Assembly (NCBI GenBank): GCA_017889545.1
Contig: JAGFZV010000018.1
Coordinates: 1 to 64,000 of the forward strand
Reading direction: 5' to 3'
Length of the DNA: 64,000 bases
From: Bacillota bacterium
GTDB taxonomy: Bacteria > Bacillota > Negativicutes > CTSoil-072
Shown here: positions 1 through 64,000 of the stretch, piece after piece
Position numbering within the stretch: position 1 is the stretch's first letter
Layout of the letters: each line of letters starts with the position of its first letter
Notes under the pieces: model-generated
Told to the model about the DNA's origin: nothing
The model's database searches: none
Seen by the model: only the letters and a program-made list of their open reading frames with translations
Position numbers and translations under genes: made by a program

Positions 1-8
1 TTTTACAC

Positions 9-51
9 CGAGAGGCAGGTTCTTCGGAACCCGCCTCTTGTATTTTTTTAC
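9..51 (+). terminator. Rho-independent terminator of an upstream plus-strand gene
   Basis: An 11-bp stem with one mismatch, capped by a TTCG tetraloop, is followed by TTGTATTTTTTT. The gene it serves lies left of the window. Confidence 0.75.
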
Positions 52-92
52 AAAAAAAAGAAACTGTCCCAATTTTTCTTATTGAGACAGCC
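50..92 (-). terminator. Terminator of the serine dehydratase operon
   Basis: On the minus strand a 10-bp stem (arms 81-90 and 64-73, one G-U pair) with a short A-rich loop is followed by a run of eight T, just after the sdaAA stop. Confidence 0.8.
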
Positions 93-102
93 CCTTTTTT
101 AT

Positions 103-987
103 TCACGTGGACTGCCCTAACTGCGCCGTCCATGCTAACCCGGTAGGAGAAGCAGCCAATCCGCCTTGTGCCGTCTCTTTCAGAGAGGAGTGCATGCATT
201 TTCCTACTGCGCCCATCGCATCAATCACTTCATCAACCGGAATGACACTCTTTACGCCTGCCAAAGCCATTTCAGCGGCAACAATCGCTTGCGCTGCCGC
301 TCCGGCGTTTCTTTTTACACAAGGAACCTCCACCAATCCCGCTACCGGATCGCAAACCAGTCCCAGCATATTTTTCATCGCAATCGCCGCCGCATCGCCG
401 ACTTGTTCCGGGCTTCCGTGCAACAGGCTGACAATAGCGCCTGCCGCCATCGCAGCCGCTGACCCGCATTCTGCCTGACAACCGCCGCTAGCGCCTGACA
501 AAGAAGCCCGATCGGCAATCACCATGCCGATCATTCCGGCAACAATTAAAGGCGGCACCAGTTCTTCGCGGGAGAACCCTTTCGCTTCGGCAAGTGCAAA
601 CAACACGCCAGGCAATACTCCGCTGGCTCCGGCAGTCGGCGCGGCAACAATCCGACCCATGCAGGCATTCGCCTCGCCAACCGCAAGTGCAAATGTAATC
701 GCCCGGTTCAAGACCGGTCCGGCCACACTGCGTTCCGGCTGTGAATGAAAATAGTTTTGAATGCGCAGCGCATCACCGCCAACCAGCCCGCCTTTGGAAC
801 GGTTCCCTATAAGTCCGGTCTGTATCGATTCTTCCATCACCTTCAAAGCCGTCAGCATTTTACTCAAAAGATCTTCTGCCGTTATTTCCATTGCCTGTAT
901 TTGATGCTGCAAACCGATCACATATAAAGAAGTATGCTCGTCTTGGGCCTTCTGGATCCAATGCTGCAATGAATATTTTTCGGCCAA
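103..987 (-). CDS. sdaAA: L-serine dehydratase, iron-sulfur-dependent, alpha subunit
   Basis: This is the catalytic subunit of the [4Fe-4S] L-serine dehydratase, which converts L-serine to pyruvate and ammonia in the cytoplasm. The family signature around PTAGASGVLPG and the cysteines of GGCQAECG and LVCDPVAGLVEVPC, expected to hold the cluster, are present. The open frame reaches an ATG at 1014, but the better start is the TTG at 985-987, because a GGAGG lies eight bases upstream of it and the ATG has none. That gives about 294 residues, normal for a separate alpha subunit. It follows sdaAB by about 45 bases in one operon and ends at a terminator. It is distinct from the dehydratase-like Hmd at 41.4 kb. 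Confidence 0.93.
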   Translation of the reverse strand: MAEKYSLQHWIQKAQDEHTSLYVIGLQHQIQAMEITAEDLLSKMLTALKVMEESIQTGLIGNRSKGGLVGGDALRIQNYFHSQPERSVAGPVLNRAITFALAVGEANACMGRIVAAPTAGASGVLPGVLFALAEAKGFSREELVPPLIVAGMIGMVIADRASLSGASGGCQAECGSAAAMAAGAIVSLLHGSPEQVGDAAAIAMKNMLGLVCDPVAGLVEVPCVKRNAGAAAQAIVAAEMALAGVKSVIPVDEVIDAMGAVGKCMHSSLKETAQGGLAASPTGLAWTAQLGQST

Positions 988-1032
988 TGGCCCGCCCTCC
1001 TTTTCCCTTCTCATACTGCCAGAAGTATTGCG

Positions 1033-1698
1033 TTATTGGAGCGGTACAATTTTCCGTACCGTGTTGATCTGCGGACAAGAACGAATCTGATCGACAACCT
1101 CATCGTCGATCATCTGGTCAATTTCCAGCATCATCAGTGCAGAAGCGCCCTTATCGGTGCGAAAAACTTCCATTTTGGCAATATTGACTCCCTGCTGGTA
1201 TAAGATATTGGTTACTGCCGCAATCGCTCCCGGCTGATCTTGATGACGGATCAACAGAGTCATTAACTCACCATGAAATTCTATGGAAAAATCATCGACT
1301 CCCGTGATCATAATCCTTCCGCCGCCAATCGATGCGCCTACGACGCTGACCTGTTCGTTTTTCACACCGGTTAATTGCAATTGTGCCGAATTGGGATGAG
1401 CAGCATCGCCCAAGTCGATGATTTCAAACCGAAAATCCAATCCGGCTGCTTTCGCATAGGAAAAAGACGAGGGGATCCGGCTATCATGCGTTGGCCACCC
1501 CATCAGCCCGGCGACAATGGCTACGTCCGTTCCATGACCGCGATACGTTTTCGCAAACGATCCATGCAGGCCGATCGTTGCCTTTTGCACAGCTTCGCCC
1601 AGAATAATCCGCGCCATGTTGCCCAACCGGACAGCACCGGCGGTATGAGAACTGGAAGGACCGATCATAATTGGCCCGATAATATCCAAAATATTCAT
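1033..1698 (-). CDS. sdaAB: L-serine dehydratase, iron-sulfur-dependent, beta subunit
   Basis: This is the beta subunit of the two-subunit L-serine dehydratase, 221 residues. The N-terminal part carries IGPIMIGPSSSHTAGAVRLG, the SSHT-containing signature of the SDH beta domain. The C-terminal part, from about residue 150, is an ACT domain (LLIRHQDQPGAIAAVTNIL), the ligand-sensing module usual in this subunit. A GGGAGG precedes the ATG by nine bases. It is the first gene of the pair with sdaAA. Splitting alpha and beta into two genes is the Firmicute arrangement, whereas Proteobacteria use one fused chain. Confidence 0.93.
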   Translation of the reverse strand: MNILDIIGPIMIGPSSSHTAGAVRLGNMARIILGEAVQKATIGLHGSFAKTYRGHGTDVAIVAGLMGWPTHDSRIPSSFSYAKAAGLDFRFEIIDLGDAAHPNSAQLQLTGVKNEQVSVVGASIGGGRIMITGVDDFSIEFHGELMTLLIRHQDQPGAIAAVTNILYQQGVNIAKMEVFRTDKGASALMMLEIDQMIDDEVVDQIRSCPQINTVRKIVPLQ

Positions 1699-1724
1699 CT
1701 TTCAGCGCCTCCCAAACTCAAAGA

Positions 1725-2000
1725 TCACTTGTTTGTGTTGGAGTTTTCTTCCTGATAACATTCCAATGCTTGAGCAAATTGGTCCGCGCAAGAAGTGGGG
1801 TTGTTTTCGCAGCGGATCCCTTTCAGCCGTTTAATGGCTTCTGCAACCGTCATCCCTTCCACCAGCCTGCCTATCGCCTTCAAATTGCCGTCGCAGCCGG
1901 CTACAAACGTTACATTGTGCAGCAAACCGTCAATTACTTCAAAATGAATACCACGAGAACAGACTCCCTGTGGTGTATATTGGTTCTTCAATGAATTCAT
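1725..2000 (-). CDS. TSCPD domain protein (TIGR03905-like)
   Basis: This 91-residue protein resembles the stand-alone TSCPD domain family, related to the C-terminal tail domain of some ribonucleotide reductases. Cysteines occur at PQGVCSRG, VAGCDGN, IRCENNPTSC and LECYQ, and the GCDGNLKAIGRLVEGM stretch is the family core. The function of the stand-alone form is not established. The start is uncertain: an AAGGG abuts the ATG at 2000 and would sit better before the TTG at 1991. It lies between pfp and sdaAB on the same strand, with a terminator separating it from pfp. Confidence 0.7.
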   Translation of the reverse strand: MNSLKNQYTPQGVCSRGIHFEVIDGLLHNVTFVAGCDGNLKAIGRLVEGMTVAEAIKRLKGIRCENNPTSCADQFAQALECYQEENSNTNK

Positions 2001-2087
2001 CCCTTTCTGCTAACAAGATGCCATCTATTGGCATAGTAGCACAAACAGCAATAGATGCCAAGTGTTCTGTCCATTCGCCGACTAAGA

Positions 2088-2120
2088 AAATGCGCCTGCC
2101 AAAATCCGGCAGGCGCATCG
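2088..2120 (-). terminator. Terminator after pfp
   Basis: A perfect 11-bp GC-rich inverted repeat (arms 2090-2100 and 2108-2118) lies just after the pfp stop. On the minus strand it is followed by TTTTCTTA. Confidence 0.75.
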
Positions 2121-2137
2121 TTGCCCTCTGCAAAAAA

Positions 2138-3358
2138 TTATTCCTTTTTACCGGTTTTGGGAACACGAGGCGCCCGCAGACGGGCAATCGGCTGCAGCCC
2201 GGATCCCAATAATGGCCGTACATAAAATTTGAATGCATCGGTAACGTTATTGCCGGCGGCATTAATAAATTCATCCGGAACGGATTGTGTCCGGCCCGCA
2301 ATTTCCGCCAAAGGCATTAATTTATAATCTACGGAATAATACCCGGTGCGTTGGATGGTTACTGATCCGTCCTCGTCATTCCACACCGCAAGCTGGACCG
2401 CCCGTTCGCCGACTTCGCGCGCTTCCGCCTGGTCCACATCAGAAACACAGCCCAGGAAAGACCGTTGCAAATAGCCAAACGTATCGCTGCGCACCCGTTT
2501 GATTTTCAGTTTTTCCTTTATCGTATCCGCCAGCAGATCACCTAAGGCGCCGGTCCCGGACATCGATATATTTCCATGAGGATCACATTCCACATTTTTC
2601 ATTAAATTAGCAATCATCGGAGTTCCATTCACATCCTGAATTCCTTCCGAAACCGCGGCAATACAAAATCCATACTTATCGTTTACCGCTTTGACGTCAT
2701 GCAAAAACGTTTCCATGACGAAAGGTCTCTCCGGTAAATAAATCAAATGGGGTCCATCCTCCGGATACTTTTTGGCAATGGATGAAGCCGCTGTCAAAAA
2801 ACCGGAATGCCGTCCCATCACAATGCCGAGATAAACGCCATTCAGCGACCGTACATCCAGGTTGATGCCGGTAAAAGCCTGGACAATGAAGCGCGCCGCT
2901 GATCCATAACCAGGCGTATGATCGTTGTGGACCAGATCATTGTCGATCGTCTTCGGTACATGCATCGCCCGCATTTCATAATTGGCTTTCTTGGCTTCTT
3001 CACTGACAATACGCACTGTATCAGAGGAATCATTTCCGCCGATGTAAAAGAAATAACGAATATCGTGGGCCTGCAATACTTTAAAAATCTTACGGCAATA
3101 TTCCTCATCCGGTTTAACCCGGGTAGACAGCAACGCCGAAGCAGGAGTCAAAGCCACCTGTTCCAGATTGTGGCTCGTTTCCTGTGTCAGATCCAAAAAA
3201 TCTTCATTCAAGATCCCCTCTACACCATGCAGCGCTCCATAAATTTTGCTGATTTCGGGAAATTTGCGAGCTTCTAAAACAATTCCAACCATGGTTTGAT
3301 TAATGACCGCTGTCGGCCCGCCGCCTTGCGCGACGAGAGCCTTTCCAGATAAAGCCAT
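2138..3358 (-). CDS. pfp: PPi-dependent 6-phosphofructokinase
   Basis: This enzyme phosphorylates fructose 6-phosphate reversibly with pyrophosphate, in glycolysis and gluconeogenesis (406 residues). The phosphate-loop motif AQGGGPTAVINQT is at residues 10-22. Two positions decide the phosphoryl donor: the motif at 107-112 reads GGNDSS, with Asp where ATP enzymes have Gly, and the motif at 135-141 reads PKTIDND, with Lys where ATP enzymes have Gly. Both are the PPi-type residues, so this should not be named pfkA. The PPi preference is family knowledge applied to residues seen here. It is a single gene with its own terminator. Confidence 0.9.
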   Translation of the reverse strand: MALSGKALVAQGGGPTAVINQTMVGIVLEARKFPEISKIYGALHGVEGILNEDFLDLTQETSHNLEQVALTPASALLSTRVKPDEEYCRKIFKVLQAHDIRYFFYIGGNDSSDTVRIVSEEAKKANYEMRAMHVPKTIDNDLVHNDHTPGYGSAARFIVQAFTGINLDVRSLNGVYLGIVMGRHSGFLTAASSIAKKYPEDGPHLIYLPERPFVMETFLHDVKAVNDKYGFCIAAVSEGIQDVNGTPMIANLMKNVECDPHGNISMSGTGALGDLLADTIKEKLKIKRVRSDTFGYLQRSFLGCVSDVDQAEAREVGERAVQLAVWNDEDGSVTIQRTGYYSVDYKLMPLAEIAGRTQSVPDEFINAAGNNVTDAFKFYVRPLLGSGLQPIARLRAPRVPKTGKKE

Positions 3359-3509
3359 ATTTTCATCCCTTTCTACATCTGTATTTTTACCTCACAATTG
3401 TTGTTCACTTTACTATTTATATATTGCGCCCGGAACATGATATTTCCTGCCGGCGACCTGCGTTTTTTTACTGTATGCCAAAGAAGAAGAACTGTATCGA
3501 TCTGGAAAA

Positions 3510-5099
3510 TCAGCGGAGTAAGCGCGGTAAAAGTTTGCCGACCGCTTCCTTCTTGATATATTCTTCATTCAATGCCGGCTGCCCCTGCGGCGCAATCTGC
3601 GCCAACGCCTCTTTCGACAATTGTTCCGGATAAATCGTTCCTGCCATCGTCTGCATAGCGATGCCGGAAAGTTCCGTCGCACTGCCTCGTTTAACGAAAT
3701 TTCCTTTCATTGTGATAAACGGTATTCCATACGCTTTGCCGTCTCGAATGTTGAACGTCCCCTGCGTCACGGCTGCATCGCCTTTGCCGCTCACATGAGC
3801 GGTAAAGGCAAGCGGGCCCTGCACATCTTTGTCTGTTAATCGAGAGCTGTCAAGTCCCTGGCCGGATGCTTCCAGTTCATAACTCTCATTACTGATCTGT
3901 ACTTCCCCCGAAACCCCTATGGTTCCTTGATAAACCGATCCGGAAACCCCCTGCAGCCACAACCGGTTCCCGCCATATTTGAAATTCCCTGCAACACGAT
4001 CCACCGGCATGTTACTGAATGTAGCTTGCGAAATGCGGAAGCTTCCGGACACATCGGGCTCTGCCAGCAAACCGGTAAGCTTAATCCGGCATTCCGCCGG
4101 CCTTTGGACTGTAAGTCCAGAGATAAAAGCCGCCGGATCGGCATCCGGAATCGAAACATCAGCATCAATCCTAGCTGAACCTTGAGACCAGAATAAACGT
4201 CCTTGGCCTTCTGCCCGCTGACCGGAAATGGCAAATTTTATATTCTGTAATTGGAACCCATCCTGATTGCCGCTAAATTGGCCCTGTCCCTCTGTAATAT
4301 CGGCTTTTCCGGACAATTTCACGCCTGCAAAACCGCCTTCCGCCTGCCATTGCACGGTACCGGCCGCATCACGTTCTATTGTTACTGCCGCCGTTGTTAC
4401 TTTTCCGCCTTCGAGACTGACCGGTTGCCCAGCCGGCAGACTATCGCGAAATTCCAGCAAGTCAATGTCTTGCGCTTTCACAATAATCAGCGCGAACTGG
4501 CCGTTTGTCCAATTGCCGTCAGCCGCAAGGGTTCCTTGACCAATTTTCCCTTTAAAACTGATCGTCAAATTCGGGTACGCGTAAAAATCAATTACTCCGT
4601 TTACTTCATTGATCGTTTTTGACAATAATGAGGCCTGGCAATGAACCTTAGCCGCTTTCATCTGCATTTTCCCCTGAAACTTACTATCAGCAGTTTCTTC
4701 TTCTTTGATCAACCCTTCCCAATTCCAGCGGTTTTTTTCTTCCTGGAGCCAAATTTCCGCTCCGTTCACTTCCACTTCCTGAATATTTGAGACGCCAAAG
4801 TTCAATTTTGCCAAATCAGACCAGCTATACTTTATCTTTACCATCGGAACCTGCGCCAGTAAGACTCCTTGTTTCGAGTAGAGCTCTACATTCTGGATAC
4901 GGACCTGTCCGAGCAGCGACAAGTCGACCGTTCCCACTTGGATTCGGCCGTTGACTTGCCGACTGCTGCGTTCCGTTAAAAATGCCTGCAGCGTTTGACC
5001 GGCCCGGTCCGCAAACACATGCCATAATGCACCGGCTATTACCGATAGTATGATTATACCCGTGAGAAATCTCCGATAGCGGAACAATGTTGCGCTCAT
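3510..5099 (-). CDS. AsmA/TamB-like envelope protein
   Basis: A 529-residue protein with one N-terminal membrane anchor (about residues 12-30), followed by a long region of beta-rich repeats typical of AsmA-family proteins: an N-terminal AsmA segment with VDLSLLGQVRIQNVEL and a C-terminal GTFNIRDGKAYGIPFITMKG stretch. Such proteins reach into the periplasm and are linked to phospholipid transport or outer-membrane assembly. It supports a diderm host. It reads away from the divergent YSC84 gene across a 160-base gap. The exact partner or cargo cannot be told from sequence. Confidence 0.75.
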   Translation of the reverse strand: MSATLFRYRRFLTGIIILSVIAGALWHVFADRAGQTLQAFLTERSSRQVNGRIQVGTVDLSLLGQVRIQNVELYSKQGVLLAQVPMVKIKYSWSDLAKLNFGVSNIQEVEVNGAEIWLQEEKNRWNWEGLIKEEETADSKFQGKMQMKAAKVHCQASLLSKTINEVNGVIDFYAYPNLTISFKGKIGQGTLAADGNWTNGQFALIIVKAQDIDLLEFRDSLPAGQPVSLEGGKVTTAAVTIERDAAGTVQWQAEGGFAGVKLSGKADITEGQGQFSGNQDGFQLQNIKFAISGQRAEGQGRLFWSQGSARIDADVSIPDADPAAFISGLTVQRPAECRIKLTGLLAEPDVSGSFRISQATFSNMPVDRVAGNFKYGGNRLWLQGVSGSVYQGTIGVSGEVQISNESYELEASGQGLDSSRLTDKDVQGPLAFTAHVSGKGDAAVTQGTFNIRDGKAYGIPFITMKGNFVKRGSATELSGIAMQTMAGTIYPEQLSKEALAQIAPQGQPALNEEYIKKEAVGKLLPRLLR

Positions 5100-5258
5100 G
5101 ATTTTGCCTCCAAACCTACATAAAATATCCCATCTTTCTTTTTTCTGTGCGGAGCCCTAATAATCCTGTTTACCCGCCGTAAACACGATTCTTGACGCCA
5201 AAAACAAGCTATAGTAAACTGATGACGAAATGGTTAAGAAAAACATCGGGAGGAAATA

Positions 5259-5834
5259 ATGCGCATACATCCAGTGTTCAAGATATTCACAATCATGATG
5301 CTTTTGTTTGCCCTGACCGTGTCTGCTGCACATGCCGCCAGTACAGAGGAAAAACGGGATTCGATCCGAAAGATGCGGAATGAAACGCTGCAAAAATTAT
5401 ACACTTTTCGTCCTTCGGCCCAAACAGCCTTGCAGGATGCATATGGATACGCCGTTTTTAACAATTCCGACTTTCACTTGGGTCTGCTCGGCGGTGGCGG
5501 CGGCAAAGGGTTGGCCGTAATCAACAGCACCGGCGGCGAAATTTTCATGAAAACTCTTGAAGGATCTGTCGGAATCGGTTTTGGCATCAAACAATATATG
5601 ATGGTCTTTGTTTTCGAAACAGAAAAAGCTTTTGAAGATTTTACCGATCAAGGCTGGGAGTGGGGCGGTCAAGCTACTGCAGCGATCACCGACAGCGTAG
5701 CGGGAGGCGCTCTGCAGGGTGCGATTTCTATTGCGCCCGATACCTGGGTCTATCAAATGACAAACAAAGGTCTGGAAGCCAGTGTAACGCTCCGGGGGAT
5801 CCGCATCTATAGAAACAACGCCTTAAATCAATAA
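5259..5834 (+). CDS. Secreted YSC84/SYLF-domain protein
   Basis: A 191-residue protein with a clear signal peptide (hydrophobic stretch at about residues 8-22, AHA-A cleavage-like site near 27). The mature part carries the SYLF/YSC84 features: YGYAVFNN, a glycine-rich GLLGGGGGKGLAVI, GIGFGIKQYMMVFVFET and the C-terminal GGALQGAISIAPDTWVYQMTNKGLEASVTLRGIRIYRN. SYLF domains bind lipids in eukaryotes; bacterial secreted forms have no settled role. GGGAGG precedes the ATG by seven bases. It is monocistronic, with a long terminator behind it. Confidence 0.8.
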   Translation: MRIHPVFKIFTIMMLLFALTVSAAHAASTEEKRDSIRKMRNETLQKLYTFRPSAQTALQDAYGYAVFNNSDFHLGLLGGGGGKGLAVINSTGGEIFMKTLEGSVGIGFGIKQYMMVFVFETEKAFEDFTDQGWEWGGQATAAITDSVAGGALQGAISIAPDTWVYQMTNKGLEASVTLRGIRIYRNNALNQ

Positions 5835-5866
5835 ATAAACCACCAAACCACGGGTTGCACCACGGA

Positions 5867-5919
5867 CAAAACAAAGCGAGGATGACGTTTTTGCGCTACG
5901 TCATCCTCGCTTTGTTTTG
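5867..5919. terminator. Long bidirectional terminator hairpin
   Basis: Arms of 22 bases (5867-5888 and 5898-5919) form a near-perfect stem whose A/T-rich ends can serve as the T-tract on either strand. It separates the YSC84 gene from the convergent GntR gene. Confidence 0.75.
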
Positions 5920-6046
5920 CCTATGAATCATTTCTATTCATTTTTGGTTTTTGGCAGTTTCATGCCGGCCAAATTAATGACCGGAAGGATTTTCCGCGAA
6001 AATTGATTATCTATCTGGCTCGCAATCCTAAAAAACGTCAGAAAAA

Positions 6047-6715
6047 TTATTTCGCATCGGGGTGACTAACGATATTTTCGTACGCCATAATAACATGATG
6101 GGTCATCGCTTTTTCCGCTGCAGCCGCATCCTTTTTGCGAAATGCTTCCAACAACGCCAGATGCTCGGTAACGGATGCAGAAAACCGGTTTTCAATATTA
6201 ATCGAATGCAGACGTGCCGGTTGAACGTACTCGTGAAGATTTTTGAGCGTCAGGTTTAACATTTTGCTGCCTGAAGCCTCGTAAACCAGTTGGTGAAACC
6301 GATCATCCAATTTTGCCAGCTCTTCCATATCCCGTTTTTGTGCATAGAATTCGCTGAGGTCACATATTTTCTGAAGCTCTTTGATCTCAACTTCGGTCAG
6401 TTTTGAAACGGCCCAGCGCGCTGCCAAACCTTCCAACAACTGCCGTATGGCAAAAATGTCTGCTACATCTTTGGCCGAAATGCCGACAACAATGGCTCCC
6501 TTCTTAGAAGTGGTTTCCACTAAACCTTCCACTTCCAATAACCACACTGCTTCCCGGACAGGGGTTCGACTTACGCCAAGTTCATCGGCGAGTTTCGTTT
6601 CCAATATCGTGTCTCCGGGCGCATAAACTCCTTTAATAATTTGGGATTTGATATGCTGAAATACCTTATTGCGCAAGGAGGTATCGCTTCCAGAAAAATC
6701 TAGGTCTTTAGACAC
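6047..6715 (-). CDS. GntR-family transcriptional regulator, FadR/FCD type
   Basis: A 222-residue DNA-binding regulator. Residues 12-75 form the winged helix-turn-helix with the GntR signature LADELGVSRTPVREAVWLLEVEGLV. Residues about 85-210 form the helical FCD ligand domain (IRQLLEGLAARWA, LDDRFHQLVYEASGS, EHLALLEAFRKKDAAAAEKAMTHHV), whose Asp and His residues usually hold a metal and a small organic acid. It starts with GTG, preceded by AGGAGG at seven bases. It is transcribed away from the 7.4-12 kb operon, which makes that operon a natural candidate target, but no clear operator palindrome was recognised. Confidence 0.88.
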   Translation of the reverse strand: MSKDLDFSGSDTSLRNKVFQHIKSQIIKGVYAPGDTILETKLADELGVSRTPVREAVWLLEVEGLVETTSKKGAIVVGISAKDVADIFAIRQLLEGLAARWAVSKLTEVEIKELQKICDLSEFYAQKRDMEELAKLDDRFHQLVYEASGSKMLNLTLKNLHEYVQPARLHSINIENRFSASVTEHLALLEAFRKKDAAAAEKAMTHHVIMAYENIVSHPDAK

Positions 6716-6914
6716 AAAAAAACCTCCTAAATAATATCGTGATAGTTATATTCTATTACAAACAAGAAAGTTTCACAAGCCGCTTTCAGTCCGTAAATAT
6801 ATGCATTTGCAAGCGTTTCGGCCATGCTGCGGCAACCACATGACTGCAAACCGCGCACACATATCGCTTGAAAAAAACAAAATAAACTAAATGTTACAAC
6901 TTTTCATAAACATA

Positions 6915-6943
6915 TTGCTTTTTTTGCAAAATAGTGTTACAAT
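6915..6943 (+). promoter_or_regulatory. Sigma-A promoter for the small peptide gene
   Basis: TTGCTT (6915-6920) and TACAAT (6938-6943) are separated by 17 bases. They point to the 38-codon reading frame starting at 6982. Nothing else was recognised in the 6716-6914 gap. Confidence 0.6.
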
Positions 6944-6981
6944 GCTTTCAAAAATACATGTATTTAAGGAGGCTTGTATTT

Positions 6982-7098
6982 ATGTATACGTTAATTCATT
7001 GCATCGATGAGAATGAAGAAAGAGAGTTGGATCTTGATATTTTGGAAGAAGAATTAAAGTTACAGGAATTCGAGCTGGGCTTATTTGCCGAATATTAA
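6982..7098 (+). CDS. Small acidic peptide, 38 residues, unknown function
   Basis: A short reading frame with a plausible promoter and an AAGGAGG about nine bases before its ATG. The peptide is rich in Glu, Asp and Leu (it contains DENEERELDLDILEEEL) and is probably a single amphipathic helix. It has one Cys and no signal peptide. It was not recognised as a member of any family. It could be an independent small protein or the leader of the downstream operon, but no attenuator structure directly overlaps it. Existence as a gene rests on ribosome-binding site, promoter and codon pattern only. Confidence 0.5.
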   Translation: MYTLIHCIDENEERELDLDILEEELKLQEFELGLFAEY

Positions 7099-7171
7099 TC
7101 AACGCACATGAAAACCGCATTCGTGAACAACCGATGCTGCCGAAGCCACTGCTTCAAATGGAGGCCCAAAA

Positions 7172-7315
7172 ATGAATATTTTTCAACTGTCAACGAGTGT
7201 GCCTAGGGATCCGCAGCAATTACGCTGGCCTGAACCGAGCGGCACAGATGCAACAATGCATTACACCGTGGGGAAAAAAGCCTCTGCGGAAGGTCGTAGG
7301 TGCGATTTTCTGTAA
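7172..7315 (+). CDS. Possible small peptide, 47 residues
   Basis: An ATG preceded by GGAGG at seven bases opens a 47-codon frame that ends inside the following hairpin. The peptide begins MNIFQLSTSVPRDPQQLRWPEPSG and has a basic C-terminal half. No family was recognised. It follows the 38-residue frame by 73 bases. It may be a real small protein, a regulatory leader peptide for the 7.4 kb operon, or chance. The Shine-Dalgarno site is the only positive evidence. Confidence 0.3.
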   Translation: MNIFQLSTSVPRDPQQLRWPEPSGTDATMHYTVGKKASAEGRRCDFL

Positions 7316-7327
7316 AGGCTTTTTTAT
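7274..7327 (+). terminator. Possible terminator or attenuator before the 7.4 kb operon
   Basis: An A-rich left arm (7274-7283) and a right arm (7316-7325) give about a 10-bp stem with a 32-base loop, followed by a T run. It lies between the small peptide frames and the operon promoter, so it could end the small transcript or attenuate read-through. Confidence 0.45.
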
Positions 7328-7337
7328 TTATATTCCC

Positions 7338-7367
7338 TTGTAATAATACATCTTTTCACCGCATAAT
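7338..7367 (+). promoter_or_regulatory. Candidate sigma-A promoter of the synthase-dehydrogenase-hydratase operon
   Basis: TTGTAA (7338-7343) and CATAAT (7362-7367) are 18 bases apart, about 30 bases before the first start codon. Confidence 0.45.
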
Positions 7368-7399
7368 CATATATTTAATATTATTGAGGAGGAAATACA

Positions 7400-8587
7400 A
7401 TGACAATAGTCAAATCAAAAACCTGTAATAAACTGGAAGAAGGAAAAAATTTATACATCGTTGACACCACTCTGCGCGATGGAGAACAAACGGCAGGCGT
7501 GGTATTCGCCAACAACGAAAAAATCTATATTGCCAAACTTCTGGACGAAATCGGCGTTGATCAAATTGAAGCCGGCATCCCGATTATGGGCGGCGACGAA
7601 GCGGAGGCCATTAAGGCCATCGCAAAACTCGGTTTAAAAGCCAGCATCATGGGCTGGAACCGCGCCAATATCAAAGATATTCAATCCTCCATCAACTGCG
7701 GCGTCGATGCCGTGGCTATTTCCATTTCTACATCGGATATTCATATTAAATACAAGCTGCAGTCTTCCCGGGAAAAGGTGTTGGAAAGCATGGTCAAAGC
7801 AACCGAATATGCTAAGTCTCAGGGGATGTATATATCCGTCAACGCAGAAGACGCTTCACGGAGTGATGAAGAATTCCTCGTACAATTTGCCACAGCTGCG
7901 AAACAAGCCGGAGCTGACCGCTTGCGTTACTGCGATACGATCGGAACCCTAGACCCCATTCGCGCTTTCAATAATATTCAATCTTTGCGGCAAAAAGTGG
8001 ACATTGATATCGAGATGCATACGCACGACGACTTTGGCATGGCGACTGCGAATGCAATGGCCGGCATGCAGGCGGGGGCCCGCTTCATCGGCGTAACCGT
8101 CAACGGACTTGGCGAACGGGCCGGAAATGCAGCTTTGGAAGAAGTTGTCATGGCGCTGAAATATGTGTTCCAAAACAAAAACGTCCCCTACAATACTTCA
8201 AAACTCAAAGAAGCCTGTGAATATGTCTCCCGCGCTTCCGGGCGGATCGTGCCGATCTGGAAGTCCATCGTTGGTTCTAATATGTTTGCGCATGAATCTG
8301 GCATTCACGTTGATGGCGCTATCAAAAATCCTTTGACTTATGAAGTGTTTAAGCCGGAAGAAATCGGCCTGGAACGGCAAATCATCATTGGGAAACACTC
8401 TGGTTCTGCTTCCATAGTAAAAAAATTCCGCGAATTCGGTATTGAGCTCGATGATGCGGCAACCGCACATATTCTCTCAGAAGTAAGAGCGCTGTCGGTT
8501 AATCTAAAGCGCACCGTGTTTGATAAAGAGTTAATCTATCTGTTCGATGATTATGTGCGCCACCACAAAAAAGCGGCAACAGAATAA
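7400..8587 (+). CDS. Homocitrate synthase-family enzyme (NifV-like; possibly Re-citrate synthase)
   Basis: A 395-residue DRE-TIM metallolyase that condenses acetyl-CoA with a 2-oxoacid. The signature DTTLRDGEQTAGVVF is at residues 22-36 and the metal-binding HTHDDFGMATANAMAGMQAGA at about 206-226. The C-terminal part (HESGIHVDGAIKNP, IIGKHSGSASIVKKF) is of the homocitrate/isopropylmalate type without a long regulatory domain. The length fits NifV. No nif gene is near, and the next two genes are a decarboxylating dehydrogenase and an aconitase-family enzyme. That suggests either citrate formation with Re stereochemistry (as in Clostridium kluyveri, where a homologue does this) or homocitrate formation. 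The substrate cannot be settled from sequence. GAGGAGG precedes the ATG. Confidence 0.82.
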   Translation: MTIVKSKTCNKLEEGKNLYIVDTTLRDGEQTAGVVFANNEKIYIAKLLDEIGVDQIEAGIPIMGGDEAEAIKAIAKLGLKASIMGWNRANIKDIQSSINCGVDAVAISISTSDIHIKYKLQSSREKVLESMVKATEYAKSQGMYISVNAEDASRSDEEFLVQFATAAKQAGADRLRYCDTIGTLDPIRAFNNIQSLRQKVDIDIEMHTHDDFGMATANAMAGMQAGARFIGVTVNGLGERAGNAALEEVVMALKYVFQNKNVPYNTSKLKEACEYVSRASGRIVPIWKSIVGSNMFAHESGIHVDGAIKNPLTYEVFKPEEIGLERQIIIGKHSGSASIVKKFREFGIELDDAATAHILSEVRALSVNLKRTVFDKELIYLFDDYVRHHKKAATE

Positions 8588-8643
8588 CGATTAAATTTTC
8601 AAGTGCAATTTACTGCCAACATTATGAGACAGGAGGCGTCACA

Positions 8644-9639
8644 ATGCCTAAAGTGACACTAATCCCCGGTGATGGAATCGGGCCGGAAATTTCCCAGGCC
8701 GTACAACAAATTTTCTCGGCGGCTCAAGCCCCGATTGAATGGGAGATCTGTTTTGCCGGACAGGCTGGAATCAGCCAGTCCGGCGATCCTCTGCCCGAGG
8801 CCACTGTTCGAAGTATTCAGCAAAACCGTTTAGCCCTGAAAGGGCCTTTAACGACTCAAATCGGCAAAGGGTATCGCAGCATTAATGTGACGTTGCGACA
8901 ATCCTTTGACTTATATTGCAATTTGCGGCCTGTAAAATCATTAAAAGGAATAAAAAGCCGTTATCAAGATATCGATTTGGTCATCTTTCGTGAAAATACC
9001 GAAGATTTATATGCCGGCGTTGAACACAAGGTGGGCGACGAAGCTGCTGAATCCATCAAAATAATCACAAAAAAAGCATCTTTGCGCATCGCAAAAGCAG
9101 CATTTCGTTATGCCGCTTCACAGGGACGCAAAAAAGTTACCGCCGTGCACAAGGCAAATATTATGAAATGTTCGGACGGACTTTTTCTTGACTGCGCTAG
9201 AGAAATTGCCGCTCAGTACCCACATCTGACCTATGAAGAAGTGATTGTCGACAACATGTGTATGCAACTGGTCATGTACCCGGAAAAATATGATGTTCTT
9301 TTGGCTCCTAATCTTTACGGTGATATTATTTCCGATCTTTGCGCCGGATTGGCAGGCGGTTTGGGCGTCGTCCCAGGCGCTAATGTCGGAGAAAACTGCG
9401 CTATTTTTGAAGCAGTCCACGGAACCGCACCGGATATCGCAGGCAAAAACATTGCCAATCCGGTCGCAATGCTCTTATCCGGCTTGATGCTGCTGGAACA
9501 TATCGGTGAAAACGCAATCGCTTCACGCATTCGCTCCGCAACCGAAGCGGTTCTCATGGAGGGACAAGTATTAACTCCCGATTTAGGCGGAAAATCAACA
9601 ACTACTGAAATGGCAAATGCCATCATCAGTAAACTCTAG
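8644..9639 (+). CDS. Isocitrate/isopropylmalate-type dehydrogenase, probably NAD(P)-isocitrate dehydrogenase
   Basis: A 331-residue beta-decarboxylating dehydrogenase. It begins [15 protein letters not shown]. It has the substrate loop [20 protein letters not shown], the Arg of [11 protein letters not shown], the catalytic Lys/Asp motif [53 protein letters not shown] and the coenzyme loop [18 protein letters not shown]. The [11 protein letters not shown] and Ser-containing VTLRQ loop favour isocitrate or homoisocitrate over isopropylmalate. With its neighbours it would convert isocitrate to 2-oxoglutarate for glutamate synthesis. It is the middle gene of a three-gene operon, 56 bases after the synthase. 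Confidence 0.85.
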
Positions 9640-9666
9640 ACGATCTTGGGAGAACGGGGGAAAAAA

Positions 9667-12009
9667 ATGATTGAATTAATTGCAAAAGGAAATTATCTTT
9701 TAAACGGCGCATTGCTGCTGGAAGACGCCGACAAGCTGGATATAGCGGAAATAAATAACCGGCTGCTCCACGCAAAACTTGCACCTCTGTCCAACAACGG
9801 GATCACACAAGAGATCGCCCGTACAGGCACAATTGCCTACCAAATTTTATCTTCCCATAACACAACAAATGATCAGCGCAATTTAAAACTGAAATTTGAT
9901 GCGCTGGCATCGCATGATATTACTTATGTAGGAATTATCCAGACAGCAGTCGCCAGCGGGCTAAAGGAGTTTCCTGTCCCGTATGTTTTGACGAATTGTC
10001 ACAACAGCCTTTGCGCCGTAGGCGGAACAATCAACGAAGACGATCATGTATTCGGATTATCGGCCGTCCGGAAGTATGGCGGTATTTTTGTTCCTGCCCA
10101 TCAAGCAGTCATCCATCAATATATGCGTGAAATGATGGCCGGTTGCGGGAAAATGATCCTTGGCTCCGACAGCCATACCCGCTATGGTGCATTAGGGACT
10201 ATCGCTATTGGCGAAGGCGGGCCGGAGATCGCCAAGCAGCTATTAAAACGAACCTATGACATCTCTTACCCTGAAATAACTGCCATTTATTTGGAAGGCA
10301 AACCAATCAACGGAGTTGGCCCGCAAGACGTGGCATTGGCCATCATCGCTGCTGTCTTTAAAAATGGTTTTGTGAAAAATAAAATCATGGAATTCGTAGG
10401 TCCCGGCGTAAGTAATCTTTCTGTTGATTTCCGCAACGGGATTGATGTGATGACAACGGAAACAACTTGCTTATCCTCAATTTGGCGGACAGATGCATTA
10501 GTTGAGGAATATTGCAAGATCCACGCGCGTGCCAATGAATATCGCAAGCTTGAACCCGCCGCTGTGGCCTATTATGACAGTGTGGTGAAAGTGGATCTTA
10601 GCCGCATCGTACCGATGATCGCCTTGCCATTTCATCCGAGCAATGCGTATGCAATTGACGATGTCATTCGAAATGCCGATGAAATTCTCCATAAAGTGGA
10701 AGCGGAGGGACAACAACAACTTGAAAATCCTAATTTGGTTTTTCACTTGAGAAACAAAATTGTTGACGGGCGCGTAAAAGTCGATCAAGGCGTTGTCGTC
10801 GGCTGTTCAGGAGGAACTTTTGAAAACATCACTGCGATGGCAGCAATCTTGGAAGGGAAGTCGATTGGAAATGGCGACTTTGGACTCAGTGTTTACCCTG
10901 CCAGCCAACCCATTTTTTCCGAATTAATGAACAACCATTCTGTTCAACGGCTGATGTCTGCAGGAACCGTTATTCGCACTGCGTTCTGCGGTCCTTGTTT
11001 TGGCGCCGGTGATACTCCAGCCAATAACCAGCTTAGCATTCGTCATGCCACCCGTAATTTTCCAAATCGGGAAGGATCCAATCCAGCGAACGGCCAAATC
11101 TCTTCCGTTGCATTGATGGACGCTAGATCTATCGCCGCAACTGCCATGAACGGAGGCATTCTGACCCCGGCTACGGAAATCGGCTTTGTCGAAACGCCGG
11201 TAAGTTACCGGTTTGACAAACAAGTTTACGACAAACGGGTCTATCAGGGGTTCGGCAAAGCCAAACCGGAGGAAAGCCTAACGTTTGGCCCTAATATTGC
11301 CAACTGGCCGCAAATACGTCCGCTTCCCAAAAACTTACTGCTCAAAATAGCATCGGTGATTCATGATCCGGTAACCACTACGGATGAATTAATTCCTTCC
11401 GGCGAGACATCGTCCTACCGTTCCAATCCATTCAAACTTGCAGAATTCACATTATCCCGCAAAGATCCCGCTTATGTTGGCAGAGCGAAGGCGATCCAGT
11501 CATGCGAAACACAGCGTCAGGATCTGATAACGGGCAATGAAGCTTCACCTTGCCTGGAAGAAGTATTTTCGCTGTTGGTAAAAGCAGGGCTCATAGCCGC
11601 GAAACAAGTATCGCAGATTGCACAAGATACGGGTATCGGCAGCGCGATTGTCGCCATGAAGCCGGGAGACGGATCCGCCCGGGAACAGGCTGCTTCCTGC
11701 CAACGGGTGCTCGGCGGCGACGCCAACATCGCCGTCGAATATGCTACCAAACGGTATCGCAGCAACATGATTAATTGGGGAATGCTTCCTTTCACTATGG
11801 CCCGAAGCAATATCGAAAAGCTATGTGTCGATGATATGATCTTTATTCCGGACATCCGGCAAAACGTCAAAAACGGCGCAACAAAAATTCCTGCTTTTGT
11901 CATCAACGAACATGGTAGTGCCGCGATCGAACTAGGCCTTGACAATCTTTCCGCAGATGATAGGGAGATCATATTATCCGGTTGTCTGATTAATTATTAT
12001 GCCCAATAA
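9667..12009 (+). CDS. Aconitase-family hydratase
   Basis: A protein of about 780 residues from the aconitase superfamily with all three cluster cysteines: one in [15 protein letters not shown] and two in [39 protein letters not shown] and the C-terminal swivel domain ([44 protein letters not shown]) are also present. The overall look is closer to the YbhJ-like hydratase branch than to classical AcnA or AcnB. In this operon it most likely interconverts citrate and isocitrate (or the homo-acids). The open frame begins at a TTG at 9646, but the ATG at 9667 sits six bases after GGGGG and is preferred. It ends at a shared terminator with metA. Confidence 0.82.
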
Positions 12010-12028
12010 ATGATTTAAATGGTTTTTT

Positions 12029-12080
12029 TACAAAAAGACTGAAGAAACGGCTTGCACCGTTTTCTTCAGTCTTTTTGTCA
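12029..12080. terminator. Bidirectional terminator between the hydratase gene and metA
   Basis: A stem of about 21 bp with one bulge and A/T ends (arms at 12029-12050 and 12058-12078) lies between two converging genes. Confidence 0.8.
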
Positions 12081-12083
12081 TTT

Positions 12084-13019
12084 TCATTCATTTTCCTGCT
12101 TGCTTTCAAGGATGGCAAGATCATACGGTGTTTCTTGATATACATAATAGTTAAGCCAGTTGGAAAAAAGCAAATTGGCAGCGCTGCGCCATCTTACCAA
12201 CGGCACTTTCGCTGGATCGTCATTAGGATAATAATTGTCAGGAATATTAATCGGCTGCCCTAACCCGATATCCCGGTCATATTCGGTTTTTAACGTAAGC
12301 GGATCGTATTCAGAATGCCCCATAATAAAGATTTGCCTGCGTTTGGTATTCGCTACAGCATAAACGCCGGCGCTTTCCGATTCTGATAAAATACTCAACT
12401 TGGGAATTTTTTCAATATCCTCCCGTATTACATGGGTATGCCGGGAATGGGGAACATAAAAGATATCATCAAAACCACGAAATAGCTTTTCATGCTCTAC
12501 ATTGACCGTATGCGGAAAAACGCCAAACATTTTTTGCGGTAAATCGTATTTGGGGATACCATAGTGGTAGTATAGCGCCGCTTGCGCGCCCCAACAAATG
12601 TGAAGAGTTGAGTATGCGTGTTTCTTACTCCACTCCATGATTCTGCAAAGTTCGTCCCAATATGCTACCTCCTCAAACGGCATCTGCTCAACGGGCGCAC
12701 CGGTGATAATCAGGCCGTCATAGCTGCGGTCTTTGACATCATCGAACGTCTCGTAAAATTTAATCAAATGCTCTTGAGCCGTGTTTTTTGGTTCATAACT
12801 GGCTGTATAAATAAAATCCACCTCGATTTGCAGCGGCGAATTGCCCAGGAGGCGCAGCAATTGGGTTTCAGTGATGATCTTTGTAGGCATGAGATTCAAA
12901 AGCAATATCTTGAGAGGCCGGATATCCTGCTGATATGCCCGGTCTTCATACATGACAAAAATGTTTTCCTGTTCCAATATGCTGGTGGCGGGCAGTTGAT
13001 TTGGTATTTTTATTGGCAT
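12084..13019 (-). CDS. metA: Homoserine O-acetyltransferase, MetA family
   Basis: This enzyme acylates the hydroxyl of homoserine in methionine synthesis (311 residues from the ATG at 13019, which has GGAGG seven bases upstream). The catalytic Cys is residue 142 ([10 protein letters not shown]). Residue 111 is Glu in [14 protein letters not shown]. In this family Glu at 111 goes with acetyl-CoA and Gly with succinyl-CoA (known from Bacillus cereus and E. coli MetA), so this copy should be an acetyltransferase although many databases call it succinyltransferase. The upstream SAM riboswitch supports the methionine role. A longer ATG start at 13040 is less likely. Confidence 0.92.
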
Positions 13020-13070
13020 ATTCATTCCTCCATTATTCAATTCGAATTGTCGTCCGATGAAAGAGCAAAT

Positions 13071-13222
13071 CGAGAGCCCCTTTCAAATGATGAAAGGGGC
13101 TCTTTTTAACAAGCTCACTTCCTCTCATCTGTCAGGATTTCTCCTGCTGGATTTAGCACCTTGCGATTAAGCCGGTTGCCGGGTGTCATTGGGCCAGTCC
13201 CTCGACCACTCTGGATAAGAGT
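13071..13222 (-). promoter_or_regulatory. SAM-I (S-box) riboswitch controlling metA
   Basis: Read on the minus strand, the segment from about 13221 to 13120 has the S-box hallmarks in order: CTCTTATCCAGAG, GTCGAGGGACTGGCCC, ACCCGGCAACC, GCAAGGTGCTAAATCC and AGATGAGAG closing P1. It is followed by a 13-bp terminator stem at 13072-13102. SAM binding should end transcription before metA. The T-tract behind the stem is weak (ATTTGCTCTTT). Confidence 0.95.
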
Positions 13223-13242
13223 TCCTATTAAATTGTACATCG

Positions 13243-13272
13243 ATAATAGCATACCATTGTCGCCATTGTCAA
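13243..13272 (-). promoter_or_regulatory. Sigma-A promoter of the riboswitch-metA transcript
   Basis: On the minus strand TTGACA (13267-13272) and TATTAT (13243-13248) are 18 bases apart, about 20 bases before the riboswitch. Confidence 0.75.
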
Positions 13273-13305
13273 TATGAATGCCCATTCTGCCAATACCGAT
13301 TATCT

Positions 13306-13830
13306 TCAGCCGCAGATTCCAATTTGCTCTCTTATTTCTTTGTGGCGCAAGTAACGTTTGCGGCCCTGTTCAAACAAACGCCGTTCTTCTTCCGTCAACG
13401 GTTGAAGAGATGGGACCGGCTTCGGTACTCCATCTTTTCCTATGGCAACCATCGTAAAAAACGCGGTTAAGGCTTTTTGTGTTGACTGGTCTTTGTACAG
13501 ATCTTCTATCGTCACATTAACCGCTACCTCCATGGAAGTTTTCCCTGCATAAATTACCTGCGCATGGTATGTGACCAAATTGCCAACCCGTATCGGGAGA
13601 TGAAATGTCACTTCGTCTATCATCGCGGTTACAACAATACTGCGTGCATGCTTGTGAGCGGCAACTCCAGCTGCGGTATCCATTACCTTGAGAATTTCGC
13701 CGCCATGAATATTTCCATAAAGATTTGCCTGATCTGCCATCATGACAACCGACATAGTGACTTTAGAATAGTCCATTGTTCTGCTTTCCACTGTTTCTAT
13801 CTCCTTCAAGTGCTGCGTTTCCTGCAACAT
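13306..13830 (-). CDS. Acyl-CoA thioesterase, hotdog fold
   Basis: A 174-residue hotdog protein that hydrolyses acyl-CoA thioesters. The family motif NLYGNIHGGEILKVMDTAAGVAAHKHA contains the catalytic-loop HGGEILK and Asp. The later strands VTFHLPIRVGNLVTYHAQVIYAGKTSMEV match the YciA/acyl-CoA hydrolase group. The chain-length preference is not visible from sequence. A later ATG at residue 19 (MDYSKVTMSV) is an alternative start. It is a single gene; the adjoining sequence up to the metA promoter holds no other feature. Confidence 0.85.
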   Translation of the reverse strand: MLQETQHLKEIETVESRTMDYSKVTMSVVMMADQANLYGNIHGGEILKVMDTAAGVAAHKHARSIVVTAMIDEVTFHLPIRVGNLVTYHAQVIYAGKTSMEVAVNVTIEDLYKDQSTQKALTAFFTMVAIGKDGVPKPVPSLQPLTEEERRLFEQGRKRYLRHKEIREQIGICG

Positions 13831-13949
13831 TGTATCCTATTAAAATTTGTGTTTCCCTTTATTTTACTGCATAACCGTTGATATCGTCAATATCGTTTCC
13901 ATTGAACGGACCAGTTTTGCAAAAACGTATTTTGCGGTTATCGTATAAA

Positions 13950-13986
13950 ACAAGTGAAAGCGACCCTGCAGAAAAGGGCCGCTTCT
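13950..13986 (-). terminator. Terminator after lpd
   Basis: A 9-bp stem with one wobble pair (arms 13974-13982 and 13958-13966) lies downstream of the lpd stop. The T-tract is short. Confidence 0.55.
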
Positions 13987-14031
13987 TATCTGAGTGCATG
14001 ATTGTTATAACCCATTATGCTTATAGTTTTA

Positions 14032-15429
14032 CTATCCGCGTTTCACCCCAGGCGGCCAATGGATCGCATTGCCGGTCACGGCTAATGCCGCTTCCCCCAC
14101 CGCCTCGCTCACGGTCGGATGGGCGTGGATCGTACTGATTAATTCATCGACCGTTGCTTCCAGGCGGATCGCCAGGGCAGCTTCCGCAATCATGTCTGTC
14201 GCTCGCGGGCCAAAAATATGAACGCCGAGAATTTCTCCGTGTTTGGCGCCGGCAATGATTTTGATCATTCCGGTTCCGCCGCACTCAATCATCGCCTTTC
14301 CATTGCCTGCAAGCGGGAAACGGCCTACGTTGTAAGCAATCCCTTGGGCCGCAACTTGTTCTTCCGTCATACCAACACCGCCGACTTCCGGACTGGTGTA
14401 GATGCAGGACGGAACAATATTGGCTGCATAGAAAGCTTCGTGCCCAAGAACGTGTTCCGCGGCGGCATGACCTTGCGCCGATGCGGCATGAGCCAGCATC
14501 ATCATCCCGTTGCAATCGCCGATCGCATAGACTCCCGGCACGTTGGTCATGAAATTTGCATCGACTTTGATCTTGCCGCGCTCTGTTGCAATGCCCAGAG
14601 CTTCAAGGCCAATTCCCTCCGTGCGGGGACGCCGGCCGACAGCGACAAGAACCAGTTCTCCCGGCAGATCCTGAATGACGCCATTGACCTCGGCCTTGGC
14701 GCATAATCCTTCTCCCTGCCGGACAACTTCCGTCAGGCGGGCTTCGGTAAGAAACTGCACGCCCTGCGTTGTGAGTTCCTGTCGGACTTGCACAGCGATC
14801 TCACCGTCAATCGGCGGCAGGATCTGCGGCAGCATTTCCACAACAGTGACTTTGGCGCCAAAGGCGCTGAACATGGCTGCAAATTCAACACCGATCACTC
14901 CTCCGCCGATAATGACGATGGATTTCGGTATTTTTTCCAGGCTGAGGGCAGCCGTACTGTCAATCACTCCAGGCAGATCGGCTCCGGGGAATTTCAGCTT
15001 GACCGGTTCCGAACCGGTGGCGATGATGATGGCGTCCCCAATGATTTTTTTCGTCTCCGCTCCATTGACTTCCACGGTACGAGGATCAACCAAGGTTCCT
15101 TTTCCTTTGTGAACAGTGACTTTGTTGGCTTTTAACAGTCCGTCTACGCCGCCCACCAGTCGTCGTACGACTTGCTGCTTGCGTTTCATAACCGCCGGCC
15201 AATCAACACGGATGTTGTCAGCCAAAAGGCCAATGCTGGCGCCTTTCAACACTTCCTGATAAAGTTCAGCTGTATGCAACACGGCTTTGGTCGGTATACA
15301 GCCTACGTTGAGGCAGGTTCCACCTAACTTGTCCGTTTCCACCAGATGGACTTCGGCTCCCAATTGTGCGGCCCGGATCGCAGCAACATAGCCGCCTGGT
15401 CCGCCGCCCATGATAATTATTTTTTTCAT
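14032..15429 (-). CDS. lpdA: Dihydrolipoyl dehydrogenase
   Basis: This FAD enzyme reoxidises protein-bound dihydrolipoamide with NAD+ (465 residues). The FAD-binding GGGPGGYVAAIRAAQLG is at 6-22, the redox disulfide in GGTCLNVGCIPTKAVL at about 36-51, the NAD-binding GGGVIGVEFAAMFSAFGA at about 174-191 and the second FAD motif VYAIGDC near 300. The C-terminal HAHPTVSEAVGEAAL holds the catalytic His-Glu pair. No lipoyl-bearing E2 or glycine-cleavage gene is adjacent, so the partner complex is elsewhere in the genome. GAGGATGCC precedes the ATG. Confidence 0.93.
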   Translation of the reverse strand: MKKIIIMGGGPGGYVAAIRAAQLGAEVHLVETDKLGGTCLNVGCIPTKAVLHTAELYQEVLKGASIGLLADNIRVDWPAVMKRKQQVVRRLVGGVDGLLKANKVTVHKGKGTLVDPRTVEVNGAETKKIIGDAIIIATGSEPVKLKFPGADLPGVIDSTAALSLEKIPKSIVIIGGGVIGVEFAAMFSAFGAKVTVVEMLPQILPPIDGEIAVQVRQELTTQGVQFLTEARLTEVVRQGEGLCAKAEVNGVIQDLPGELVLVAVGRRPRTEGIGLEALGIATERGKIKVDANFMTNVPGVYAIGDCNGMMMLAHAASAQGHAAAEHVLGHEAFYAANIVPSCIYTSPEVGGVGMTEEQVAAQGIAYNVGRFPLAGNGKAMIECGGTGMIKIIAGAKHGEILGVHIFGPRATDMIAEAALAIRLEATVDELISTIHAHPTVSEAVGEAALAVTGNAIHWPPGVKRG

Positions 15430-15637
15430 GGCATCCTCCTTTTCATTCTAACGAACAGTACTGCTTATTCTAACTTTTTTCGGCTTCTTGCACCTGCTCA
15501 TCCTGTCATAATTAGCCCCAGTTGCACCCGTTCGAATTCACTGCCTGTCAGCTAAATTTTCTTAATAATCTTTCTTTTTCTTCATTGGCGTGAATTCTCC
15601 TGCTCATGAGTGATGAACGAATTCTTCCCTAACGCAA

Positions 15638-15681
15638 AGCGGCAGAAATATGCTTTTCTTAGCACATTTCTGCCGCTTATC
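15638..15681 (-). terminator. Hairpin terminator after the transporter relic
   Basis: Arms of about 15 bases (outer sequence AGCGGCAGAAAT) pair with minor mismatches and are followed on the minus strand by TTTGCGTT. It probably belonged to the degraded MFS gene. The rest of 15430-15637 shows no gene. Confidence 0.55.
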
Positions 15682-15690
15682 AATCCAACT

Positions 15691-15873
15691 CTACTGCTTA
15701 GAAGTTTTCAAAGAATCGGCGCTAACTTGCTTGGACGGGATGGCAAGCACAGAAAGCGTCCCCAAAATCGCAAAGGAGGCAAGGAAGTACATGCTTGCGT
15801 TAGTGGAACCGGTAAAATCTTTGAGGAAACCGACAAAATAGGGTCCAAAAAATCCGCCTAAGTGGCCGGGAAA
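15691..15873 (-). pseudogene. C-terminal remnant of an MFS transporter gene
   Basis: A stop-terminated minus-strand frame of about 60 codons has no start and is truncated upstream against the end of pckA. Its translation starts FPGHLGGFFGPYFVGFLKDFTG, continues STNASMYFLASFAILGTLSVLAI and ends with a polar tail. This resembles the last loop and the twelfth transmembrane helix of ACS-type (organic anion) MFS carriers. The 5' nine-tenths of the gene is missing, and only about 25 bases separate the relic from the pckA stop. It therefore looks like the scar of a deletion that fused pckA to the tail and terminator of a transporter gene. Confidence 0.7.
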
Positions 15874-15897
15874 ATTCGAACAGATTTTTGAGTTATT

Positions 15898-17463
15898 TTA
15901 TGCTTCAGGACCGGCAGCCAGGATCTCTGGTGGAATTTGCGCTGCAAAACGATTGATATTTTGCGCAAATAATCCAGCTAATCTCCTCGCCATGAGGTCA
16001 TAAGCCGTTTTATCGTCCCATGTATTGCGAGGATTGAGCAATCTTGCATCCACTCCCGGACAAGATTGCGGCACGAACACATTGAAAACCGGGTCCATTT
16101 CATACGCAACACTATTCAACTGTCCTTCTAACGCCGCACTTACCATTGCACGGGTATAAGACAGTTTGATCCGTTTGCCAACTCCATGAGGTCCGCCCGA
16201 CCAGCCCGTATTAATCAAAAATACATTCGTATCATGCTGTTCCAGTTTTTCTCCCAGCAATTTCGCGTACGTTAATGGCGATAGCGGCAAAAAAGGCGCG
16301 CCAAAACAAGCCGAGAATGTGGCTTCCGGTTCAGTAATTCCTCGCTCTGTCCCAGCAACCTTACTGGTATACCCGGAAAGGAAGTGATACATGGCCTGCT
16401 CTTTTGTCAATTTTGCAATCGGCGGCAATACGCCAAAGGCGTCTGCTGTCAAAAAGATCACCGTTTTGGGATGTCCGGCCAAGCTCGGGGAAACAGCATT
16501 GGAAATGTGATCGATAGGATATGCTACCCGGGTATTTTCTGTGATCGAATCACAATCGTAGTTCACCATACAATGATTATCCACTACTACATTTTCTAAC
16601 ACAGCGCCAAACTTGATGGCCTCCCAAATTTGCGGTTCTGTTTCTGCTTGAAGGCGAATGCACTTCGCATAGCAACCACCTTCAAAGTTAAAAATTCCAC
16701 TGTCGCTCCATCCATGTTCATCATCACCGATCAAGCCTCGCTTGTGGTCAGCCGAAAGTGTTGTTTTTCCCGTGCCGCTGAGACCAAAAAACAAGGCCAC
16801 ATCGCCTTCTTCGCCAACATTAGCCGAGCAGTGCATGGGCATAACTCCCCGGGCAGGCAGTAAAAAATTCATCAGAGTAAATATCGATTTTTTCATTTCT
16901 CCGCCATAGTGCGTTCCGCCAATAAGCACGATCCGTTTTTCCATATTCAAGATAATGAAGGCTTCAGAATTCGTACCGTCCACTTGCGCTATTGCTTTGA
17001 ATTCCGGCAGGCAAATTAAAGTGAAATCAGCCGCAAAATTTGTATCTGTTTTTTCCGGGCGGATAAACAATTGATGTACGAATAAATTCTGCCAGGCAAA
17101 CTCGTTAATAAAGCGCACTGCAACACATTGTTCCCGGTCGGCTCCTGCATAGCCGTTAAAAACAAAAATATCGCGGTTCTGTATATACCCCATCATGCGA
17201 TTATATAGTTGAGTAAACTGCTCTTCCGAAAAAGGTTTATTGGCGCTCCAATCAATCACCTGCTCTGTCTTCGGCGATTTTACAATAAACTTGTCATGCG
17301 GCGATCGTCCTGTATATTTGCCCGTTTCCACGCGTAAAGCGCCTGTATTTGTAAGCATTCCTTCGCCGCGAATGATTGCCATATTCACCAATGCTGCTGG
17401 AGAAAGGTTCACATATTCATTTTTTGCCCCATGCAGTATCGTAATTTTATCGCGTCCTTCCAT
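15898..17463 (-). CDS. pckA: Phosphoenolpyruvate carboxykinase (ATP)
   Basis: This enzyme interconverts oxaloacetate and phosphoenolpyruvate with ATP/ADP (521 residues from the ATG at 17463; a GTG at 17475 is possible). The motifs are RSPHDKFIV near residue 52, the substrate-binding [14 protein letters not shown], the P-loop [13 protein letters not shown], the metal-binding [23 protein letters not shown] and the adenine-site region [17 protein letters not shown]. These are ATP-type and not GTP-type features. In a propionate- or succinate-forming anaerobe it links the C3 and C4 pools. The upstream gap holds one copy of the intergenic repeat. Confidence 0.95.
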
Positions 17464-17627
17464 ACCAACCCACACCCCTTAATTTTTTCATGTATTTCTT
17501 TTGTTCTCTCTTAATGTCAAAGTTACCTTCAAAAATACCCGCTGCCGGGAATTATACAATCTTATCGCAACACGTCTTGGATTTTGTATACATTGTACAA
17601 CGAAAGCGGCAAAAAAAAAATTAGAAA

Positions 17628-17692
17628 AACGACGGCGAAAGCCGTTGGTTGAACTTATGTCCATCAGACAAAATTTATCCTTTCTGATAGAC
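17628..17692. repeat. Structured intergenic repeat, copy A
   Basis: It starts with a GC hairpin (GACGGCGAAAGCCGTTGG at 17631-17648), continues AACTTATG, and contains a hairpin with arms GTCCATCAGA (17660-17669) and TCTGATAGAC (17683-17692) around a loop AAAATTTATCC. The same blocks in the same order occur at 22124-22300. The transcribed strand is unknown. Read on the minus strand, the GC hairpin is followed by a T-rich tract and could act as a terminator. The remaining part of the 17464-17742 gap shows no gene. Confidence 0.65.
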
Positions 17693-17732
17693 TAAAAAAG
17701 CTTCCGTGGCAAAATCCACGAAAGCTTTGTAT
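17693..17732 (-). terminator. Terminator after the DUF169 gene
   Basis: On the minus strand a 12-bp stem with one mismatch is followed by TTTTTTTAG, ten bases after the stop codon. Confidence 0.8.
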
Positions 17733-17741
17733 GCACCAGCA

Positions 17742-18491
17742 CTATCGTAAAAGTTCTTGTCGCACTTCGGAAGCGATCTCTTGCATTCGTTTGCAATGCA
17801 TTTCCTGGCCCCAATGGTATTGGGGCAGATCCCAGGTTATCGTCTTTAAGCTGTCTACAATTCCCGGCAGCACATCAAACGGCAGCGATAATAACAACAA
17901 GCCCTCAGGAAATAAATTTCTCGCCTTCATACCGTGATGAAGACCGGTAACCATCATGTTGACTTCGCCATGCACGTATGGGTACAAATATAGCCATGCG
18001 CATCCCAAAACCGTAGTGCCTTTCGCGTTCCAACCACTGCCTGTCTTGTATCCCGCAGCCCTGAACACTATTTCCGCCTGGCTGGGTTTGGCGGTGATAA
18101 TGAGCAAATCAGGGTCAAATGACAGTTTTGCCAAAGAAGAAAAAGCAGTATAGTTGACGCTGCCCTTGGCCAATTTTGGCATCGTTTGATAAATCCTGCG
18201 GTTCGCACGCGGATCTTCATACACCCCGAGTTTCGGCCCAATTTGTCCGCTTTCGAAAACAGGATCAGGATCCTTCATTCCCAATAAAATCGGTGCTGCT
18301 GCACACTCCTGATTTTCTTTTGCTGCATAAAAAGGTTCTGCCTCTTGCGCTATTTTAAGCATTTCGCAAAAAGCCGCAGAACGATCGAGTTGGTTCATCC
18401 CTTCCGGTTTTGCCAACAAAAACTTTACCCCTACCGGTTGATAATCAAAAGCAAACTTTTCAAAAATGGATAAATCGATTTTACCAGACAT
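17742..18491 (-). CDS. DUF169 family protein
   Basis: A 249-residue cytoplasmic protein of the DUF169 family, recognised by QPVGVKFL near the start, AAFCEMLKIA, the Cys-containing ENQECAAAPILLG, GMKDPDPVFESGQ, a GSGWNAKGTTVLGCAW segment and the C-terminal LPFDVLPGIVDSL. Family members occur mainly in anaerobes. The conserved cysteines invite a metal or cofactor role, but no reaction is established. AGGAGG precedes the ATG. It is a single gene with its own terminator, and neighbours give no further clue. Confidence 0.75.
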   Translation of the reverse strand: MSGKIDLSIFEKFAFDYQPVGVKFLLAKPEGMNQLDRSAAFCEMLKIAQEAEPFYAAKENQECAAAPILLGMKDPDPVFESGQIGPKLGVYEDPRANRRIYQTMPKLAKGSVNYTAFSSLAKLSFDPDLLIITAKPSQAEIVFRAAGYKTGSGWNAKGTTVLGCAWLYLYPYVHGEVNMMVTGLHHGMKARNLFPEGLLLLSLPFDVLPGIVDSLKTITWDLPQYHWGQEMHCKRMQEIASEVRQELLR

Positions 18492-18544
18492 CTTTTACCT
18501 CCTAAAAGAATACCTTCCCTTGTCATGGCAATTTTTCCGCAAAT

Positions 18545-20926
18545 TCAGCTAACATTCTGGTCAATCCTCTGATCAGGCATTTTTTTCTCCACAGTTTGTG
18601 CTTTTTCCTGTTGTGCGTAGGCCCTGGCTAAAATGCTGTTAATGGTGGAAAGCAAATTTTCCAATCGCTCACTTTGCAATGTTTTATCATGAATGGAATC
18701 AGAAAGGTCTCCGCTAAATCGTTTCAAGTAGTCCGCGGTTTCAATAAAATAATTGTTGATTGCCGGCTTAAATTCCCGGCGCATATAATTATCCAGAGTG
18801 ATCCATAAGATATCAAGATCTTTTTTTACCTTTTCCTGCAATTGTTCGACTACATCCTTCGTATAAACGCAATATACATGTTCCTGATGTTGATATACGA
18901 CCTTATGCCTGCGGCTCCATAATGTGTACCATTTCCGTTCAAACTTCGTATTTGTCCGGATGATTGTATCTTCTTTTATGGAAGATTGGTACAAACTGTT
19001 AAAATCGATCTGAATAGCCCCTACATTCGGCTTGGGAAAGTCCACCTCTACCGAAAATGTTTCATTTAAGTTTCTTTCTACCGCATGCAGCGCTTTATCA
19101 AGCCGGTTCCCAACACCGGTCCATACTCCAGTTACCAATTCCTCTACGGCAGTTTCGATCATTTCATGCATTTCCTGAAACTGCGGTTCAATTGTTTCCG
19201 CACCGGCAGCAATCAATTTGTCGATGAATTGATTCGCCTCAGCCTGTGTGGAAAAACCATTGCGCATATATGGGTTCACTTGTCCGGTTTTTTCTTGTTT
19301 TGAAGTGCCAATAAATGGTGTTAATCGCCGCGTTATCCAATTTTCCCGTTCAAAAACAAGCTCTATTTCATCTTTAACAATTTTGTCGATTTTTCCGAAG
19401 AGTTGAAAAATCTTGTTTTGTAATGTTTTGGCACTTTCATCAATCAGCTTCCGTGCCTCATCTTTTGAAGCCTCAATCAAAAGTATCTTTTCATTTAACG
19501 ACTGAATACTGTCCTCAATGATCGCAGCGTTTGTATTCAGAGCATTTTGCCGCAACTGCAAACTCTCAATGATCCGTTTGTTATATTCCAGTATTTTATC
19601 TAATGCCGCTCGCAGGCTCATGCTGGCACAATTGGCATAGCTGGCTTTAACGACATCGGCCAGCGGCGCGTCAAATCGGCTGTTACGCCACAGCTTTTGC
19701 GCCCGATTTTTCAATTCTGCCAAATCAATGTCCTCGTCTTCCCACGATGCCCCTAATGCAACCGCGATAAAATCGTCCACCCACGGGTTAACTGTATAAT
19801 CGGGCAGGCGATCGTTCATCTGTAATTCTTCCAGGGCTTTGGAAGCTAAGTATCCATAACGGCTGGATACCGGATACACACGGGTTTCGGCCATTCTTCC
19901 TTCGAACAATTGCTTTGCTACATAGCTGCGCAAAGTTTCGACATCCATGCCATGCCGATCTTTTTGATCAAATTTATTGACAAACACAAACAATCGGTCA
20001 CCCTTAACACTGGCAGCTGAACTTAAAGACCGGCGAACATCCGCCTCGGCCTCTGCGTTCAGTTGCGTATAGTCCAGTACCGCCACCACTGCAGACGCTT
20101 TATCCAGTTGCTCGCGCACGATTTTTTTCAAGAAAGTCTGCCCCGCCTCATTCGTTCCCGGAGTATCGATGAGTGCAAACTTTCCATTTTGGATTCCATA
20201 ATCTTGCCCATTCAAATGAGTAAACTCGATTTCGATGGAAGGAAATTTTTGGATATCGTCATATTGACTCAGACAAGCGTCAATATCGATCCCGATTCCT
20301 TCACTAATACATAAACGCCAAATATCATTAATGTTTTTTAAGAAATCGAAAATTTGGCCCTGTCCCTTATAATGACCGCACACTTCTTCAAAGGATCCGT
20401 CCACTATTTTTTGCACTAACTCTTTGCCATCATCGGTAGCGCAAAAAGTCAGTTTTTCCAATTCGCCCCGTATTTCCGCTTCCCGAAGCGCAGAACGCAG
20501 TTGAACAATCAAATCGTTCATCGGCCGAGGATCCGGGAAAAACAATTCCGGTTCTTTTTTCCCAGGGTAGTGGCGTATCACGGTAGGCAAGGTGGTCATG
20601 GGGTGATTACGGTTCGGCAGGACTTCTGCTCCGACAATCGTGTTGATCGTTGTTGATTTGCCGGCTTTCATTGTGCCAATGACAACAAAAGACGCTTCCA
20701 ACCGGTCCACTTTATACCGTTCACTTTGCAATATCTCGCGCCATTGAGCAATCGCTTTACTGCTCAAGTTACGCTGTTGCTCATCCACGGTCTCATTTTT
20801 TAACAAATCAGTCGAGTTCAACAGAGGCAGGAAAATCCCTTCAAGCTGCTCATCAATAAGCCGCAAAACTTCCGAACGGGTAACATCCATTTGCTGCAAA
20901 AACACATTCGTCACCTCATTTTGCAT
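18545..20926 (-). CDS. Dynamin-family large GTPase
   Basis: A 793-residue bacterial dynamin-like protein. The G1 loop is GTMKAGKSTTINTIVG at about residues 83-98, the G2-region threonines are in HPMTTLPTVI, G3 is DTPGTNEAGQT and G4 is VNKFDQKDRHG. Long helical stretches follow (about 440-520 and 730-780), suitable for a stalk, with a middle region rich in charged helices. Bacterial dynamins bind and remodel membranes or act in envelope stress and phage defence. Many come as two genes or a double protein, whereas here only one large copy is present. The ATG at 20926 has no Shine-Dalgarno site, while a GTG at 20905 has GAGGTG six bases upstream. Confidence 0.83.
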   Translation of the reverse strand: MQNEVTNVFLQQMDVTRSEVLRLIDEQLEGIFLPLLNSTDLLKNETVDEQQRNLSSKAIAQWREILQSERYKVDRLEASFVVIGTMKAGKSTTINTIVGAEVLPNRNHPMTTLPTVIRHYPGKKEPELFFPDPRPMNDLIVQLRSALREAEIRGELEKLTFCATDDGKELVQKIVDGSFEEVCGHYKGQGQIFDFLKNINDIWRLCISEGIGIDIDACLSQYDDIQKFPSIEIEFTHLNGQDYGIQNGKFALIDTPGTNEAGQTFLKKIVREQLDKASAVVAVLDYTQLNAEAEADVRRSLSSAASVKGDRLFVFVNKFDQKDRHGMDVETLRSYVAKQLFEGRMAETRVYPVSSRYGYLASKALEELQMNDRLPDYTVNPWVDDFIAVALGASWEDEDIDLAELKNRAQKLWRNSRFDAPLADVVKASYANCASMSLRAALDKILEYNKRIIESLQLRQNALNTNAAIIEDSIQSLNEKILLIEASKDEARKLIDESAKTLQNKIFQLFGKIDKIVKDEIELVFERENWITRRLTPFIGTSKQEKTGQVNPYMRNGFSTQAEANQFIDKLIAAGAETIEPQFQEMHEMIETAVEELVTGVWTGVGNRLDKALHAVERNLNETFSVEVDFPKPNVGAIQIDFNSLYQSSIKEDTIIRTNTKFERKWYTLWSRRHKVVYQHQEHVYCVYTKDVVEQLQEKVKKDLDILWITLDNYMRREFKPAINNYFIETADYLKRFSGDLSDSIHDKTLQSERLENLLSTINSILARAYAQQEKAQTVEKKMPDQRIDQNVS

Positions 20927-20935
20927 TTAAATACA

Positions 20936-21571
20936 CTAAACCACTGCATCAGTTGAAGTAATGAGCTTTACACCAAGCAGTCCCATAATTCCACCCGCCA
21001 CCCGGTCAATCCAGAACTTAGACCGCAGGTACGCTGCCCGGGGAGCCGCAGAAGACAAAAGAAGGGCAACAACACTGTACCAAGCCGTTTCAACCAAAAA
21101 TACTAACAACAGGAGCACGAGAGAAAACTGCCAAGATGTCGTTTGCGGCAAAAGCGCAGCAAAAATGCTCCCATAAAAGACAGCCGGTTTCGGATTGCTC
21201 AGTTGAGTAAACAACGCGGTAACATAAGAATTCCAACCTGTACGTTTTTCTTGGCAATCAACCGGTTGCACACGGATCGGCGCACTGGCTCCACGCCAAA
21301 TTTGCACACCGATGTAAAGCAAATAAGTTCCGCCAAGCGCCTTAAGAACAATATAAAGCCAGGGAATACTGACAAAAACGGCTTTTAAACCCAGCAGCGC
21401 CAGCATAGCAAATGCTGCCCCGCCAACTCCCATCCCGACAGCTGCAAAAATCCCATTTCGCCGCGACTGAGAAATAGAAATTCGAGCTACCAGCAAGAAA
21501 CTGGGACCTGGACTGACTGCACCAATCAAAACAACCATTGTGATACTGGTCAATCCCAAAATCAGATCCAT
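20936..21571 (-). CDS. LysE/RhtB-family amino acid exporter
   Basis: A 211-residue inner-membrane protein with about six predicted transmembrane segments and the family signature AVSPGPSFLLVARISISQSRRNGIFAAVGMGVGG near the N-terminus, followed by LKALGGTYLLYIGVQIWRG and NPKPAVFYGSIFAALLP. Members export lysine, threonine, homoserine or related solutes, and the substrate cannot be read from sequence. It lies only ten bases upstream of the dynamin gene, so the two are probably co-transcribed, although a functional link is not obvious. Confidence 0.85.
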   Translation of the reverse strand: MDLILGLTSITMVVLIGAVSPGPSFLLVARISISQSRRNGIFAAVGMGVGGAAFAMLALLGLKAVFVSIPWLYIVLKALGGTYLLYIGVQIWRGASAPIRVQPVDCQEKRTGWNSYVTALFTQLSNPKPAVFYGSIFAALLPQTTSWQFSLVLLLLVFLVETAWYSVVALLLSSAAPRAAYLRSKFWIDRVAGGIMGLLGVKLITSTDAVV

Positions 21572-21798
21572 CGCATATCACACCTGCCCAACAATAATTC
21601 GGAACTTGTATTTTTCTACATTTTCCCTATATTCTCCGTTATTGGCAAAGTTCCTTCCCGAAACTATGCAGGCGATCCTGGCCATAAAACTACGCAAAGA
21701 TTTTTTGAAACCAATCCATATGTCGAATATGTTCTTATCGCACATTAGCAGACCCAAAGCAATAATGTATTTTATAATACGATATTTTCAAAATACAT

Positions 21799-21827
21799 TT
21801 GACAATTGCAAGATTTTTTGCTAATAT
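21799..21827 (+). promoter_or_regulatory. Strong sigma-A promoter
   Basis: A perfect TTGACA (21799-21804) and TAATAT (21822-21827) are 17 bases apart. They drive a short transcript with the hairpin at 21858 and the 50-codon frame at 21915. The 21572-21798 gap shows nothing else. Confidence 0.8.
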
Positions 21828-21857
21828 TCAATTAATAGAAGAATTATTAGGCAATGA

Positions 21858-21889
21858 AGCCTTCGCAACTTTGGTGCGGAGGTTTTTTT
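21858..21889 (+). terminator. Intrinsic terminator or attenuator in the leader of the 50-codon gene
   Basis: A stem of about 9 bp (arms 21860-21869 and 21874-21882) with a short TTTG loop is followed by seven T. It lies between the promoter and the small reading frame, as expected of a transcription attenuator. No known riboswitch aptamer was recognised in the roughly 30 bases before it. Confidence 0.6.
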
Positions 21890-21914
21890 GTTTAAAATGA
21901 AAGGAGAATGAACC

Positions 21915-22067
21915 ATGAAAAACACAACTTCTACTCATCCTATCCCCGAAGAAATCAATGAGATGATCTGCAGACTGGAAACTACTTATACAATAGAAGA
22001 AATCTACGCCATTTATGAAGATTGGCTAAACAGCATGGAATTCTCCCCTGATTATTTCATCAATTAG
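21915..22067 (+). CDS. Small protein, 50 residues, unknown function
   Basis: The frame is preceded by AAAGGAG at eight bases and by a near-consensus promoter and attenuator-like hairpin, so it is probably translated. The peptide is acidic, with one Cys (EEINEMICRLET) and aromatic residues near the end (AIYEDWL, SPDYFIN). The predicted fold is two short helices, with no signal peptide or membrane segment. It was not recognised as a member of any family. It stands alone on the plus strand between minus-strand operons, followed by repeat copy B and a terminator that it probably shares with the converging methyltransferase gene. Confidence 0.6.
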   Translation: MKNTTSTHPIPEEINEMICRLETTYTIEEIYAIYEDWLNSMEFSPDYFIN

Positions 22068-22123
22068 CTGTCACTCACTCTTTCCTTCTACTAGTATAAA
22101 ACCCGGTTTGCGCTGAGCTTTGA

Positions 22124-22300
22124 AAGCGACGGCGAAAACCGCTGGTTGCAATTATGTACACCAGATATACAAGACTTGCTTCAGATGGTTACCGCCATCT
22201 GAAGTTTAGTCGCACTTATTTCAAGCTGCAGACTGTCGACCCCTTCATAAGGGAGCTTACAGTCTGTGCGTAGAGGAAAATTTATACCTTCTGATGGACG
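22124..22300. repeat. Structured intergenic repeat, copy B
   Basis: It carries the same blocks as the copy at 17628-17692: GCGACGGCGAAAACCGCTGG (22127-22146), an AATTATG block, an outer hairpin with arms near GTACACCAGA and TCTGATGGAC (22290-22299), and AAAATTTATACC. Here the loop of the outer hairpin holds about 110 extra bases with two more strong hairpins: arms CTTCAGATGG/CCATCTGAAG at 22179-22204, and AGACTGT/ACAGTCT around 22230-22265. The function and the transcribed strand are unknown. Confidence 0.65.
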
Positions 22301-22361
22301 AAACAAAGCAAACAGGAATAGACATCGTTTTGTTGTCTGATTCCTGTTTGCTTTGTTTTAT
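22300..22361. terminator. Bidirectional terminator
   Basis: A 19-bp perfect stem with A/T-rich ends (arms 22301-22319 and 22340-22358) lies between the small plus-strand gene and the converging methyltransferase gene that ends the minus-strand island. Confidence 0.8.
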
Positions 22362-22402
22362 GTTTAATGGAAATCAAAGCTCCATGTAAAGTAAGTCTCT
22401 AT

Positions 22403-23077
22403 TTATTTTATTGCGTAAAATCCAGCCTGCATTCCTGATACCCATAAAATTTCAACTGTCGAAAAACCGGTTTCTTTTAACAACGCCAGATGCGCATCAA
22501 TCGTAATCGGTAAAAGTTCCGTCCCATACCGACTCACATGCTTATCCGCGCTTTCGGCGCTTTTCCCATTCGCCACTTGCGCATCCCGCCACCGTTTAAG
22601 CCCAATTTTTGTTCCTGCCTCCGTTGCCGGGCGAATCGTTTCAAACGTAACATAAACGCCTCCCGGCTTCAGCATGGCATAACAATTTTTCGTAGCCTTC
22701 CTGCGCATCATTTCATCCAAATAATGGTGTGCCAAAATAGCTGTAATAACCGAAAAAGGTCCCTCCTGGTTTAGCTCTTCCGTCCCTGCCAAAATACAGG
22801 GAATATTCATTTCCGAACATTTTTCTTGAGCAATTTCCAGCATGTTTTTTGCTGGATCCGCAGCAATAAATTGTATGCCGGGGAAATGTTCTTTCGCCTT
22901 AAGGATAAAGTTCCCCGTCCCGCAGCCCGTGTCCAGCCAAGACCCATTCACTGCCCCGCAGGCTTTCACAAGCTTGATCGTCTCTTCATGAAATAACATA
23001 TAATAAGGGATCGTCTTACTCACGTTGGCGTCATATTCACTTGATGGCTGTGATGTTTTATTATCCCGCATAACCAT
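22403..23077 (-). CDS. Class I SAM-dependent methyltransferase
   Basis: A 224-residue cytoplasmic methyltransferase. SAM-binding motif I is SWLDTGCGTGNFILKAKEHFPG at about residues 45-66, with the acidic residue in FIAADPAKNMLEIAQ, and the post-II motif AMLKPGGVYVTFETI near 140. The acceptor is unknown. It is the last gene of the maturation-factor end of the nicotinate island, 29 bases after the small XdhC gene, with GGAGG before the ATG, so it is probably in the same transcript. It is not a known enzyme of nicotinate fermentation and could be a passenger. Confidence 0.8.
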   Translation of the reverse strand: MVMRDNKTSQPSSEYDANVSKTIPYYMLFHEETIKLVKACGAVNGSWLDTGCGTGNFILKAKEHFPGIQFIAADPAKNMLEIAQEKCSEMNIPCILAGTEELNQEGPFSVITAILAHHYLDEMMRRKATKNCYAMLKPGGVYVTFETIRPATEAGTKIGLKRWRDAQVANGKSAESADKHVSRYGTELLPITIDAHLALLKETGFSTVEILWVSGMQAGFYAIK

Positions 23078-23106
23078 TTAAGCCTCCACTCGTCAAACCG
23101 CAATTG

Positions 23107-23421
23107 TCACTCTAAAACTTGAATAAACAAATCCATTTCACCGCCGCAGGCCATGCCTTCGCGTGCGGCCACATCATTGTCCATGGCAACTGTGTGCAGC
23201 ATTGCTTTTTCCGTATCCAAAGCGAGCAAAGCCCATTTCCTTGCCTCGGCTTCGCCGCATCCTCCGCCAATGGTACCGTGAATTTTTCCGTCAGACATCA
23301 CCAGCATCTGGCTGCCTGCTTTGCGCGGCGTTGAGCCTCGCGTTTTTATAATCGTAACCAATGCAGCGATATCGCCATCCTGCTTGGCGCGGCAAATCAG
23401 AGGCAATAATTTTTCATCCAT
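23107..23421 (-). CDS. Stand-alone XdhC/CoxI N-terminal domain protein
   Basis: A 104-residue protein that corresponds only to the XdhC_CoxI domain: ALVTIIKTRGSTPRKAGSQMLV, GTIGGGCGEAEARKWALLAL and GMACGGEMDLFI, with the two conserved cysteines. XdhC-type proteins bind the molybdenum cofactor and help insert the sulfurated form into xanthine-dehydrogenase-type enzymes. Here the Rossmann half is supplied by the next gene upstream, which in turn has lost these motifs. It starts 12 bases after that gene, so the two probably act as a split XdhC for nicotinate dehydrogenase. Confidence 0.8.
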   Translation of the reverse strand: MDEKLLPLICRAKQDGDIAALVTIIKTRGSTPRKAGSQMLVMSDGKIHGTIGGGCGEAEARKWALLALDTEKAMLHTVAMDNDVAAREGMACGGEMDLFIQVLE

Positions 23422-23433
23422 GATGTATTCCTC

Positions 23434-24219
23434 CTAGCGCTGACTGAGTGAACGGCCTGCACCGCCGCGAAAAACTGCTATAATTTCGCCGGCAATACTG
23501 ACTGCGATCTCTGCCGGAGTCTGTGCGCCAATATCCAGTCCAATTGGCGCTTTCACTTGAGCAAGAGAATCTTCTGACACTCCTTCGCTGCGAAGCAGAT
23601 CAAATACGCCAATGATGCGGCGACGGCTCCCAATCATTCCTAAATATCCTGCTTCTGTATTTAACATGGCCCGCAGACAATCCAAATCATGCTGGTGGCC
23701 CCTTGTGATGATAATAACCGCTGTATGGCGGTTGATTTGAACAGTTCCGGCCGCTGCAATCGCAGCAAAATCGGCACAGTAAACTTGCTGGGCTTTAGGA
23801 AACCGCTGCGCGTTGGCAAACTGAGGCCGATCATCCACCACAGTAACCTTGAAGTCCAACAGCCCAAGGATCTCAACTAAGGGTTGACTGATATGACCAC
23901 CGCCAAAAACAACCGCTTCATAATTATTCGTCAACCCATCAAAAAACAGTGTGTAGGTCCCTCTATCCTCTATAAAAAGTTCATAGAGAAAAGGTCTCTT
24001 GGTTTGGTTTTTTTTACTCGCTTCAATAACTCGCCTAGTAATTTCCTCATCTACCATACAGCCGTTCGTTGTTCCGTCAGGATACAAAATAAGCATCTGC
24101 CCTACATGGGAAGCTTCACTCTCCGGTGTCGCCACCAGTGTTACTATTGATACCAGCATCCCTTGGCGGGACGCTTCCAGCAACCGCTGAAACTGATTCA
24201 AATAATCGCCCCCAACCAT
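23434..24219 (-). CDS. XdhC family molybdenum-hydroxylase maturation factor
   Basis: A 261-residue protein. Residues about 100-245 form the XdhC Rossmann domain (AVVFGGGHISQPLVEILGLLDFKVTVVDDRPQFAN, TAVIIITRGHQHDLDCLRAML, YLGMIGSRRR, KAPIGLDIGAQTPAEIAVSIAGEIIAVFRG). The N-terminal 90 residues align with the XdhC_CoxI domain but lack the GSTPR and GGGCGE motifs; these are intact in the small protein encoded next. The role is loading and sulfuration or selenation of the Mo cofactor of NdhLM. It overlaps yqeB by 22 bases, indicating coupled translation. Confidence 0.85.
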   Translation of the reverse strand: MVGGDYLNQFQRLLEASRQGMLVSIVTLVATPESEASHVGQMLILYPDGTTNGCMVDEEITRRVIEASKKNQTKRPFLYELFIEDRGTYTLFFDGLTNNYEAVVFGGGHISQPLVEILGLLDFKVTVVDDRPQFANAQRFPKAQQVYCADFAAIAAAGTVQINRHTAVIIITRGHQHDLDCLRAMLNTEAGYLGMIGSRRRIIGVFDLLRSEGVSEDSLAQVKAPIGLDIGAQTPAEIAVSIAGEIIAVFRGGAGRSLSQR

Positions 24220-24989
24220 AATAAAGCTTCCAATACGCCGCCTCCGACTGCTCTGGCTTTGTCCGAGATGGTCAGACAGTTTTCAGGCTGACAGCGGGGA
24301 TCAATATCACCGATCTTCATTCCCTTGTCCACTTGCAATCCATCCTGCAGCAATCCTCGAAGGATACCGTCAATTGTGGCATAAACCGGTTCCGGGCCGA
24401 TCCAACCAATAATATCGCCACGCGCTGCCAAATCGCCAATCCTACAAACTCCTTCAAACACCCCGGCAACAGGCGCTCGCAAAACCCGTTCTGTGGTATA
24501 GCCGCCGATCGCGCCGGGAACACCGGTATTGGGTTGAGCGGTTCCGCTGGTGATGACCCTTCCAAGATCATGACCGCGCATGGTCTCTATTACGGCATGA
24601 ACATCCTGCCCAGCAGTGAAACCCGGCCCAACGCCAATCACAAGGGCCGCATCTTGAATAGAAGTACCTGTATTTTGTTTTGCCAAAATCGCATCCACGA
24701 CCGCCCATGGCTTTAACTCGGCAATGCAATCCGCATGAGGATCGACAACGACCGGTATCATCCTTGCATTTAAACAACGGTTAACATCGGATAACTCCGT
24801 CCGCTTAGCGGCAACACCTTCAATCACAACCGTGCCGGCATATACTGCTTCTGCAAACGATACTGTACGCCGGATCACAGTGGGTTGAGCAATTTCCGTA
24901 ATGACAACAAAAAAACCACTGCGAAACAAGCGATGAGCAATTCCGGTAGCTATATCGCCGCCACTTTTAACAACAATTATTTTTTCCAT
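24198..24989 (-). CDS. yqeB: YqeB (EF2563) family selenium-dependent molybdenum hydroxylase maturation protein
   Basis: A 263-residue protein of the EF2563/YqeB family, with the starting motif IIVVKSGGDIATGIAHRLFRSGFFVVITEIAQPTVIRRTVSFAEA, the central VIGVGPGFTAGQDVHAVIETMRGHDLGRVI and the C-terminal domain with QPENCLTISDKARAVGGGVLEALL. Genes of this family accompany Mo hydroxylases that carry a labile, non-selenocysteine selenium, as nicotinate dehydrogenase of E. barkeri does. It lies directly between ndhF and xdhC in one minus-strand operon. The biochemical step is not known. Confidence 0.85.
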   Translation of the reverse strand: MEKIIVVKSGGDIATGIAHRLFRSGFFVVITEIAQPTVIRRTVSFAEAVYAGTVVIEGVAAKRTELSDVNRCLNARMIPVVVDPHADCIAELKPWAVVDAILAKQNTGTSIQDAALVIGVGPGFTAGQDVHAVIETMRGHDLGRVITSGTAQPNTGVPGAIGGYTTERVLRAPVAGVFEGVCRIGDLAARGDIIGWIGPEPVYATIDGILRGLLQDGLQVDKGMKIGDIDPRCQPENCLTISDKARAVGGGVLEALLWLGAII

Positions 24990-25024
24990 CTGCGGCTCAC
25001 CTCAAACCTCAGGGTCATCTTTGA

Positions 25025-25912
25025 CTAAATTACGGCTTCCCAGGAACCTCCGGCCATGCGGATTGCTTCATCCAATGCGCGGCGAACAATCTCCGGACCC
25101 GCTTTTCGCTTGTATACAGCCGAAGCCCGTTTGCCTAGAGTCGCAGCCATCTCTTCAAAGGCCGCTGTGATACATTTATTGCGGTTGTCCGCATTTAAGG
25201 GACAGCTTAACATCATCTGCTCCGCACTGCGAACCCGAAACGGATTTTGAGCGACGGATCCTACGGAAATTCGGCAACTAGTAATCAGATTTTCGGCATG
25301 ATCATAGCCGATGATCGCAGCGGCACTGATTCTTGAAATCGCCAGTGCATTACGACGTCCCAATTTTACAAAAGCGCTGCCTGTTCCTTTTTCCAAAACA
25401 GGGAAACTAATCCCGGCAACTATTTCGTCTTTTTCCAATTTGTTTTTGCTGATGCCTAAGTAAAAATTTTCCAAAGGCATTTCCCGTTCACCGCGTTTAC
25501 TGATAATTTTCAACACCGCATCCAAGGCCATCAATGCAGGCAAACTGTCTCCCGCAGGTGATGCATTGGCAATATTCCCCCCTACGGTTCCCTGATTGCG
25601 AATTTGCGGTGATCCTACCGAAACAGCCGCCTGCGCCAATAGCCATGCATTTTCACGAATAATTGGCGATTCAACCAATTCAGTAAAGGTAGTCATTGGC
25701 CCAATAACTATGTTCGTCCCTTGTAAAGAGATCCCTTTCAAGTCTGATACCTTTTTTAACGCAATGACGCATTGAGGAGCAATTTTCCCCTCCCGCAGAT
25801 GAACGGTAACGTCCGTCCCTCCGGCTAAAATTTTGCTGTTTTCTTGATTTGCTGACAAAATATCCAGCAGTTCAGACATCGTTTCCGGTGCATAATATTC
25901 AAATGAGCTCAT
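25025..25912 (-). CDS. ndhF: Nicotinate dehydrogenase, FAD subunit
   Basis: A 295-residue subunit with the PCMH-type FAD fold: KILAGGTDVTVHLREGK (about residues 30-46) and NQGTVGGNIANASPAGDSLPALMALDAVL (about 108-136) hold the flavin, and the C-terminal CO-dehydrogenase flavoprotein domain has ISRISAAAIIG. It passes electrons from the [2Fe-2S] subunit to NADP+ when nicotinate is hydroxylated to 6-hydroxynicotinate. The size matches the 33-kDa subunit of E. barkeri. It is unusual in lying 5 kb downstream of ndhSLM, beyond niaP, hnr, the UPF0280 gene and a chemoreceptor. The cluster context gives the substrate assignment. Confidence 0.88.
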   Translation of the reverse strand: MSSFEYYAPETMSELLDILSANQENSKILAGGTDVTVHLREGKIAPQCVIALKKVSDLKGISLQGTNIVIGPMTTFTELVESPIIRENAWLLAQAAVSVGSPQIRNQGTVGGNIANASPAGDSLPALMALDAVLKIISKRGEREMPLENFYLGISKNKLEKDEIVAGISFPVLEKGTGSAFVKLGRRNALAISRISAAAIIGYDHAENLITSCRISVGSVAQNPFRVRSAEQMMLSCPLNADNRNKCITAAFEEMAATLGKRASAVYKRKAGPEIVRRALDEAIRMAGGSWEAVI

Positions 25913-25982
25913 ACTATCCTCCTCCTGATGTTCGCGCCGCTATCGCGGCAAAATATCACTTTACTTTTCGTATTTCCCCGCG

Positions 25983-26816
25983 TTACTTTAGATCGTCATC
26001 AGCGCACAGCGTCTCCGCAAGCATGTCAAGCTGCTGAGACATTCCGCTCACCTTTTGAACCACACCGGCCGCCTGCGACGTCGCTTCGGCAACCTGGCCA
26101 ATCACCTGATCAATATGGATCAATTGCTGGTAAGTATTATCGCTGTCCGTCCGCAAATCATGAAGTATCGCGCCAATTTGCTTTGTCGATTCTGTGCTGT
26201 CCACTGCCAGTTTTCGAATTTCACCGGCCACAACACCAAACCCGCGTCCTTGGTCACCAACTCGGGCAGCCTCAATCGCAGCATTTAATCCCAACAAATT
26301 CGTCTGACTGGCAATATTTTTAATGAAATCAAGAACCTGATCTGTTTGCGCAACCCGCGCCTGTGATTCTTGGGCCAGTTGCGCCAAATTCCGGCTGACT
26401 GCAGAAATTTCCTGTGTCTGTGCCGAAATTTCTTCGGTAGTGGCAGCCAATGTAGCAAGGTTATCGCTTAACTCACTTGCCATCTGTTTTAGGGCGTCTT
26501 GTTTATCCACCGGTTGGGTAATCGCAATCGAACCAATCACGTTTCCACTCTGTTCCTGGATTGGAATCGCCATTGCAATATATGGAATTCCGTAAAATTT
26601 CTTATCCACCTTGGCAACAATCCGCCGCTCTTCATGGATCGCACGGTAAATACCCGTTCCCTCTATTAATTCTGAACCAGCCGGGCATTTCAGATCCAGA
26701 TTCTTGGCCGGCATATACAAAAGGATCTTTTCCCGGTCTGTCAATGTCACGCCGACCTCTTTGTTGAATAAGAAGTGAAGCAATGGCAAGACATGCAAAT
26801 AATATTCATACTGCAT
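25983..26816 (-). CDS. Soluble methyl-accepting chemotaxis-type receptor
   Basis: A 277-residue protein with no transmembrane segment. Residues 1-105 are a sensor domain ([49 protein letters not shown]). The rest is a helical signalling domain with the conserved tip [41 protein letters not shown], which contacts CheW and CheA. AAAGGATGG precedes the ATG. It sits between the UPF0280 gene and ndhF inside the nicotinate island, so nicotinate or an intermediate is a natural ligand candidate; that is inference. A close relative starts beyond the right edge of the window (63563-64000). Confidence 0.85.
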
Positions 26817-26858
26817 TTTATTCCATCCTTTGTTATTTCTCGTCCATCGAGAAGCTGA

Positions 26859-27737
26859 TTATTTTGCAAACTTCCACCGAAAACCTTCTTCAATTTGGAC
26901 ATATTCTGTTGGAACAGCAAAATTTTCCGGCACAAGCACACCCAAGGTTCCGACAAATAATGCTGCTCCGATAATCTGTCCGCTGTTAAACCAGCCATTT
27001 GCTTTTTCCCAGCCGGCATACAACGCCTGCTTTAATATTTCCGGCGGCAACGGCCCCACTTCGGTAACTACTTGGTGTCCGGCAATATCCGTGTCCGGAT
27101 CAAGCTGTTCCGCAAACGTCACTTTAATGTTCTGGTGCGGGATATAGGTTGAATTAGCCAAACTGGTGGCGCAGGCGTCGGCCAATCCTGCGGTTGCAGC
27201 CGCTACAACCGCAGCAGATGCGATCCCTTTGGTAAAACTGCGGCCGCCAAGTCCGCTGGTTGCGATGCCGCCGATTCCATCGCCGGCCCGCAAACGGATA
27301 GTATGGGTATAAGCTGAACCAATAGCCGGCGCGATCCCTACCGTGGTCGTTTCGTCGTCCGAAAGACGAATTGCCAGATCTCCGCCATTATTGACAATGA
27401 CCTTCGTCGCACCGTTTGCTGCGATGAAATCTGCGGTTAAACCGGCGATTGACCCCGCAACTGCAGCCATGGGAGTCAGCGTATCATCCCCACTTTGTCT
27501 GACTGCCGTTATCATTGTCTGCAGGATCAGCGGGAGCGAATCCAAATTCTTCAGCTTGCATTGGGGTAAAACTGCAATTTGTTTATAGTCAGCCAGTTCA
27601 CGGAGTATTGCTATCGCCCGCTCTGCACCATTTCGAGCCACTTCCGTCAAGGGAGTTCCCTGACATTCAGCTTGAAGAGTCATTTGCATCGGACCATAAT
27701 CAAGTTTGATTAGTCCTGGGCGTAGTGTTGTAATCAT
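26859..27737 (-). CDS. UPF0280 family protein (ApbE-like fold), candidate flavinylation factor
   Basis: A 292-residue protein of the UPF0280 family. The core motifs include MAAVAGSIAGLTADFIAANGATKVIVNNGGDLAIRLSD (about residues 88-125), GIGGIATSGLGGRSFTKGIASAAVVAAATAGLADACATSLAN and a C-terminal LVPENFAVPTEYVQIEEGFRWKF. To my knowledge this family shares the fold of ApbE, the FMN transferase, and the GGDLAIRL and TSG elements look like ApbE's substrate site. Its ATG overlaps the hnr stop (ATGA), so it is translated with Hnr, an enzyme reported to contain covalently bound flavin. A role in attaching that flavin is proposed, not shown. Confidence 0.85.
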   Translation of the reverse strand: MITTLRPGLIKLDYGPMQMTLQAECQGTPLTEVARNGAERAIAILRELADYKQIAVLPQCKLKNLDSLPLILQTMITAVRQSGDDTLTPMAAVAGSIAGLTADFIAANGATKVIVNNGGDLAIRLSDDETTTVGIAPAIGSAYTHTIRLRAGDGIGGIATSGLGGRSFTKGIASAAVVAAATAGLADACATSLANSTYIPHQNIKVTFAEQLDPDTDIAGHQVVTEVGPLPPEILKQALYAGWEKANGWFNSGQIIGAALFVGTLGVLVPENFAVPTEYVQIEEGFRWKFAK

Positions 27738-29245
27738 TTTTTCAACTCCGCAAGCAAGTCTTTTAACGGACGAATGCTGTTAACATGACCACCAATTTCT
27801 TCGTATGCTTTACGGGTAATCGTGTATTCAACCGGTGCGACAGTAGCCGGTGTCGGAACCCACGTAAAGGCTTTGGGAACTACTTTTTCCACGTCCACCA
27901 TAAAATTGATGCCGCCACCCGGCAGAATGAAGGTCGGAGCGCCGCCGATCGTCAGCTTTGCATCGCCATTATGTACGGCCTGGGATAGTTTGCGCGGGTA
28001 TGTCGTGACGCCTGCCCTGGCGCTTCCGCCGGTCCCGCCTACGTAAATCGCCGATACCCGTGAATCCTCGCAATTACTGGCAATCAAATCAGCCAATCCC
28101 TGAACTTCACCGGTCATCGGAATTTCTTTTACTGTACCGTCACTTTGTACTTCCAGTAACCCGGCTTTTTCGCCAGTCGTTTCTGTTACCAAAATTTTCA
28201 TGCCCGTTTTGCCAATTTTCATATCAACACTTTTCACTGCATCGACAGCTCTCTCGATGTGGGTTCCGCCCCACCCTTTGCCGGATTCACCAAAATAGCG
28301 TCCGCGTGTACTTTTTCGCCCATTTACGACTACACCGCTGAATTGCATGCCTACTTCTTCGCCGGCACGGTGCTCGGACAAGAGGCCGATCACATGGTGA
28401 TCCAAAACAATCGCTTCGCCAACAACCGCACTCATCTGACGGGCGAACATCCCCACCGTAGCGCTGCCACAGCCTACCCGCATTTTCTTTTCCTGTACCC
28501 CGTCAATAGTTGGCGGGAACCCAACCTGAAGTTCTAATTTACTGCCTTTTTCAACTTGCAGAAGGACTCTTTCTTCATTCGCCAGTTCGACAATCGTACG
28601 GGCAGCCATAAAACCGGCCTTACCGCTGCTTAATGTGTTGGCTCCGCCGATCGAAAGCATTTTGGAACCATATTCTTCTGTATCCACCATCCCGACAACC
28701 AAGCCCTCACGCAAGACTTTCGCTCCTTCAGCGCCGATATGATGATTGCAGTCAATTTTAACTTTTACCCCACTGTAACTCAGCGGCGCCTCCGTAACGA
28801 CAGTAACGACTTCTACGCCATTCACCTTATCCGATACAATGTGCGGCGCCGGTTTGCAGCACGGATACTCTGTTCCGGATCCAACAGCTGTAATCAGCGG
28901 TTGATCAGGCAGTTGATGATTGACCTTATCGGCCCGGTTGTTTTCTGTTTCCAGCGGCCGATTCCTAATCAACGCACCTCCCGCATTGATGTATCGCCGG
29001 CACGCTCCGGAAAACCCCGGCTTGATCGAACACTGCACCGGGCAAGACCGGCACTCTATGGCTCCAGCAGCGCTCTCGTCATTGCGGGTGATGGCCGCAA
29101 AGGGACAAACCCGCAAACATGCACCGCAGCTTACACATTGCTCGCCAATATACGCTTTTTTCTCCACCATTTCAACGGCGTTTACAGGACACGTTTTTAT
29201 GCAAAGACCACAACCTTTGCATAATTCTTGGCTAATTACAATCAT
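27734..29245 (-). CDS. hnr: 6-hydroxynicotinate reductase
   Basis: A 503-residue iron-sulfur flavoenzyme that reduces 6-hydroxynicotinate to 1,4,5,6-tetrahydro-6-oxonicotinate with reduced ferredoxin. Two ferredoxin-type motifs, CKGCGLCIKTCP and CVSCGACLRVCP (residues 9-48), would hold two [4Fe-4S] clusters. Four more cysteines at about 65-81 (CRSCPVQC, then SGAC) could hold the [2Fe-2S] cluster reported for the E. barkeri enzyme. The long C-terminal part has glycine-rich stretches (GCGSATVGMF, YVGGTGGSARAGVTTYPRK, LPGGGINFMVD). No textbook DxxSGAT flavinylation motif was found. A GGAGGAG lies before the ATG. Confidence 0.88.
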   Translation of the reverse strand: MIVISQELCKGCGLCIKTCPVNAVEMVEKKAYIGEQCVSCGACLRVCPFAAITRNDESAAGAIECRSCPVQCSIKPGFSGACRRYINAGGALIRNRPLETENNRADKVNHQLPDQPLITAVGSGTEYPCCKPAPHIVSDKVNGVEVVTVVTEAPLSYSGVKVKIDCNHHIGAEGAKVLREGLVVGMVDTEEYGSKMLSIGGANTLSSGKAGFMAARTIVELANEERVLLQVEKGSKLELQVGFPPTIDGVQEKKMRVGCGSATVGMFARQMSAVVGEAIVLDHHVIGLLSEHRAGEEVGMQFSGVVVNGRKSTRGRYFGESGKGWGGTHIERAVDAVKSVDMKIGKTGMKILVTETTGEKAGLLEVQSDGTVKEIPMTGEVQGLADLIASNCEDSRVSAIYVGGTGGSARAGVTTYPRKLSQAVHNGDAKLTIGGAPTFILPGGGINFMVDVEKVVPKAFTWVPTPATVAPVEYTITRKAYEEIGGHVNSIRPLKDLLAELKK

Positions 29246-29479
29246 TTTTTCTCCTCCAGTTACTCATCATACTATTTCCGTTCCTACACACTCTTGTTGT
29301 GAAATCCTACCGATACAGGATCTTCTCGAGATAAGTTAGTTTCAGCTAATATTCAGACGATATATAGATATAAAGCTCTGAACTGATTGCCTTCAGAATC
29401 ATCAGCTTTCATTTCAAAACATTTTTTTCATTAATAATTTTTGATTTTGGATTGTATTTTGGATTGTACCAGTAACTGG

Positions 29480-29513
29480 TTTTTACTGAGGGGCATTCGC
29501 CCCTCAGTAAAAA
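29480..29513. other. Strong hairpin between niaP and hnr without a T-tract
   Basis: A perfect 15-bp inverted repeat (arms 29480-29494 and 29499-29513, four-base loop) starts 14 bases after the niaP stop. Neither strand has the run of T expected of a terminator, so it may be an mRNA-stability or processing element. No clear promoter was identified in 29246-29479. Confidence 0.55.
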
Positions 29514-29526
29514 TAGTTATTTTGCT

Positions 29527-30876
29527 TTACTTTGCTGTAGTTGTTCCTTGGGCACTGTCACCGAGTGACTTATTCATTGTTTCTTCACCTAATATCAAGA
29601 CATTCAAGGCAATTACAATTAATACCCCGGTAAATAAGGCAAAGATCAAAGAGAACGCATTTGCGCCAGTCAATAAAGCGCCAACTACCAACGGCGCCGC
29701 CATGCCGCCCACACGGCCGCAAGCTCCTGCCCAACCGGTACCGGTGGCCCGTGCTTCGGTAGGATACATTTCAGGCGTATAGGTGTACATCAGACCCCAA
29801 GCGCCGAGATTGAAGAAGGACATCAAACAGCCCCAAAGCAAAATCTCATTGTATGATGTGGAGTTGCCAAACATATAGGCTGACCCGGCACAAAGGATGA
29901 GAAATGCCGCTAAGGTCGGCTTTCGTCCCACTTTATCAACAAGAGCAGCCGCAGTGAAGTAACCCGGCAGCTGAGCCACCGTCATCCATAAAACGAACTC
30001 AAACGATTTAACCATGGTATGTCCGGCTTTCACAAGCAGCGTCGGCAACCACAGGAAAATTCCGTAATACGAGAACATAACGCCAAACCAAAGGATCCAC
30101 AAACAAATTGTCTTTTTGAGATAAGGACCAGTGAACAGCATGGCCAGTGTAAACGCTGGTTTTGTCGATTGTGCAGCATCAGCGGCTGTCGGCATTTCAC
30201 CACACGGAACGCCCAATGCTCTTTCAACTTGACAAACCGCTTCATGGGCCTCTTGAATCCGGCCCTTTTTCATGAGATACAATACAGATTCAGGAACCTT
30301 ATTCCATACATAAAATACCCAGATGGCAGGAAACGCACCGATGTAGAAGGCAATTTCCCAACCATAAGTAGGGATTACCATCCAGGAGATGCAGGCAGCT
30401 GCCAGCCAGCCGATTGCCCACGTGCTTTCCAATAAAACGATCATCCGCCCACGGTATTTGGTCGGTGAGTATTCGCTCACGAGAGTCACCGCAACCGGCA
30501 TTTGTCCTCCAAGACCAAATCCAACGATAAAGCGGAATACAAGCAGTGATTCATAATTCCAAGCCAGACCACAAGCGCCGGTACCAAGGCCATAGATCAG
30601 CAATGTCGCTGCCAGAACCTTTTTTCGGCCGATGGCATCGGCAACCATCCCTGAGAAAGCAGCTCCAACAGCCATCCCTACCAAGCCCACGCTGCCGATC
30701 ATGCCCATTTGGGGAGGAGTTAATTGCCATAAAGTCATCAATTTCGGAAGAACAAAGGAAACAATCCCTGTGTCCATTGCGTCAAATGCCCAGCCCACAC
30801 CGATGAGAGCCAATAGACGCCAGTGCCAGCCCCCTAAAGGTAAATTACCTAATCGATCTGCAATACTTACCTGCAT
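29527..30876 (-). CDS. niaP: MFS transporter, NiaP-like (probable nicotinate uptake)
   Basis: A 449-residue inner-membrane carrier with 12 predicted transmembrane helices. The motif after helix 2 is GMVADAIGRKK and helix 1 carries GWAFDAMDTGIVSFVLPKL, the pattern of the NiaP/aromatic-acid group. The region VFRFIVGFGLGGQMPVAVTLVSEYSPTKYRGR and the C-terminal YTPEMYPTEARATGTGWA also fit. NiaP proteins import niacin in other Firmicutes. Its position between ndhM and hnr makes nicotinate the likely substrate. A second, related carrier heads the other half of the island (45850-47196). Confidence 0.85.
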   Translation of the reverse strand: MQVSIADRLGNLPLGGWHWRLLALIGVGWAFDAMDTGIVSFVLPKLMTLWQLTPPQMGMIGSVGLVGMAVGAAFSGMVADAIGRKKVLAATLLIYGLGTGACGLAWNYESLLVFRFIVGFGLGGQMPVAVTLVSEYSPTKYRGRMIVLLESTWAIGWLAAACISWMVIPTYGWEIAFYIGAFPAIWVFYVWNKVPESVLYLMKKGRIQEAHEAVCQVERALGVPCGEMPTAADAAQSTKPAFTLAMLFTGPYLKKTICLWILWFGVMFSYYGIFLWLPTLLVKAGHTMVKSFEFVLWMTVAQLPGYFTAAALVDKVGRKPTLAAFLILCAGSAYMFGNSTSYNEILLWGCLMSFFNLGAWGLMYTYTPEMYPTEARATGTGWAGACGRVGGMAAPLVVGALLTGANAFSLIFALFTGVLIVIALNVLILGEETMNKSLGDSAQGTTTAK

Positions 30877-31013
30877 AAATCCATCCTCCTTCTGTTTTAT
30901 AGGCCTTACATTAAGATCTTTCGGCTCGCCTCCTCATTCAATTTAATGTCTGCATTTATAATTTCAGTCGTGGTCAGAGCCCAGTACGGGTTGCCATGAC
31001 GCTGAAAGCCGGT

Positions 31014-32000
31014 CTATTGTTCGTATTTCTCATCAAGCGCAGCCAATACCTTTTCCGGCGTAATCGGCAAAGAATATATCCGCACTCCGATCGCATCATA
31101 TACAGCATTCGCTATTGCCGCAGCCGTCGGTATCAGTGCCGGTTCGCCTACGCCCTTAGCGCCAAATGGTCCGGTAGGCTCCTGATCTTCTACAATAACC
31201 GATACGATTTCCGGCACATCCAGAGATGTAGCTAGCAAATACGTATCAAGGTTTGGATTTTTAATTTTCCCTTGGTTGATTTCAAGTTCTTCCAGCGTCG
31301 CATACCCCAGTCCCATAACTGTGCCGCCTTCAATTTGTCCAACCACCATATCCGGGTTGACCGCCCGGCCGACATCATGAGCGGCAACTACCTTGAGAAC
31401 TTCGATTTTTCCGGTAGCGGTATCCACCTCAACTTCTACGATCTGTGTAGCAAAAGCATATGTGCCGAATGGCGATCCATACCCGGTTTCAGGATCAAGT
31501 CCTGTCGTATCAGGATTAAACCAGCCATGACCTAACGTAAGCTTTCCCTTGGCACGGCAACACGCGATAAGATCTTTCAGCGCCAAATCCGACTTACAGC
31601 CACTCACATACACATATCCATCAGCAAAGCTCAACTGCTCCGCAGGTACAGAAAGTTTTTCGACCGCCTCTGCCAAAGCGACCTTTTTTGCCTCGGCAGC
31701 CGCTAAGCGGGCTGCATTTCCGGAAATATAGGTTTGCCGGCTGGCTGATGTCGCTCCGCCTTCGGGAGTAATCATCGTATCCGCGGAAGTGACTACGATT
31801 TGGTCAAAGGAAACACCCAACTCCTCAGCAACGATCTGAGCAAGTACAGTATCAGATCCTTGCCCGATATCAGCACACCCCACCATCAAGTTGACTGACC
31901 CGTCATCCAGCCATTCGACAAATGCACTGGCCGGATTTGGAAGCCCGGTGTTTCCGATCCCATACCACATACAACCGATCCCCACACCACGTTTCTTCAT
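31014..32000 (-). CDS. ndhM: Nicotinate dehydrogenase, medium molybdopterin subunit
   Basis: A 328-residue subunit that equals the C-terminal half of the usual single Mo chain of the xanthine dehydrogenase family. GCADIGQGSDTVLAQIVAEELG is at about residues 40-61 and GGATSASRQTYISGNAARLAA binds the dinucleotide cofactor. The active-site Glu is expected in GAKGVGEPALIPTAAAIANAVYDA near the C-terminus. The start chosen is the ATG at 32000, which shares its A with the ndhL stop (TAATG) and follows GGAGG by seven bases. Such a split of the Mo protein is the published hallmark of E. barkeri nicotinate dehydrogenase, where a selenium atom is also present at the active site. Confidence 0.9.
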   Translation of the reverse strand: MKKRGVGIGCMWYGIGNTGLPNPASAFVEWLDDGSVNLMVGCADIGQGSDTVLAQIVAEELGVSFDQIVVTSADTMITPEGGATSASRQTYISGNAARLAAAEAKKVALAEAVEKLSVPAEQLSFADGYVYVSGCKSDLALKDLIACCRAKGKLTLGHGWFNPDTTGLDPETGYGSPFGTYAFATQIVEVEVDTATGKIEVLKVVAAHDVGRAVNPDMVVGQIEGGTVMGLGYATLEELEINQGKIKNPNLDTYLLATSLDVPEIVSVIVEDQEPTGPFGAKGVGEPALIPTAAAIANAVYDAIGVRIYSLPITPEKVLAALDEKYEQ

Positions 32001-33346
32001 TATTCCACCTCCCATTTCGGGAAATTAGGTCCCTGTTTCTGCGCTGTTTGTGCAGCTTGCAATAATGTCTCTTTGATTCCCACGCTGTGCTTAAGAACTT
32101 GCCCGGTAGCAGTAATGCCGCCTGGAACCAATACGTTTTTTAAGCGAACTGCCAATGGCGATAATCCTAATTTTTCTGCTAACAAATCCAACTGGGATTC
32201 ATGGGCAAACGCCACTTGCGGCACCCCAAACCCGCGCATTGCACCGGCCATTGGATTATTCGTATAGACTGCATAGGCATCAATCCAAACGTTTGGCACC
32301 TCATAAGGGCCGGTAGCATGGACAGCAGCTCTCGTTATTACTCCCGGTCCATAGGAAGCATACGCCCCGGTATCGGCAATAATCGTCGCTTTTAATGCAG
32401 TCCACTTGCCATCCTTTGTCGCTGCCGTTTTGTAATCAATGATATATGGATGGCGCTTAGCAGAAGCAACCATCGATTCTTCACGGGAATAAACTAATTT
32501 TACCGGGCGCCGGGTATGATAGGCCAGTAAAGCAAGGTGGCATTGTACTGAAATATCCAATTTTCCGCCAAATCCGCCGCCGGTAACCGCTTGGATAATA
32601 CGCACTTTGTTAACATCCATATTCATCGTACGGGCTACTTCTTTACGGTCAAAGTGTACATTTTGGGTTGATACCCACAAGGTCAGCATGGAACCGTCAT
32701 ATTCGGCAACCCCGGCCTCCGGTTCAATGTAAGCGTGTTCTACCGACTGTGTCCGGTATCTATTTTCCAGGATTACATCGGCATTGGCGAAAGCGGCCTC
32801 AACATCTCCTTTGCGAATTTTTCGCACTGTCAAGATATTGTTAGGATGAACCTGCGGCGCATCCGGCTTCATCGCCTCAATCGGATCAAATACCGCCGGC
32901 AGTTCTTGGAAGGAAACTTTAATCAGTTTTATCGCCGCCTCAGCCGCCTGCTCCGTTTCCGCCGCAACCAGGGCAATGGCATCGCCAATCCGTCTGATTT
33001 TGTCATGAACCAACACCGGCTCATCTTTTAATATAATCCCCACTCCGCAGGGTCTAACCGCCGGGAAGCAAGCGTCCCTGTCAGAACAAATCTCGCCTTT
33101 TACTAAAGTGCCATCCCCGCTGGGCCCGGGAATATCCGCCGCCGTCAAGACTTTTACCACGCCGGGGTACGCTGCCGCTTCTGAAATATCCAGCGCTTTT
33201 AAAATGGCATGCGGAACCGTGCTTCTCAGAACCTTTGCATGCAGCATGCCCGGCCGCACGATATCAGCAGCAAACAAAGCCTGCCCCGTAACCTTTTTCA
33301 CAGCGTCTTTACGGGCTACCGATGCGCCCATGCCTGTATTACTCAT
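32000..33346 (-). CDS. ndhL: Nicotinate dehydrogenase, large molybdopterin subunit
   Basis: A 448-residue subunit equal to the N-terminal half of an ordinary Mo hydroxylase large chain. After the first domain (KKVTGQALFAADIVRPGMLHAKVLRSTVPHA), it has YIEPEAGVAEYDGSMLTLWVSTQNVH, the Mo-site motif VTGGGFGGKLDISVQCHLALLA and AMRGFGVPQVAFAHESQLDLLAEKLGLSPL. Together with NdhM it adds up to about 776 residues, the full size of the family. It hydroxylates C6 of nicotinate using water. It overlaps the end of ndhS by eight bases and ndhM by one. Confidence 0.9.
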   Translation of the reverse strand: MSNTGMGASVARKDAVKKVTGQALFAADIVRPGMLHAKVLRSTVPHAILKALDISEAAAYPGVVKVLTAADIPGPSGDGTLVKGEICSDRDACFPAVRPCGVGIILKDEPVLVHDKIRRIGDAIALVAAETEQAAEAAIKLIKVSFQELPAVFDPIEAMKPDAPQVHPNNILTVRKIRKGDVEAAFANADVILENRYRTQSVEHAYIEPEAGVAEYDGSMLTLWVSTQNVHFDRKEVARTMNMDVNKVRIIQAVTGGGFGGKLDISVQCHLALLAYHTRRPVKLVYSREESMVASAKRHPYIIDYKTAATKDGKWTALKATIIADTGAYASYGPGVITRAAVHATGPYEVPNVWIDAYAVYTNNPMAGAMRGFGVPQVAFAHESQLDLLAEKLGLSPLAVRLKNVLVPGGITATGQVLKHSVGIKETLLQAAQTAQKQGPNFPKWEVE

Positions 33347-33827
33347 TCTTTTCCCCCCCGCAATCGGCTTCGCTGACTGCAGTTACAGCAGCGACAATTT
33401 TGTGATAACCGGTACAGCGGCATAAATTACCTGACAACGCTGTCTTTATTTCTTGTTCCGTTGGCTTGGGATTGCTGTCCAATAAAGCTTTCGCGGATAA
33501 AATCATCCCTGGAGTGCAAAAACCGCATTGTACCGCGCCATGATCGATAAAAGATTGCTGCAATCGATGCAGTTGTTCGCCTTTATTTACCCCTTCGATC
33601 GTTGTAATGGAAGAACCGTCGATGGTAGCCGCCAAAACCATGCAGGAGTTAACTGCTCTGCCGTCAATGATCACAGTGCAAGCGCCGCATTCACCGACGC
33701 CGCAACCCTTCTTTGTTCCTGTCATCGCCAAATCTTCCCGCAAAAAATCCACTAATAATTTGTCAGTCTCAACCTCAGCTGTTGCCGCAATTTCATTTAT
33801 AAAGAATTTGATCGTTTGTTTAGCCAT
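33339..33827 (-). CDS. ndhS: Nicotinate dehydrogenase, small [2Fe-2S] subunit
   Basis: A 162-residue electron-transfer subunit with two [2Fe-2S] clusters. The plant-ferredoxin-like site is GCGVGECGACTVIIDGRAVNSC (about residues 40-61), and the C-terminal four-helix site is VQCGFCTPGM plus NLCRCTGYHKI. It is the first gene of ndhSLM. The start is the ATG at 33827, which follows GGAGGTG by five bases. An upstream ATG at 33857 would lie inside the sigma-54 promoter and is rejected for that reason. Confidence 0.92.
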   Translation of the reverse strand: MAKQTIKFFINEIAATAEVETDKLLVDFLREDLAMTGTKKGCGVGECGACTVIIDGRAVNSCMVLAATIDGSSITTIEGVNKGEQLHRLQQSFIDHGAVQCGFCTPGMILSAKALLDSNPKPTEQEIKTALSGNLCRCTGYHKIVAAVTAVSEADCGGEKNE

Positions 33828-33850
33828 CTCTACACCTCCATATAATAAAT

Positions 33851-33870
33851 TATGCAAATTTTATGCCAAT
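33851..33870 (-). promoter_or_regulatory. Sigma-54 promoter of the ndhSLM half of the island
   Basis: The minus strand reads ATTGGCATAAAATTTGCATA. The invariant GG and GC are separated by exactly ten bases, as in the sigma-54 consensus TGGCAC-N5-TTGC. Transcription would start about 15 bases before the ndhS start codon. It matches the site at 47323-47342 at 18 of 20 bases. Confidence 0.8.
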
Positions 33871-34048
33871 ACTTAATGTTTTTAATCATTGTTATGTGAA
33901 TAAAATCACCTTTTTCTACGTTCGCGCTAAATCAAGCAAACTGCCCCTCCATCGCACTAAAATAACACCTTGTTGACTGTCGTCGAATTCAGCCACTCCA
34001 TCAAAAACAAAGTTTACATGATTTGTCGTTGCTGTTGATAAAAAAGAC

Positions 34049-34099
34049 TTTTCAAAAACGAACTTACTCATCCATTTTTGAACTATTCATTTTTGCAAA
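34049..34099. promoter_or_regulatory. Candidate upstream activator sites
   Basis: Three related 14-base boxes lie 180-230 bases upstream of the ndhS sigma-54 promoter: TTTTCAAAAACGAA (34049-34062), TCCATTTTTGAACT (34071-34084) and TTCATTTTTGCAAA (34086-34099), the last two in the reverse direction. Similar boxes occur at 45821-45834 and 47490-47503. They could bind the sigma-54 activator. The remainder of 33871-34048 shows nothing recognisable. Confidence 0.35.
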
Positions 34100-34101
34100 C
34101 C

Positions 34102-34153
34102 TGAAAAAATAGACCAACAGACTGATTGAAATACGACAATCAAGTTGTTGGTC
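34102..34153 (-). terminator. Terminator after dml
   Basis: On the minus strand a stem of about 17 bp with two mismatches (GACCAAC...GTTGGTC outer arms) is followed by TATTTTTTC. It ends the ena-to-dml transcript. Confidence 0.75.
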
Positions 34154-34279
34154 ATCTTTGCCCAAAAGGTTAATTATTTTATTGTCTTGATTATTATATT
34201 CTTTTTATTGTTAAAAAACAACAATTAGAGGGTTTTGCAATACCAGAATTCTTCCTGCGCAGTTCTTTCTGCCTGCTTA

Positions 34280-35149
34280 CTATTCCTTCGGCAGGTAGGT
34301 GTTTTCCAACGCACGGATCTCCGTCAGGCCGATCAATTCGTTAAATTCGCCGAAAGGAAGCATTTCACTGATCATGCCTTCTGTCGTGCCCTTCGCTTTC
34401 AGCTCATTCATTAATTTCGTTATCGCCCATGCCGTAACGTACGTCGAAGCCGTCGGATAAATGACAAGATTATAGCCCAGTTCCTGCAGTGTTTCGTCGT
34501 TCAGCATAGGAGTGCGGCCACCTTCGACCATGTTGGCCAATACCGGAATAGAAAAGCTGGAGGTGATCATTTTCATTTCTTCGATGCTTTCCGGCGATTC
34601 AATAAACAATACGTCGGCGCCTGCCGCCTCATAAGCCTTGCCTCGGCGGATCGCTTCGTCAATCCCAAATAAAGTACGGGAATCGGTCCGGGCAATAATC
34701 ACAAAATCCGGATCCTGACGAGCCGCAACCGCTGCCTTAATTTTCCCAACCATTTCTTCCATTGGGACTACCTTCCGGCCCAGCATGTGACCGCATTTCT
34801 TTGGTGCAACCTGATCTTCCAGCTGGATCGCCGCAGCGCCTGCCGCCTCGTATTCGCGTACCGTCCGCATCACGTTGATCGCATTTCCGAAGCCAGTGTC
34901 GCCATCGGCGATGACCGGAATATTGACAGCGGCCGCAAAATTTCGCACCCTCGTGGCCATTTCGGTCATCGTCAACAGGCCAACGTCCGGAGTACCCAAA
35001 TAGCTTGCTGCCTGGCCATAACCAGTAAAATATATGGCATTAAATCCCGCTTTATCAATAATTCTAGCAGAGAGAGCGTCATGGGCTCCCGGGGCAACCA
35101 ATATTTCCTTCGCCTTTAACAGTTGACGCAATTGTGTTGTTTTTTTCAT
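34280..35149 (-). CDS. dml: 2,3-dimethylmalate lyase
   Basis: A 289-residue enzyme of the isocitrate lyase/PEP mutase superfamily. It cleaves (2R,3S)-2,3-dimethylmalate to propionate and pyruvate, the last step of nicotinate fermentation. The acid loop signature QLEDQVAPKKCGHMLGRKVVP contains the KKCGH motif typical of carbon-carbon lyases in this family. The metal site DGDTGFGNAINVMRTVREYE and the substrate region YFTGYGQAASYLGTPDVGLLTMTEM are present. By sequence alone it could be a methylisocitrate lyase; the neighbours decide the call. It is the last gene of the operon, followed by a terminator. Confidence 0.88.
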   Translation of the reverse strand: MKKTTQLRQLLKAKEILVAPGAHDALSARIIDKAGFNAIYFTGYGQAASYLGTPDVGLLTMTEMATRVRNFAAAVNIPVIADGDTGFGNAINVMRTVREYEAAGAAAIQLEDQVAPKKCGHMLGRKVVPMEEMVGKIKAAVAARQDPDFVIIARTDSRTLFGIDEAIRRGKAYEAAGADVLFIESPESIEEMKMITSSFSIPVLANMVEGGRTPMLNDETLQELGYNLVIYPTASTYVTAWAITKLMNELKAKGTTEGMISEMLPFGEFNELIGLTEIRALENTYLPKE

Positions 35150-35182
35150 AATTCTGTCACTCCTCGTTCTTCTATAATGCCG

Positions 35183-36628
35183 CTAAATGCCAAAATGATT
35201 TTTGGCAAAGGCCAATGCGGCGGCTGGCCTCCGATCCGCTAACCTTCCTATCGCATAAAGCAAATATTGCCGGTCAATAATAACGTTCACACTCGTTGCC
35301 GGAAGAAGGGAAATACCCGGATCTGCCAATGCCCGCACAATAATGCTCCGGACTTCCTCTTCAGGAAGACTGGCAAAAATGCCACCGACAGCAATGATGG
35401 TCTCAACCCGCCGCAAATCGCGCCCGACCGGCGTACCGGGAACAATCCCCATCACGGGATCAAACTTCTGTGATATATAGCCGGCATGGCGCTTTAACGC
35501 GATTTCAACTGCGGTCTGCGCCAACGCCCGATCAAACAATTTTTCCCGTTCCGTTGCGGCAAGGTATTCCGGCTGCTCTTCCAGCGATGCGGCGTATGCA
35601 GCGATTTCTTGCTCATGCTCTTCACCGGCAAGGCCGATACGATTCAGAATTGCCTTTGCTCCGGCCGCTTCCACAATTCCCCGCGCACTCACTCTAAGAC
35701 CGAGATTGCCCTCTACCGTCCGGTAGGCAGTTTGTTTTTCATTCGTAATGACTAAGCCGCGTTCCTCAATCGACAGTTCTTCCAACTCCGGAATTACGGA
35801 ATGGATATCGGTCGTCGCGCCGCCCAAGTCAATGACAACCAAGCTGCCAATACCTTTTTCCTCATGACTGCCCTGAGCAAGCAGTTCTGCCGCCATAAGG
35901 ACCGCGCCGGGAGTCGGCACTACTTTTTTTTCGGTTAGCCGGTCCACTAAATTGCCTAATCCTTTGGCATCTGTAATTTGGCGAATAAATTGTTCGTGGA
36001 TCGCCTCACGAGCAGGAATCACTTTCAGCTCGTGGATCGTTGGCATTACATTCGGCACACGCACAGTCTTAAATCCCGAATCCTGCAAAATCGCTTTTAC
36101 AATCGGCTGCGCTGATGCGTTGCCAGCAATCACCACCGTAGCTTTCACTTTGCTGTCGACGATAATTCGGGCGTCATTGATCATGGAATCCATATCGCCG
36201 CCGTCGGTTCCACCGGCTAAAAGAATAATATCGGGATTAATTTCCTGCAGCATCTCAAATTTATTTTCGTCTTTATCTTCAAAAGACATGACTTCGAGCA
36301 CTCGGGCGCCGGCATTCATCGCTACCTCTTTGGCGGCCTTGGCCGTAACTCTGGGCATATAGCCCATGGCAACCATCCGCAAACCGCCAGCTGCGCTGCT
36401 GGTGGAGTACATAGATTTTGCAGTAACAGCCCGGCAATGCAGAGCTTGGGCCAAATTCCGGAGAGCGGTCTCTATTCCCTGGCCGATATCATCGACTGTT
36501 GTAGGCGCTTGCGCTCTGGCTGCCCAAACCAGCTTGCCGTCTTTTTCTCTAAAGGCTGTCGCTTTGGTAAATGTGCTGCCGATATCGAAAACAATCGTAT
36601 CCAATACTTCCTCTGCAGTATCGTCCAT
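35183..36628 (-). CDS. glmL: MutL/GlmL-family ATPase, probable reactivator of the B12 mutase
   Basis: A 481-residue protein of the ASKHA (actin/Hsp70-like) MutL family. The phosphate-1 motif is TIVFDIGSTFTKATAF at the N-terminus, ILLAGGTDGGDMDSM follows, a second phosphate motif is LVVIDLGGATTDIHSV near residue 268, and a late glycine motif is TIIAVGGIF. Relatives (GlmL of glutamate mutase, MutL of ornithine mutase) lie beside adenosylcobalamin mutases and are thought to exchange damaged cofactor. Its place between mii and dml, two genes from mgm, assigns it to 2-methyleneglutarate mutase. I do not recall such a gene being highlighted in the E. barkeri cluster. Confidence 0.85.
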   Translation of the reverse strand: MDDTAEEVLDTIVFDIGSTFTKATAFREKDGKLVWAARAQAPTTVDDIGQGIETALRNLAQALHCRAVTAKSMYSTSSAAGGLRMVAMGYMPRVTAKAAKEVAMNAGARVLEVMSFEDKDENKFEMLQEINPDIILLAGGTDGGDMDSMINDARIIVDSKVKATVVIAGNASAQPIVKAILQDSGFKTVRVPNVMPTIHELKVIPAREAIHEQFIRQITDAKGLGNLVDRLTEKKVVPTPGAVLMAAELLAQGSHEEKGIGSLVVIDLGGATTDIHSVIPELEELSIEERGLVITNEKQTAYRTVEGNLGLRVSARGIVEAAGAKAILNRIGLAGEEHEQEIAAYAASLEEQPEYLAATEREKLFDRALAQTAVEIALKRHAGYISQKFDPVMGIVPGTPVGRDLRRVETIIAVGGIFASLPEEEVRSIIVRALADPGISLLPATSVNVIIDRQYLLYAIGRLADRRPAAALAFAKNHFGI

Positions 36629-36682
36629 GCTTACACTCCATGACTCTTAATAGATTTTTCTTACAGGGCAGCAGCTCGTTTT

Positions 36683-37828
36683 CTACCTTCTAACGTAAGC
36701 ATACCCTTCCATGATACGGCGAGCTGTCCGCGACATGGCCGCACGTTTCAACACGACTTGACCGGCTTGATTCTCAACTGCTACCTCCACCTCAATCACT
36801 CCTGCCGGATGACCAATGCGGATGCATGATTTTTGTTCGACGTCGACGATCGCTTCATTTACTACCGAACCGGGGATCTTAGCTGCTGCGCCGGTACAGA
36901 TCGTGGCGGTTCCCGCATACGTCTTGTGCAATTTTTGCATGAACATGAGGCGGGAGACAAAATCCACCTCGCCGGCGCTGATCGGATTGCCGGTGGTAAA
37001 ATCTTGATAGTCGGCAGCAGGGCTGACGAACGCGATCATCGGAAACGCCGGCACATTAGCCAAGGCATCCTCCGGCGTCCTTGCCATGCCAATTTTTACA
37101 GCCGCCGTTCCGCGAATCTGTTCGAGCAGTTGCAAAAGATCCTTATTGCTATCCACCTGCTGCGGAGTTTCAATGCCGCTCAGTTTCAAATCCTTGGCAG
37201 CCACATAAACGACAGGGTTGGCCACATCAACAATACTTACTGTCACCGGCCCATACCCCGGAATATCCAGGACATCTTTCACGTTGCCGGTCGGCAGCAT
37301 TTTCCCGGTTGCCGCCCCAGCTGTATCGGAATAATCCAGCATGATTTTTGCACCAGTGCCAGGAACACCGGCAATAGCGCAGTCGCCAACGATTGATGCC
37401 TTGCCGTCTACAGTTGGCACTTCGGCTACAATAATTTTTTTGGTATTGGTGTTGTGAATTCGAACGGTAGTAAGCCCTTCCTGGGCTCTTACCAAACCCT
37501 CATCAATCGCAAAGGGACCGACAGCGGCGGAAATATTGCCGCAGTTGCCGCTGTAATCGATATAGGGTTTTGTGATGCTGACCTGGCCGAAGGTATAATC
37601 AACATCCGCATCCGGCCGGGTTGCCGGAGCGATAATCGCCAATTTGCTGGTCAGCGCATCCGCTCCGCCGAGTCCGTCAATCTGCCTGACATCCGGACTG
37701 CCGAAAATTTCACAGATGAGTTGATCTCTCTTTTCATTGTCTTGCGGCAGATCGTTGACTTTTAGAAAAATGCCCTTGCTTGTGCCGCCGCGCATAATGA
37801 CGCAATTTATTTTTTCTGTCTGACTCAT
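36683..37828 (-). CDS. mii: 3-methylitaconate isomerase (PrpF family)
   Basis: A 381-residue PrpF-family isomerase that shifts the double bond of (R)-3-methylitaconate to give 2,3-dimethylmaleate. The N-terminal [21 protein letters not shown], the region [13 protein letters not shown] and the site [22 protein letters not shown] mark the diaminopimelate-epimerase-like double fold; the Cys of GNCGN lies at the active site in relatives. The length equals that of the E. barkeri enzyme to within a few residues. Its ATG overlaps the mgm stop (ATGA), so the two are translationally coupled. Confidence 0.9.
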
Positions 37829-39675
37829 GAACAGTTTTCCTCCTTCAGCTTTTCGTCAAGCCATTCAATGACCTTGACAGGATCAGTCCCCGGACCAAAA
37901 AATGCATCCACTTTCAGGAAGCCTGTCCCTTCGGTTCTCATTTTTTCTTCCATTGCGGCATGATCTTCCTCTTTTTCCGCGATCCGTCCGCCGGCGATCA
38001 AATAGGTGTTCTCCCGGATGCCCAATTGTTTCATCCGGTCATGAACCCTAGGATACAGCACCGTTCCCATCCCCAGCAGATTGCTGATGCCAACTACGGA
38101 CGCTTTCGCCTCTGCTGCGACTTCTGCTACGGTTTCCGGCAAGTTCATTCCCCGCAGATAGATGACTTCATAACCGGATTTTTCAATGGCTTCGCGAATC
38201 ACATTCACCCCAACCACGTGTGCATCCGCACCGACCGTCGCTAAAACAATTTTGCCTTTTTTGGTGATTTGAGCCGGTTTATCTACTGTTACCGGTTCAG
38301 CAGTGAAGGCAACCTTCTCCGGCGCAATAGCAGCCGGCCCGAACCCTGGTACATAACGGCGAATTCCGTCTTTATCACGGTGTGTCCGCACGCTGCGTTT
38401 CAAATCCCAGCCGCCGGCCCGCGGGCAATCCATCACCCCAGCCTTACCGGCAGCGACAATTAAGCCGATCAATTCTTCCGCATTGTATCCGCGCCAGAAG
38501 TCAGGAGTGATGTCCTGAGGCTGTAGCATTCGCGGCAGTTTCAAGACAGAACTGACCACTGCCATCGCCTCAGTGATAATTTCTTCCTTGCGCAATTGAA
38601 TAAACGGATCTTTTATCTCAATCGGCGCCGTATTTTCGAACACGTTCTGCGTGGCCCAAATCGCTTTACCCATGGATGCGCCGGTCGGAATACCAACCGA
38701 TTCCGCTGCTTTCGGACGGTAGAAATTGGCGCCACCCAAGCGGGCGCTAATGGCCATCCGGGCAAAATGAGCCTGCTCGGCAATCAAATCCGCCGGCGGG
38801 TTCTGGAATGTTTCCGGTACCACAATCAGAGAACTACTCCACATTGTTTCTTTGAAAGCCCGCATGACTGCTAAATCGGCCAATACATTAATCCCACCGA
38901 CATTCATCTGCAGTGCGCTTAATTTTTGCGGCAGACCGGCTAACACGGCCAGCCCTTCCGACAGCAGACACATGGCCAGAGCCATTCCGTCCGTGCCGCC
39001 TATATTATTTAAGTGCTTATGGGAGTCGGTTTGAACATGCATATTGTTTTCGGCGCAAATTTGCAAAGCACGATAGCCATTCAATACTTTGGTTCGATAA
39101 TCATGAATGCCCCGTCCGCCGAAATGCACATGAATAACCGGGCCAATATCGGTGCCGTCAAAGCCGGCGATCAATGCATTGATGATGGAAAGATGGGGAG
39201 TGTCTCCGGTGGCGTTGATCCGCATCGGATGCTTGCTTCCACCGCCCAATTGAACAAATTCCCGTTCGCCCATTGGGGTAATTCCACCTTTTCCGCGCGA
39301 CTGCTCAATGAGTTCGGCGCCATCAAGCGGATCGATATGCCGGGTAGCTTCCGAGTGAACAAAATGGAACAGCGTTAATCCGAGTTTTTCTGCCGCAGCA
39401 TACATATCGTTTGATTCGGCTAATTGTTCTTGCGCTGTGTTGCGGCCCAAAATGGGGTTCTGCACAGGGATGCCTGTTTCAGCTGCCTTTTGCGCAAGTT
39501 CCGAAATACGATATCCGCTTCGCTCGACGCCGGCAACCACACGCGGATAAGGGGCGGGCAGTCCACTAACATCACCATCTTTGGTTACTTCCGGCATCGG
39601 CGCGTTGAATATTTTTTCATAAGCGCGTACTCGTTCATGGTCGGCAATAATAATCTCTTTTGTTTTTTCCTGCAT
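37825..39675 (-). CDS. mgm: 2-methyleneglutarate mutase, adenosylcobalamin-dependent
   Basis: A 616-residue mutase that rearranges 2-methyleneglutarate to (R)-3-methylitaconate by a radical mechanism. Residues 1-460 form the substrate barrel (for example [39 protein letters not shown] and [27 protein letters not shown]). Residues about 475-616 form the cobalamin domain with the base-off motif DAHVVG at 484-489, then SNLLGMGT and the late LIAGGRI. Barrel and B12 domain are on one chain, as in E. barkeri and unlike two-subunit glutamate mutase. It starts at the TAATG overlap with dmdB. Confidence 0.93.
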
Positions 39676-40196
39676 TACTTTGCTTCGCCTCCTTTGCGTT
39701 GTAGCTGTTGCCGAACTTTCGGAATCAGCCCCCCGGCGGCCAGTATGGAGCGTACGCTTTCGCCCGGCTGTTGGCCGGCGACTGTCCGTCCATCCGGCAG
39801 AGTAATCTCGCCGGTATTAAAGTCAACCGTTATTTCATCTCCACTTTTTACAAGTCCAATCAAATCTGCATACAAAACCGGCAAGCCGATGTTAATCGCA
39901 TTGCGGCGAAATATGCGCGCAAACGATACAGCAACAACAGCGCCCACGCCGGAACTCTGCAGAGCTACCGGCGCTTGCTCCCGGCTGGAGCCGGCGCCAA
40001 AATTCTTGCCGGCGACAATAATATCGCCAGGTTGAACTTTTTTGGCAAAGTCCGGTATCTTGCTGCCGGCCAAAGCATAGTCTTTCAACTGTTCCCGTTC
40101 ACAAGTCATCGCATAGCCTGGCAATATTTGGTCTGTATCAATGACGTCTTCGCCAAAATACCATACCCGGCCATGAAAAATAAGTTTTTTATCCAT
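39675..40196 (-). CDS. dmdB: 2,3-dimethylmalate dehydratase, small subunit
   Basis: A 173-residue swivel-domain subunit of the LeuD/aconitase type. It forms the active site of the hydratase together with DmdA and adds water to dimethylmaleate to give (2R,3S)-2,3-dimethylmalate. The conserved loop is [21 protein letters not shown], followed by [22 protein letters not shown]. The start is the ATG at 40196, which lies four bases after the dmdA stop with GGAGGG upstream; a longer frame to 40301 only overlaps dmdA. The large and small subunits are on separate chains, as in isopropylmalate isomerase. Confidence 0.9.
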
Positions 40197-40200
40197 CGTG

Positions 40201-41406
40201 CTACTCTCCCTCCAGCGGCATGATTGTCCCTGGAACAACAAGGGTTCCGGCCACTGCAGCCTCAGCGGCAGCGCGTGGTGAAACAAGATATACTTTGGCA
40301 TCTGTCGCTCCCATGCGTCCGGAAAAATTACGGTTCGTAGTCGATGCCACCGTATCGGTCGACGAAACTAATCCCATATGTCCGCCGTAACAAGGACCGC
40401 AGCCCGGATTGGTGACCGTAGCGCCGGCATCACGGATAATTTTCGTCAAACCTTCTTTATCCATCGCATCCGCCACTTCAGCCGATGCCGGGACCACAAC
40501 GCACGTTACCTCTGGATGAACACGCGCTTTGGCAAAAACAGCGGCGACATCCCGCATGTCGCTGAGACGTCCATTCGTGCAGCTTCCAACCACGACTTGC
40601 GTGATTGGCGTCCCTGCAACCTCCGATAGCGGTTTTACGTTGCCCGGCGAATGCGGACAAGCTGCAACCGGCACGAAGGTGCTCACATCAAAACGATGCG
40701 TAAGCGCTACCGGACCAACATCATCCAGTTCGGAAAAGTAACTGAGCATTGCACCCATTTCAATCGTCATGTTACTGATCGTCATCTTTTCCGCCAAGGT
40801 AGCATTTTTGACCCAGCTGCCGGCAAAAATAATACCCTGATCCGTAAATCCATCTGTACCGAATTTGCCAACCAGATATAACACAATATCTTTGGCATAC
40901 ACTCCCGGCTGCAATACCCCATCTAACTGGATCAATTGAACCGGTGGCACCTCGATGTCCAAGGTCCCTGTCGCCATTGCCGCTGCCGCTTCGGTCGAAC
41001 CAACGCCAAACGCCAATACGCCATAAGCGCCTGCAGTGCAGGTATGGGAATCGGCTGCTACGAGTACGGAACCCCGAGCCAGATTGCCCTTTTCCGCCAA
41101 CAATTGATGAATAACGCCTTCGCCTTTACCGAAATAACGGACCCCATATTGTTTGGCAAAAGCAGCCATCTGGCAATGATTTTTCCGAGCCTGTACCGTC
41201 GGCGCCGGAAATACATGATCCAACACAAGCATCACCTTATTCGGATCAAACACCTTGTCCGTTTCAATGTCCGCAAACTGATGAATTGCCATCGGCGCAG
41301 TGACATCATGGGCAGCGACGGTATCTACTCGAATCGTAATGTCTTCGCCGACTCGTACGGTATCTTTATTCGCCGCTTTCGCTAAATAACGTTCGATTTC
41401 GTTCAC
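40201..41406 (-). CDS. dmdA: 2,3-dimethylmalate dehydratase, large subunit
   Basis: A 401-residue [4Fe-4S] subunit of the LeuC/aconitase type. The cluster cysteines are in VVGSCTNGRLSDM and NPGCGPCYGGHMG. Substrate and cluster residues also lie in LVAADSHTCTAGAYGVLAFGVGSTEAAAAMATG. LeuC-like proteins are often misnamed isopropylmalate isomerase. Here the partners dmdB, mgm and mii on both sides, and no leu genes, point to dimethylmalate. It lies 11 bases after hmd in the same operon. In gene order it precedes the mutase although it acts after it. Confidence 0.88.
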   Translation of the reverse strand: MNEIERYLAKAANKDTVRVGEDITIRVDTVAAHDVTAPMAIHQFADIETDKVFDPNKVMLVLDHVFPAPTVQARKNHCQMAAFAKQYGVRYFGKGEGVIHQLLAEKGNLARGSVLVAADSHTCTAGAYGVLAFGVGSTEAAAAMATGTLDIEVPPVQLIQLDGVLQPGVYAKDIVLYLVGKFGTDGFTDQGIIFAGSWVKNATLAEKMTISNMTIEMGAMLSYFSELDDVGPVALTHRFDVSTFVPVAACPHSPGNVKPLSEVAGTPITQVVVGSCTNGRLSDMRDVAAVFAKARVHPEVTCVVVPASAEVADAMDKEGLTKIIRDAGATVTNPGCGPCYGGHMGLVSSTDTVASTTNRNFSGRMGATDAKVYLVSPRAAAEAAVAGTLVVPGTIMPLEGE

Positions 41407-41417
41407 ATTCGTTCCTC

Positions 41418-42833
41418 CTAGTCAATTACATCAATCTGCAATGTGCGGGCATTTTGCCTGGCTTCTTCAACGGAAGGACTGGCTGCGCGGATGACCAGAC
41501 GGCCGCCGCCGCGGTTCAGCGCTTCCACAACCGCATTTTGTTCCTTGGCATAAATCGTAATGCGCTGGAGCTGCGGTTCATCGACTTCAATAATTTCAAC
41601 GTTCAGTTTGGCTTCCAATACCTTGCCCATTACTTCTCTGTACATCTGGGCATTGTCGGTAGCAGCACCGTAAATGGCGCCCATCAGAATGCCTGGAACA
41701 TTGATCCCCCGCCGGGCGAACAATTCTGGATACAGTTCAATCTTGACGCCCGTGATTTCGCCTTTAGCTAAGGAGTGGGCAATCCTGGCAGTATTCGTGG
41801 GCGATCCGACCGCCTGACTGCTCCCGCCAACTACGGCTTCGCCAAATGGTTTAACGATCGAATTTGCCCGTGCCGCCAACGATCTGGCCTCCGCAGACGC
41901 TTGAGCGATCGTTTCTTCAATTCGCGCATGTTCTTTGGCCTTCACTTCATCTGTCACATAATGATCGACTGCATCATTCGTTTTGAAGAAAGGTTCCATA
42001 TATTGAATCACTACCGGTACTACATATTTGGCCGAAACAGGATGCACGGCTGTAGCCATCGCAATCATCACATCAATCGGTACCGTAACCGGCAACGTTG
42101 TATTCACTGCCAAATTAGCCGTTAAATGGGCATTGACAACCGCTCCGCCGATATGAGCAGCACAAAGTCCGGCAACCATTACCCTCGGCGTGCAAGGAAC
42201 AGCAATCGTCGGCGATAACGCCAAAACCATGGCTCTCTCCATCTGCTGCGGAGTTCCGCCTAACCGTTCCGTAAATGCCGCTGCCAAAGCCGCCGAACCG
42301 GCCCCGAACCCTTCCAGGTTGCAGCCAGTCGTTACTTTTCCCACACGGAAAATCGTTCCGACTTTCAGTATCAATGCAGTTAATGCAGCTACCTGTTCTC
42401 TATTTTCCATTGTTTCCAGAAGAGCTTTTACAATGCCGGCGTACGGGCAGGAGTCGCCGGTCCCCGCACAAGGCTGAAGTCCCACTGAGTGGTTGCCAAC
42501 CTGAGCTGCCAATGTGTAGTGCAACACTTTATTAATAAAAGGATCCTGATTCAAGACAATTGCTTGCTGATTCAGTTCTTGTCCCACTTTTCCCATGATA
42601 AAACTGCTGCCGGAAGTATAACCGACTTCTACAGCATGCAGATTGTGATCAAACGCTGCTAAAACAGAGGACAATACTTCTTCATGAGTCATTTTGTTTA
42701 CTTGCATCGCCTCGGCGATCACTACATCGCTTACTTTGAGGTCAAGTTCACCCGCCAGTTCGATACATTGTCCGATGGTCAGGCCGCCAACCGTATATCC
42801 TTTGCGTTGAGCCAACGCGTCTATTCTTTCCAT
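41418..42833 (-). CDS. hmd: 2-(hydroxymethyl)glutarate dehydratase, serine-dehydratase-like
   Basis: A 471-residue protein related to the alpha part of [4Fe-4S] serine dehydratases. In E. barkeri a homologue is predicted to remove water from (S)-2-(hydroxymethyl)glutarate to give 2-methyleneglutarate. Cysteines likely to carry the cluster are in LQPCAGTGDSCPYAG, VTTGCNLEGFG and AVPCTPRVMVAGLCAAHIGG. The usual serine-dehydratase PTAGxxGVxPG segment reads PCAGTGDSCPYAG, with two extra cysteines, which sets it apart from the genuine SdaAA in this window. The C-terminal 90 residues are an added alpha-beta domain. The gene starts a new block after a 163-base gap behind hgd. Confidence 0.85.
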   Translation of the reverse strand: MERIDALAQRKGYTVGGLTIGQCIELAGELDLKVSDVVIAEAMQVNKMTHEEVLSSVLAAFDHNLHAVEVGYTSGSSFIMGKVGQELNQQAIVLNQDPFINKVLHYTLAAQVGNHSVGLQPCAGTGDSCPYAGIVKALLETMENREQVAALTALILKVGTIFRVGKVTTGCNLEGFGAGSAALAAAFTERLGGTPQQMERAMVLALSPTIAVPCTPRVMVAGLCAAHIGGAVVNAHLTANLAVNTTLPVTVPIDVMIAMATAVHPVSAKYVVPVVIQYMEPFFKTNDAVDHYVTDEVKAKEHARIEETIAQASAEARSLAARANSIVKPFGEAVVGGSSQAVGSPTNTARIAHSLAKGEITGVKIELYPELFARRGINVPGILMGAIYGAATDNAQMYREVMGKVLEAKLNVEIIEVDEPQLQRITIYAKEQNAVVEALNRGGGRLVIRAASPSVEEARQNARTLQIDVID

Positions 42834-42996
42834 GAAAACACCCTCCTGCCGCTTATCTTAAGCCTATATTCTGTTATTGCTTATCGTAAAAATTACCTTA
42901 GCACACACGGCGCCTAGCCTCCATAAGCCGAATGCCAAGCGCCAGTGGTTTCTAACGTTCCTATATCGATTGGTCAGCGATCCTATTAAAACGCTG

Positions 42997-43887
42997 CTAT
43001 TCGCGGACAGTTACCTGTGCTGTTTCTTCCGATAACGTAATGATGGAAGAAATATCCTTGCGGCCCAATCCCTTGGCTTTTGCAGTTTCATAAACCTGTT
43101 GCGCCACATTCGTCAACAACAGCGGCATTCCCAATTCTTTTCCGGTCTGAACTGCCATTTCCAAATCTTTATATTGCAGATCCACAGCGAAACCTGGTTC
43201 AAAGTTTCTTTTCAATATAAAACCGGGTACTTTGGCCTCGAGTGCATAACTGCGGCCCGAACTCACGCTGATGATCTCCAAGAGCACTTTAGGATCAAGG
43301 CCGGCTTTTACCCCTAATGTCATTGCCTCAGCCACTGCTGCCATGTTGATGCCAAGCAACAGGTTGTTCACCAATTTGACGGCATCCCCCGCGCCAACGC
43401 TGCCGGCATGAAAAATTTTCTTACCGATTACTTGTAAAATATCCTGACATTGCGCAAGCGCATGTTCTGAACCGCCAACCATAATCGTTAGCGTCCCGGA
43501 AGTTGCTCCGGCAACACCACCGCTGATTGGCGCATCCATGTAGTCTACCCCTTTTGCTTCCGCCAGTTTCGCCATTCTCCGGGTATGCTCCGGAGTAACG
43601 CTGCTCAAGTCGATAAAAATTTGTCCCTTATGCGCGCCTACTAAAAGACCGTCTTCGCCAGTCATTACCGCTTCGACGATTTTTGCATTCGGCAAGGATA
43701 TAAGTACCACATCACAGCGCTCCGCCACTTCACGCGGTGTTAACGCTGTTTTTGCACCTTGTTCCGCCATTTGTTCCACTGCCGTTTTGACCACGTCAAA
43801 CACAGTAAGTTCATATCCAGCTTTTAAAACATTGCTGGCCATAGGCCGTCCCATAGCGCCTAGACCAATAAATCCGACTTTTTGCAT
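42997..43887 (-). CDS. hgd: 2-(hydroxymethyl)glutarate dehydrogenase
   Basis: A 296-residue member of the beta-hydroxyacid dehydrogenase family. It reduces (S)-2-formylglutarate with NADH to (S)-2-(hydroxymethyl)glutarate. The nucleotide motif is GFIGLGAMGRPMASNVLKAGY at residues 5-25, the substrate motif is DAPISGGVAGATSGTLTIMVGG near 117-138, and the catalytic Lys is in DAVKLVNNLLLGINMAAVAEAM near residue 170. By sequence alone it would be called 3-hydroxyisobutyrate or tartronate semialdehyde dehydrogenase; the cluster assigns the substrate. It follows the DUF1185 gene by nine bases. Confidence 0.88.
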   Translation of the reverse strand: MQKVGFIGLGAMGRPMASNVLKAGYELTVFDVVKTAVEQMAEQGAKTALTPREVAERCDVVLISLPNAKIVEAVMTGEDGLLVGAHKGQIFIDLSSVTPEHTRRMAKLAEAKGVDYMDAPISGGVAGATSGTLTIMVGGSEHALAQCQDILQVIGKKIFHAGSVGAGDAVKLVNNLLLGINMAAVAEAMTLGVKAGLDPKVLLEIISVSSGRSYALEAKVPGFILKRNFEPGFAVDLQYKDLEMAVQTGKELGMPLLLTNVAQQVYETAKAKGLGRKDISSIITLSEETAQVTVRE

Positions 43888-43896
43888 ATTTTCCTC

Positions 43897-44478
43897 CTAA
43901 CGAAGACCGTCTTCGCCTTTTATTTCCTCTTTTTTCAGTCCGCCAATGCGCGGCAACGGCCGTCCTCCGTTGGTTACAACAACAACCAATGCCAGTTCAT
44001 TGGCACGCGGTCCGTCAGAAACCCGAACTTCCATCGCATCAAAATGACTGCGGACAAAGGCTGCATCTTTAAAACCTAGTGGTACATCAAGAGCGGTACC
44101 AACTCCACCGCGTTTTTTGGCTGAAGGAATAAGCGCTTTACCACCACCCACACAGCGGCGCATCGGGGTTCCGAGTTTAGGGTGCATCAATGCTGCAGCA
44201 TGTTCCAATTCACCATTTTCTCCAACAATGACGCCTTTACCATAACTTTCTACTTCATCCAAGGAAGACACTCCCAGAACTTCCACCGCTTTTGTGGTCA
44301 GCATTTCGCCCAGTTCCAAACTTGCTTCTATCAGCGGGGTCAGATCTTCGACATATTTTCCGGCATACGGATTTTCAAATACGGCAATTGCAGCCGCTTT
44401 GCGAAGCGGTTTCTCCAGTTTCTGACCAGCCTCCATATGAAATTCTTCCACCATCGTTACAATTTTACGAATTTCCAT
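43897..44478 (-). CDS. Amino acid synthesis/DUF1185 family protein
   Basis: A 193-residue protein of the DUF1185 (amino acid synthesis, PF06684-type) family. Markers are IVTMVEEFHMEAGQ, AAIAVFENPYAGKYVEDLTPLIEASLELGE, SYGKGVIVGENGELEHAAALMHPKLGTPMRRCVGGGKALIPSAKKRGGVGTALDVPLGFKDAAFVRSHFDAMEVRVSDGPRANELALVVVVTNGGRPLPRIGG. No reaction is established for the family; it often lies beside amidohydrolases in ring-degradation clusters. Here it sits between enamidase and Hgd, just where the unstable enamine or aldehyde intermediates arise, so a role in that step is possible. It is cytoplasmic and has no cofactor motif. Confidence 0.8.
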   Translation of the reverse strand: MEIRKIVTMVEEFHMEAGQKLEKPLRKAAAIAVFENPYAGKYVEDLTPLIEASLELGEMLTTKAVEVLGVSSLDEVESYGKGVIVGENGELEHAAALMHPKLGTPMRRCVGGGKALIPSAKKRGGVGTALDVPLGFKDAAFVRSHFDAMEVRVSDGPRANELALVVVVTNGGRPLPRIGGLKKEEIKGEDGLR

Positions 44479-44539
44479 TTTAAATCCCCCTCATATATTA
44501 TCTTCGTTTATATGGCGACGCTGCCGACTATTCAGTCTC

Positions 44540-45712
44540 TTAGCGAACCGTTACACTGCGCTCGGCAGGCGGCGTATTCCGGCTCTTATTCACCAGGATT
44601 TTTCCGTCAATCAGTACCATCGCTACGCCTGGAAGATCTCCTGCCTCCAACGCTTCCAATGCATTGCTGCCGATCGATCCCATTGGCTTATCAGCGATAA
44701 CTAGGTCAGCCTCTTTCCCAACGGCTATCACACCGGTATTCAGTCCATATACCTTGGCCGTATTTCCGGTCGCCATAGCAATGGCCTCTGCTGCAGATAC
44801 GCCGGACATACCGGCAACTTGAGCAATATTACGCAAAATGCCCAGCGGGATTAGCCCCGTACCGGATGGAGCGTCATTCCCAAAAATAATCCGGCCGAGT
44901 TCGCCTTTTTTTGCTAGTTTTCGGACTACCATGTCGCCGATTTTAATATTGCCGCACTGGACAATTTCCAGCGCTAATTTTGTTTCCTCAATCAGACGAT
45001 CCACTTCAGCAGGCGATATGGCGGTTGGCCCGCCATTCACATGTGAGACTACGTCCGGATCAACTGCAATCACATCGGCTGCGGTAACTGTAGAACTGCC
45101 CGGTATGGATGTTCCGCCGGTATGCATCATGACTTTCATACCGTTATTCTTCGCCCATTGCACCATCGGCGCCGCGTCCTCCGGTTTTTTGATCGAACCC
45201 AAACCAACTTCCCCAACCAGCCAAACTCCGGCTGCCGCCAATTCGGCAAAATCAGCTTCAACCAATCCTTTTTCCAATATGAGGGCGCCGCCATGAAGTT
45301 TGACACCGGCCGGTCTTTCATTCGCAGACGACTTATGAGCTACTATCGCCAACGCTTTTGTACCAACAGGATCTTTCGGGCGTCCGGGCGTATGACATTC
45401 ACCGGCAGAAATCATCGTGGTAACGCCGCCATGGAGGGCGCTGCTAATGAAATCCAACGTTTTTTGCCGCGGCGTAAAGTCGCCAAGCACCGGATGGACG
45501 TGAGAATCGATTAGGCCCGGCATTACTGTCATTCCGCCAGCATCAATGACTTGTACTCCGGGCGTTTCTTTTTGAGCTTGTTCAGCCAAACTGCCATCAC
45601 CAATGGCGGCAATTTTTCCATCCCTAATAATAATTGTGTTGTCTTTCAGTACAGTGTTTTTGATATCTCCGGAAACTAACACGCCAATATTTGTTACTAC
45701 TGTAACTGCCAT
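44540..45712 (-). CDS. ena: Enamidase (1,4,5,6-tetrahydro-6-oxonicotinate hydrolase)
   Basis: A 390-residue binuclear-metal amidohydrolase. It opens 1,4,5,6-tetrahydro-6-oxonicotinate and releases ammonia to give (S)-2-formylglutarate. Metal ligands are visible in PGLIDSHVHPVLGDF, a bridging-residue region is around RPAGVKLHGGALILEKGLVEADFAEL, then come KVMMHTGGTS, DVVSHVNGG and the late Asp of IIFGNDAPSGTGLIPLGILRNIAQVAG. The C-terminal beta sandwich ends VLIDGKILVNKSR. The length is within a few residues of the E. barkeri enzyme. The ATG at 45712 has AAGGAG eight bases upstream. Confidence 0.9.
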   Translation of the reverse strand: MAVTVVTNIGVLVSGDIKNTVLKDNTIIIRDGKIAAIGDGSLAEQAQKETPGVQVIDAGGMTVMPGLIDSHVHPVLGDFTPRQKTLDFISSALHGGVTTMISAGECHTPGRPKDPVGTKALAIVAHKSSANERPAGVKLHGGALILEKGLVEADFAELAAAGVWLVGEVGLGSIKKPEDAAPMVQWAKNNGMKVMMHTGGTSIPGSSTVTAADVIAVDPDVVSHVNGGPTAISPAEVDRLIEETKLALEIVQCGNIKIGDMVVRKLAKKGELGRIIFGNDAPSGTGLIPLGILRNIAQVAGMSGVSAAEAIAMATGNTAKVYGLNTGVIAVGKEADLVIADKPMGSIGSNALEALEAGDLPGVAMVLIDGKILVNKSRNTPPAERSVTVR

Positions 45713-45849
45713 ACAAATCACTCCTTATATATTTATTTGGAACCTGTAATACTCCGACTTACAACGTCGTGATGACAGACTATAAAACTAGCACTTCATT
45801 CTTTACCGTTCAGGGTATTGTTCATTTTTGAAAACAACTGTGTTTTGCC

Positions 45850-47196
45850 TTACAACCCTTTGGCTCTTGTCTCAACACCCAAGAGAGCAACAACTAGTCC
45901 GGCAAGCACAAAAGCTCCGGCAATCACCGCATACACACCGGTGATACCAATCGATGCCAGGCTATAGCCGACAATCAGCGGAGCCAGCATGGAGCCAACG
46001 CGCGAACAAGTCGCCGCCCAAGCGGTACCCGTAACCCGAATGCTGGTCGGATACAATTCCGGCGTATACGTATAGGTGATTCCCCATATCCCGGAGACAA
46101 AGAAACTTGTCATAACGCCCAGCAGAACGACTTCCACAGTGCTCAGATTATGACCCATTGCCCATCCAAGAATGATGGCCGATACGCCACTCATCACCAA
46201 GTTGAAGACCAACAGTTTCTTGCGGCCGATTTTATCCATCAAATAGGCCGATAACACCTGATTGGGCAAGTACGCCAATTGCATGATAAAGACGTATAGA
46301 TAAGACCGGACCATGCTATGCCCTGCTTTGACCAGCAAGGTCGGCATCCAGGCGAAAAGTCCGTAATAGCCGAACATTCCCAAAAACCATAAAACCCAAA
46401 GCATGATCGTGCGTTTCAGGTACGCCGGCGAGAACAGAGCGCTAACCGGTTCATTCTTGATTTCCGGTATTCTGGCGATGTCTTCTTCTGTTAATGGCGG
46501 TACCGGTGTGGTTTTGCCTACCCGTTGTTCAATATCTTCGACAATCGCCTGCGCTTCCGCATAACGGCCCTGCAGCAGCAGCCAGCGCGGCGATTCCGGC
46601 AAATGACGGCGGACTACCCACACATAGAAAGCAGGTAAGGCTCCCGCTACAAACGCCCATCGCCAGCCTACCGCCGGAATGACGAAGAATGCGATGGCTG
46701 CAGCCGACAACCAGCCCACAGCCCAGAAGCAGTTGAGAAGACCCTGGACTTTGCCCCGATCCCGCGACGGAACAAATTCGCCTAAGAGCGAGGTGACAAC
46801 CGGTGTTTCCCCACCTAACCCCACGCCGACCAAAAACCGGAAAACGACGAGGGAAGTAAAGTCCCACGCGACAGCGCACAACAGCGAAGCGAGCGAGAAA
46901 ATCAGCATTGTCCATTGGAATACAGCCTTGCGGCCAAACCGGTCCGCTAACGGTCCCGAAAAGAACGCGCCCACCAGCATGCCAAACATTCCCGAACTCA
47001 GCACGATCCCGACTTGTGCCGGCGTTAATTGCCATGCTGCTACCAGCGCCGTAACAACAAAGGTCACCAGTCCGACGTCAAAAGCGTCAAAGGCCCAGGC
47101 GCACCCGTTGATCCCCAAAAATCGATAGTGAAGCGGTGCTAACGGCAATCTGTCTAATCTTGCAATGATTGTTCTGACCTCTTGTTCATTTGCCAT
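45850..47196 (-). CDS. MFS transporter, second NiaP-like carrier
   Basis: A 448-residue carrier with 12 predicted transmembrane helices, the sugar-porter/aromatic-acid motif GPLADRFGRKAVF after helix 2, GCAWAFDAFDVGLVTFVVTAL in helix 1, VFRFLVGVGLGGETPVVTSLLGEFVPSRDRGK and YTPELYPTSIRVTGTAWAATCSRVGSM. It is clearly related to the carrier at 29527-30876. It is the first gene after the sigma-54 promoter at 47323, so it belongs to the nicotinate regulon. It may import nicotinate or export a product such as propionate. The ATG at 47196 is preferred to a TTG at 47250 because of the GGGGGATGG upstream. Confidence 0.83.
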   Translation of the reverse strand: MANEQEVRTIIARLDRLPLAPLHYRFLGINGCAWAFDAFDVGLVTFVVTALVAAWQLTPAQVGIVLSSGMFGMLVGAFFSGPLADRFGRKAVFQWTMLIFSLASLLCAVAWDFTSLVVFRFLVGVGLGGETPVVTSLLGEFVPSRDRGKVQGLLNCFWAVGWLSAAAIAFFVIPAVGWRWAFVAGALPAFYVWVVRRHLPESPRWLLLQGRYAEAQAIVEDIEQRVGKTTPVPPLTEEDIARIPEIKNEPVSALFSPAYLKRTIMLWVLWFLGMFGYYGLFAWMPTLLVKAGHSMVRSYLYVFIMQLAYLPNQVLSAYLMDKIGRKKLLVFNLVMSGVSAIILGWAMGHNLSTVEVVLLGVMTSFFVSGIWGITYTYTPELYPTSIRVTGTAWAATCSRVGSMLAPLIVGYSLASIGITGVYAVIAGAFVLAGLVVALLGVETRAKGL

Positions 47197-47322
47197 TGAA
47201 TACAACCATCCCCCTTCCAATTTAGAAGCACGTTCATTCTGATCAACCAAGCTATGCGGCGTCTTATTTCTCCACCTCTTTTTAATGGATTTGCCAGTTA
47301 ATCAATCATTCTGCTTATTTTA

Positions 47323-47342
47323 TATGCATATTCTATGCCAAT
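47323..47342 (-). promoter_or_regulatory. Sigma-54 promoter of the transporter-ena-dml half of the island
   Basis: The minus strand reads ATTGGCATAGAATATGCATA, with GG and GC ten bases apart. It lies about 125 bases before the transporter start and matches the ndhS promoter at 18 of 20 positions. Confidence 0.78.
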
Positions 47343-47500
47343 TCACAAATTGGCTATCTATTTCCTCACAAATGCCTCTATTTTCATCTATATGCTGCGT
47401 AATAGGCTTTGTTAAACTAGATTTTGGTGCATTTTTTTGTTATAACAATCTTACATTCTCCCCAAAAGTACTTTATAGCGCAAAAACTCTTTCAAATGCG

Positions 47501-47536
47501 AAAAGCGTCTTTTCATATCTGAAAAGACGCTTTTGT
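47501..47536 (-). terminator. Terminator after the sigma-54 activator gene
   Basis: A 13-bp perfect A/T-flanked stem (arms 47501-47513 and 47522-47534) lies 17 bases after the stop. The rest of 47343-47500 has no gene; a possible activator box lies at 47490-47503. Confidence 0.7.
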
Positions 47537-47552
47537 CTATCCTTCGTGCCGG

Positions 47553-49196
47553 TCATGCCTCTTGGTTCGAATTGTCCAGCAAGTTATGCTCTTTCATTTT
47601 ACGCCATAAAGTCGTAATGCTGAGTCCAAGGCGTTTAGCCGCCCGTTTGCGGTTATTTTTCTCCTCCGCCAGAACATTTACAATAATTCCCTTTTCCACT
47701 TCACGCAGCGTCGCCTCAAGATCGAATGTCATTAAGGGCTGCACAACCTGAGGAGTAAAATGAGCCGAGTGAAATTGCGAAGGGAGGTGACTGATCGTCA
47801 AAGTGTGATCATTGACCGATACAAAATTAAACCCGCTTTCGATGCAGTTCTGCAATTCTCGAACATTCCCCGGCCAGGAATAGGATTTCAGGACATCCAT
47901 GGCTTGGGGAGAAATATCGATAATAAATTTTCCTAATATCCGGTTATATTTTTGCACGAAAAACTCCGCTAAGAAAGGGATATCGTCAACTCGTTCCCTT
48001 AGCGGCGGTACATTCAGCTCCACAACATTCAACCGATAAAAAAGGTCTTCCCTGAAGCGTCTTTCTTTCACCATTACGCGAAGATCTTTATTGGAAGAAG
48101 CTATAATCCGGACATTCACAGGTATCGGCTTCGTACTGCCAATGCGCGTGACTTCACGTTCTTGGATCACACGCAGCAATTTTGCCTGTAAATCCAATTC
48201 CATCTCACTGATTTCATCCAAAAAAACAGTTCCATTATTTGCGTCTTCAAAAATTCCAGCGCTGCCGCCTTTTTTTGCCCCTGTAAAAGAACCCTCTACA
48301 TAACCAAACAAATTACCTTCAATTAAAGAAGCCGGCAATGCGCCGCAATTAATCGCCACAAAGGGCTTATCCCGACGGTTGCTTTCATTATGAATGGCCT
48401 GCGCAAAAAGTTCTTTGCCTGTCCCGGTTTCACCGTAAATAAGCACTGATGAAATGCTTTGCGCCACATGTTTGGCTTTGCTTTTGCATTGTTCAATACT
48501 GCTGCTTATGCCGATAATGTCATCAAAATTGTATCGGGCATATTGACTTTTTTTGACTTCTTCAAACAATTTGTATTTTTGTGAAACGACTACTTCATTA
48601 TTGAACCCCAATCCGTATTTTTCCGTGATCGGCAAACGCACTGCAATCCCGCCAGGTACAGACATGGATTGCCCGATGATCGGCTTTTGCTTATGCATCG
48701 CCTCACTGGCCGCTTTGCTTATTTTCCCGATAAAGGCCTGATTTCTCTGCCCTGTATGATCAACACTATCGAGGCGTCGTCCATCTTGATCGAATAATAC
48801 CGCTTCCCCGCCTGCTACGCGCGCAATCAAAGGCAGCGCCTGCGTGAGCGCCTCTTTCAATTTGATGTCTCTTTCTACCCGTTCAATGTTGCTGCAGGCA
48901 ATGACGTAGCGGCCAATTGGCAGCGCCCATGCTTCTGCTTGTTCCAGAAATTGCGACGGGCCAAACATGGGCAGTTGGCTTTTGGCAGCTTGTTCGGCCA
49001 ATTCATATACTTGACCGGAATAGTCATCAATTTCTTGTCCATGGGAGTCCACTGTTTTCAGTCTTCGTCCCTGAGAATCTGTAACAGTGGCCATCCCTCC
49101 CGTGATGTGGGCCAGAACGGTCAAAGACCTGCATAATTGTTTTACCAATTCACTGTCATCCAACGATTTCACCTGCCAACTTTTAATCAGCTTCAC
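47553..49196 (-). CDS. Sigma-54-dependent transcriptional activator, probable regulator of nicotinate genes
   Basis: A 547-residue enhancer-binding protein. The N-terminal 220 residues contain two related sensor modules: GGMATVTDSQGRRLKTVDSHGQ at about 33-54 and GGEAVLFDQDGRRLDSVDHTGQ at about 129-150, each followed by a helical tail. The AAA+ domain has Walker A GETGTGKE at 255-262, the sigma-54 loop GSFTGA at 302-307 (GAFTGA with Ala to Ser) and Walker B GTVFLDEI at 322-329. A FIS-type helix-turn-helix (KRAAKRLGLSITTLWRKM) ends the protein. It lies directly upstream of the island with two sigma-54 promoters below it. The start is uncertain; the GTG at 49196 lacks a Shine-Dalgarno site. Confidence 0.88.
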   Translation of the reverse strand: MKLIKSWQVKSLDDSELVKQLCRSLTVLAHITGGMATVTDSQGRRLKTVDSHGQEIDDYSGQVYELAEQAAKSQLPMFGPSQFLEQAEAWALPIGRYVIACSNIERVERDIKLKEALTQALPLIARVAGGEAVLFDQDGRRLDSVDHTGQRNQAFIGKISKAASEAMHKQKPIIGQSMSVPGGIAVRLPITEKYGLGFNNEVVVSQKYKLFEEVKKSQYARYNFDDIIGISSSIEQCKSKAKHVAQSISSVLIYGETGTGKELFAQAIHNESNRRDKPFVAINCGALPASLIEGNLFGYVEGSFTGAKKGGSAGIFEDANNGTVFLDEISEMELDLQAKLLRVIQEREVTRIGSTKPIPVNVRIIASSNKDLRVMVKERRFREDLFYRLNVVELNVPPLRERVDDIPFLAEFFVQKYNRILGKFIIDISPQAMDVLKSYSWPGNVRELQNCIESGFNFVSVNDHTLTISHLPSQFHSAHFTPQVVQPLMTFDLEATLREVEKGIIVNVLAEEKNNRKRAAKRLGLSITTLWRKMKEHNLLDNSNQEA

Positions 49197-49280
49197 GATG
49201 ATTTACATGCAACATCATGTTTATCCCACTCAATAATCATACCATACAACCAGAATGCCAGCAATCCTCCCGCCAAGGTC

Positions 49281-49332
49281 GCTGCAACGGATGAGAGAGG
49301 CGGCTTATGCCGCCTCTCTCATCCGTTGCAGC
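49281..49332. repeat. Long perfect palindrome over the end of the Cys-rich gene
   Basis: Two 24-base arms (49281-49304 and 49309-49332) are exact reverse complements around a four-base loop. The right arm (49309-49332) contains the stop codon and last codons of the small Cys-rich gene. No T-tract follows on the minus strand, and on the plus strand one appears only after several bases. Confidence 0.8.
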
Positions 49333-49477
49333 CTTTGCTTTTTTTGCGACAGCGGCTGCAGTTTCCTTCACAAGCCGTCAGCAACAGCGCATTGCAGCGC
49401 GGACAGCGGATATTCCCGGGTTGAGGCACGTGATTAGCGCATTGAGGACAAACGATTGTCTTCATTTTTGCGTCCAT
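49319..49477 (-). CDS. Small Cys-rich protein encoded after feoB
   Basis: A 52-residue protein not long enough to be obvious. It has CPQCANHV, CPRCNALLLTAC and CEGNCSRCRKKSKGC, ten cysteines in all, giving a zinc-ribbon or metal-cluster pattern. GAGGAG lies ten bases before its ATG at 49477, and it starts 33 bases after the feoB stop, so it is the third gene of the feo operon. Short cysteine-rich proteins (FeoC and FeoB-associated types) occur at this place in other genomes, but this one has no membrane helix. A role in ferrous iron uptake or its control is an inference from position. Confidence 0.7.
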   Translation of the reverse strand: MDAKMKTIVCPQCANHVPQPGNIRCPRCNALLLTACEGNCSRCRKKSKGCNG

Positions 49478-49510
49478 TTTAACTCTTCTCCTCATTTTCC
49501 TGACAACTTA

Positions 49511-51367
49511 TTAGAGCCAAACCAGCAATCGGCTAAGGATCCCGCCGATCAAAAAGGCGCTAACCCAAGACCCTACCCAAATCAATGCCCCTTCTTTTTT
49601 ACCGCGCTCTTTCAACATCACAATCATGGAAGCTACACAGGGTACAAACAAAGTAATCGTAACCAGTGATACCAGCAATTGATCCGGTGTCAGGCTGATT
49701 TCCCTAAGGCCGGCAGCGCCGAAATCCCGGCGGATAATTCCCATGATAAAAGCGGTCGCCGTTTCCTGCGGCAATTGTAAAATCCCCACTGTCAAAGGGG
49801 CTACTGCACCCTGAATAGCAACCAAAGCCCCTGTCAGTTCAAGCAGACTGATAATCAATGCGCCCAACATAAATAACGGCGTTGCTTCTTCCAAAAAAGC
49901 ATAGGATTTCGTGATCGTCTTCTTCAGAACATTTTCCATGCGCGGCCAGCGGATCGGCGGCAAGTCAATAAACAAATCCGTTGATTCCCCCGGCAGCACT
50001 GAATGCAATATCTTTCCAACCAAGCCGAGAACCAACAGCATGACCACTCCATAAATAACAACATATTTAGGTCCCAATGCCGCAAGCATCCCTGAAATTA
50101 CTCCCAACTGCGCCGAACAAGGAATTGCCAGCCCCAATACAGCCGTTGCAATGGTCCGCTCGCGAGCCGATCCAAGAATTCGAGTGGTAATTGTCGCCAT
50201 CGTCACACAGCCGAATCCCAAAATCATCGGGATAATCGCTCTCCCATTGAGACCGATCGTATTCATCATGCGATCAACCAATGTAGCCAATCTCGGCAAA
50301 TAGCCGGAATCTTCCATGATAGACAAGGCAAAATAAAAACCCGCTACCAATGGCAACAATAAACCCAAAATGTACGTTACCGTCATCGTTGCCAATCCAT
50401 ATTCACCGATCAAGATCGTTCCCAAAATAGAATCTTCTGCAATAAAACGACTTGCCATATTGCGGACGGCAGGCTCATAATACCCAAGCATGAGTGATTT
50501 TTCCGTAAAGCCGACAATATCCTGTGCAACCAAAACGCCGATTAAATAATATATGCCGTATAGAACCGCCAAAAAAATCGGGATCCCGGTTATCGGCTGG
50601 ATCATCCAACGGCCCAAACGAGCGGTAAATCGCATTCCCTCTTTGTTTTCCCGCACTACATGGTGCAGAATATCATTCACCCGGTGACGGCGGTCATGGT
50701 AAATCTCTTCTCGCCGTGTTCCTGGTTCCACGCCATGACGCTCGGCAACGTTCGGATCTCCTTCTAAAACCAGCAGCGCCTCCGCCCACGAGCCGGTGCG
50801 GTTCAACATTTCCTGCAAATCACGTTTTAACGCCGGCGGGATATGTCCCTCACGCGCCTCATACAGACGTTCACGCAACCGGTTGATGCCCTCGCCGCGA
50901 ACCGCCACCGTGGATAAAACCGGCACACCCAGCAAATCTTCCAGCAAATCCGTGTCAATCGAAAGACCTTCTTTGGCTGCTTCATCCATCATATTCAACG
51001 CAACGATCACTGGAATACCCGTATCAATTACTTGCAGCGTCAAGAATAAATCCCGTTCCAAATGAACCGCGTCTACAACATTTACAATTAAATCCGCCGC
51101 CAAGATTACATCCCGTGCGACTTTTTCTTCATCATTAAAAGAAGAAATTCCATAAATGCCCGGCGTATCAATAACCACATCCTGACCAAAGCGGCCATGT
51201 GAAATATCTACCGTTGTCCCGGGGAAATTGGAGACGTCTACATACATACCGGTAAGAGAATTAAAAAATACCGACTTCCCGACATTTGGGTTTCCGACTA
51301 ATACGATTTTTTTTGCGCCTTCCGGAATATTGATATTGCTCAATCCAATAGATTCGTGACAATGCAT
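49511..51367 (-). CDS. feoB: Ferrous iron transport protein B
   Basis: A 618-residue inner-membrane Fe2+ transporter. The N-terminal GTPase domain has G1 GNPNVGKS (residues 26-33), G3 DTPGIYG and G4 ALNMMDEA. After a helical spacer come the transmembrane helices with the Gate motifs (LPLVAGFYFALSIMEDSGYLPRLATLVDRMM and a second copy around LELTGALVAIQGAVAPLTVGIL). RARERTIATAVLGLAIPCSAQLGV-type core sequence carries the conserved Cys. It is shorter than the E. coli protein by about 150 residues, as is common in Firmicutes. The start overlaps nothing and follows feoA by 24 bases. Confidence 0.93.
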   Translation of the reverse strand: MHCHESIGLSNINIPEGAKKIVLVGNPNVGKSVFFNSLTGMYVDVSNFPGTTVDISHGRFGQDVVIDTPGIYGISSFNDEEKVARDVILAADLIVNVVDAVHLERDLFLTLQVIDTGIPVIVALNMMDEAAKEGLSIDTDLLEDLLGVPVLSTVAVRGEGINRLRERLYEAREGHIPPALKRDLQEMLNRTGSWAEALLVLEGDPNVAERHGVEPGTRREEIYHDRRHRVNDILHHVVRENKEGMRFTARLGRWMIQPITGIPIFLAVLYGIYYLIGVLVAQDIVGFTEKSLMLGYYEPAVRNMASRFIAEDSILGTILIGEYGLATMTVTYILGLLLPLVAGFYFALSIMEDSGYLPRLATLVDRMMNTIGLNGRAIIPMILGFGCVTMATITTRILGSARERTIATAVLGLAIPCSAQLGVISGMLAALGPKYVVIYGVVMLLVLGLVGKILHSVLPGESTDLFIDLPPIRWPRMENVLKKTITKSYAFLEEATPLFMLGALIISLLELTGALVAIQGAVAPLTVGILQLPQETATAFIMGIIRRDFGAAGLREISLTPDQLLVSLVTITLFVPCVASMIVMLKERGKKEGALIWVGSWVSAFLIGGILSRLLVWL

Positions 51368-51391
51368 ACTCTACTCCCTCAGTCCTTATTT

Positions 51392-51616
51392 TCAGGCTGC
51401 TTCTACCTCAATACTTTTCGCCAAACGATTGCCGATCGCAATTTCCTGCTTGCCCTTGCAAATTACAATTGGTCCTGCAGGCAGTTTTTCAGCACATTCC
51501 ACTTCTACGCCTGCCATAATGCCAAAGCGGATGGCCTGCGACCTTACCGTCTCGTCCGGTATCGCAACAATCAATACTCGTTGCCCACGTTTTGCTTGAT
51601 CCAGTGTCATATTCAA
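51392..51616 (-). CDS. feoA: Ferrous iron transport protein A
   Basis: A 74-residue SH3-like protein that partners FeoB at the cytoplasmic side. TLDQAKRGQRVLIVAIPDETVRSQAIRFGIMAGVEVECAEKLPAGPIVICKGKQEIAIGNRLAKSIEVE follows the FeoA consensus throughout, including the GxxxGxxxxxxxxPxxG-type turn and the closing LAKSIEV. AGGAGG precedes the ATG. It is the first gene of feoA-feoB-(Cys-rich protein), probably controlled by Fur through the box at 51644-51658. Confidence 0.92.
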   Translation of the reverse strand: MNMTLDQAKRGQRVLIVAIPDETVRSQAIRFGIMAGVEVECAEKLPAGPIVICKGKQEIAIGNRLAKSIEVEAA

Positions 51617-51643
51617 GTCCTCCTGTCAGCTGCTTTCGTTTAT

Positions 51644-51658
51644 TGAGAATGGTTTTCA
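51644..51658. promoter_or_regulatory. Candidate Fur box upstream of feoA
   Basis: TGAGAATGGTTTTCA fits the 7-1-7 Fur consensus TGATAATNATTATCA at 11 of 14 arm positions, 28 bases before feoA. Confidence 0.55.
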
Positions 51659-51823
51659 TTCAATGGTCAAAAAAATAATTTTATTTAGTTACTATCGGTT
51701 AGCAGAAATCACTTTTTATTTAGCAAGATAACGAAACTCATTTTCAATTAGATTATACTTAATCCCAACCAACTTTGTCAACATTAATTTTGCAACGCGC
51801 CATCAAAATCATCCCGTCACTTA

Positions 51824-51876
51824 CAACAAAAGAAGAGATCGATCCGCCATGCATATGAAGCGGTCAATCTCTTCTC
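51824..51876 (-). terminator. Terminator after serS
   Basis: A 16-bp stem with two mismatches (outer AGAAGAGAT) directly follows the serS stop and is followed on the minus strand by TTTTGTTG. Confidence 0.7.
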
Positions 51877-51877
51877 A

Positions 51878-53152
51878 CTATTTCGGGGCAATCACATCAA
51901 CACCCATATAAGGACGCAGCACTTCCGGAATGATCACGGATCCGTCAACTTGCTGATAGTTTTCCAGAATTGCCGACACCGTACGGCCAATTGCCACGCC
52001 AGAACCATTCAATGTATGAACAAACTCCGGTTTCGCTTTGACTTCGCGGCGGAATTTAATATCCGCACGCCGCGCCTGAAAATCTTCAAAGTTGGAACAC
52101 GATGAGATCTCCCGGTACTTACCATAGCTTGGCAGCCATACTTCCAAGTCATATGTCTTTGCAGAGGAAAAGCCCAAATCGCCCGCGCATAACGCAACTA
52201 CCCGGTAAGGAAGTCCTAAAAGCTGCAGAACCCGTTCCGCATTATTCGTAAGCTTTTCCAATTCTTCATACGAGTCTTCCGGTTTCGTAAACTTCACCAT
52301 TTCCACTTTATTAAACTGATGCTGGCGAATCAGACCGCGAGTATCCCGTCCGGCCGCTCCGGCTTCCGCCCGGAAACAAGCGCTATAAGCTGTATAGTAT
52401 AATGGCAATTCACGGCCGTCAAGAATCTCTTGCCGATGAAAATTCGTGATCGGCACTTCTGCTGTCGGTATGAGATAATAGTCCAACCCTTCCAATTTAA
52501 ACATGTCTTCGGCGAATTTCGGCAATTGACCCGTTCCAAGCATGCTGTCCGCATTAACGATGAAGGGCGGAAAAAATTCAGTATAACCATGCTGGCCGGT
52601 ATGCAAATCAAGCATAAAATTGATCAAGGAGCGTTCTAACCGGGAACCAAGACCGCGATAAAAGGTAAACCGTGCCCCGGTTACTTTGCCACCGCGTTCA
52701 AAATCAAGAATATTAAGATTTTCCCCAATCTCCCAATGAGCCCGCGGTTCAAAATCAAAGTTGCGCGGCAGCCCCCAGCGACGGACTTCCTGATTGTTGT
52801 TTTCATCCCGGCCAACCGGTACCGACTCATGGGGTATGTTCGGGATCGTCAGTAAAATGTCCCGAATATCCATTTCCACTTTTTTTACTTTGCCGTCTAA
52901 CGCAGCGATCTCATCGCCCACTGCCCTCATCTGTGCAATCAAGTCGTCGGCATTTTCACCTGCTCTTTTTTTGCGGCTAACTTCCTGTGATGCGGTATTC
53001 CGCTTATTTTTTAATGCTTCAACCGCGCTTAATAGATCACGGCGCTCTTTCTCCAGCTCCAAAAACGGTTCCAGACTGATTTTCGCCCCGCGTTTTTGCA
53101 ACGCTTGTTCCACAATCTGCGGATTGTCCCGAACAAATTTAATATCGAGCAT
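51878..53152 (-). CDS. serS: Seryl-tRNA synthetase
   Basis: A 424-residue class II aminoacyl-tRNA synthetase. It starts [22 protein letters not shown] at 53152, with GGAGG upstream; the open frame extends further but this is the family's normal start. Residues about 30-105 form the tRNA-binding coiled coil. Class II motif 2 is [29 protein letters not shown] and motif 3 is [34 protein letters not shown] holds the serine- and ATP-site residues. Unlike serC below, no T-box element was recognised in its 53153-53290 leader. Confidence 0.95.
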
Positions 53153-53289
53153 ATTTCTTTGCAACCTCCTGTAAAAAAAATAAGACCTATCGGCAAACAA
53201 GCTCTGCCTGCCGTTAAGAGACATTAATACCGATGCAAGCCATTCTTTAATTTTATACCATGCTCTCAACAATGTAAAGCTTCATCAAA

Positions 53290-53342
53290 AAAACGCAAAA
53301 AAGAACAGTACGGCAAAACCATCGATTGGTTCTGCCATACTG
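53290..53342 (-). terminator. Terminator after the thioredoxin-reductase-like gene
   Basis: A stem of about 16 bp with two mismatches (CAGTATGGCAGAACCA outer arm) is followed on the minus strand by TTCTTTTTTGCG. Confidence 0.75.
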
Positions 53343-53369
53343 CAGTTTCCATTTACCCAACGCAAAAAA

Positions 53370-54242
53370 TCATTGTTGCTTGTTCAAATTATCCAGATAA
53401 CTAATCGCAGTATGAACCGCAACCACGCCTTCACCGACCGCTTTGGCAATTTGCCAAGGTTTACCGGTACAATCCCCTGCTGCGAATACGCCTGGTATAT
53501 TCGTTGACATATCCCGGTTAACCTTAATCACCTCATTGGCTAATTCCAATCCTGGCAGTACATTTTCAACCGGATCAGACTGGCGTAGAATAAAGACGCC
53601 ATGCACACTCAGATCCCCCTGATCAGTCACAAGGGTGTCCACCGGTCCAGCGCCTTTCACCGCGCGCGGCTTGGCTTGCAGAATATGAATGGCCGGGCGC
53701 ATATGAGACAAGTCGCCTTTATATTGTGGCAAATACGTTACACTGCGGCAAATTTCACTCAAAAAATCAGCTTCATGTTCTCCTTCCGGCGAATAAGAAA
53801 CTACTGCAACGTCCTTATCTCGATAAAACATTCCGTCGCAGGTTGCACAATAGGCAACCCCACGCCCCAAAAATTCTTTTTCCCCGTTGATCAGAGAAGT
53901 AGCCGCAACACCTGTTGCCAAAATTACCGTTTTCGTTTCATATGTGCCTGCTGGCGTCAAGATAGTAAACATTCCTTCTCCGGGAAAAATTGTCACTACT
54001 TTTTCTTTGATCAATATCGGTTCATGCGCCAAGCAATGCGCTGCAAACTGCTTCATTAATTCCGCCCCTTTGATTTGGGGCAGTCCGAGGTAATTATCGA
54101 TCAAGTGCGCTTTTTGCAATTTACGGCTAAACTCAAGATGTTCAAATAAGGCGACGCTTTTGTTCCGGATCCGTCCAGTCAACGCTGCTTCCAAACCTGC
54201 CGGACCCCCGCCAATAATTGCAATATCGAAAAGCTCTCCCAT
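53370..54242 (-). CDS. Thioredoxin-reductase-like flavoprotein without NADPH motif
   Basis: A 290-residue low-molecular-weight thioredoxin-reductase relative. The FAD motif is IAIIGGGPAGLEAALTGRIRNKSV at residues 7-30, the redox disulfide is GVAYCATCDGMFYRDKDVAV around 130-149, and the closing FAD motif is GVFAAGDCTGKPWQIAKAVGEGVVAV. The second nucleotide fold reads VVSYSPEGEHEADFLSEI where NADPH enzymes have GxGxxA, and the HRRxxxR element is also missing. Ferredoxin-linked clostridial thioredoxin reductases lack the same motifs. The electron donor is therefore probably not NADPH. No thioredoxin gene is adjacent. Confidence 0.8.
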   Translation of the reverse strand: MGELFDIAIIGGGPAGLEAALTGRIRNKSVALFEHLEFSRKLQKAHLIDNYLGLPQIKGAELMKQFAAHCLAHEPILIKEKVVTIFPGEGMFTILTPAGTYETKTVILATGVAATSLINGEKEFLGRGVAYCATCDGMFYRDKDVAVVSYSPEGEHEADFLSEICRSVTYLPQYKGDLSHMRPAIHILQAKPRAVKGAGPVDTLVTDQGDLSVHGVFILRQSDPVENVLPGLELANEVIKVNRDMSTNIPGVFAAGDCTGKPWQIAKAVGEGVVAVHTAISYLDNLNKQQ

Positions 54243-54371
54243 GCTGATCCTCCTTTTGCATTTTATATGCGCTTTGATTTAGTGAAAAAAATCACTTTCA
54301 TTTGCAACCGTATCTCTTTTCTCTATGAATATATTATTCTGCAATTTACCTCTCAAACTCCTGCCTTTTCG

Positions 54372-54420
54372 CAAAGAAAAATTTCCTTCCTCAAAATAAA
54401 TGGAAGGAAATTTTTCTTCT
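54372..54420. terminator. Strong A/T-flanked hairpin
   Basis: Perfect 17-base arms (54374-54390 and 54402-54418) flank an 11-base loop. It lies in the divergent gap before the small zinc-ribbon gene, where it could attenuate that gene or insulate the two transcripts. Confidence 0.6.
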
Positions 54421-54498
54421 TCATGGAATCACAGGCATAAGGGCAGTGTAATGCAATATTTCTTTGCTGCCAAATATATTGCGAGGGAGATGGATTTT

Positions 54499-54723
54499 AT
54501 GGAATTTACTTTGAAGTGCCCGAAATGCAAACAAACATTTCAGGTTTGCCACGAAGATCTGGCAAGAAAAGACTTTTCTCTGCAATGCTGCCATTGCGGC
54601 AACGTGCCCACTCCGGACATCATGACTGCTTATCAAAATGTTGGAAAAACGTTGTCCGACCTTTATGGCTACTGCCAAGGCAATGAACAGGATAGCTGGC
54701 TGCCGCAAAATCAGAAAAAATAA
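54499..54723 (+). CDS. Small zinc-ribbon protein
   Basis: A 74-residue protein with CPKC near the start and CCHCGN at about residues 29-34, a one-finger zinc ribbon, followed by a short charged helical tail with a further Cys. GGGAG lies nine bases before the chosen ATG at 54499; an ATG nine bases upstream (54490) is possible, and a longer frame to 54400 runs back into the hairpin and is unlikely. No function can be assigned. It is isolated on the plus strand between minus-strand genes and converges on serA. Confidence 0.65.
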   Translation: MEFTLKCPKCKQTFQVCHEDLARKDFSLQCCHCGNVPTPDIMTAYQNVGKTLSDLYGYCQGNEQDSWLPQNQKK

Positions 54724-54743
54724 CTGTTTTATTCATTGCTGCT

Positions 54744-56330
54744 TTAGCCTGCGTTAAAATTCACCAGTCTGGCCCCAAGCAGACCTTCAATTGCCCTGAT
54801 TTTCAGCATCACCGGGCTGGGAATATCATTTTCCACACTCATTACCATGATATTCGTCCCGGCTGTTTGCGTGTGTCCAACTTGCATGGCCGCAATATTG
54901 ATGTTATTTTCACCCAATACTGTACCAATCTTGCCAATCATACCCGGTTGGTCAATATGCGGACCAATCAGCAGCCACCCTTCCGGCGCTACGTCGACCC
55001 GATAGCCGTCTATCATCACGATACGGCCTTCATTTTTCCCAAACAGGGTACCGGATACCCGGTGCTCGCCTTTATCGGTTGTCACTTTAATGGTAATCAA
55101 ATTGGCAAAATTGGCAGTATCTTTACTTTTCACCTCTTTAATCCCTATGCCGCGCGATTTGGCAATGATCGGCGCATTAACGTAATTAATATTTTCCTGC
55201 AGGATCGGATTTAATATCCCTTTAACAACTGCCGTTGTCAGCATTTTCGTTTCCACTTCGCTGATTTCCCCATTATACTCGATCTCCGCATTTTGAATTC
55301 GCCCTTCGGCTAAATGAACCGCTAAGCAGCCCATTTTTTCAGCCAAACTGAGGTACGGTCGAATAATCTGCAAAACGTGCTTGGGAATCGGCGCCATATT
55401 GACTGCGGTAGTAATCGGTTCACCACGCAATGCGGCCAATACCCCTTTTGATACGTCTACGGCAACGCCAATTTGCGCTTCTGCGGTCGATGCTCCCAAA
55501 TGCGGAGTCAATACTACTTTGTCCAATGGAAGAAGCGGGCTTTCAGCGGCCAGCGGTTCCTTGGCAAACACATCCAGCGCTGCACCGGCAACCCGTCCCT
55601 CTTGAATCGCCTCTGCCAAAGCAACTTCATCGATCACACCGCCGCGTGCGCAATTGATAATGCGTACGCCTTTTTTTACCTTGGCCAATACTTCTTTGTT
55701 GATCAAATTGCGTGTATCCGGGGTCAGCGGCAAATGGAACGTAATAAAGTCGGCAGTAGTAAAAATTTCTTCCATCTCTACCAAGTCAATATCCAGCGCT
55801 TTCGCCCGCTCCGCACTGATAAACGGATCGTAAGCAATCACATTCATTTCCATGGCTAAGGCCCGTTTGGCAACGCCTGTTCCAATTCTTCCCAACCCTA
55901 AAATTCCCAAAGTTTTTCCGCGCATTTCCACGCCCATGAATTTGCTGCGCTGCCACTCACCGGCCTTGACCGTGGCATGCGCCTGCGGAATATTGCGGGC
56001 CAAAGCCAGCATCATCGCCATGGTATGTTCGGTAGCTGCGATCGTGTTGCCTTCGGGAGCATTCAGTACAATAATCCCTCTTTGCGTTGCCGCTTCCACA
56101 TCAATATTGTCAACACCGACGCCGGCCCGGCCGATCACCTTTAGATTGGCTGCGACATCAATGACCGCTTTCGTTACTTTGGTATCACTCCGTACCACCA
56201 AAGCGTCATATTCAGGAATTATCCGCAGAAGTTCTTCCGGCGGCAGCTTCGTTTTAATATCTACCGTATATTCTTTTTGTAAAATTTCAATTCCTTCCAT
56301 CGAAACTGCATCACTGACTAAGATTTTCAT
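54744..56330 (-). CDS. serA: D-3-phosphoglycerate dehydrogenase
   Basis: A 528-residue enzyme that oxidises 3-phosphoglycerate to 3-phosphohydroxypyruvate, the entry to serine synthesis. The catalytic domain has GRAGVGVDNIDVEAATQRGIIVLNAP, the NAD motif LGILGLGRIGTGVAKRA, NCARGGVIDE with the active-site Arg region, and the His in LTPHLGASTAEAQ. After about residue 320 come the intervening substrate-binding domain and a C-terminal ACT domain (HIDQPGMIGKIGTVLGENNINIAAMQVG) for serine feedback. The ATG at 56330 follows GGAGG by nine bases. It lies 43 bases behind serC, under the same T-box leader. Confidence 0.95.
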   Translation of the reverse strand: MKILVSDAVSMEGIEILQKEYTVDIKTKLPPEELLRIIPEYDALVVRSDTKVTKAVIDVAANLKVIGRAGVGVDNIDVEAATQRGIIVLNAPEGNTIAATEHTMAMMLALARNIPQAHATVKAGEWQRSKFMGVEMRGKTLGILGLGRIGTGVAKRALAMEMNVIAYDPFISAERAKALDIDLVEMEEIFTTADFITFHLPLTPDTRNLINKEVLAKVKKGVRIINCARGGVIDEVALAEAIQEGRVAGAALDVFAKEPLAAESPLLPLDKVVLTPHLGASTAEAQIGVAVDVSKGVLAALRGEPITTAVNMAPIPKHVLQIIRPYLSLAEKMGCLAVHLAEGRIQNAEIEYNGEISEVETKMLTTAVVKGILNPILQENINYVNAPIIAKSRGIGIKEVKSKDTANFANLITIKVTTDKGEHRVSGTLFGKNEGRIVMIDGYRVDVAPEGWLLIGPHIDQPGMIGKIGTVLGENNINIAAMQVGHTQTAGTNIMVMSVENDIPSPVMLKIRAIEGLLGARLVNFNAG

Positions 56331-56373
56331 CGTATAAACCCTCCATATTATCATCGTTTTCTTATTTTAGTAC

Positions 56374-57474
56374 TTAGGCGTTCGTTTTTTGAAATTCCAC
56401 CATGAACGTCTGCAGCGCTTTGCAGGATTCATAGGGGACCGCATTATAGAAAGAAGCCCGGCAGCCGCCGACCGACCTGTGTCCGGCCAGACCCACAAAA
56501 CCTGCTTTTTTTGCCTGTTCCAGGAACTTTTTTTCCAATTCTTCGTCAGCCAGACGGAATGTGATATTCATGATGGATCGGGCTTCAATCTGAGCATGTC
56601 CAACATAAAATCCCTTGCTGGCGTCAATAGTGTCATAAATCAGAGCCGCTTTTTCCTGGTTACGCTGGTATATCGCTTCCAATCCACCCTGTTCTTTGAC
56701 CCACTCCAAAACCAGGCCCATAATATAAATTCCAAAAACAGGCGGAGTATTGTACAAAGAATTGTTTTTTGCGTGCGTCGCGTAGCGCAGCATGGTTGGA
56801 ATGTTCGGATTGGCCGTTTCCAAAAGGCTGCGGCGAATAATAACCACGGTCACTCCTGAAGGCCCAAGATTTTTTTGCGCTCCGGCATAAATCAAACCAA
56901 ATTTACTAACATCAATTGGCCGGGCCAAAATATCACTGGACATATCTGCAATTAGTGGAACACTTCCGGTGTCAGGAAAGGTTTTCCACTCCGTCCCAAA
57001 AATCGTATTATTGGAGGTGATGTGGAGATATGCCGAATCAACATCATATTGCAATTCATCGTTGCCGGGGATCCGGCGATAATTTCCTTCCTTGGCACTG
57101 GCAGCTTGAAAAACATCACCGATTTTCTTTCCCTCTTCATACGCTTTTTCCGACCAGGAACCGGTCATAACATAACCGGCCTTTTTCCCGGCGGACAAGA
57201 AATTCATCGGCACCATGGCAAACTGAAGACTAGCGCCACCCTGCAGGAAAAGCACCTCATAATCTTCTGGAATCGCTAATAAATCCCGCAATAATGCAAT
57301 CGTCTGATTATGTACTTTTTCGTATTCTTTACTGCGATGGCTCATTTCCATAATAGACATGCCCACACCTTGAAAATCAAGAAATTGAGCTTGCGCTTTT
57401 TGCAGTACCTCGAGCGGAAGAGCGGCCGGTCCGGCATTAAAATTATGTGCTCTAAAGATCGTATTTTTGTTCAT
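56374..57474 (-). CDS. serC: Phosphoserine aminotransferase
   Basis: A 366-residue pyridoxal-phosphate enzyme that makes phosphoserine from 3-phosphohydroxypyruvate and glutamate. It has the start FNAGPAALPLEVLQKAQ, EVLFLQGGASLQFAMVPMNFL near 70-90, the PLP lysine in GLIYAGAQKNLGPSGVTVVIIRR near 190, and the C-terminal GLAGHRSVGGCRASFYNAVP. The start is the ATG at 57474, eight bases after GGGAGG; an ATG 21 bases upstream is possible. It is the first gene of serC-serA and is controlled by a T-box leader. Confidence 0.95.
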   Translation of the reverse strand: MNKNTIFRAHNFNAGPAALPLEVLQKAQAQFLDFQGVGMSIMEMSHRSKEYEKVHNQTIALLRDLLAIPEDYEVLFLQGGASLQFAMVPMNFLSAGKKAGYVMTGSWSEKAYEEGKKIGDVFQAASAKEGNYRRIPGNDELQYDVDSAYLHITSNNTIFGTEWKTFPDTGSVPLIADMSSDILARPIDVSKFGLIYAGAQKNLGPSGVTVVIIRRSLLETANPNIPTMLRYATHAKNNSLYNTPPVFGIYIMGLVLEWVKEQGGLEAIYQRNQEKAALIYDTIDASKGFYVGHAQIEARSIMNITFRLADEELEKKFLEQAKKAGFVGLAGHRSVGGCRASFYNAVPYESCKALQTFMVEFQKTNA

Positions 57475-57516
57475 TTCCTGTTCCTCCCTATTCATATTGT
57501 GCTTGCATTAGCAGAT

Positions 57517-57847
57517 AAAAAACCTCTCGCCCAGACAAAATATTCTTGTCTGGGGCGAGAGGTACTCCCACGGTGCCACCCAGTTTAAGCTTTTAAGAAA
57601 ACATGGATCCGGCAAAGAATATAAAAAACCCTCATCCCTATAGGGACGAGAGTTATTCCCGCGTTGCCACCCATGTTGCCTTTCAGCCAACTTTATCCGC
57701 TATATCGGGCGGGACCCGTCATGATTCATCATCAGCCACTCCCGGGTGGAATCCATCAATCCGATCTACCGGTTCGCACCAATCACCGGCTCTCTGAAGA
57801 TCGTACAGAACAGACTTCCCGTTCATCGTGTCGTCACTATTGACTTG
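57517..57847 (-). promoter_or_regulatory. T-box leader of serC-serA with two tandem terminator modules
   Basis: Read on the minus strand, one stem I region (about 57830-57690, with AGAGAGCCGG and GCGAACCGGT) is followed by two T-box sequences. The first is TGGGTGGCAACGCGGGAA (57656-57673), with its terminator at 57622-57655. About 40 bases later comes a second, TGGGTGGCACCGTGGGAG (57565-57582), with a 16-bp terminator at 57517-57562. Only one stem I and specifier region is evident. Uncharged serine tRNA is the expected effector from the genes controlled; the specifier codon was not read with certainty. Confidence 0.9.
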
Positions 57848-57853
57848 CTTATG

Positions 57854-57882
57854 ATTATAATTTATGTTCCTGAGAAAGTCAA
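57854..57882 (-). promoter_or_regulatory. Sigma-A promoter of serC-serA
   Basis: On the minus strand TTGACT (57877-57882) and a perfect TATAAT (57854-57859) are 17 bases apart, just before the T-box leader. Confidence 0.85.
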
Positions 57883-57918
57883 GTGTCTTTTTGCAAAAGT
57901 CAATTTGTTAATTGACCC

Positions 57919-58635
57919 CTACTTTGTTCCTACATGAACAGCCGTAATTCCTCCTGTTAATTCAAAAAAATGGGCTTCTTTTAAACCGGCCCGTTCAAAT
58001 AAGTCGCGAATTTCCTTTTGATGCGGATATGCTTTTAATGATTCCGGCAGCCAGCGATAAGGTCCTTCACGGCCCACACCCAATTTCCCGAGCAAAGGAA
58101 GCAAGTGCTCGAAATAGAGGTAATACAATTGTTTGAAAACCGGCGCAGACGGTTTCGCCAGTTCCAAGGATACAACCCGTCCACCGGGACGAACAACCCG
58201 CCGCATTTCCGTCAATGTTTGTAAAATATCCGGCACATTACGCAAGCCAAATGCAATTGTCGCGCAGTCAAACGCATCATCCGCAAAAGGCAAAGCCATT
58301 GCGTTGCCTTCTATTAATTCAATTCTCTCGCTATAAGGCGTTTTTGCAATGTTCTCAGCCGCTACAGAAAGCATTGGCGGGGAAAAATCCAATCCGGTCA
58401 CATGGCCGTTCGGCCCGACAATTTCCGCCTCGGCAATAACCATCATGCCTGTACCGCAGCAAACATCCAACGCCTTTCCACCCGCCTTCAGTCCAGTTTG
58501 CCGGATGGAAAACCGCCGCCAGTAACGATCCTGATTAAAACTTAGCACCGTATTCAACAAGTCATACCGGCGCGCAATCGCAGCAAAAACAGACTGTACA
58601 TGCGCTTCCTTGTCTTTTCCTTTTAATTTTGCCAA
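57919..58635 (-). CDS. ubiE: Demethylmenaquinone methyltransferase
   Basis: A 238-residue UbiE/MenG methyltransferase, the last step of menaquinone synthesis. Family signatures are VFAAIARRYDLLNTVLSFNQDRYWRRF near the start, SAM motif I ALDVCCGTGMMVIAEAE at about 55-71, GLDFSPPMLSVA, and NAMALPFADDAFDCATIAFGLRNVPD (about 110-135). The C-terminal YRWLPESLKAYPHQKEIRDLFERAGL is typical. The start is a TTG at 58635, seven bases after GGAGGG. It implies a quinone pool, though no other men gene lies in the window. Confidence 0.92.
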   Translation of the reverse strand: MAKLKGKDKEAHVQSVFAAIARRYDLLNTVLSFNQDRYWRRFSIRQTGLKAGGKALDVCCGTGMMVIAEAEIVGPNGHVTGLDFSPPMLSVAAENIAKTPYSERIELIEGNAMALPFADDAFDCATIAFGLRNVPDILQTLTEMRRVVRPGGRVVSLELAKPSAPVFKQLYYLYFEHLLPLLGKLGVGREGPYRWLPESLKAYPHQKEIRDLFERAGLKEAHFFELTGGITAVHVGTK

Positions 58636-58731
58636 AAAACGTCCCTCCTTCGGTGACCTTATATAATTCCAGCCAAGCTACAGGAATTCCTTGTACACAG
58701 CAAGAATATTTTAATGTGAAAAGGGGGTCAT

Positions 58732-59238
58732 ATGATGACAAAAGAAATCGCATACCAAGAATATTCTTCGACCGTTCTGGAAACAATCAGTAAAGGGGCT
58801 TTTTTGACGACAAACGCCGGCGGTCGTTCAAACACCATGACCATTGGCTGGGGATCCATCGGCGTAATGTGGGGATTACCAGTGTTCACCGTTCTCGTGC
58901 GAAAATCCCGCTATACTTATGAATTAATTGAAAACAGCAGCGCTTTCACCGTAAGCATCCCTTTGCATGACATGCAGGCCGCTCTGGCACTGTGCGGCAG
59001 CAAATCCGGCCGGGATATGGATAAATTCGCTGCCGCCGGCTTGAAACTGCAACCGGGTCAAAAAGTATCTGTGCCGGTAATCGGCGGCTGCGGGTTGCAT
59101 TACGAATGCGAAATTCTTTACAAAAGCGCAATGGATCCAGCGCAGCTCGATCCCGCTATCCAAAAGAATGCTTACAAAGACGGCGATTATCATACTTTCT
59201 ATCATGGTAAAATTGTCGCCTGCTATCTTGATGATTAA
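58732..59238 (+). CDS. Flavin reductase-like (FMN-binding split barrel) protein
   Basis: A 168-residue protein of the flavin-reductase-like domain family. KGAFLTTNAGGRSNTMTIGWGSIGVMWGLPVFTVLVRKSRYTYELIENSSAFTVSIPL carries the FMN-binding turns, and GRDMDKFAAAGLKLQPGQKVSVPVIGGCGLHYECEIL the second half. Related proteins in anaerobes are FMN-dependent reductases or oxygen and peroxide detoxifiers of uncertain substrate. AAAGGGGG precedes the double ATG. It is a single gene ending at a terminator shared with the convergent protease gene. Confidence 0.8.
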   Translation: MMTKEIAYQEYSSTVLETISKGAFLTTNAGGRSNTMTIGWGSIGVMWGLPVFTVLVRKSRYTYELIENSSAFTVSIPLHDMQAALALCGSKSGRDMDKFAAAGLKLQPGQKVSVPVIGGCGLHYECEILYKSAMDPAQLDPAIQKNAYKDGDYHTFYHGKIVACYLDD

Positions 59239-59263
59239 AAAAGCAGCGAACTTTAAAAAACGA

Positions 59264-59313
59264 TGAAAAAACACCTCTTATGTGTATTGTGTTCACATGG
59301 GAGGTGTTTTTTG
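59264..59313. terminator. Bidirectional terminator
   Basis: AAAAAACACCTC and GAGGTGTTTTTT arms with an inner ATGTG/CACAT stem lie between two converging genes. Confidence 0.8.
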
Positions 59314-59328
59314 TGGTAAGAAGCGCCC

Positions 59329-60375
59329 TTATTTCAATTTTCCGCTCCATTGGCGAAGGCTGTCAAGATACAGTCCTGCTAGGTTCGCCAGATCGATTTG
59401 AGCCGCGTTTGCATCCTGTTCAGATATGGTTGTGATCAAACGGCCTTCATAATAGATGTGAACTGCATTCTCATCTTCACTGAGAACAAAATGATCCGTG
59501 GAAAAATCCGGCGTCTGCGCCGTTCTATACAAAGCTCCGGCTGCAAAATAAGCCCGATAAAAAGGTTTATAATTGTCGTAGCTGACCCGGAACGTTGGTA
59601 AAGTCCACTCTCCTTGGGCTACTCGCGCTGTTTCCCCCTCAATGACGGCTTGCGGATATACTCCCGCCTGACTGATCTGTTTTTTCAACAATGCAGCACG
59701 GGTATCTGGTTCAGGGTGAGACGAAAACAGCCCGTAACTTGGTTTGTTTTCCATGTCAGCCAATTTTTGCATAGCCAACAGCATACTATACGGATTGTAG
59801 CCAGCCTTATAGGAATGAATAAAACCCAGGCGATCCGCTTCCCGTTCATCTTCACGGCTATAACCGGCCATCAAGGCATTATAGGCTAGATTTTGCAAAA
59901 AAACGCCGCGATCGCCAAAAATCAGGCCAAACAAAATACTCATTGTCAAGCTTTTTTCCATTTGGCGAACAGTATGCCGCTTCGCAACATGACCCAGTTC
60001 ATGACCTAGAACTCCTGCCAATTCCTCATCAGAAGGCATATAATCAATCAATCCCTGGAAAACGTAGATAAAACCGCCAGGGAGCGCCAAGGCATTGACG
60101 TCTTTCGATTTCAACACTTTAAACGTATAGGGAAGATCTTTACGGTCAGTCACCGCTACCAAATTTGCACCGATTCTGGCCACTCTGGCTTGCAGTTCTG
60201 CATCTTCAACAAGGCCGTATTTCTTTTCCAAGTCATTGGCGACCTTACGGCCAATATCGATTTCTTCTTTCGTCCCAATCAACGCTGCCTCAGCCGTCGA
60301 TAACCCCAAAAAACCGGCCAAAACTGCAACACAAATCAGCAGACTTGCTACTCTACGCCACATTGATATCAACAT
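59329..60375 (-). CDS. Secreted M48-family metalloprotease
   Basis: A protein of about 348 residues with an N-terminal signal peptide (hydrophobic core VASLLICVAVLAGFLGLSTAEA). The zinc motif HELGHVAKRH is at about residues 142-151 and the third ligand region is in YSREDEREADRLGFIHSYKAGYNP. It resembles BepA/LoiP-type periplasmic proteases, which act in envelope quality control; this fits a diderm cell. A C-terminal domain of about 110 residues (VIEGETARVAQGEWTLPTFRVSYDNYKPFYRAYFAAGALYR onward) is not a recognised TPR. The ATG at 60375 has AAGGCGG six bases upstream. Confidence 0.87.
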   Translation of the reverse strand: MLISMWRRVASLLICVAVLAGFLGLSTAEAALIGTKEEIDIGRKVANDLEKKYGLVEDAELQARVARIGANLVAVTDRKDLPYTFKVLKSKDVNALALPGGFIYVFQGLIDYMPSDEELAGVLGHELGHVAKRHTVRQMEKSLTMSILFGLIFGDRGVFLQNLAYNALMAGYSREDEREADRLGFIHSYKAGYNPYSMLLAMQKLADMENKPSYGLFSSHPEPDTRAALLKKQISQAGVYPQAVIEGETARVAQGEWTLPTFRVSYDNYKPFYRAYFAAGALYRTAQTPDFSTDHFVLSEDENAVHIYYEGRLITTISEQDANAAQIDLANLAGLYLDSLRQWSGKLK

Positions 60376-60423
60376 CACCACCGCCTTTTTGCCTATTCTA
60401 CAATGCTCAGATCGATGGTTCTC

Positions 60424-61989
60424 CTATTTGTTTTTCGTCGAATTCTTTTTCAACCATTTACGTGCTGATTTACAAAAACGTTGCCAATCATCCCAAAATT
60501 CTGTTTGCTTATTTTGCATTTCATGCGCCTGCCATCCCATCAGAAGGCCGGCATCCCTATGCAAGGCCCGGCTGGAACGTGTTTGAAGCCACTCATTCAA
60601 TAACAACGCCGTTGCTTGGGTATCCCGCATAAAACCCAGCCCGTCCTGCAGTTTTTTCAAACGGCCGAGCAACTTGCCTGTATTGTCCGCCTGGTCCGAA
60701 AAAGCCTCCAGCATATAACGAAGTTTCTTACCGCGAATGCGCAAAGCATGCAGCGAAACCGGATCTGTCAAATCTAAACTTTCACCTGTTTTTAAAAGCT
60801 CCTCCAGCCAATCGCACACACGAATAGAAATGAATGCATGCAACGACTTTCCACTGGTTTCTTTTACGATTTCGGCAGTTTCCATCAGGTTCGCCAACCA
60901 AGACCACAACCCTAAATACACCGCCGTTGCAGATCCTCCGCGCAAAGGATTTGCAAATTCCTTTAACGCTGCTTGCCGTTCATCAGCAAGCACATCGGTC
61001 AGCCAAAGGCGTCCGCTGACGGTGATTAATTCACTGTCAAGTACACCCTGCCAACTTTGTGCCGCCACATCGAGTTGTCGTAAACTTCCTGATGCAGCTC
61101 CTAATTGGAACAATTCAGCCTGATAACGCTCGTATTCATCTGCTGGCAGCAGCGGTTTGGCAAAAGACAGGGCGGCCCGCAAACGGCGAAGATGAATTCG
61201 CAGGCGGTGCAGCGTTTCCGGCTCCTGGCTATTTTGCAAAAACATTTCTTCGGCATTCAGCACTTCGATTAAAATGGCGGTTAAAAATTGCGGCATGACT
61301 GAAAGCACCGGCTCAGTTCCCTGTAACTGGCAAGCTGCAGGTTTACTGTTGATCTCAATTTCATCCTGCAAACCTGCTAATTGCAACCCTCGAAAATACT
61401 TGCTGCGCGGTTCTACGCGCAGAGGAAACGCCTTGGCTAATTCAGAACCTAATGTCAGTACAGCGGAAGGATGCCCTGCCTTTAATTCCAATTCCACTTC
61501 ACAAATCGGTTCTGTTTGACCGCCTGCGATAATCTCGCCAAGATCAATCGCCAATTCAATACAACTGCCATCCACGGTTGTAACATCCCGTTTATAGCGG
61601 GAAAAGCGGGTAGCGAAAATCGCTTCCAATGGTTCCTTGCCAATCACTTTATGAAGTCGTTCCCCTGCCGGAGTGCCCAGAAACACAGCAACGGAAGGCT
61701 CTTGTTCCGTCAAAACGGTCGTATATTCTTCACGCCGGTGAAGACCTCCATCAGAAATCCCTCCCGCTTTCACAGTCGCCAGCCACTGCCCTTCTTCCAT
61801 GCGGATGCGGTATGCCATTTGCGCTTTTTGCAACTGTCCCGACGGAGTATCATAATACTGCGACTCTAGAAAATCTTGCTTAACAGCGCCTACACTTCCG
61901 GTTACCGGCAATAATTCAGTTTCTGCCATTTGTTGCCAACATTCCGGTTCAAGGAGTTTCAACTTCAGTTCCGTTTCGATATAACTCAC
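60424..61989 (-). CDS. CYTH and CHAD domain protein
   Basis: A 521-residue fusion. Residues 1-200 are a CYTH (triphosphate tunnel) domain starting YIETELKLKLL, the ExExK motif, with REEYTTVL, FATRFSRYKRDVTTVDGSCIELAIDLGEI and CEVELELKAGHPSAV. Residues about 220-515 are a CHAD helical domain (HRLRIHLRRLRAALSFAKPLL, LHALRIRGKKLRYMLEAFSD) with its conserved histidines and basic patches, which bind polyphosphate. CYTH-CHAD proteins are probable inorganic triphosphatases or polyphosphate-linked proteins. The next gene downstream on the thiE side is a SixA-type phosphatase, a frequent neighbour. Confidence 0.87.
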   Translation of the reverse strand: MSYIETELKLKLLEPECWQQMAETELLPVTGSVGAVKQDFLESQYYDTPSGQLQKAQMAYRIRMEEGQWLATVKAGGISDGGLHRREEYTTVLTEQEPSVAVFLGTPAGERLHKVIGKEPLEAIFATRFSRYKRDVTTVDGSCIELAIDLGEIIAGGQTEPICEVELELKAGHPSAVLTLGSELAKAFPLRVEPRSKYFRGLQLAGLQDEIEINSKPAACQLQGTEPVLSVMPQFLTAILIEVLNAEEMFLQNSQEPETLHRLRIHLRRLRAALSFAKPLLPADEYERYQAELFQLGAASGSLRQLDVAAQSWQGVLDSELITVSGRLWLTDVLADERQAALKEFANPLRGGSATAVYLGLWSWLANLMETAEIVKETSGKSLHAFISIRVCDWLEELLKTGESLDLTDPVSLHALRIRGKKLRYMLEAFSDQADNTGKLLGRLKKLQDGLGFMRDTQATALLLNEWLQTRSSRALHRDAGLLMGWQAHEMQNKQTEFWDDWQRFCKSARKWLKKNSTKNK

Positions 61990-62012
61990 TAAAATGACCC
62001 TCCTTTTCTAAT

Positions 62013-62507
62013 TCAGCTTTTTCCCAGTCGAGCTAAAATGCCAGGGTGAGCGAACCAACGCAATTTGCCTTGCAATGTTTTCGGTTCTTTTAGTTCAATT
62101 CCAGCGGCGGCGGCTGTTTTAAATGGAATGACCGCACCGGTGAGGCGGGCACACCACTCGCTCAAATAGGGCTCGTGCCCGACTATGATAATTACATCTT
62201 TTTCATCCATCTTCTCCCACAACGAAGCCAGCTCTTCCAAATCTCCTTTGGCGATTTCCGGCCGCTCTGTCAACGGTGCATGACCTAGCCCTTCCGCGAC
62301 TAAACGGGCTGTTTGCCGGGCTCTTGGCAACGGACTCGTCCAAATTTGGATGTGCGCAGATGCTCCGGTATACCGCGCAAGTCCGGATACAGCATCTTTC
62401 ACTTCTCTGCGGCCGGCGCTGGTCAGTTCTCTATCGAAATCGACCACGCCTGAAGTAAGTTTCTCTGCCTTACCATGCCGCAATAAGATCAATTCCACTT
62501 TAACCAC
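62013..62507 (-). CDS. SixA-type phosphohistidine phosphatase
   Basis: A 164-residue histidine phosphatase. The catalytic LILLRHGKAEK motif is at residues 7-17, with TSPLPRARQTARLVAEGL near 58-75 and the second catalytic His in IIVGHEPYLSEWCARLTG. The short length and missing insertion fit SixA rather than phosphoglycerate mutase. Its GTG start overlaps the thiE stop by 19 bases, and it precedes the CYTH-CHAD gene by 23 bases, so thiE, this gene and the CYTH-CHAD gene form one operon. Confidence 0.87.
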   Translation of the reverse strand: MVKVELILLRHGKAEKLTSGVVDFDRELTSAGRREVKDAVSGLARYTGASAHIQIWTSPLPRARQTARLVAEGLGHAPLTERPEIAKGDLEELASLWEKMDEKDVIIIVGHEPYLSEWCARLTGAVIPFKTAAAAGIELKEPKTLQGKLRWFAHPGILARLGKS

Positions 62508-63127
62508 CCCGCTTTAAAACAGTTCGTTGCATCTGCCGGATTCTCACTGTTCCAAATAGCCGAAATAATTGCCAGTCCGTCAGCGCCAGATTGGATTACC
62601 GGTTCGGCATTCTCTAAGGTAATGCCGCCGATTGCAATTACCGGCGTTGCCGGAAATTCAGTTTTTAATGCATATATGGGAGAAAGCCCACATGGCTGTT
62701 TCGCATCTTTTTTCGTTGACGTTGCATAAATCGGCCCTACGCCAATGCAATCCGCTCCAGCTAAAATTGCTGCCCGTCCTTCTTCATAGGTGTTGGCAGA
62801 TACTCCGATTTCTTTGTCCGCACCCAAAAGCTTCCTTGCCACCGAATAGGATAAATCATTCTGTCCCAGATGAACCCCATCCGCATCAACCGCCAATGCC
62901 AAATCAACCCGATCATTAATGATCAGCGGTATTTGATAACGATTTGTGAGCAATCTCATTCGTTCAGCATCACGCAACATGGCCCGCCCTGTTTTATTCT
63001 TAGCCCGGTATTGCACGGCCGTTACACCGGCAAGCAGACACGCCTCTAAAATTTCGAAACAGTCTTCCCGTTGTAAATAAACATCATCCGTCACCAAATA
63101 TACGCGATAATCAAATTTTTCTTTCAT
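62489..63127 (-). CDS. thiE: Thiamine-phosphate synthase
   Basis: A 212-residue TIM-barrel enzyme that joins hydroxymethylpyrimidine diphosphate and thiazole phosphate. Motifs are AGVTAVQYRAKNKTGR, LIINDRVDLALAVDADGVHLGQNDL, IGVSANTYEEG, GADCIGVGPIYATSTKKDA and VIAIGGITLENAEPVIQSGADGLAIISAI. The long frame begins at 63352, but the ATG at 63127 has GGAG nine bases upstream and matches the family N-terminus. No TPP riboswitch was seen in the 63128-63287 leader. The conserved signature Thr of GPI(Y/F)xTxTK is present (GPIYATSTK). Confidence 0.92.
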   Translation of the reverse strand: MKEKFDYRVYLVTDDVYLQREDCFEILEACLLAGVTAVQYRAKNKTGRAMLRDAERMRLLTNRYQIPLIINDRVDLALAVDADGVHLGQNDLSYSVARKLLGADKEIGVSANTYEEGRAAILAGADCIGVGPIYATSTKKDAKQPCGLSPIYALKTEFPATPVIAIGGITLENAEPVIQSGADGLAIISAIWNSENPADATNCFKAGWLKWN

Positions 63128-63215
63128 GATACCGTTCTCCTGCTTGCAAAAATTCTTAGTTAATGAATTCGCTGACAATATAAAAATCCCTTTCTTTTCT
63201 GCACATAAGCGTAAT

Positions 63216-63263
63216 TGAAAAGCAAGCATGCGGATGGTTAACCGTCCGCATGCTTGCTTTTGC
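63216..63263 (-). terminator. Terminator after the small membrane protein gene
   Basis: A nearly perfect stem of over 20 bp (arms from 63218 and 63261, one wobble) is followed by TTTTCAATT on the minus strand. It lies between the 79-residue gene and thiE. Confidence 0.7.
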
Positions 63264-63287
63264 TTGGCAATCCCGTCTATTCCCCGT

Positions 63288-63527
63288 TTAATGCCGCGGA
63301 CGATTTTTAATTTCGCCCCGGATACTATAAATATACGTGCCAAACAAAACAATCGCTAAAAGGACTAACAGCGGGTTCAAACAATTTAAATTGGTCCCGA
63401 ATGTATTATCAAGATAATTAAACAAATTCCCCAATATGACAATACCGATCGTCATTACAGCAAGATAGGCAGGCGAAAGAAGTTTTTCACGCAACTTGCC
63501 CAGTAATTCTTTGCTTGTTTTATCCAT
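63288..63527 (-). CDS. Small two-helix membrane protein
   Basis: A 79-residue protein with two predicted transmembrane helices (AYLAVMTIGIVILGNLFNYL and NPLLVLLAIVLFGTYIYSI) separated by a short loop with NTFGTNLNCLN, and a basic C-terminal tail. AtpI-like and AtpZ-like small proteins have a comparable layout, but no diagnostic motif is present, so no function is assigned. It precedes thiE with a terminator between them and follows the chemoreceptor gene by 35 bases. Confidence 0.65.
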   Translation of the reverse strand: MDKTSKELLGKLREKLLSPAYLAVMTIGIVILGNLFNYLDNTFGTNLNCLNPLLVLLAIVLFGTYIYSIRGEIKNRPRH

Positions 63528-63562
63528 AGCTGCACCTCATCTGCTGATAATATCCAGTAATT

Positions 63563-64000
63563 CTATTCAGCCGTCAATTGATCGGCCATCTTATCCAAGT
63601 CAGTCGCCATAACGCTTGCCTGTTCAATTGCTCCCGCCACATGGGTAATTGCAGTCGCAATTTGCTCGATAGACTCACAAACCTGTTCCATTTGTCCTGC
63701 AATCTTCTTGCTATCATTCTGCAGCGAATGAATAATTGCATCAATCTGTTTAATTGATTCCGTGCTGGTACCCGCAAGCTTGCGAATTTCCTCCGCTACC
63801 ACGCTGAAGCCCCGTCCCTGTTCACCAACTCGAGCCGCTTCAATGGCAGCATTCAAACCCAGTAGGTTCGTCTGTCCGGCAATGTTTTTGACCAAACCCA
63901 AAACTTGATCCGTTTCATACATCCGCTGCTGCGACTCTTGGGCAATTTTGACGAGATGATGGCTTACTCCTGAAATTTCTTGGGACTGTGCAGAAATTTC
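63563..64000 (-). CDS. Methyl-accepting chemotaxis-type receptor, 3' part only
   Basis: The frame is open to the right edge, so only the C-terminal 145 residues are seen. It contains [13 protein letters not shown], then [51 protein letters not shown], the signalling tip, and ends with a short helical tail. It is strongly similar over this length to the soluble receptor at 25983-26816, including the [14 protein letters not shown] and STES...KQI elements, so the two are probably paralogues. The sensor domain lies beyond the window. Confidence 0.85.

Follow-up and report, generated by a model that had tools for sequence, protein, structure and literature searches.

A gene for a UPF0280 (COG2122) protein lies beside or near hnr, the gene for 6-hydroxynicotinate reductase, in 74 of 80 named hnr loci, that of E. 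barkeri included, and we regard it as highly likely that the protein is a dedicated partner of Hnr. Because nearly every readable hnr locus carries the gene and the protein is related to ApbE, UPF0280 is very probably a dedicated maturation factor of Hnr, most likely one that moves FMN or FAD. That it attaches the flavin covalently to Hnr, as a first-pass annotation of the DNA had proposed, is nearly, if not quite, an even proposition.

Linkage of hnr and the UPF0280 gene

In the window (the whole stretch of 64,000 nucleotides that was analysed), the open reading frames of hnr and UPF0280 have 4 nucleotides in common, with the TGA of hnr lying inside an ATGA (minus strand, ...TTGAAAAAATGATTACAACA...); the overlap described in the first-pass annotation is exact in the sequence. 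Both genes belong to a complete nicotinate fermentation cluster of the E. barkeri type, which also encodes Mo-hydroxylase subunits, enamidase, a hydroxymethylglutarate dehydrogenase-like protein, an SDH-like dehydratase, a B12 mutase, a PrpF-like isomerase, an aconitase-like pair and a PEP-mutase/ICL-like lyase (Table 1). The window thus contains the full set of nicotinate pathway genes together with an ortholog of the E. barkeri protein, the window Hnr being 57% identical over residues 1-496 to that of E. barkeri VPI 5359 (locus L085). The gene set is the same as in the E. barkeri cluster, where UPF0280 is also found at hnr, but the gene order differs. An MCP-like signalling protein is encoded within the nicotinate cluster as well, and a role in nicotinate chemotaxis or sensing is possible.

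Table 1. Features at the hnr locus of the window and PF06684 genes in other clusters
Feature	Position	Strand	Remarks
hnr, 6-hydroxynicotinate reductase	27734..29245	-	503 aa; exact ORF
UPF0280/COG2122 gene, Hnr-type long form	26859..27737	-	292 aa; exact ORF
ATGA overlap, last bases of hnr and UPF0280 start	27734..27737	-	sequence
UPF0280 active-site region, codons ~160-200	27138..27260	-	invariant or near-invariant residues in 47 Hnr-type sequences; hhalign mapping to ApbE; residue roles from PMC12052999
UPF0280 NNGGDL motif, residues 116-121 (equivalent of ApbE NxGGDI)	27375..27392	-	
PF06684 'AA_synth' gene	43897..44478	-	second conserved uncharacterised gene of nicotinate clusters
Enamidase (amidohydrolase)	44540..45721	-	next pathway step
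Nicotinate dehydrogenase-type molybdenum subunits	31014-32015 and 32000-33346	-	split
2[2Fe-2S] subunit of nicotinate dehydrogenase type	33339-33857	-	
FAD subunit of nicotinate dehydrogenase type	25025-25912		
MCP-like signalling protein	25983-26816		277 aa; just past UPF0280
PF06684 in other clusters	L083:12402-12980; L085:19362-19943; L192, L198		

The UPF0280 gene was directly downstream of hnr and on the same strand in 66 of the 80 loci; another 8 had it at some other place within the locus, and 6 showed no such gene in view. At E. barkeri VPI 5359 it overlaps or abuts hnr. Among the 66 adjacent loci, the UPF0280 start fell within -20 to +40 nt of the hnr stop at 54, and a 4-nt overlap of the ATGA type was possible at only 12, showing that close linkage is general and the exact ATGA is not. 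Five of the six contigs on which the gene was not in view stop at most 700 bases from hnr, and in the sixth (L023) the contig start is 77 bases upstream of hnr. Four of these six genomes carry the long form of UPF0280 (defined below) on another contig, where in two of them it starts no more than 320 bases from the contig end; of the remaining two genomes, one shows the short form only and the other, a Geobacteraceae MAG, shows none.

A tblastn search of plasmids gave 26 full-length hnr places in Proteobacteria, and UPF0280 was near hnr at all 26 (detected by BLAST at 20, and by annotation or HMM at the other six). The first-pass annotation had proposed such a survey of hnr neighbours, and had named hnr loci consistently lacking UPF0280 as the outcome that would speak against its idea; the survey was strongly positive for named and plasmid loci alike, and a consistent lack was looked for and not found. 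A single plasmid, that of Hydrogenophaga BPS33 (L190), had UPF0280 but lacked hnr; there the gene is a trimmed remnant beside IS1071. This plasmid has four UPF0280 places, two of which were read and found to encode an identical protein in IS1071-bounded repeated segments; the repeats represent a trimmed catabolic fragment carried as such. Pairwise distances of UPF0280 and Hnr were correlated with a Mantel r of 0.71, computed without species-tree control, and the best of 2000 shuffles reached 0.15. The hnr-UPF0280 pair is conserved and probably functional. A similar arrangement is seen in the NqrC/ApbE and fumarate reductase/ApbE pairs, in which client and flavin transferase are encoded close together, and gene adjacency is how the job of ApbE was found (PMC12052999); in those pairs, in contrast to Hnr and UPF0280, the target motif and the FMN-Thr bond are known.

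The active site of UPF0280 and its candidate target in Hnr

The UPF0280 protein matched the NCBIfam model PRK04334/UPF0280 (NF003322) with 207 bits (E 3e-61), which does not reach the equivalog cut-off of 290, and matched PDB 2o34 (DVU1097) by sequence with an E value of 6e-9. Foldseek of its AlphaFold model (pLDDT 94.6) placed 2o34 at the top (E 6e-10, prob 1.0), followed by chains of FmnB and ApbE (E values from 1e-4 to 1e-2, prob about 1), and hhalign matched the protein to a clostridial ApbE with a probability of 96% (E 1.7e-9). The ApbE-like fold ascribed to UPF0280 in the first pass is therefore borne out by both methods, although the score against Pfam ApbE (PF02424) was 19.7 bits, under the gathering cut-off of 25.6.

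The catalytic triad of V. cholerae ApbE is Ser241-His257-Asp285, and FmnB adds Arg262 (PMC12052999). In the hhalign alignment, T160-S161-G162 of UPF0280 is the equivalent of Ser241 and A186-D187 that of Asp285. S161 (in TSG), D187 and T191 (in ADxxxT), N117 and D120 (in NGGD) and R166 are invariant in 47 Hnr-type sequences, in which S167 and T169 are invariant or nearly so; R166 stands at Ser+5, as does Arg262 of FmnB. The invariant residues include probable Mg-site residues. UPF0280 thus shares with ApbE, FmnB and Ftp the fold, the catalytic Ser and Asp, and the NGGD-like and ADxxxT motifs. In contrast, the HxxDPxTG block with the general-base His257 is missing, as hhalign puts the whole block in a gap, and the KGY motif is deleted or changed; only Ser161 and Asp187 of the triad are kept, and the standard ApbE reaction is therefore not assured. 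The histidine of a GHS sequence in the short form was considered as the counterpart of His257 and dropped, because hhalign aligns nothing with that block.

Hnr consists of an N-terminal 2[4Fe-4S] domain, a third four-Cys motif and a C-terminal core (residues ~112-503). Twelve Cys (C9, C12, C15, C19, C37, C40, C43, C47, C65, C68, C72 and C82) are invariant in 47 homologues and make up the 2[4Fe-4S] ferredoxin sets and the third set, CxxCxxxC...C, in which C65, C68, C72 and C82 are probably Fe-S ligands. The 2006 E. barkeri study (Alhapel) reportedly found two [4Fe-4S] clusters and one [2Fe-2S] cluster in Hnr, and a flavin bound to it covalently, for which no route of attachment is known to have been described. 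Residues 65-82 (window 29000-29053), which read CxxCPVxC...GxxGACxRYxN, resemble a Cys motif at the N terminus of PflA-like/AmmeMemo radical SAM proteins, and a shared Fe-S ribbon is possible.

Hnr of the Proteobacteria (L191-L198) has no N-terminal 2[4Fe-4S] domain, yet the CxxCPVxC..GAC motif, the core and UPF0280 are all kept, which argues that the client of UPF0280 is the Hnr core. A ferredoxin-NADP reductase gene just upstream in L192 and L198 suggests a different electron supply in these aerobic Proteobacteria. When the AlphaFold model of Hnr (pLDDT 92.4) was searched with Foldseek, only the ferredoxin part gave matches and the core (window 27737-28912) had no PDB fold match; a PDB sequence search with Hnr also returned nothing. 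The core is thus confidently modelled in a fold without a PDB counterpart, within a reported flavoprotein that has no recognisable flavin domain. It was also compared with DUF39/HcyBio as a possible distant homologue: hhalign aligned a V[DE]VVT..SG stretch alone (21-24 columns, P about 0.05 to 0.1), its global alignment carried no meaning, and we claim no homology. A sequence search of the PDB with DUF39 found no match.

The first-pass annotation had conceded that Hnr has no DxxSGAT target, and this held throughout: neither the ApbE target DxxSGA[T/S] nor [ST]GA[ST] was present in any of 87 Hnr sequences. The T/SGAC at residues 79-82 is a look-alike only, C82 being a probable Fe-S ligand. Given that the general-base His is missing from UPF0280 and the target from Hnr, the acceptor or the chemistry must differ from that of ApbE. 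Ser, Thr, Tyr, His and Cys residues of the core that are invariant in the 87 sequences are T148, T151, S156, Y157, T328, T356, T357, S408, T475, C259, C392 and H284, and these would be the candidate acceptors; C259 and C392 lie outside the Fe-S motifs. In the reading that we favour, UPF0280 would act in the cytosol as the dedicated maturation factor of the Hnr core. Its NGGD, TSG and ADxxxT motifs would bind FAD and Mg2+, and it would transfer a flavin moiety (FMN as in ApbE, or a related attachment) to a core residue, enabling Hnr to hand the electrons of its Fe-S centres on to 6-hydroxynicotinate. Evidence against flavin transfer comes from the altered His257 and KGY regions, the lack of a target motif in Hnr and the low PF02424 score, and further from a short sister form that serves DUF39, for which a literature search found no report of flavin, and from a canonical ApbE in the window's own genome.

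Alternatively, UPF0280 could be a stable FAD- or nucleotide-binding subunit, a chaperone that loads flavin non-covalently, or an FAD pyrophosphatase, with any covalent flavin being self-formed. We consider this possible but rather unlikely. Hnr of E. barkeri was reportedly purified as one kind of subunit, and the invariance of S161, D187, T191 and R166 points to catalysis more than to a role in structure alone. Nevertheless, one UPF0280 per client fits this alternative equally well, as does the missing general base. Treponema Ftp is an example of an ApbE fold able to hydrolyse FAD (PMC4767422). Furthermore, 8-alpha-linked flavins usually attach by self-catalysis (PMC12052999), a route that needs no factor and so counts against UPF0280 as a transferase.

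Two branches of UPF0280 and their partners

We examined co-occurrence in a sample of 300 genomes of the same phylum, taking as the long form of UPF0280 any match that extends to about position 284 of the profile with at least 261 bits. The long form was present in exactly the 11 genomes that have hnr (11/11 versus 0/289; Fisher P about 3e-20, with related genomes not being independent), one of which carries two hnr genes and two long forms. Of the 300 genomes, 103 had the short form, 98 of these together with DUF39, and all 98 DUF39 genomes had UPF0280. The five genomes with UPF0280 but neither DUF39 nor hnr had mostly partial or weak matches or were less complete. The gene order DUF39-NIL/ferredoxin-UPF0280 was confirmed in loci L097 and L101. 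This split by partner, hnr on one side and DUF39 on the other, indicates two client systems for the family.

COG2122 proteins of the DUF39 pathway (DVU1097, that is PDB 2o34; DvMF_0044; MA1715) have the fold and the NGGD, TSG and ADxxxT motifs of the family and are likewise coupled to a ferredoxin-linked enzyme. They differ from the Hnr type in their length (about 245 aa, the C-terminal extension being absent), in having Cys-Thr-Ser-Ser and Gly-His/Pro-Ser in place of T-S-G-x-x-G-R-S, and in their partner, which is DUF39 with NIL/ferredoxin instead of Hnr. The first-pass annotation had treated UPF0280 as an uncharacterised family in want of a job, and this has to be corrected. A literature search under the name UPF0280 gave nothing, but the name COG2122 led to a genetic requirement, together with DUF39 and NIL/ferredoxin, for homocysteine synthesis (PMC5764234); the same search found no biochemistry of COG2122. 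Desulfovibrio COG2122 mutants need methionine, with fitness profiles that match those of DUF39 at r = 0.98, and M. acetivorans mutants need more sulfide, or cysteine or homocysteine (PMC5764234). DUF39 (PF01837) was found neither in the window's own genome nor in that of E. barkeri, arguing that UPF0280 is not there for homocysteine.

These mutant phenotypes raise the possibility that UPF0280 is a sulfur-trafficking or persulfide factor that modifies C259 or C392 of Hnr, the two invariant core Cys, or aids its Fe-S clusters. MA1715, which acts with DUF39, is called a sulfur-trafficking protein in PMC12068725, and in the short form a Cys just before TSS is invariant. However, none of the columns in the 47 Hnr-type sequences holds a conserved Cys (the best reaches 43%, and the position of the short-form Cys 26%), which speaks against UPF0280 as a carrier of sulfur in the Hnr branch. 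No sulfur is added in the Hnr chemistry, and the aerobic Proteobacteria keep UPF0280 though their Hnr has lost the 2[4Fe-4S] domain. We therefore regard a sulfur role at hnr as improbable; the conserved residues of the Hnr type would fit a retained nucleotide/flavin-Mg chemistry, not that of a textbook ApbE, better than a sulfur relay.

If UPF0280 is the maturation factor of Hnr, the short form beside DUF39-NIL/ferredoxin would be its sister, serving a different reductive enzyme that is likewise fed by ferredoxin. A broader and more speculative proposal, which we hold to be unlikely as it stands, is that UPF0280/COG2122 forms a second branch of the ApbE flavin-transferase superfamily, one that is cytosolic, has an altered catalysis and recognises targets of a new kind. 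This branch would be dedicated to reductive enzymes fed by ferredoxin, with Hnr flavinylated by the long form and the DUF39 enzyme (aspartate-semialdehyde sulfurtransferase) by the short form. Were it true, the superfamily would have a second kind of flavin attachment, and the DUF39 homocysteine enzyme would be an unrecognised covalent flavoprotein, a testable prediction. COG2122 is widespread in anaerobes and methanogens, and Hnr, as a single-enzyme client, offers a tractable test system for its reaction.

Hnr or the nicotinate pathway as the partner of UPF0280

The UPF0280 protein might instead be a pathway enzyme, or act on the enamidase, the PF06684 protein or the Mo-hydroxylase, and ride with hnr only as a member of the operon. 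All hnr and UPF0280 loci that were inspected are catabolic clusters, and UPF0280 is sometimes closer to the Mo subunits or PF06684 than to hnr (L027, L076, L086). Direct adjacency of hnr and UPF0280 is, however, the commonest arrangement by far, and the DUF39/NIL-ferredoxin partner set contains none of the proteins in question. Moreover, PF06684 is missing from Lutispora and from a Dethiobacter MAG, both of which retain UPF0280 and a paralogue of hnr in clusters that also encode methylaspartate ammonia-lyase and have an Oxidored_FMN-type gene (the Pfam assignments come from the corresponding genes in L076); UPF0280 therefore tracks Hnr and not the nicotinate pathway, and we judge a pathway role to be quite improbable. 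It is very improbable that Hnr is flavinylated by a canonical ApbE encoded at another place in the genome, with UPF0280 being incidental: the window's genome does have one such gene (G000:C7), but the target motif is missing from Hnr, and no match was found in three genomes with hnr and UPF0280, namely Acididesulfobacillus acetoxydans, whose hnr lies on a single chromosome record, a Syntrophaceae MAG and a Spirochaeta MAG (the two MAGs may be incomplete), so that genomes with hnr do not in general need a canonical ApbE.

Hnr paralogues (about 50% identity) accompanied by UPF0280 were seen in L076, L079, L086 and L053, together with methylaspartate ammonia-lyase, an old-yellow-enzyme/FlpD fusion and Mo-hydroxylases; another N-heterocycle is probably reduced in these clusters. 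PF06684 was considered as the real partner of UPF0280 and was ruled out by the two genomes that lack it. In Bacillota, Desulfobacterota and Proteobacteria it recurs in the hnr/nicotinate clusters, often in the order hnr-UPF0280-PF06684, and blocks of this order are present in Proteobacteria.
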